A stretch of 20,672 nucleotides of DNA, taken from IMG/VR virus record IMGVR_UViG_3300030106_005270, positions 16,773 through 37,444 of that record; one strand, 5' to 3'. Below the pieces are notes generated by a model, which was not told the DNA's origin, made no database searches, and was given only the letters and a program-made list of their open reading frames with translations. The stretch is from a virus. Positions within the stretch are counted from its first letter, which is position 1, and each line of letters opens with the position of its first letter. Shown in pieces: positions 1-20,672 of this stretch. The translations under genes and the position numbers were made by a program.

Positions 1-772
1 AGTTATATAAAAATCTATCTCTTTCATCTTTTAGTTTGGTCCCTGATTCCTGTATCTCTTTGCAAATCATCTGTAAACAAGGAGGGCCATCAGAAAATTC
101 TTCAGGTCCTCCAGTTAAGACTTCTTTTATTTTTTTATTACTAACATCTTGTAGACTATCTTTAGTTTGCAAGTTAGCTTCAATAACTTTTAAAAAATAA
201 TCTAAGTCCATTTTACTTCCATCAGGTTTATAAGCCTGTCTTTCATTACCATTAAAATATGGAAGATTAATAAAACTGCCTGATGTTCGTTCACCATTTT
301 GGTTTTTACCAAGAGCAGTTTGTTTTGGAAATATTTCAGTCTTAGATGGTAGACCAAATAAAAATAATAAGTTTGATAAGAATTCTCTAATTAAAGATGC
401 AGGTACTTTTTCTTTTGTAAATACATAAATATGAAGCCCACCACTTTTAGATTCAATAGGTATTACAGGTAAATTTTTTGTATCAATAACTTTTAAATAT
501 TTTTGTAAATCAAATTTTTCATAGTCATCAGGATCAACATCAATGGCACCAAAACTAGCCATACTCTCATCGTCACACGCTTGTAATCCAATTGACTTTT
601 GTCCGTTTAAATGATCCTCGTAATCTTTTTCGGTAATAGGTCGTTTGGCCCAACCATAGTCCCCTGGATCAAATTTAAGTTTATTTGTTTTAGGGTCATG
701 ATATCCGTTCTTGACATTACAAAAACCAAAGTCTCTTTTTAATCCAGTAAAATATTTTTCAAAATCTTTCAT
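1..772 (-). CDS. Archaeo-eukaryotic-type primase (PrimPol/AEP), 3'-truncated by window edge
   Basis: Reads from ATG at 772 through the left edge; 257 residues are visible and the C-terminus is missing. The protein probably makes primers for phage DNA replication. I see the three expected AEP catalytic elements in order: an acidic DxD (Asp78-Val-Asp80, in FGAIDVD), the S-x-x-x-H element (SKSGGLHIYVF, residues 108-118, His114) and a following acidic strand (EIFPKQ, Glu147). After residue 225 there is a PPCLQMI segment and a RDRFLYN segment, which in AEP primases of the TOTE-conflict type belong to the helical part after the catalytic core. It is the last visible gene of the leftward replication operon, downstream of the SSB-like gene. 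The only Shine-Dalgarno-like GGAGG lies 13 nt upstream, in the loop of a GC-rich hairpin. Primase call good; polymerase activity not tested. Confidence 0.82.
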   Translation of the reverse strand, partial: MKDFEKYFTGLKRDFGFCNVKNGYHDPKTNKLKFDPGDYGWAKRPITEKDYEDHLNGQKSIGLQACDDESMASFGAIDVDPDDYEKFDLQKYLKVIDTKNLPVIPIESKSGGLHIYVFTKEKVPASLIREFLSNLLFLFGLPSKTEIFPKQTALGKNQNGERTSGSFINLPYFNGNERQAYKPDGSKMDLDYFLKVIEANLQTKDSLQDVSNKKIKEVLTGGPEEFSDGPPCLQMICKEIQESGTKLKDERDRFLYN

Positions 773-779
773 AATATGC

Positions 780-809
780 GGGGCGCCTCCACTCTCGCTT
801 TAGCGCCCC
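780..809 (-). promoter_or_regulatory. GC-rich hairpin in the primase leader, carrying the Shine-Dalgarno-like sequence
   Basis: On the + strand GGGGCGC (780-786) and GCGCCCC (803-809) are perfect inverted repeats with a 16-nt loop, in an otherwise AT-rich region. On the transcribed (minus) strand the loop carries GTGGAGG (786-792), the only ribosome-binding-like sequence before the primase ATG at 772. There is no U-run after the stem, so a classical intrinsic terminator is unlikely. A leader structure controlling primase translation, an attenuator or an RNA-processing site are the alternatives. The effect is inferred. Confidence 0.5.
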
Positions 810-815
810 TCTCGC
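783..815. repeat. Imperfect direct repeat in the primase leader
   Basis: Two related units, GCGCCTCCACTCTCGC (783-798) and GCGCCCCTCTCGC (803-815), lie side by side and together create the inverted repeat described for this leader. Immediately beyond, GTACTC occurs twice (819-824 and 830-835), separated by AACAA. The function is unknown; protein binding or slipped duplication are possible. Confidence 0.45.
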
Positions 816-838
816 AAGTGTACTCAACAAGTACTCGG

Positions 839-1609
839 TTATACTATGTCTCCAGTATTTTTAGGTGCATCATATTTTGGTTTTGCTGCGCCCTTAGAAA
901 CTGTTTGCTGAAGTTGTTGTGCAACTTCATACATTCCAGCATCTTCTTTTTTACTGACATCAAGATTTCTAACTCTTGATGGTTTGTAGACATGCCAGCT
1001 TTTACTACCTGCTGTTTTGCCAACGGTTTTTAAATTATAAACCGCTGAGTATGCAGCTGGATTGAAAGAGCCCTCTGCATCAGAGAATCTAAGATTCTTG
1101 ATCAGATTATTTAACTCTCTTGCTGGTGTAAGATTAGAAGATCGCATAGCAATCACCGCCGGTCTTGCTTCACCTTCGACTAATGCTAATACATAGAAAT
1201 ATGCAGTTTTCTCTACATAGTTTCCGTTAGGCAGTCTATACCTACCGTTCTTCTCTTCCACAGCATCCGCTGGAATCTCTAAATGAGTTCCGACTGGAGC
1301 TGAAGCACTATCGCCTCTCTCCTGCCACTCCGGATATCTAGTTTGAGAATGTGCAATGATCACGTCAAGACCTTCATCACCATCAATAAGTTGCGTGAAG
1401 CCTGCTGCATATATCATGCCCGGCTTGGCACCTTTAACATATTTTGCATCTCTTTCGTTGCATTCTGGTGAAAGTTGATGAAGAATTTTTAAGATCGGTG
1501 TTGATACATCATCCGACTTAATTTCTTCTGTGCCTTTACCAGAGTCACCTCTGAGATTGATAGTTGCAAGTGATCCTGCACTATTCCTTTTTACTACTTC
1601 TTTATCCAT
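839..1609 (-). CDS. Probable phage ssDNA-binding-like protein
   Basis: 256 aa. The sequence resembles a family common in phage replication cassettes whose core reads like TPILKILHQLSPE (residues 37-49) followed by KGAKPGMIYAAG and a YPEWQERGD segment. These proteins are usually treated as ssDNA-binding or recombination-associated, but I know no catalytic motif in it, so the role is inferred from family resemblance and position between primase and helicase. The C-terminus is not the strongly acidic tail of T7 gp2.5 or bacterial SSB. The start is supported by AAAGGAG 6 nt upstream of the ATG at 1609. It follows the coiled-coil gene by 33 bp in the same operon, and 66 bp containing a hairpin separate it from the primase start. 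Confidence 0.55.
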   Translation of the reverse strand: MDKEVVKRNSAGSLATINLRGDSGKGTEEIKSDDVSTPILKILHQLSPECNERDAKYVKGAKPGMIYAAGFTQLIDGDEGLDVIIAHSQTRYPEWQERGDSASAPVGTHLEIPADAVEEKNGRYRLPNGNYVEKTAYFYVLALVEGEARPAVIAMRSSNLTPARELNNLIKNLRFSDAEGSFNPAAYSAVYNLKTVGKTAGSKSWHVYKPSRVRNLDVSKKEDAGMYEVAQQLQQTVSKGAAKPKYDAPKNTGDIV

Positions 1610-1642
1610 ATTTACTCCTTTAATGTTTGTTAGTTTAGTAGT

Positions 1643-2191
1643 TTAGTTTTTGGTTTTTATTTCTGTTTGATTTCCTTCAAACACATTAAACAACTCTGCA
1701 GGTATGCTACCACCTTTTTGATGATAGTCCCGCAAAGTTGTTCTAAGGGTTCCGGCATGAACTGCAATTTTCCGATCGGGTTCATAACCTTGTCCTCTTG
1801 CAAGTGAAGCGTATTGCTCCGCCTTGTTATCTTCGTTAAGACCGAACTTAACTGTGACTTCATTTTTCACAATCGCTCCCAGTCCTGTTTTTCGAAGCCA
1901 GTCATATGCCTCTTGCTTTTTAGCTGCAATAATTGAGGCACCAAATACATCTTTGATAGATATTTCTGATCCATCTTTTAATTTAAGAGTTTTAATATTA
2001 AGCTGACTCATTAAGTCAGGTATAATAATATTAGAATAATATTTTTCTCTTTCTTTTAATTCTTTTAATTTACTTTCTTGATTAATAACTTCTTGTTTTA
2101 TTTCTTGAAGAGTATTAATTTCATTTGATAGTTCGTCTGGATTGACGTTTGACACCTGATTTGGTGCATCTTTTCGTAGGTCTATAGTCAT
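1643..2191 (-). CDS. Conserved phage protein with N-terminal coiled coil, unknown function
   Basis: 182 aa. Residues about 20-56 are heptad-like and charged (ELSNEINTLQEIKQEV and onward), predicting a coiled coil. The C-terminal two-thirds contains LKLKDGSEISIKDVFGASI (70-88), an AYDWLRKTGLG helix and NEVTVKFGLNEDNKAEQ, a pattern I recognise from uncharacterised podophage proteins encoded next to SSB or replication genes. I cannot assign an activity. The gene has its own strong promoter candidate (2253-2280) and an AAGGA ribosome-binding site 5 nt before the ATG at 2191, so it probably heads a transcript including the SSB-like protein and primase. Likely an early protein; a role in replication or DNA protection is a guess. 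Confidence 0.7.
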   Translation of the reverse strand: MTIDLRKDAPNQVSNVNPDELSNEINTLQEIKQEVINQESKLKELKEREKYYSNIIIPDLMSQLNIKTLKLKDGSEISIKDVFGASIIAAKKQEAYDWLRKTGLGAIVKNEVTVKFGLNEDNKAEQYASLARGQGYEPDRKIAVHAGTLRTTLRDYHQKGGSIPAELFNVFEGNQTEIKTKN

Positions 2192-2252
2192 AGCTTTCCT
2201 TATATGTTTTTGTTAGTTTAATCATTAATAATAATTCCTTTTTGCAATTTGA

Positions 2253-2280
2253 AATATAGTGATAATAAATTTTGTGTCAA
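2253..2280 (-). promoter_or_regulatory. Sigma70-type promoter for the SSB-like/primase operon
   Basis: On the minus strand TTGACA (2280-2275, perfect -35) is followed after 16 nt by TATATT (2258-2253, -10). The -35 begins one base after the TAA stop of the upstream gene (stop at 2284-2282), so the intergenic gap is essentially a promoter plus a leader of about 55 nt to the ATG at 2191. Implies host RNA polymerase transcription. The 90-bp gap 2192-2281 shows nothing else. Confidence 0.6.
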
Positions 2281-2281
2281 C

Positions 2282-2617
2282 TTATTTTTGAAAAATATTT
2301 ATCTCAATTGGATAATAAGTTTTTTCTTGACGATCCCATTTTAAAAGTTTGTATTTACCATTAGTTGTATCTGAAACTAAGGAACATACTACACCTATAA
2401 TAGCAGGGTCACCTGATAATAAAAGATAATCTTCTTCAGTGTAGTTTTTTAGAAGAGTTCTAAGTTTCATAACTAATGGTCCAGGTGAATGAATCATTTG
2501 TGAAAACTCTGGAAGCAAAGACACAATTTCACCATATTTTTGTGCACCAACAATATTATATTTAGGTTCACCTTTGCTGGTCCCTGGTATGTCTTGAATT
2601 AAATAAACTTTGCTCAT
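2282..2617 (-). CDS. Small conserved phage protein, unknown function
   Basis: 111 aa, soluble, no signal peptide or membrane segment. Visible conserved-looking blocks are VYLIQDIPGT at the N-terminus, KYNIVGAQKYGEI, LLSGDPAIIGVV and LKWDRQEKTYYPIEI at the C-terminus. I recognise this layout from small proteins of marine podophages, but no function is known to me. It starts at ATG 2617, with its 5' end in a 51-bp region shared divergently with the helicase gene, so it is probably among the first genes transcribed. Its stop lies directly in front of the next promoter. Could be an early host-takeover or replication-accessory factor; that is speculation. Confidence 0.7.
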   Translation of the reverse strand: MSKVYLIQDIPGTSKGEPKYNIVGAQKYGEIVSLLPEFSQMIHSPGPLVMKLRTLLKNYTEEDYLLLSGDPAIIGVVCSLVSDTTNGKYKLLKWDRQEKTYYPIEINIFQK

Positions 2618-2645
2618 TGACTTTTTATCTTTCAGCTAATATATA
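2617..2645 (+). promoter_or_regulatory. Candidate sigma70 promoter for the SNF2-like helicase
   Basis: TTGACT (2617-2622) followed after exactly 17 nt by TATATA (2640-2645), 23 nt before the helicase ATG at 2669. The -35 overlaps the start codon of the divergent gene. The leader would be short, with only a weak purine-rich ribosome-binding region. Confidence 0.5.
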
Positions 2646-2667
2646 ACATTTAGAAAGTAAAAGTAAA
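2638..2667 (-). promoter_or_regulatory. Candidate divergent promoter for the small early gene
   Basis: On the minus strand TTTACT (2667-2662) and TATATT (2643-2638) are separated by 18 nt, 20 nt upstream of the ATG at 2617. Its -10 overlaps the -10 of the opposite promoter, so the two could compete for polymerase. Weaker -35 match; moderate to low certainty. Confidence 0.4.
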
Positions 2668-2668
2668 C

Positions 2669-4108
2669 ATGAATTATAAATTTAAAACAAAGCCTTATGC
2701 GCATCAATTAAAAGCTTTAGAACGTTCTTGGGATAAAGAATACTTTGCCTATTTTATGGAGATGGGTACAGGTAAATCTAAAGTGTTAATTGATAATGCA
2801 TCAATGCTTTACGATAAAGGTGAGATAAATGGCCTTTTATTAGTGGCACCAAAAGGTGTTTATAAAAATTGGTATGAGGGAGAAATACCTCAACACATGG
2901 TTAAACATATAGAAAAAAAAGTTGTGCTTTGGGAAACATCTAATTCTTCTGTAGAAAAAATAAAAGAATTAAATACACTCTTTGCAACTGGAACTGATTT
3001 GCATGTTTTAATAATGAATGTAGAAGCTTTTTCTTATCCAAAAGCTACAGAGTTTGCCAGACGTTTTTTATCTTGCCACAAAGCTATGATGGCTATCGAT
3101 GAGTCTACCACTATTAAAACTCCTACAGCTAATAGAACTAGAAATATTATGTCTTTAAAACCATTAGCTAAATATAGAAGAATACTAACTGGTTCTCCAA
3201 TTACTAACTCACCTCTTGATTTGTTTAGTCAAGCAGCTTTTTTAGATAATTATCTTTTAGGTTTTGATTCTTTCTGGGCGTATAGGGCTCACTATTGTAT
3301 CATGAAAACAATGAACTTAGGATCTCGTTCTGTTAGTGTGCCGGTAGGTCCTAACAAAAGAAATATACCAGAATTAGAAGCTAAGATAAAATTATTTAGT
3401 GAAAGAGTTTTAAAAGATGATTGTTTAGACTTACCAAAAAAAACTTTTTTAACACGTAAAATAGAATTAACAGGCATACAAAGAAAACTTTATGATGAAA
3501 TGAGAAAGTATGCAATCTCTGAGTTAGAGGGTAAAGTTTGTTCTACGTCTACTGTTATGGTGCAATTATTAAGACTTCATCAAATATCTTGTGGTTATCA
3601 CGCGACTGATGATGGTAAACCTCAGCAACTTCCATGTAATAGATTAACAGAGTTGATGGATATACTTTGGGAAATATCTGGTAAAGCAGTTATATGGTCT
3701 TATTATGTTCAAGATTGTGAAAGAATTATTGAGGAAATAAAAAAACACTTTGGAGAAAATTCTGTTGTGGATTATTACGGAGCAACATCATCAGATGATA
3801 GACAAAAAAATATAGAAAAATTTCAAAACAATCCGGAGTGTAGATTTTTTGTTGGAACCACACAAACAGGTGGTTATGGAATTACATTAACAGCTGCCTC
3901 AACAATGATTTATTATTCTAATGGTTATGATTTAGAAAAAAGATTACAATCAGAGGCACGTATTGATCGTATTGGTCAAGAAAAACCTATGACATATATT
4001 GATCTTGTTGCAGAAGATACTATTGATACGAAAGTTCAAAAAGCCTTACGAACAAAAATGAATATTGCAAGTGATGTAATGGGTGAAGAACTTAAACAAT
4101 GGATTTAA
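2669..4108 (+). CDS. SNF2-like superfamily 2 helicase/ATPase
   Basis: 479 aa, the two RecA-like domains only, short for the family. N-terminal half: Q-motif-like PYAHQLKALE (9-18), Walker A GTGKS (33-37), motif Ia LVAPKGVYKNW (58-68), DEAH-box variant DEST (144-147) and motif III LTGSPITNSPLDLF (173-186). C-terminal half: GGYGITLTAAS (401-411) and arginine-finger motif RIDRIGQ (431-437), the RxxRxGQ signature of SNF2 proteins. Such phage proteins act as DNA translocases or helicases in replication or recombination. No nuclease, zinc or chromatin-reader domain is present. It is the only + strand gene of the replication region, transcribed toward the late genes, and its stop overlaps the stop of the convergent holin-like gene by 4 bp. 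Family confident; exact substrate unknown. Confidence 0.9.
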   Translation: MNYKFKTKPYAHQLKALERSWDKEYFAYFMEMGTGKSKVLIDNASMLYDKGEINGLLLVAPKGVYKNWYEGEIPQHMVKHIEKKVVLWETSNSSVEKIKELNTLFATGTDLHVLIMNVEAFSYPKATEFARRFLSCHKAMMAIDESTTIKTPTANRTRNIMSLKPLAKYRRILTGSPITNSPLDLFSQAAFLDNYLLGFDSFWAYRAHYCIMKTMNLGSRSVSVPVGPNKRNIPELEAKIKLFSERVLKDDCLDLPKKTFLTRKIELTGIQRKLYDEMRKYAISELEGKVCSTSTVMVQLLRLHQISCGYHATDDGKPQQLPCNRLTELMDILWEISGKAVIWSYYVQDCERIIEEIKKHFGENSVVDYYGATSSDDRQKNIEKFQNNPECRFFVGTTQTGGYGITLTAASTMIYYSNGYDLEKRLQSEARIDRIGQEKPMTYIDLVAEDTIDTKVQKALRTKMNIASDVMGEELKQWI

Positions 4109-4323
4109 AAAAAGAAACCTTTATCTAAAACTTTTTCTAGCAACAGAAGTGATACTGCCCCAACAGTACCCAATAACACCCAATAGATCTTATCTATCTT
4201 ACCGCCCAAATCGTGAATACCTTCGTGCATATGTTTAACGTCTTTTTTTAATCCAGTTATATATCCATAAATAGAAAGCAAATGCTCTCTTGTACTTTTG
4301 GGTTGTAATTTACCATTTGGCAT
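4105..4323 (-). CDS. Small C-terminally membrane-anchored protein, holin-like
   Basis: 72 aa. Residues about 10-47 form an amphipathic or coiled region (LLSIYGYITGLKKDVKHMHE, then GIHDLGGKIDKI). It is followed by one hydrophobic segment WVLLGTVGAVSLLLL (about 48-62) and a short KVLDKGFFF tail. This layout, an N-terminal coiled coil plus one C-terminal transmembrane helix, is like XhlA-type holin-associated proteins; spanin or internal-virion roles are possible. No endolysin is in view to confirm a lysis cassette. The start ATG overlaps the stop of the 1440-aa gene (TAATG), so translation is probably coupled. It is the last gene of the leftward late operon and runs 4 bp into the convergent helicase gene. 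Confidence 0.6.
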   Translation of the reverse strand: MPNGKLQPKSTREHLLSIYGYITGLKKDVKHMHEGIHDLGGKIDKIYWVLLGTVGAVSLLLLEKVLDKGFFF

Positions 4324-7300
4324 TATGCTAATCCTCTTTGTTGTAGCTTAATTGCTTTTTCTTCTTCTGTTAATAATGCATTTTCAGTTCTCGTCAATCC
4401 TTCATTTAGTTGCGCCATTTGATTATTATTTATTACTGCTGGATTAGGATTAGCATCTACTACTTGTTTTGGTAATGGTGGTGTTGGCAGTTCAGATGTT
4501 TGTTGTATTTGTAGTAAATAATTATTAATATCTAAATTAAATTCTTTATTTAATTTTAATTTCATCATGTCTTTTTCCATTTTAAGAATTTTACGTTCTA
4601 CAGATCTAGGAAATATATCTGGTATTTTTTTATCTTTAGCTAAATCTTTTATACCTTCTATTTGACCTTTAGTAATTATTAATGGAAAAAATTTATTATC
4701 TTCTATGTCTTGATATAAAGGTCCTTCTCTTCTTTTAAAAAACATTTCTTCTATTTTACGATCTCTCATACCTAAAGTTTTAACGGCATCGTAAACTCTT
4801 CTTAGTTTACTCATGTCTTCGTAAAAAGATTTGTTTGCTTCAAAATATTGTCTAATTAATAAATTAGGATCTGTTACAGGATCACCTGTTCTTAATCCTT
4901 CAAATATTTTTTTAGCTTCGTTAGCTTGAGATTGTTGAAAGTCTCCTATTTTAAAATTTAAATTTCTCTCTAAATCTAATGGTATTTTTCTAAATCCTAA
5001 AAATCCCATTAATTCATCTGGTATTTCATAGTTAGTTCCTTTAATTGATTCACCTTTTAAGGCAGATATTAATCTTCGTACTTGTGGTAATGATCCAGGT
5101 GATAGAGTGTACGCAACATGTTGTGTGGATTTATACCATTTAGTTAACGTACTATCTTCAGGGTTCCAAACAGGGCTACCATTATCTTTAACACCATTTC
5201 TTAATAAAACATCTGTAACTGCACCAAACCAAATAGACTCAGAGAAAAATGGTTCTAACACTTTACCCATAGCTCTAGTCAATCCATTTGCAAAACCAAC
5301 TATTAATGGGTCATCGTCATTAGCCATTTTTACTTTTTCAACATTTGCTAAAATTGTATTAACAGGATTAATCATTGTATCGTAAAAAAATCCATGACTA
5401 AAATCTATGTATTTGTATTGGCCATCTTCGTAAATTCCTATAATAGTGTTGTCCTCTGACCAAACAGGTAGTATTTCTCTCATTGCATTTAAAGCTTCTC
5501 TTCCAACGCCATACAAAGCAGAGCCAGCTTTTACAGCTGCGATTGGAAAAAATCCATATGTTAATGCTTGACCAGTTAATCTTTTCATACCTATTGTTTC
5601 AAAAATAGGATTTTTAAGTTCTTTTATTGCTAACATTGTAGTATTACCACCTGTTCTAAAAATTTCTGCAGGGAATGATGCAAAACTTCCAACCGGTGAT
5701 CTTCTAATACCTTTTACAAAATCAGATACATACGCATAGTTAGGAACTGTTTCTCTAACTATCTTAGCTGCCTGTTTCATGATGTCTAAATCACTAGGCA
5801 TTTTTTTAATCTTACCAGCTTGAAAAGCTTCTTTGTATGCATTTTTATATTTGTGACCTTCTGCTAAAAAGTTTGTAATTCTAAATACATCATCTTCAGC
5901 TGTATATAAATCAGTGGCTATACCATATAATTTTTTAAATTTTTTTGTTGTTGAATTAACTAATTTATTAAAAAATACTTCAGCAGTTTCATTTCTTTGA
6001 CCAGCAAGAGTAATATCTCCTAATAATCCCTCAACATCTCTAGCCACTACGTTTTGATTAACTACACCTTCCTCTAATAAAAACTTGTATAGTGCTTGAT
6101 CCTCTGGTTGATTTCTAAATCTAGGATTACCAGTTAGTCTATAGAGTAATTGTGGCTGCACACTTTTTCTGGCTGTGTTAGCAAACTCTGCTAACTTTAA
6201 TGGGCTAATTAAAATATTACCACTATGAACAGTAGTAAACACAGCAGAGAAAAAATTTCTTAAGTGCGTAAAAGGACCAAGAATAGTTTTACCAGCTTGA
6301 GATACACCTTTTGGTATAAGCATTAAAGCTCTATAAGGAAGAGATCTTGTAAGAGGGCTAGATACTACTGCATCTCCAGCTATAATAGAATCACGCCATA
6401 TCTTTGATGTAAATTTACCATCTAATGGTGATGAGTATACTTGATCAGATAACCTTGTTGTAAGTTTTAAAGGTGAACGAATTATTTCGGTAAAAGGTAA
6501 TTTAATTAAAGCCGAGTTATAACTAGGATAAAATAATGCTCTTTCCCCTGCAGCTATTAATTTATTATTGTCTCTTAATAATTGTGTGTAAAAATTATCT
6601 CTAGCTACTATTTCAGCTAAATCAGTCATTACATTGTATATTACATTTTTTGCATTTTTATATTCACCAAATAATTTTTTAAAAGCATTTAAGTCAGATT
6701 CTTTTTGTATTAAACCCCCTGTTTTATCTGCTTTAAATTTACCACCAGCAGTTATGTTTTCACCAATATTTTTTATTATAACAGCTTTGTCATCTAAAAT
6801 ATTTACGCTTCCTATTGGAAACTCTGGTGTGTTACTTACAGGATTTTTAGTTACACGTTTTAATATGTTATTAACTACTATCATTGCATCATCTCTATTA
6901 AAAGCTTTCTCTCCATTAGCTCTGTGATATCTTTCTATAATACCAGCTACTTCCTCTTTTGTACTTAAGGTAGGTTTAAAACCATCAAACAAACCAGTAT
7001 TCATATCAAAAATTTTATAATCCGAACCTAAATTATATTTAATTCTATTATTTAAAATTGAATTTAATTCATCAATTCCAACTGTAACATTTTTATTTTG
7101 AGCAATATTATTTTTTAATGCAGCGGCAGATGATCTAAAAGTAATCGCATTGTTTACTAATTCATCTATAGAATTTTTATTAACACCTATTTTTTCCATA
7201 GATTGTCTAAAATCTTTTAAAACTTTAGGTGTAAAACCTTTAAATATAATATCTTTATTTACTTTTTTACCTACCTTTGTTGATTTAACAACATCATCAC

Positions 7301-8645
7301 CAGACAAAATAAACCTAGCAAACATCTTAGAAAGCTCCTCAGGGTTCTGTAAAGCTTCTGTTGCTTTAGTGCTATTTTTAGAAATTTTTTTTAATGCATC
7401 ATCAAAATCTCTAGCAAAATCATCTGCTGTAATTTTAATAGCACTCTTCTTACCTTCTAGTTTTTGAATATTATCAAATATTTCTTGAGCTTTATTACTT
7501 CTAGATCTAAAAGGTTTACCAATAAATTTGTCTACCCATCTCTCTAGTTGTGAATCACTAAATGCAAGATCTTTACCTTTAGTAGCTAAAAGTTTTGCAG
7601 TTTTACCTGTTGCATAAACAAAAGGTAAAATAGGAAAAGCTAACTCTGCTCCAAATTTAAATTTATTATTTAGTTGTCTAAATGCATCATCGGTAGCATT
7701 TAGTTTCTGCTCTCTATCTTGACCAGTCCCTAAAAAATCTAATGCATCTATATCTCCAAATGTTCCAATATCTTCTTGTTTGGCTACAATAAATCCTGTA
7801 CCAAAACCTCCACCTACAGAGATACCAACAAATTTATCAAACTTTGATGCTTTATTTAATTGTTTTGCTTTACTAGCAGCTTTTACAGCATTACCAGTAT
7901 CAGTAGCAGTTTTACCATATCTACCTGTTTTAACAGCGTTAACTAATATTGGCGCTAATGTTCTAGCTTTATTAGTTGCATAAGTTATTACGGGTACAGC
8001 TGTTTTTTGTGCAATTTTTCCGCCACCATATAATTGTGTAAATGCTTCAGTTAGATGTCCGATAGCTGTGGATCTAGCATCTTCTGAAGCTTGTTTTTCT
8101 ATAAGACCTAAAATAGTTTTTTCAAACTCTTTATTAAATCTTTCTGTTAAACTTTCATCTACTGGTATTCCATCATCCTGTAAAGCATCATAAACTAAAG
8201 TAGCAAAGTTAACTACTCCCTTTGGTATTTTAATAGCGCCACTAACTGCAGCTCCTGTTATAGATTGACCAAGACCTACTTCATAATCTTGGGCGGTACC
8301 TAATCCAACTTTTTCTGTTGTTTTAATATTTTTAACTTCAGGTTCTTCAACTTCCTCAGTGTCTATTGTAGATGCTTTTGCATCGCTAATAATTTTAAAA
8401 TCTTTAGGTATTATTCTTATTCTTGGATCGTTTTCTATTGCTTCTTTAGCAAGTCTAGCAGCTGTGGCATCGTCATGACCTAAGTCTAAAAACTCTTGTT
8501 CTTTACGTCTTAGTTCTAAAGCCTCAGGTCCTTCACTTTTTAAAATACGAACATCTCTGCTTGCTGCTTCAATACCTTTTACGATTGCTTCTCGTGTTTC
8601 TTCTGAAGGAATTAGAAAATCATACCAATTAGACTTTTCAGCCAT
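4323..8645 (-). CDS. Very large (1440 aa) putative internal virion/DNA-ejection protein
   Basis: 1440 aa, the largest gene here. The N-terminal 110 residues are charged and helical. Gly/Ala-rich hydrophobic stretches follow (GLGQSITGAAVSGAI; VGGGFGTGFIVA near residue 281). The middle has a long helical part and FTHLRNFFSAVF (near 794), AEDDVFRITNFL (near 918) and LPVWSEDNTIIGIY (near 1060). These last blocks resemble the large phage-encoded proteins of the polyvalent-protein type. The C-terminus is coiled, ending in LTRTENALLTEEEKAI then a QQRGLA tail. Position at the end of the structural operon, size and membrane-active-looking segments fit an ejection protein such as T7 gp16, but I see no transglycosylase or peptidase motif. 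AAGGAG lies 8 nt before the ATG. The stop overlaps the next start. Function is inference. Confidence 0.6.
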   Translation of the reverse strand: MAEKSNWYDFLIPSEETREAIVKGIEAASRDVRILKSEGPEALELRRKEQEFLDLGHDDATAARLAKEAIENDPRIRIIPKDFKIISDAKASTIDTEEVEEPEVKNIKTTEKVGLGTAQDYEVGLGQSITGAAVSGAIKIPKGVVNFATLVYDALQDDGIPVDESLTERFNKEFEKTILGLIEKQASEDARSTAIGHLTEAFTQLYGGGKIAQKTAVPVITYATNKARTLAPILVNAVKTGRYGKTATDTGNAVKAASKAKQLNKASKFDKFVGISVGGGFGTGFIVAKQEDIGTFGDIDALDFLGTGQDREQKLNATDDAFRQLNNKFKFGAELAFPILPFVYATGKTAKLLATKGKDLAFSDSQLERWVDKFIGKPFRSRSNKAQEIFDNIQKLEGKKSAIKITADDFARDFDDALKKISKNSTKATEALQNPEELSKMFARFILSGDDVVKSTKVGKKVNKDIIFKGFTPKVLKDFRQSMEKIGVNKNSIDELVNNAITFRSSAAALKNNIAQNKNVTVGIDELNSILNNRIKYNLGSDYKIFDMNTGLFDGFKPTLSTKEEVAGIIERYHRANGEKAFNRDDAMIVVNNILKRVTKNPVSNTPEFPIGSVNILDDKAVIIKNIGENITAGGKFKADKTGGLIQKESDLNAFKKLFGEYKNAKNVIYNVMTDLAEIVARDNFYTQLLRDNNKLIAAGERALFYPSYNSALIKLPFTEIIRSPLKLTTRLSDQVYSSPLDGKFTSKIWRDSIIAGDAVVSSPLTRSLPYRALMLIPKGVSQAGKTILGPFTHLRNFFSAVFTTVHSGNILISPLKLAEFANTARKSVQPQLLYRLTGNPRFRNQPEDQALYKFLLEEGVVNQNVVARDVEGLLGDITLAGQRNETAEVFFNKLVNSTTKKFKKLYGIATDLYTAEDDVFRITNFLAEGHKYKNAYKEAFQAGKIKKMPSDLDIMKQAAKIVRETVPNYAYVSDFVKGIRRSPVGSFASFPAEIFRTGGNTTMLAIKELKNPIFETIGMKRLTGQALTYGFFPIAAVKAGSALYGVGREALNAMREILPVWSEDNTIIGIYEDGQYKYIDFSHGFFYDTMINPVNTILANVEKVKMANDDDPLIVGFANGLTRAMGKVLEPFFSESIWFGAVTDVLLRNGVKDNGSPVWNPEDSTLTKWYKSTQHVAYTLSPGSLPQVRRLISALKGESIKGTNYEIPDELMGFLGFRKIPLDLERNLNFKIGDFQQSQANEAKKIFEGLRTGDPVTDPNLLIRQYFEANKSFYEDMSKLRRVYDAVKTLGMRDRKIEEMFFKRREGPLYQDIEDNKFFPLIITKGQIEGIKDLAKDKKIPDIFPRSVERKILKMEKDMMKLKLNKEFNLDINNYLLQIQQTSELPTPPLPKQVVDANPNPAVINNNQMAQLNEGLTRTENALLTEEEKAIKLQQRGLA

Positions 8646-8648
8646 TTT

Positions 8649-9497
8649 CTACTCTCCTTTTTCTACGTCTAAATCTATTTTGAAAACTTTATTACCTTGT
8701 CTATAAATGAAATCACCAGTTGTTATATCATAAACATATGTGTTTTCTGGAAGACTAGCCAGTGTACCATTTGGATTAACGTTTGCTCCTAATGATGTAT
8801 CACCCTTATACTCTTCTACTCCGTATACATACTTATCTCTTGACGATGTTCTTAAAAAATTATTATAAGCTTCTGGATTAATTTTTGATAATTTCTGTTC
8901 ATCTAGATAAATTAAATTAGCTTGGTCGGTAGTTAAAGTAGGACCCATTCTATCAGATGTTACTTTTACAATGTCTTCTAGTTTAAGAGCTCTCTCATCT
9001 CTTTCTACATCTACAGGACTTTTAGATTTTCTAAATGCAGGTTTTAATCTATCAAAGGCCTCTTCTCTAGTAAATCCACCACCTTCTTCTGACATTAAAT
9101 ATTCTATTTGTTCTTGCAAAGCTATTTTATCTGAGTCAGATAAATCCTTAACAAAATCTAAAGCTATTGCTCTTTTAGTTGCTCTTTCACTTCTTCTATC
9201 TTTTAATAAACTTTGAACAGGTTTTTCTGAAGCTAAAAGTAAATTAGGTATTAAACCACCTCCACCTGTTTGTTTTACAATTTGTGGTCCAAGTTGTAAT
9301 AAGAAAGATGTTATAGGGTCATCTAATTTAGAAGTCCCTGCCATATCATCCACTATTTTTAATTTTTCTTTTATTGATAAATTTAAATCATCAGCATTAC
9401 TTTCTGCATATTGTCCTCTTTCAACAATATTGTTCATGATACCACCACCGGTAGTGCCACCTTTTCTAAACATAGGTCTTTTAAGTATTCGACTCAT
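8649..9497 (-). CDS. Virion-associated protein with MFRKGG..GGIM N-terminal motif
   Basis: 282 aa. The N-terminus reads RPMFRKGG then TTGGGIMNNIVERGQ (residues 7-28). I associate this Gly-rich basic leader with structural genes of marine uvMED phages, just upstream of the large ejection protein gene. A Gly-Gly patch follows (KQTGGGGLIPN, about 75-85), then a charged helical region with a REEAFDRLKPAFRK segment, and a beta-like C-terminus (ENTYVYDITTGDFIYRQG). No enzyme motif is visible. It ends 3 bp before the 1440-aa gene starts and begins 1 bp after the Gln-rich gene ends, so all three are almost certainly cotranscribed. Likely a virion or ejection-complex component; no specific function can be claimed. 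Confidence 0.6.
   Translation of the reverse strand: MSRILKRPMFRKGGTTGGGIMNNIVERGQYAESNADDLNLSIKEKLKIVDDMAGTSKLDDPITSFLLQLGPQIVKQTGGGGLIPNLLLASEKPVQSLLKDRRSERATKRAIALDFVKDLSDSDKIALQEQIEYLMSEEGGGFTREEAFDRLKPAFRKSKSPVDVERDERALKLEDIVKVTSDRMGPTLTTDQANLIYLDEQKLSKINPEAYNNFLRTSSRDKYVYGVEEYKGDTSLGANVNPNGTLASLPENTYVYDITTGDFIYRQGNKVFKIDLDVEKGE
8654..8659 (-). promoter_or_regulatory. Strong ribosome-binding site of the 1440-aa gene
   Basis: AAGGAG on the minus strand, 8 nt before ATG 8645. It lies inside the end of the preceding gene (stop at 8651-8649) and fixes the start of the giant gene. Confidence 0.65.
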
Positions 9498-9498
9498 A

Positions 9499-10302
9499 TT
9501 AATTAAATGCTCTGTATATCCCCGCTAACGTAGCTCCCGCACCTATCGCTGTTTGTAGTGGTGTAGGTGAAGGTGAAACTGTAGTTTGGAATTGTGCTGG
9601 GTATCCAGCTATTAAACTCGTAACACCAGAACCAAGTTGTTGAGCTAAGTTTAGTGGTCTATTTGCTTGTTGTTGTAATAATTGTTGTTGAGCAGACAAC
9701 TGAGCTTGTTGTTGTGCTTGTTGCTGTGTACCTAATGCACTTAAAGCTGAAATCTGTTGACCAAATAATGCAGGTGCAGTCTGTGCTAAATTTAATTGAT
9801 TAGCAAAATTTTGTTGTGCAAGCTGTTGCGCTTGACCAAAACCTTGTTGTAATAATTGTGATTGTAATGCTGCTCGGTTCCTGTCGCTTGCTTGTTGAAA
9901 CTCTGCTAATTGAACACCTTCTCTTCCACCACCAAATGCACCAGAACGAATAGCTTGTGCTCTTAATGCTGGTAGACCTTTTGCGGCTTGTATATCAAAT
10001 TCTTTTAAAGTTGCATCAATTACATCTTTTTGAAAAGGAGATGTAAATTGTTTATAAGCTTGTGGTCCCGTTGTAGCTGCTGCAGTCTGTAAGAATGGTG
10101 CAAAAGATCCAAGGCCACCTGCTAGTGCTTGTGCTTGTTGAGTTAGTGCACTTGGTCCAGCTACAAATTGTGGACCAAAAAGTGTAGTTAAATCTTGAGT
10201 CTTTGCATCTCCTATAGCACTTTGTAATTGTTCTAAAAATGTTTGACCCGCTGCTTCAATAAACGGAGCTGGTAAATTTTGTATTGTTTGAACTTCTGCC
10301 AT
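9499..10302 (-). CDS. Gln/Ala-rich virion (probable ejection or tail) protein
   Basis: 267 aa. The central block SPFQKDVIDATLKEFD (88-103) followed by RSGAFGGGREGV (119-130) matches a phage structural family with a (Y/F)xxPFxxDVID....RxGAFGGxRxG signature, found in many podoviruses near internal virion proteins. Residues about 150-225 are extremely Gln-rich (GTQQQAQQQAQLSAQQQ), predicting a long helical coiled coil. N- and C-termini are hydrophobic or Gly-rich. Its start ATG overlaps the stop of the upstream gene (TAATG). The CAA/CAG runs make the DNA at about 9660-9730 look like a trinucleotide repeat, but they are coding. Virion role likely; ejection role inferred from neighbours. Confidence 0.65.
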   Translation of the reverse strand: MAEVQTIQNLPAPFIEAAGQTFLEQLQSAIGDAKTQDLTTLFGPQFVAGPSALTQQAQALAGGLGSFAPFLQTAAATTGPQAYKQFTSPFQKDVIDATLKEFDIQAAKGLPALRAQAIRSGAFGGGREGVQLAEFQQASDRNRAALQSQLLQQGFGQAQQLAQQNFANQLNLAQTAPALFGQQISALSALGTQQQAQQQAQLSAQQQLLQQQANRPLNLAQQLGSGVTSLIAGYPAQFQTTVSPSPTPLQTAIGAGATLAGIYRAFN

Positions 10303-11567
10303 TATACTACTCTACTCTCTAGGCTTTTCATGAGATCATACATTCTCTGAGCACCTTTATTTACACTGCCACCACCAGCAGCTCTTACTGCATCAGCAGT
10401 AAATACAAATTCGTTATTTGATAACATCGCTGGGATATCATCAGCTTTTTCTTTTACACCAACAGGTGGTATAAATCCACCAGATTTTCTTAAATCTAAT
10501 TCTGTAATACCAGCTTTATTTTCTCTAAGAGGTAAACCTTCCATGCTTGATGCTTGCATAGCGTTATCACTCGCACTGTCTCCCATAGCTCTCATTATTC
10601 TACCACCCATAGCTTTATCTTCAGAAAGTATTCTTCTAGCTTCTTCAATTGCTTCTTGTTGAGAAAAACCTTGTTCTCTAAGTTCTGATACAAGTTCCAT
10701 AAATTTATCTTCACTACCAGAGGCATAACCAATACGTCCACCTTCAGCCATATCTCCTGCAGGTATTGTTTGATCACTCGCATCTCGAACTAAAGCGTTT
10801 ATTCTTATTTCGTATTCTTCATCAGATTCATTATCACCTTTTGGATATAATCTTTTAAATTGAACGTTAAGTTGTTCTTGCACTAATGCTTTTCTATTTT
10901 CAAAATCTGTAGTCGACTCACCAGGTAATGGCTCTTGTTGAGATAACAAACCAGTAATTATTCCACCAGTTCCACCTATTTTTAATGCATCTAGGACAGC
11001 ACCACTGCCTGACTCAGCTCCAGATAAATTTAAAATATTTGTAAGTGCACCTTTTTTAAATATGTCAGAAGCTCCTCCAATAAAAGATGTTGGACTCATA
11101 AAGTTTTGAAAGAAAGTTCTACCACCTGCTAAATTACCTAAACCACCTGTGACTGTATACAATAATGCAGCTTTACCTATTGGAGATTTAACAACTTTCT
11201 TAGCAGCTTTTTTAATTGATTTAACAAGACTACCTAAACCATATTGTGCTCTACCACCCGTAGCCATAAATTTAGATCTTAATCTTTGTATTTCTTCATC
11301 TAACAAATCTAATTCATCTTCCGTTAGATCTTTTAATTGTTTACCAAACAACTCCATAGCCATGTCATTTTTTTCTGACATTGGGTCTAAGTACCCAGCT
11401 ATCTTTTTATCATCCTCTAAATCTTTATCAAAAGGATTTAACGGATTATCTCTAGTATCTGGAAATTCTTCTTCTTCTACTTTTTTTATTCTGTAATCAC
11501 CCACTAACTTAATAGGTGATGCTCCAGCTTTAAATTCTTTTGCTTGTTTAGTCTTTGTTATTGCCAT
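10302..11567 (-). CDS. Virion protein with repeated GGRIGYA-type motifs and conserved MLSNNEFVF C-terminus
   Basis: 421 aa from ATG 11567; an in-frame GTG at 11603 would add 12 residues but has only AGGA 3 nt ahead of it, so I prefer MAITKTKQ. Three related Gly-Arg motifs occur: MATGGRAQYGLGS (101-113), MAEGGRIGYASGS (273-285) and AMGGRIMRAMGDS (319-331). The middle holds a basic helix KSIKKAAKKVVKS and hydrophobic Gly-rich stretches (about 130-210), which could insert into membrane. The C-terminus contains KADDIPAMLSNNEFVFTADA (374-393) then VRAAGGGSVNKG, a block widespread in phage tail and virion proteins, and ends in a short helix. No enzyme motif. It follows the GT-A glycosyltransferase by 56 bp. 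Structural or ejection role inferred. Confidence 0.65.
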   Translation of the reverse strand: MAITKTKQAKEFKAGASPIKLVGDYRIKKVEEEEFPDTRDNPLNPFDKDLEDDKKIAGYLDPMSEKNDMAMELFGKQLKDLTEDELDLLDEEIQRLRSKFMATGGRAQYGLGSLVKSIKKAAKKVVKSPIGKAALLYTVTGGLGNLAGGRTFFQNFMSPTSFIGGASDIFKKGALTNILNLSGAESGSGAVLDALKIGGTGGIITGLLSQQEPLPGESTTDFENRKALVQEQLNVQFKRLYPKGDNESDEEYEIRINALVRDASDQTIPAGDMAEGGRIGYASGSEDKFMELVSELREQGFSQQEAIEEARRILSEDKAMGGRIMRAMGDSASDNAMQASSMEGLPLRENKAGITELDLRKSGGFIPPVGVKEKADDIPAMLSNNEFVFTADAVRAAGGGSVNKGAQRMYDLMKSLESRVV

Positions 11568-11623
11568 AATTTTGTCTAAATTTAGTTTATAGGGCAGGCA
11601 CACTAATCCTGAAATATCACACT

Positions 11624-12478
11624 TTATTTGATTTTTTTATCTTCGTCAATAGCTGGTTTTAGGTTATCAAAGAACCTACCACAGAACTGATGTTCACCTA
11701 CGTGAGTAATATAGTCCATAATATATAGATATACTTTGCCTCCCATATCAGTCCATCTTTGACAGAAACCAAAGTCCTCACCAAAATAACGTTTAGTTTT
11801 AGGGTCATGAATGGTATCAAAAAAATTGTAAAAATTTTCTTTTTTAACCTCTTTTCCATTAATATTAGTAGGTTGATATATCTTTAATTCAGGGTAATGT
11901 TTTATCATGTCTTGTAATACTTTTCTTTTTATAAGCATACATCCTGTAGGAGCATGGGTTGCCTCTACAATACCTAAGTTAGATTCTATATGATTTTGAT
12001 TTTCTAGTTTTATTGGAAAAGTATATCCAGGTCTTTTTAGTTGATCTTTGTTTTGAGCTTTATCTTTCTCTTGAAATATTTTATCCCAATCTAAAGATTT
12101 CATTGGATAGGGACATGCAATAACATCTTTATCAGCTTTTAACATTGTCTCTATGGTTTGAAAATTAAAATCAATATCTGCATCTATAAATAATAAATGA
12201 GTATATCCATCTTCATGATTTAACATTTCAGCTACACATAAATTTCTACCTTGAGTAACTAAAGAAGATTGCATCAATGTAAAACTAACAAGAATATCTC
12301 GTAGTATACAATCTTGTTGAAACTTTAATACTGCTTGACAATAGTGCATAGATACATTGCCATGCACAGGTGTGCAAACCATTATTCTATGAGGTGATCT
12401 TTTTTTGTCAGATGATAGATCTATTACTTCTACACTTTTTTCTTTATTGAACCAGATAGGTTTATTTGGATTTTGCAT
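11624..12478 (-). CDS. GT-A fold glycosyltransferase (family 2-like)
   Basis: 284 aa. The sequence begins a Rossmann-like strand RIMVCTPVHG (31-40). It then has a metal-binding D-x-D in LLFIDADIDF (95-104; Asp99/Asp101) and PTGCMLIKRKVL (177-188), the acceptor-side acidic motif GEDFGFCQRW (233-242) and a late His (THVGEH, 259-263). These elements in order are typical of inverting GT-A enzymes that transfer a sugar from a nucleotide donor. It ends the modification cluster and overlaps the upstream GT-B gene by 17 bp. ATG 12478 is chosen over an adjacent in-frame TTG at 12481 because AAGGAG sits 6 nt ahead of it. Donor and acceptor are unknown: phage structural protein, DNA or host surface glycan are all possible. 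Confidence 0.8.
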   Translation of the reverse strand: MQNPNKPIWFNKEKSVEVIDLSSDKKRSPHRIMVCTPVHGNVSMHYCQAVLKFQQDCILRDILVSFTLMQSSLVTQGRNLCVAEMLNHEDGYTHLLFIDADIDFNFQTIETMLKADKDVIACPYPMKSLDWDKIFQEKDKAQNKDQLKRPGYTFPIKLENQNHIESNLGIVEATHAPTGCMLIKRKVLQDMIKHYPELKIYQPTNINGKEVKKENFYNFFDTIHDPKTKRYFGEDFGFCQRWTDMGGKVYLYIMDYITHVGEHQFCGRFFDNLKPAIDEDKKIK

Positions 12479-13409
12479 CAATAACTCCTTTTAAAAAAGT
12501 TGTCCACTGCATGGCTACTTTGTTCCAATTATAATAAATATGCGCATACCTAGATTGTGAATCTAAATGATCATGTATCTGTTTTTGATCTAATGTGTGT
12601 GATGCTTGTTCAATACCAAAACCAAACTTTTGAGCAAGAGCTCTATGATTAGTGTCATAAGGTATGTACATTGGAAACTCTGCACCTGTTTCATATAAAG
12701 CACCAAAATTATCTACTATGCAATATAAACCTGCAGCCATACACTCTAATAAAGATATACAAAACGTTTCTTCAAAGATACTAGGATAAACATACATATG
12801 ATAATTTTTAAGATTGTCTTTAATATATTGATTAGATTTGTATCCAATATAATTTACATTAGGTAATTTATCTGCTTGGTCATAAAGCTCTCTATAGTTA
12901 TGATCATTTTTATCATAAAAGTCTTTTCCATAAACTTCAGTAGATGAATATACATCTAAACTAACTAAAGGATTCTTTACTAATTGCATTGCACCTAACA
13001 ATACAGACAAACCACGCCAAGGTGTGTTTTGATGTATTATCTTTATAGGCTGACCTTTTTGATATGGTTTAGCTTGTTCTATTTTATCAATACCATTTTT
13101 AATAACTACAGATCTATTAGTAGGTATATTAAAATGATATCTAAACTTTTCATATGTCCAATGAGAATTAAAAACATACCAATCATATTTATTATGATTA
13201 GCTGGATTCTTAAACCATGGTGCTAGATTAGGTTGATCATAAGAATTTTTTTGCCAAAGTATATTTGGTTTAGTTGGATGCAAAGGTATTTTTTCAGGCA
13301 CAGAAGTACAGATCTGCACTTGATCTAATAAATTTTTATCGACATGTTTTTCTAAATATTCAAACTGTAGTTCAGTTCCACCTTTAGGGTTTTGATTTCT
13401 TATTTTCAT
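12462..13409 (-). CDS. GT-B fold glycosyltransferase (family 4-like)
   Basis: 315 aa. N-terminal acceptor domain starts with the Gly-rich loop KGGTELQFEYLEKH (9-22). The interdomain region has VIKNGID (102-108, matching the GT4 V-I-x-N-G-V/I-D) and the TPWRGLSVLL strand-loop (129-138). The donor site has PSIFEETFCISLLECMAAG (209-227), the E-x7-E element of GT4 enzymes with Glu214 and Glu222. It is somewhat short for the family (usually 350-400 aa) because the N-terminal domain is reduced. AAGGA 6 nt upstream supports ATG 13409. It overlaps the UPF0489/arginase-like gene by 26 bp and the GT-A gene by 17 bp, so the three are one unit. Retaining sugar transfer is the family activity; donor and target unknown. 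Confidence 0.82.
   Translation of the reverse strand: MKIRNQNPKGGTELQFEYLEKHVDKNLLDQVQICTSVPEKIPLHPTKPNILWQKNSYDQPNLAPWFKNPANHNKYDWYVFNSHWTYEKFRYHFNIPTNRSVVIKNGIDKIEQAKPYQKGQPIKIIHQNTPWRGLSVLLGAMQLVKNPLVSLDVYSSTEVYGKDFYDKNDHNYRELYDQADKLPNVNYIGYKSNQYIKDNLKNYHMYVYPSIFEETFCISLLECMAAGLYCIVDNFGALYETGAEFPMYIPYDTNHRALAQKFGFGIEQASHTLDQKQIHDHLDSQSRYAHIYYNWNKVAMQWTTFLKGVIDAKSK
12485..12490 (-). promoter_or_regulatory. Ribosome-binding site deciding the GT-A start
   Basis: AAGGAG on the minus strand, 6 nt before ATG 12478 but only 3 nt before the in-frame TTG 12481; this favours the ATG. It lies inside the 3' end of the GT-B gene. Confidence 0.65.
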
Positions 13410-13905
13410 TTACTATCCTTTCTATGATTTTATATGTAATAATTGATTCAGAAACAGCTGCATAATCTGGACTACAACATATAAAAATTTTATCAAATTT
13501 TTTTTCTTTTATATAATTTATATTATGGTCAAAATAAAAAGATTTTAAATTTTGTAAAGAGTAAAGATGCACATGCACTGAATTAAAATTAGATATCCAT
13601 GTATAATTTATTTTATTTCTAAAAATATTTGATAAATGATAAAGCCAATTGCCCTCATGTAATTTAGTGTCACTATTATCATCATATTTAAAATCATGAT
13701 GATGATCTATATTAATTAAATTATATTCATCGTAACCATGAGTAATTAAAGGATAAATATCTTTGTGAGTTAAAGATAAAGTTATATCTTCATGTGTATA
13801 AAGTAAAGGTATTAAAAAACCAAGTAGTTCTTCTTGATGTTTTAAAGATAAAACCCAATCACAATCTATTGATAATATATTAAGTTTTGGTTTGTTTTGT
13901 ATCAT
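13384..13905 (-). CDS. Putative metal-binding arginase/UPF0489-like protein
   Basis: 173 aa. The N-terminus gives LSIDCDWVLS (11-20), then after a helical stretch YNLINIDHHHDF (61-72), whose DHHHD (67-71) looks like the metal-binding loop of arginase-fold and UPF0489 proteins. HEGNWLYHLSNIF (83-95) follows, fitting the G-N-W element of UPF0489-like sequences. The C-terminal third has a beta strand FDKIFICCSPDYA. I base the fold on these motifs only; catalytic competence is unknown, as the second canonical Asp pair of arginases is not obvious. It sits just upstream of the two glycosyltransferases with 26-bp overlaps on both sides, so it probably works in the same modification pathway, for example on a nucleotide-sugar or the modified target. 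Moderate to low certainty. Confidence 0.5.
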   Translation of the reverse strand: MIQNKPKLNILSIDCDWVLSLKHQEELLGFLIPLLYTHEDITLSLTHKDIYPLITHGYDEYNLINIDHHHDFKYDDNSDTKLHEGNWLYHLSNIFRNKINYTWISNFNSVHVHLYSLQNLKSFYFDHNINYIKEKKFDKIFICCSPDYAAVSESIITYKIIERIVNENKKSKP

Positions 13906-14071
13906 TTATTACTTTCTGAAACATTTCTAGACCTTTATTAGTAACCTGTATGGTGACGTCTTCGACAATATTTGGTCCTTCTTTCTTATCTTTAAAAACT
14001 TCTCCAGTCTTTGTATTTCTATACGTTGTTATAGTCGTACATTCTATTTTTGGTAAATTATCCGTTTTCAT
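13880..14071 (-). CDS. Small protein of unknown function
   Basis: 63 aa, hydrophilic, starting MKTDNLPKIECTT. Pattern of short beta strands (TTYRNTKTGEVFKD, then VEDVTIQVTNKGL) and a C-terminal helix. It overlaps the beta-rich protein by 14 bp and the arginase-like gene by 26 bp, which together with phase conservation of the overlaps argues that it is expressed. ATG 14071 is the first possible start after an in-frame stop 12 nt upstream; an AAGGA-like sequence abuts it but is too close to be ideal. Function unrecognised. Could be a tail accessory or a partner of the modification enzymes. Confidence 0.55.
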   Translation of the reverse strand: MKTDNLPKIECTTITTYRNTKTGEVFKDKKEGPNIVEDVTIQVTNKGLEMFQKVINDTKQTKT

Positions 14072-14408
14072 TCCTTCTATCTATTAAAGCATAACTTATC
14101 AGGCCCTGTATCGTATTACTACCTGTAGCTGCTTGCACAGTTATAGCATCTCCTGCCTCTAAATTCAAGCTTTGAGGTGAGGCATTTACTTGAGATTTAG
14201 CAGCCACTTCATCTCTAAAAAATTCATATTCTGTGTTTGAATCAGATGAATCAACAAAATTCATTTGTACTAAAACACCTGATGATGCATCATTGTTTGC
14301 ACAATAGATACTTTTAACTATAATTGTCCCATCGGTGGGACAGGTAAGCACTGTAGTTTTACCTGTGCCGGATTGTTTAAAACCTTGGTTTTTATAAAAT
14401 ATACTCAT
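14058..14408 (-). CDS. Small beta-rich structural (tail/head decoration-like) protein
   Basis: 116 aa, almost entirely short beta strands: KTTVLTCPTDGTIIVKSIYC (17-36), a polar loop ASSGVLVQMNFVDSSDSN, and LEAGDAITVQAATGSN (82-97) followed by LISYALID. I recognise the general pattern (TVLTxPxDxT..VKSIY..., LEAGDxIxxQA) from small beta-sandwich proteins encoded between tail genes of marine phages. No enzymatic residues. Start ATG 14408 overlaps the stop of the 54-aa gene (ATGA), which predicts translational coupling. Probably a virion decoration or tail protein; a capsid-vertex role is also possible. Confidence 0.6.
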   Translation of the reverse strand: MSIFYKNQGFKQSGTGKTTVLTCPTDGTIIVKSIYCANNDASSGVLVQMNFVDSSDSNTEYEFFRDEVAAKSQVNASPQSLNLEAGDAITVQAATGSNTIQGLISYALIDRRNENG

Positions 14409-14569
14409 GATAAAAAGTAGTTAAACGCATCCTGTTCATTTTTTAGATCTTGTTGAAAAGAAAAATTGAGTTGATTTTGTAAAGTTGTTAAAGACTCTAG
14501 TATTTGTCTTTGATTTTCTACATCATATTCAGGTTTTGGATCAGGTATGTAGTTAGTTACTTTAGCCAT
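14405..14569 (-). CDS. 54-aa conserved-position small protein
   Basis: A complete ORF too short for usual length cutoffs: ATG at 14569-14567, TGA at 14407-14405, starting MAKVTNYIPDPKPEYDVENQ and ending NEQDAFNYFLS. Residues about 17-50 are helical and amphipathic (QRQILESLTTLQNQLNFSFQ). It overlaps the stop region of the upstream 262-aa gene by 8 bp and the start of the beta-rich gene by 4 bp (ATGA), exactly filling what would otherwise be a 150-bp hole in an operon with almost no gaps. No function recognised; a small tail-assembly or adaptor protein is plausible. Confidence 0.68.
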   Translation of the reverse strand: MAKVTNYIPDPKPEYDVENQRQILESLTTLQNQLNFSFQQDLKNEQDAFNYFLS

Positions 14570-15350
14570 AAAAGCCTCTTCTAGAGTCTCTTACAGCATC
14601 TCTAGATGTAAACCCACTAACTCCTACACCTGGACTTCTAGATGCTCTTTTTTCAGTTGCAAATTGTGCTTGACTAGGTGCTCCTGATAAAGCTTGTTTA
14701 ATGTCTTGTAAATTCTTTTCTGAATAATTTTTACCCTCTGCTTTTCTTTTAATTAAATTAGCTAATCTATTTTCTAATCGTCTTTGTTCTCTTGCAGGCT
14801 CAGAATAAAAACCACCTAATGCATTCATTCTATTTAATTGTCTAGGTGTGAAACCCATAATACCCATAGTTGCAGGTCTATAAAAATCAGATTCTTTTGG
14901 TCTAAATATAGAGTTAATGAGAGTGCCTATTATTCCAGCATTATCAAGATAATTTTGTATACCTTTTAAAAATCCTCCTTTCTCTTCTTCGTCATCTTCT
15001 GTTACTACACCTGTAGCCTCCTCATCATAATCAAGACCCTGAAAAGAAGGTTCTAATTCTGAAAGACCTAGTATACCACTTGCAAAGTCAGCCTCTTTAG
15101 CAGCTCGTGCACTTCTATCAAGACCTCTAAAGTCACCTTCTTGTTGCTTAGCTAAAAATGTAGAGGTGTCAAAAATATTTGATGGTCTATTTTTTTCAAT
15201 TAATTGCTTTATTAAATCAGTGTTTACAATACCAAAATTATCTTGGAAAGGTGTAAATTGTAAATTAGAACCTACGTTTCTAAATTTTACTGATCCATCA
15301 GTATCTATAAATTGTTCTTTTAGTTGTCCGTCAGCACCTATAAATTGCAT
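14562..15350 (-). CDS. Virion-type protein, unknown function
   Basis: 262 aa. N-terminus beta-like (MQFIGADGQLKEQFIDTDGS). An acidic stretch (ATGVVTEDDEEEKGG, about 112-126) precedes a hydrophobic segment DNAGIIGTLINSIF. The C-terminal third is basic: FTPRQLNRMNALGGFYSEPA (residues about 168-187), then a basic helix (REQRRLENRLANLIKRK) and a Ser/Arg-rich tail ending SRRGFYG. The NRMNALGGFYSEPAREQRR block is one I have seen in marine phage virion proteins. The gene starts 2 bp after the tail-hub-like gene ends, so it is likely part of the tail tip or ejection apparatus. No enzyme motif. Role inferred from context only. Confidence 0.55.
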   Translation of the reverse strand: MQFIGADGQLKEQFIDTDGSVKFRNVGSNLQFTPFQDNFGIVNTDLIKQLIEKNRPSNIFDTSTFLAKQQEGDFRGLDRSARAAKEADFASGILGLSELEPSFQGLDYDEEATGVVTEDDEEEKGGFLKGIQNYLDNAGIIGTLINSIFRPKESDFYRPATMGIMGFTPRQLNRMNALGGFYSEPAREQRRLENRLANLIKRKAEGKNYSEKNLQDIKQALSGAPSQAQFATEKRASRSPGVGVSGFTSRDAVRDSRRGFYG

Positions 15351-15352
15351 TA

Positions 15353-17317
15353 CTACCTTCTTCCATCCGGTTGAGCATCTAATCTCAACGTACCATATCT
15401 CCAGCTTTCACCGGTAGAATCATTTTCTATTTTAATTGAGACTAGTCTTCCTCTAGCTCTAGTATCTACCTTATCAGTTGTTTGAGTAACTGTAAAGGGT
15501 CCAAGTGGTGAACTAACAGCTACATCATCAGGATAAGAACTTACAAATAAAGTTACCTTAGCATTGCCTGTTTGATACTTAAAATCTGGTATAAAACGTC
15601 TTACAGCCATAAAAAACTCACCATCTCCTCTATAATCTACTACACCCGTTGCTTGACCCAGAGCACTTCTTCTTGAAGTTATGTCCCAATCACCTGATCT
15701 AATAAATGCAGGTATGGCTGTTGTTCCAGAACTGTTAACTTGATCTGTGCCTTCTTCATGTTCATAGTAAATACTAGCTCCATATTTATTTGTAATTCCT
15801 AATATATCAGGAAACACAGGTGTTAAGGTATCACCATAATCCGTAGCATAAGGAGCATCAAATACCCCTTGATCAACGTATGTTGTTCTATCTAAAGATG
15901 AAGTTGTCCATATGTTTTCAGAATAATTATACGTTACGCATCTGTCTATTTGATCTGATCCATCTTTTGGATAAAACCAATTTACTTCCGTGTATAAATT
16001 ATTAGCTCCAGAAAAAATTACATCTCTAGAATCAAAGTTTAAACCGAGATTATCTCCATCTGTGCTAAATACAAAATCTTCTACTAATGATGGCAATGAC
16101 TTTACTGTTCCGTCAAATGCGAAAAAACCACCTTCAGCTCCCATCCAAAATACTATTCCATTTACAAAGGTAGCTGCATGCTGACCTATGCAACCACAAT
16201 TAGTTCCGACTTGTCTTACAGAAAAAGTAAATGGTGGACCAACAAACTGAATAACATAAGCTGCTAAATCAGTTATAACAAATACATAATCTTTACCTTG
16301 AAGAGCTGCTCTAATCTCATTGCCAGTATCCAATCTAAATGTACCAGCGGTATTAGTCGCTGTTGGTGCGTACGTGTTTAAATCTTCTTGGTTGGAAAAT
16401 CTTACAAACATGGGATCTTGCGTAGCTGGTGATCCAATTGTGGTTTCGGTTCCAAAGTGAAATAAATGTCTATCTCTATCTGAAACTAATGTAAATCTAG
16501 TTGTAGTTGGATTATTTGTAGTTTGAAAATTACTTGTAGTTTTAGATGCTCTTTGAGCTCTAGGATTAGAAGCTCCAGCGTTCCATGTAAAAGTTTCTCC
16601 ATTAAATACAGTTGCAACTAATACTTGACCAAAATTATCAAGACTCCAGTTTCCTGGATCTAGGGTCACGTCACTTGTTGCTCTTGGTGTATCCCATGTA
16701 GATGCTCCCCATGTAGATGTACTCCAACCAAATCCGGTAGTTTGAATTGTAGGTCCAACTTCAACGTAAGGATTAACGGTTGCAGCACCAGCTGCTGTCA
16801 TACCCGTTCCTCCTTCATTTCTTACAGCTTGAACAGTAAATTTATCTACGGTTGCAACTGTTAAAATTTCATAAGTTTTTTCTAACTCACCTGAAGTAAA
16901 ATCTGATGCACCTGTAACTGTTACTCCAGATAGAGTCACATATCTTCCTACAGCTAATCCATGTGATCCTTTATTAACTTGTAAAACATTTGACCCATTA
17001 ACCGTTGTTAATGTGCATCCTGTAATAGCTGTATCTAAAGGAGTAATGTCAAAAAAATCATTACCATAATATAAAAAAAGACCTTGTGAAGTTCCAATGG
17101 CTGAATATTTTTCTCCAGCAAAGCTAGAAAACGTTAATTGTGCCCTTGCAGCTCCAGGTAATGTTTTCTGAGCTGAGGTTAATTGTAGCCAACCACCTAT
17201 TTTTTCAGGTAATCCATATCTAAATCTTACAAAATCACCGTCAGTCCATTGTCCCTCTGCCCCTGATTCTGTGTCTTGTTTGTTAAATCCTGCCTTGAAT
17301 TTTAATTTTTGTAGCAT
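15353..17317 (-). CDS. Large tail hub / DNA-stabilisation-like protein (P22 gp10-like by analogy)
   Basis: 654 aa, predominantly beta strand, with repeated blade-like segments (SAIGTSQGLFLYYGNDFFDI; RHLFHFGTETTIG; KDYVFVITDLAAYVIQFVG; GIVFWMGAEGGFFAFDGTV), suggesting a beta-propeller. The N-terminus FKAGFNKQDTESGAEGQWTD then DFVRFRYGLPEKIGGW is characteristic of a phage tail family, functionally comparable to the P22 packaged-DNA-stabilisation or tail-hub proteins. A cysteine pair (TNCGCIG) occurs near the middle. Ends with an Arg-rich tail. It is the first gene of this leftward late block, 44 bp from the divergent oxygenase gene. No strong ribosome-binding site precedes ATG 17317. Structural role confident; exact tail position inferred. 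Confidence 0.65.
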   Translation of the reverse strand: MLQKLKFKAGFNKQDTESGAEGQWTDGDFVRFRYGLPEKIGGWLQLTSAQKTLPGAARAQLTFSSFAGEKYSAIGTSQGLFLYYGNDFFDITPLDTAITGCTLTTVNGSNVLQVNKGSHGLAVGRYVTLSGVTVTGASDFTSGELEKTYEILTVATVDKFTVQAVRNEGGTGMTAAGAATVNPYVEVGPTIQTTGFGWSTSTWGASTWDTPRATSDVTLDPGNWSLDNFGQVLVATVFNGETFTWNAGASNPRAQRASKTTSNFQTTNNPTTTRFTLVSDRDRHLFHFGTETTIGSPATQDPMFVRFSNQEDLNTYAPTATNTAGTFRLDTGNEIRAALQGKDYVFVITDLAAYVIQFVGPPFTFSVRQVGTNCGCIGQHAATFVNGIVFWMGAEGGFFAFDGTVKSLPSLVEDFVFSTDGDNLGLNFDSRDVIFSGANNLYTEVNWFYPKDGSDQIDRCVTYNYSENIWTTSSLDRTTYVDQGVFDAPYATDYGDTLTPVFPDILGITNKYGASIYYEHEEGTDQVNSSGTTAIPAFIRSGDWDITSRRSALGQATGVVDYRGDGEFFMAVRRFIPDFKYQTGNAKVTLFVSSYPDDVAVSSPLGPFTVTQTTDKVDTRARGRLVSIKIENDSTGESWRYGTLRLDAQPDGRR

Positions 17318-17361
17318 ATAGTGGGTTATACAATAGTTTTTTTAAGAATGAAAGATCGAAA
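17318..17361. promoter_or_regulatory. Divergent intergenic region with weak promoter candidates
   Basis: 44 bp between the leftward tail-hub gene and the rightward oxygenase genes. Plus strand: TACAAT at 17329-17334 resembles a -10 box but has a poor -35. Minus strand: TATAAC about 17330-17325 with TTCATT 16 nt upstream is a weak pair. Both directions must start or be read through here, so some promoter is expected; the sequence does not settle which. Confidence 0.3.
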
Positions 17362-17967
17362 ATGATTAGCATATTAGATAAAAACTCTAAAATTAGTGAG
17401 CATAAAAGCAGCCTCAATATTACTTATCCTAGAACCGTAAATATAATATTTGGTAATTATCCATATCCTGAAGTTCTTCATAATCTAATTATAGAAATTA
17501 AAAACAATGTTAAGGAACACATGAATGGATATACAAATGTAAAGGGTGGAATGACAGAATGGGGTCATTTTGTAGATAATCCTCTTTTTAAAAATTTCTT
17601 TGCTCATTTAATTAATAAACATCAAATAACTCATGGAGATATATTTCAATTTTTTTATGAAAAATTTATGTTACAGGACGTTTGGGGTAATGAAATTAAG
17701 AAAGGTGATAGTTTAGAATATCATACTCACCCGTGTTATCATGGTATATTTTATTTAACTAAAGGGTGTGATTTAATATTACCTGAATTAAATTTAAAAA
17801 TATCCCCTGAACCAGGAGATTATTATATTTTTCCTCCTCATATTTTACATGGTTTTGAGCCTGTAAAAGAGGAAGAAACAAGATATAGTTTAATATTTAA
17901 TATATTAGAAAATAAACCATTTGAATTTTCTAAAAAACTTAGGACACTAAATGAAAAGAACAGTTAA
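17362..17967 (+). CDS. Putative 2-oxoglutarate/Fe(II) oxygenase, Oxy_5-like
   Basis: 201 aa, double-stranded beta-helix pattern. The motif run LEYHTHPCYHGIFYL (118-132; His121, His123 and His127), a buried strand, PEPGDYYIFPPHILHGFEPV (149-168; distal His163) and RYSLIFNI (174-181; Arg174) follows the layout of 2OG-FeII_Oxy_5 proteins (H-x-H-P...GxxYL...FP..xxHxxxP...R.S..FN). His163 and one of the first His residues are likely iron ligands and Arg174 the 2-oxoglutarate anchor. The N-terminal 100 residues are helical. Reaction would be hydroxylation with CO2 release; substrate unknown. It lies on the strand opposite to the late operon and overlaps the next oxygenase by 17 bp, so both are one transcript. 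ATG at 17348 is out of frame. No clear ribosome-binding site. Confidence 0.7.
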   Translation: MISILDKNSKISEHKSSLNITYPRTVNIIFGNYPYPEVLHNLIIEIKNNVKEHMNGYTNVKGGMTEWGHFVDNPLFKNFFAHLINKHQITHGDIFQFFYEKFMLQDVWGNEIKKGDSLEYHTHPCYHGIFYLTKGCDLILPELNLKISPEPGDYYIFPPHILHGFEPVKEEETRYSLIFNILENKPFEFSKKLRTLNEKNS

Positions 17968-18538
17968 TATAAATAATTTTATAGGGACTTATGATGGTCA
18001 TATTACAGATCAAGAATGTAACAAAGCCATAGACATGTACGAACAACAAAATAAATTTAATAAAACATTAAATAGAATAGCTTTTGAAGGAGCTTCTATT
18101 ACTAAAAAACAAGATCAACAATTTTTTGCTGCTAAAGATAACGTAGATGTTTGGTGGGAAAATTTAAAACCTATGATGTTAAATTTTGATCAAGCTTTAC
18201 TTCATTACAAAAATGCAACTGGAGCTGGTGATGTTTTTCCAGATTTATTTTACACATCTTTAAAAATACAAAAAACTTTACCTACTGAGGGATATCATGT
18301 TTGGCATGTTGAACATGGAGCTGGTTTTGAAAATGAACCTAGAGCTTTAGTGTTTTCTATATATTTAAATGATGTTAAGGAGGGTGGAGAAACAGAATTT
18401 TTACATCAATCAGTAAGAGTTAAACCTAAAAAAGGTAGAATAGTTATTTGGCCTGCTGGTTTTCCTTATCTTCATAGAGGTAATCCACCATTATCAGGTG
18501 AGAAATATATTTTAACTTCTTGGATGATGTTAAGATAA
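17951..18538 (+). CDS. Putative 2-oxoglutarate/Fe(II) oxygenase, prolyl-4-hydroxylase-like
   Basis: 195 aa. C-terminal jelly-roll core: GYHVWHVEHG (114-123), RALVFSIYLNDVKEGGETEF (131-150), VRVKPKKGRIVIWPAGFPYL (155-174) then HRGNPP (175-180), and GEKYILTSW (183-191). This matches the phage and bacterial P4H-like family. Expected iron ligands are His119 and Glu121 (an H-x-E rather than the usual H-x-D) with distal His175; Lys185 would bind 2-oxoglutarate. Length is as expected for the single-domain enzymes. It overlaps the previous oxygenase by 17 bp and ends directly against the convergent collar gene. Substrate unknown; possibilities include proline or lysine in a phage fibre or host protein, or a nucleic acid. 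Confidence 0.78.
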   Translation: MKRTVNINNFIGTYDGHITDQECNKAIDMYEQQNKFNKTLNRIAFEGASITKKQDQQFFAAKDNVDVWWENLKPMMLNFDQALLHYKNATGAGDVFPDLFYTSLKIQKTLPTEGYHVWHVEHGAGFENEPRALVFSIYLNDVKEGGETEFLHQSVRVKPKKGRIVIWPAGFPYLHRGNPPLSGEKYILTSWMMLR

Positions 18539-19117
18539 TTAAGTTTTAATAATGTATATTAAAGCTAAATAAGGCTGTATTACAGATGTTGCATCTCCAG
18601 TAAACGTAGCACTCATATTATGATCGTGTCCCCCGCCACTTCCTGTGCTTCCAGTATTGGAAGGACTAAAACCAGGTCTAAGGTTTTCATTAAATTGCGA
18701 TTGACCTCTACGCATGTTAGATGATGCGTTACCACCACCAGGGTGAGAGTGAGATGCAAGTTGCGCTGTGCTTAAAGTAGCATTAGCGGTAGTTCCGCCA
18801 ATATTTCCTGTTGTAGCGACGGTAGCTGCTCCGCCAGTGGAAGCTAAAGATTTGTTTGGAGATTTACTAACTGGAACTCTATCCTGTATGTCGGGTAACT
18901 CAAAAGTAGTAGCACCATCTCCCGAACCATAAGTTGTACCTATGACAGCAAATAAAGCAGAATAAGTTGATCGTGAAACGGTTGCACCATTGCACTCTAA
19001 GAAACCACTAGGTAATGATGATGCAGTCCAAGGGACTATAGTAGCTGTAGGTATAAGCTCTAAACCTGTTATGTTTTGACCATCATAGTCATATCTAGTT
19101 GCTTCATAATTAGCCAT
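18539..19117 (-). CDS. Tail-collar-domain short tail fibre protein (paralogue A)
   Basis: 192 aa. The Phage_Collar (Tail_Collar/MdpB-type) domain is clear: TIVPWTASSLPSGFLECNGA (26-45), TVSRSTYSALFAVIGTTYGS (46-65), then GDGATTFELPDIQDRVP. The C-terminal part has two His-rich, Gly-rich turns, ASHSHPGGGN (121-130) and GGGHDHN (161-167), similar to the metal-binding H-x-H stations of phage fibre tips, and ends TSVIQPYLALIYIIKT. Likely trimeric receptor-binding or collar protein at the tail. Paralogous to the gene at 19539-20117 (147 of 192 identical by hand, no gaps). Ribosome-binding site AAGGTG is weak. Its stop abuts that of the + strand oxygenase (18538/18539). Confidence 0.82.
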   Translation of the reverse strand: MANYEATRYDYDGQNITGLELIPTATIVPWTASSLPSGFLECNGATVSRSTYSALFAVIGTTYGSGDGATTFELPDIQDRVPVSKSPNKSLASTGGAATVATTGNIGGTTANATLSTAQLASHSHPGGGNASSNMRRGQSQFNENLRPGFSPSNTGSTGSGGGHDHNMSATFTGDATSVIQPYLALIYIIKT

Positions 19118-19136
19118 ATAATTTTCACCTTATTTA

Positions 19137-19529
19137 TTAAGACGAATAAGAAGTTGGTCGAGCACCTAGTCTAGCAATTTTTTCAGATTCAGTTTCAGGA
19201 ACAAACTCCCCTTCTTCATTCTCTGTACCAGAGTTATCATTATCCCAATTAGCTTGTAGTTGTGCTAAATGTTCACTATCCCATTTGTCTATAAACGGTT
19301 GAAAATCAATTCCTGTGCTAGCAAAAGTAGAGTGAGGTGTAGTATCTCTATATTCTACTTCATCACTTGCTACAGCGTTTCCATAATGAATAGCCCAGAT
19401 ATTTGAAAAAGATGAATTTGACCAGAAAGAATCATCGTTAATGACATAAGCATTACCTGCTCCATCACCAACTTGTTTGATGATTTTTTTATCTTCCATT
19501 ATTACTGTCCAATTTCCTATACTTGCCAT
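19137..19529 (-). CDS. Small acidic tail-fibre-associated protein, unknown function
   Basis: 130 aa, acidic with Trp-rich motifs: MASIGNWTVIMEDKKIIKQV, FWSNSSFSNIWAIHYG (35-50), VEYRDTTPHSTF (58-69) and FIDKWDSEHLAQLQANWDND (79-98). The order (small beta-domain then helix) is like small proteins encoded between fibre genes in marine phages, which may be fibre chaperones or adhesin caps (role of T4 gp38 or gp57A type), but I see no direct motif for either. Strong AGGAG 7 nt before ATG 19529. Flanked by the two collar paralogues, so it probably was part of, or was carried with, the duplicated unit. Function unassigned. Confidence 0.6.
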   Translation of the reverse strand: MASIGNWTVIMEDKKIIKQVGDGAGNAYVINDDSFWSNSSFSNIWAIHYGNAVASDEVEYRDTTPHSTFASTGIDFQPFIDKWDSEHLAQLQANWDNDNSGTENEEGEFVPETESEKIARLGARPTSYSS

Positions 19530-19538
19530 ATTTTTCTC

Positions 19539-20117
19539 CTACGTCTTAATTATATATATCACAGTTATATAAGGTTGCAATACAGAAGTCGAATCTCCTG
19601 AAAAAGTTGCACTTAAATTGTGTGAGTGTCCTCCACCACTTCCTGCGTTTCCAGTTCCAGCTGATGAAAAACCTGGATTAATATTTTCGTTTAGCTGCCC
19701 CTGTCCTCTAGCACTGTTAGGTGATGCATTACCACCTCCAGGGTGACTGTGAGATGCTAATTGTGGTGTTGATAAAGTTGCGTTAGCTGTTGTGCCTCCA
19801 ACGTTTCCGCTTGAAGCTACCGTGTTTGCTCCACCTGTTGATGCTAAAGCTTTAGTTCCAGATTTTCCTAATGCAACATTGTCTTGAAGATCAGGTACTT
19901 CAAAAGTAGTTGCACCATCTCCAGCTCCGTAAGTTGTTCCTATAACTGCAAATAATGCAGAGTAAGTTGATCTTGAAACAGTGGCACCATTACACTCTAA
20001 AAAACCTGTTGGCACTGAAGAAGAGGACCACGGCACAATAGTTGCCGTTGGTATTCCTTCAATACCTGTAAGATTAGCACCATCAAAATCGTATTTAGTT
20101 GCTTCGTAGTTAGCCAT
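19539..20117 (-). CDS. Tail-collar-domain short tail fibre protein (paralogue B)
   Basis: 192 aa, same architecture as the 18539-19117 gene: TIVPWSSSSVPTGFLECNGA (26-45), TVSRSTYSALFAVIGTTYGA (46-65), His-rich ASHSHPGGGN and GGGHSHN, and a C-terminal QPYITVIYIIKT. Alignment is ungapped; differences cluster at 81-88 and 131-160, the part likely to face outwards, while the collar core is nearly invariant. AAGGAG ahead of ATG 20117 lies inside the 3' end of the upstream fibre gene, spacing 9 nt. Probable receptor-contact or collar protein; either duplicate could be functional or specialised. No sign of decay. Confidence 0.82.
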   Translation of the reverse strand: MANYEATKYDFDGANLTGIEGIPTATIVPWSSSSVPTGFLECNGATVSRSTYSALFAVIGTTYGAGDGATTFEVPDLQDNVALGKSGTKALASTGGANTVASSGNVGGTTANATLSTPQLASHSHPGGGNASPNSARGQGQLNENINPGFSSAGTGNAGSGGGHSHNLSATFSGDSTSVLQPYITVIYIIKT

Positions 20118-20120
20118 GGA

Positions 20121-20672
20121 TTATTTCTCCTTATAGGTCCAACCAGTAGTAGCGTCTCCAGAAAATACTAAGCAGAAAGCTGCGCCCTGTGTATTAACAA
20201 CAAGATCAGCCGCTGCATTAACTATATTAGAACCGTTTCTTCCTACAGTTAGAGCGTTAGAATTAAAATCATAACCTTGATCAACAAATGAAACTTCATC
20301 CCCTGTAGCAGGTGAGGCTGGAAGTGTAATTGTAACTCCTCCACCATTTGTATTTACTAAAAGTTGAGCTCCAGCTTGAACGGTTTCAGCTGCTGAAACT
20401 ACTCTCCAGTTTCTTTGCTCAGATAATTTTACGATGTTAGTTCCATCAGAATATAATACATAATTATTTCCTTCAGCTAAAAGGACACCTGTACCTGATG
20501 ATGTTTTAAAAGTTAAAGTGTTTCCTGCATGATCACATGCATTTTGTACGTGATAAACTTTTTCGATTGAATCTGGAATAGATACTGTTCTGTTGGCTGC
20601 TAAAGTTCCTGTTAATTTAATAACATCATTTTTACCATTTGATAAAGCACCATTAGTAAAAGTTAAAGATCT
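20121..20672 (-). CDS. Tail fibre protein, 5' end cut by window edge
   Basis: 183 residues of an open frame coming from beyond the right edge, ending TGWTYKEK at TAA 20123-20121. Visible: beta-helix-like repeats VIKLTGTLAANRTVSIPD and VLLAEGNNYVLYSDGTNIVK, then a C-terminal block with VTITLPASPATGDEVSFVDQ, NALTVGRNGSNI and AFCLVFSGDATTGW. That block is typical of the distal part of marine phage tail fibres (gene with a start far upstream). It is likely the main long fibre, with the collar proteins downstream. Start, full length and N-terminal domain are outside the window. Confidence 0.75.
   Translation of the reverse strand, partial: RSLTFTNGALSNGKNDVIKLTGTLAANRTVSIPDSIEKVYHVQNACDHAGNTLTFKTSSGTGVLLAEGNNYVLYSDGTNIVKLSEQRNWRVVSAAETVQAGAQLLVNTNGGGVTITLPASPATGDEVSFVDQGYDFNSNALTVGRNGSNIVNAAADLVVNTQGAAFCLVFSGDATTGWTYKEK

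Follow-up and report, generated by a model that had tools for sequence, protein, structure and literature searches.

A conserved A-x-G-G-R-I-G-Y/F motif in ejection-module and terminase–portal proteins of SU10-portal podoviruses: a possible tag for head-internal proteins

Internal proteins of phage T4 carry an N-terminal capsid-targeting sequence, which is removed by the prohead protease. Phage T7 follows another track: its small core protein gp6.7 has loops that bind the portal barrel and gp15, with loop I encircling the barrel and helping to hold the core (PMC11784390). In phage SU10, gp20 to gp24 are found in virions and are missing from the genome-release intermediate (PMC9509320). Polyvalent (PMC5512222) and MuF-type proteins are large, modular and varying, are associated with portal and terminase and are presumed to be packaged and to reach the cell along with the DNA. 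Tags for head-internal proteins and variable effectors next to the portal are already known kinds. The present analysis concerns a short motif, sharpened over some 150 related loci of viruses to the consensus A-x-G-G-R-[IV]-G-[YF]-A-x-G, which suggests an undescribed tag by which proteins inside the phage head would be marked or joined.

The window, i.e. the whole stretch of DNA analysed, comprises 20,672 bases of a 37.4 kb viral record. Its ejection module encodes, in this order, a window-family protein (the window protein), an ejection-type protein, an RPMFR protein and a giant protein, with the following features:

10302–11567, minus strand: window protein, part of the ejection module; it holds three GGR motifs, and its C-terminal module is tape-measure-like
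11229–11267, minus strand: motif 1, MATGGRAQYGLGS, followed by a Lys-rich segment, SLVKSIKKAAKKVVKSPIGKAALL
10713–10751, minus strand: motif 2, MAEGGRIGYASGS, its Arg at least 90% conserved
10611–10724, minus strand: helical hairpin, ASGSEDKFMELVSELREQGFSQQEAIEEARRILSEDKA, an insertable module that separates motif 2 from motif 3
10575–10613, minus strand: motif 3, AMGGRIMRAMGDS, in most homologs missing or fused with motif 2
10305–10511, minus strand: near-invariant C-terminal module, GITELDLRK..ADDIPAMLSNNEFVFTADAVRAAGGGSVNKGAQRMYDLMKSLE, tape-measure-like, with weak PHROG matches
9499–10302, minus strand: DNA-ejection-type protein (phrog_4287, DNA ejection protein, E 4e-8), in a conserved gene order
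8649–9497, minus strand: RPMFR-leader protein of the ejection module, whose relatives sometimes have a GGR motif after the leader
9435–9479, minus strand: N-terminal leader RPMFRKGGTTGGGIM, residues 7–21, at the start of the RPMFR protein
4323–8645, minus strand: giant protein of 1440 aa, whose gene closes the ejection module, without the GGR tag

Elsewhere in the window, two closely similar 192-aa proteins (MANYEATRYDYDG.. and MANYEATKYDFDG.., at 18539–19117 and 19539–20117), tail-collar-like by eye, flank a short gene, and the window's own record (L001) has short runs of unknown residues within the open reading frames 1860–2393 and 4843–5553.

The listed frame of the window protein (10302–11603, minus strand) opens with GTG at 11603; since homologs begin at MAIT, translation probably starts from the ATG at 11567. 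The three GGR motifs picked out by the sequence-only reading agree in sequence and coordinates with this frame and stand at residues 116, 288 and 333, while a fourth GGR at residue 160 (GGRTFF, 11118–11126) has no motif context. When the protein is shuffled, three or more GGR appear in 0.14% of the trials and four or more in 0.01%; 65 homologs, taken from loci picked solely for homology to the window protein, average 1.85 GGR each, compared with 0.32 after shuffling. An alignment of 55 homologs shows no variation at R118, the Arg of motif 1; the corresponding Arg of motif 2, at least 90% conserved, is R290. Motif 3 belongs to a variable insertion: it exists because the hairpin, of about 38 residues, was inserted between two GGR motifs, and most homologs show a single GGR there, the split arrangement being found in the window protein and a few others. 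In some homologs the same hairpin module lies before motif 1, and it also stands ahead of a GGR motif in three proteins encoded between terminase and portal (L130, L163 and L178).

With its C-terminal ADDIPAMLSNNEFV-type module the window protein recalls tape-measure proteins, and its homolog in the freshwater phage DSL-LC04 is annotated as one; it differs in its length of 433 aa and in belonging to a module of podovirus type, where there is no long tail. Matches to PHROG tape-measure profiles (best E 0.0009, ranging to 0.06) cover only some 30–50 C-terminal residues, and none across most of the protein was found. A profile run against PDB sequences gave as its sole match T7 protein 7.3 (E 0.03), over a Lys-rich stretch, which may be compositional; it agrees with weak Pfam and PHROG matches to T7-type small virion proteins. 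Foldseek with the model of the window protein returned no PDB match at E ≤ 0.001. The AlphaFold models of this protein (mean pLDDT 66.6) and of L178, an unrelated terminase–portal protein with four GGR motifs (mean 56.0), place all seven of seven motif copies at pLDDT below 50, between helical modules; in the window protein the low stretches are residues 116–141 (motif 1), 286–295 (motif 2) and 333–341 (motif 3). The motif would hence sit in predicted disordered linkers, a modest piece of evidence because about 42–47% of the residues in both models fall below 50.

A degenerate DNA pattern that encodes A-x-G-G-R-I-G-[YF]-A found at least 120 matching stretches in viruses, and 0 once its codons were put in permuted order; the motif is far above chance. 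Bacterial and archaeal genomes totalling 257 Gb yielded 27 matches to the pattern, and the three convincing cases all lie on virus-like contigs of 4–9 kb within marine MAGs, so that a cellular (host) motif was discarded. Copies number one to five per protein and are internal. The Gly at +8, outside the search pattern, is 94% conserved, and the residue ahead of the Gly-Gly varies (D 44%, E 24%, then T, Q, K and N). Codons for Gly, Arg, Ile and Tyr/Phe differ between copies, and selection is therefore on the protein. Over 187 motif copies in viral loci, the Arg codon CGT is over-used (29% versus 8% at the other Arg positions of these proteins). When short peptides were run by tblastn against INPHARED, nothing beyond HTVC027P and weak chance matches came up, or no match at all; a text search of 5.39 million papers did not find the strings GGRIGY and GGRIGF; and no Pfam or PHROG family covering the motif was found in the proteins scanned. 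Two apparently different phages (L179, 3612–4730; L185, 1875–3020) have a protein with the N-terminus MPSTTPKQARTMAAAAH... and several A-x-GG segments, including IAEGGRIGFARGG.

The sequence-only reading had placed such a motif in many unrelated marine phage proteins. The carriers are indeed unrelated outside the motif, but they come mainly from one podovirus lineage with SU10-type portals. The portal and adaptor of the cultured pelagiphage HTVC027P belong to the SU10 families (PF23899, E 1.6e-14, and PF24175, E 2.1e-22), and the assignment goes through this relative because the window's own record, a fragment, is without these genes. A portal tree puts most of the phages with the motif in one clade of 32 rows (support 94/94), while the motif contigs L116 and L144 group near HTVC023P and DSL-LC04. 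These last two, distant relatives, have looser A-x-G-G or GG[IL] in the same slots, where GGRIG was not found. From the cultured relatives we infer marine, SAR11-like hosts.

Window-type loci resemble SU10 in their gene order: a nozzle-like gene, then the ejection cluster, which ends in a giant protein (about 1470 aa in SU10). There are also differences. There is no GGR tag in SU10 gp20–23 or in the examined part of gp24, and the SU10 terminase gene directly adjoins the portal gene, without slot proteins. Aligned by hhalign to SU10 gp20–24, the ejection-type protein gave the best probability, 19% against gp21, and the window family gave at most 2%, values too low to establish sequence homology. 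By gene order, the phrog_4287 match and analogy with SU10, the genes of the window's module are probably ejection proteins; gene order and SU10 likewise suggest that the tagged proteins are in the virion.

Where the motif stands is sharply defined. With families assigned by profiles seeded from HTVC027P, and proteins of at least 100 aa counted, it is nearly confined to the ejection module and to the terminase–portal interval or the position directly after the portal. It is carried by 97/148 members of the window family, 76/99 terminase–portal proteins and 5/6 post-portal proteins, fractions that are inflated because most motif loci were picked for holding the motif. It is sparse in the RPMFR (9/91) and ejection-type (3/115) families and in the gene after the nozzle-like gene (3/99), and was found in no giant (0/75), nozzle-like (0/123), portal (0/47) or terminase (0/30) protein, i.e. 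0/275, and in 3/887 of all other genes. This near-absence from other genes is not inflated by the motif-based choice of loci. In HTVC027P, the motif is in gp41 and gp42, within the terminase–portal interval, and in gp82, the homolog of the window protein. As a forward check, portals were sought in 27 records whose sole ground of selection was a homolog of the window protein; a portal was present in three, and the one record among these that reached well into the terminase–portal interval has SDGGRIGFSEGS there. The positional pattern asked of a shared tag is thus present, in the ejection module and the terminase–portal slot.

The leader of the RPMFR protein had been taken for a relative of the motif. 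RPMFRKGG..GGIM is present (residues 9–21, at 9435–9473, in gene 8649–9497), but it is a distinct motif: [RK]x(1,2)MF[RK] occurs in all 66 distinct N-termini of this family, and 7/84 of its members carry the GGR motif too. The ejection-type protein (9499–10302) and its relatives have a conserved segment of their own, GAFGGGREGV, kept in HTVC023P and present as GAFGGTREGV in DSL-LC04; it is separate from the motif, and its GGGREG raises the raw GGR counts of this protein (1.24 per protein).

The terminase–portal interval is a hypervariable gene slot. Shared residues of its proteins amount on average to 40% when the portals are 90–97% identical, 23% at 80–90%, 8% at 70–80% and 3% at 60–70%. Among 66 such proteins, at least 62 are without a Pfam match at E 0.001; TAT_signal was matched in two, HTH_3 in one and RWP-RK in one, and with these three Pfam families two or more effector or polyvalent-associated domains were not found. 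PHROGs added one endonuclease VII match and three unnamed ones. In HTVC027P gp42 (L203, 23405–26083), weak HTH/DNA-invertase-like PHROG matches were seen, and an HNH-like stretch lies upstream of the motif and of a hydrophobic segment. When the motif is masked, terminase–portal proteins give 804 internal alignment starts, of which 413 fall within 20 residues after a motif start, against 42 expected for random positions, and 361 alignments begin just past the motif in both partners; these alignments are non-independent and involve 39 of the 72 motif-bearing proteins.

We favour, with a probability of roughly 0.4, the reading that the motif is a short linear recognition tag that sits where modules join in head-internal, ejected proteins of the podovirus lineage with SU10-type portals. 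Arg, Ile and Tyr/Phe are conserved in predicted disordered linkers of proteins that are unrelated outside the motif. The tagged proteins would travel in the head and leave it together with the DNA, and the tag would be bound at the portal vertex by a single partner common to them all, either the portal barrel or the ejection core; recognition by such a partner would therefore allow unrelated cargo modules to be exchanged and yet still be loaded. Against this reading, the tag is not general in the ejection module, since the giant protein, most ejection-type proteins and most RPMFR proteins are without it, and HTVC023P and DSL-LC04 have the looser forms in these slots. A bolder version, which we regard as doubtful, would have modular cargo loading beside the portal in an abundant pelagiphage group, the hypervariable, uncharacterised proteins with A-x-G-G-R-I-G-Y/F being exchanged freely, docked in the head and injected into the host with the DNA.

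Like the T4 capsid-targeting sequence, the motif is common to unrelated proteins, which it would direct into the head, but its copies are internal, one to five per protein, and no protease was recognised among the HTVC027P proteins scanned. T7 gp6.7 offers a functional precedent, short flexible segments tethering ejection proteins to the portal barrel; it is, however, a separate small protein rather than a tag repeated in many, with no sequence relation shown. Polyvalent and MuF-type proteins share with the terminase–portal proteins their size, modularity, variation and position, as well as the presumed delivery with DNA, but the latter are almost all outside Pfam families. The tag is not described in the polyvalent study (PMC5512222), from which the word glycine is absent.

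Other roles have to be weighed against recognition. The motif might be a structural junction, a flexible hinge or cap that has no specific partner and lets helical and membrane-seeking modules succeed one another and be threaded through the tail channel, its conservation reflecting modules that spread together with it. This fits with the shuffling of modules on both sides, with the charge of the flanks (the 40 aa upstream are acidic, those downstream basic) and with the position of hydrophobic segments in terminase–portal proteins, 30 of 33 of which follow the first motif when 19 are expected. We nevertheless consider it rather unlikely: keeping Arg, Ile and Tyr/Phe across unrelated flanks, with varying codons, goes beyond what a hinge needs, and the giant protein of the same module does without the motif.

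Proteolytic processing had also been among the functions first suggested. A protease would cut at or near A-x-G-G/R and free a variable N-terminal cargo domain, as proteases of adenovirus and African swine fever virus cut after Gly-Gly. The Gly-Gly core is conserved, the copies are in predicted disordered linkers, and terminase–portal homology starts directly past the motif. A cleavage site or a junction linker predicts a homology break exactly there, which binding alone does not, and cleavage is for this reason a serious rival. To be sure, no protease family is among the families listed for the 38 HTVC027P proteins scanned, nor is there one for gp56–58 of the head cluster; three head-cluster proteins are without known function. 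The C33-type peptidase domain noted in HTVC027P gp34 (PMC12753301) is in a protein of only 46 residues. The lack of a recognised protease makes cleavage less likely. Furthermore, the residue before the Gly-Gly is variable, and conservation runs on through I, G, Y/F, A and the +8 Gly, further than most cleavage sites require. On balance, cleavage appears unlikely.

Still less probable is a membrane-insertion or export element, in which the motif would introduce membrane-active helices (a Tat-like RRxFLK and a hydrophobic segment), acting during ejection into the envelope or in export within the infected cell. Twenty aligned terminase–portal proteins do have the composite GGRIGFKxGGMxRRxFLKxxGGxASxPxxGK, [RK]RxF[LIMV] follows 29/273 motif sites, and there are the two TAT_signal matches in 66 proteins. 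Yet 193/273 sites are followed neither by [RK]RxF[LIMV] nor by the other recurrent modules counted, and the RRxFLK segment is internal, no N-terminal Tat signal peptide being found. Eight terminase–portal genes (L178, L119, L167, L157, L117, L095, L112 and L141) have an internal Tat-like G-M-[STD]-R-R-T-F-[LM]-K with a hydrophobic stretch directly after the GGR motif, and the same eight have a recurring C-terminal end, e.g. ASGGIARMLGE. Finally, a DNA-level element, i.e. a recombination site or recently spread repeat read by chance as GGRIGYA, is hardly credible: the exchange of modules at the motif and the excess of CGT would suit it, but the variation of all Gly, Arg, Ile and Tyr/Phe codons among copies largely refutes it.

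Nearly all terminase–portal proteins are without annotation. If the reading as a recognition tag is true, the motif would provide a sequence handle for ejected cargo proteins in pelagiphages of the HTVC027P/HTVC023P type, which are reported to be very abundant in the ocean (PMC9599517), and which proteins enter the head and the cell would become a testable question on a cultured phage.
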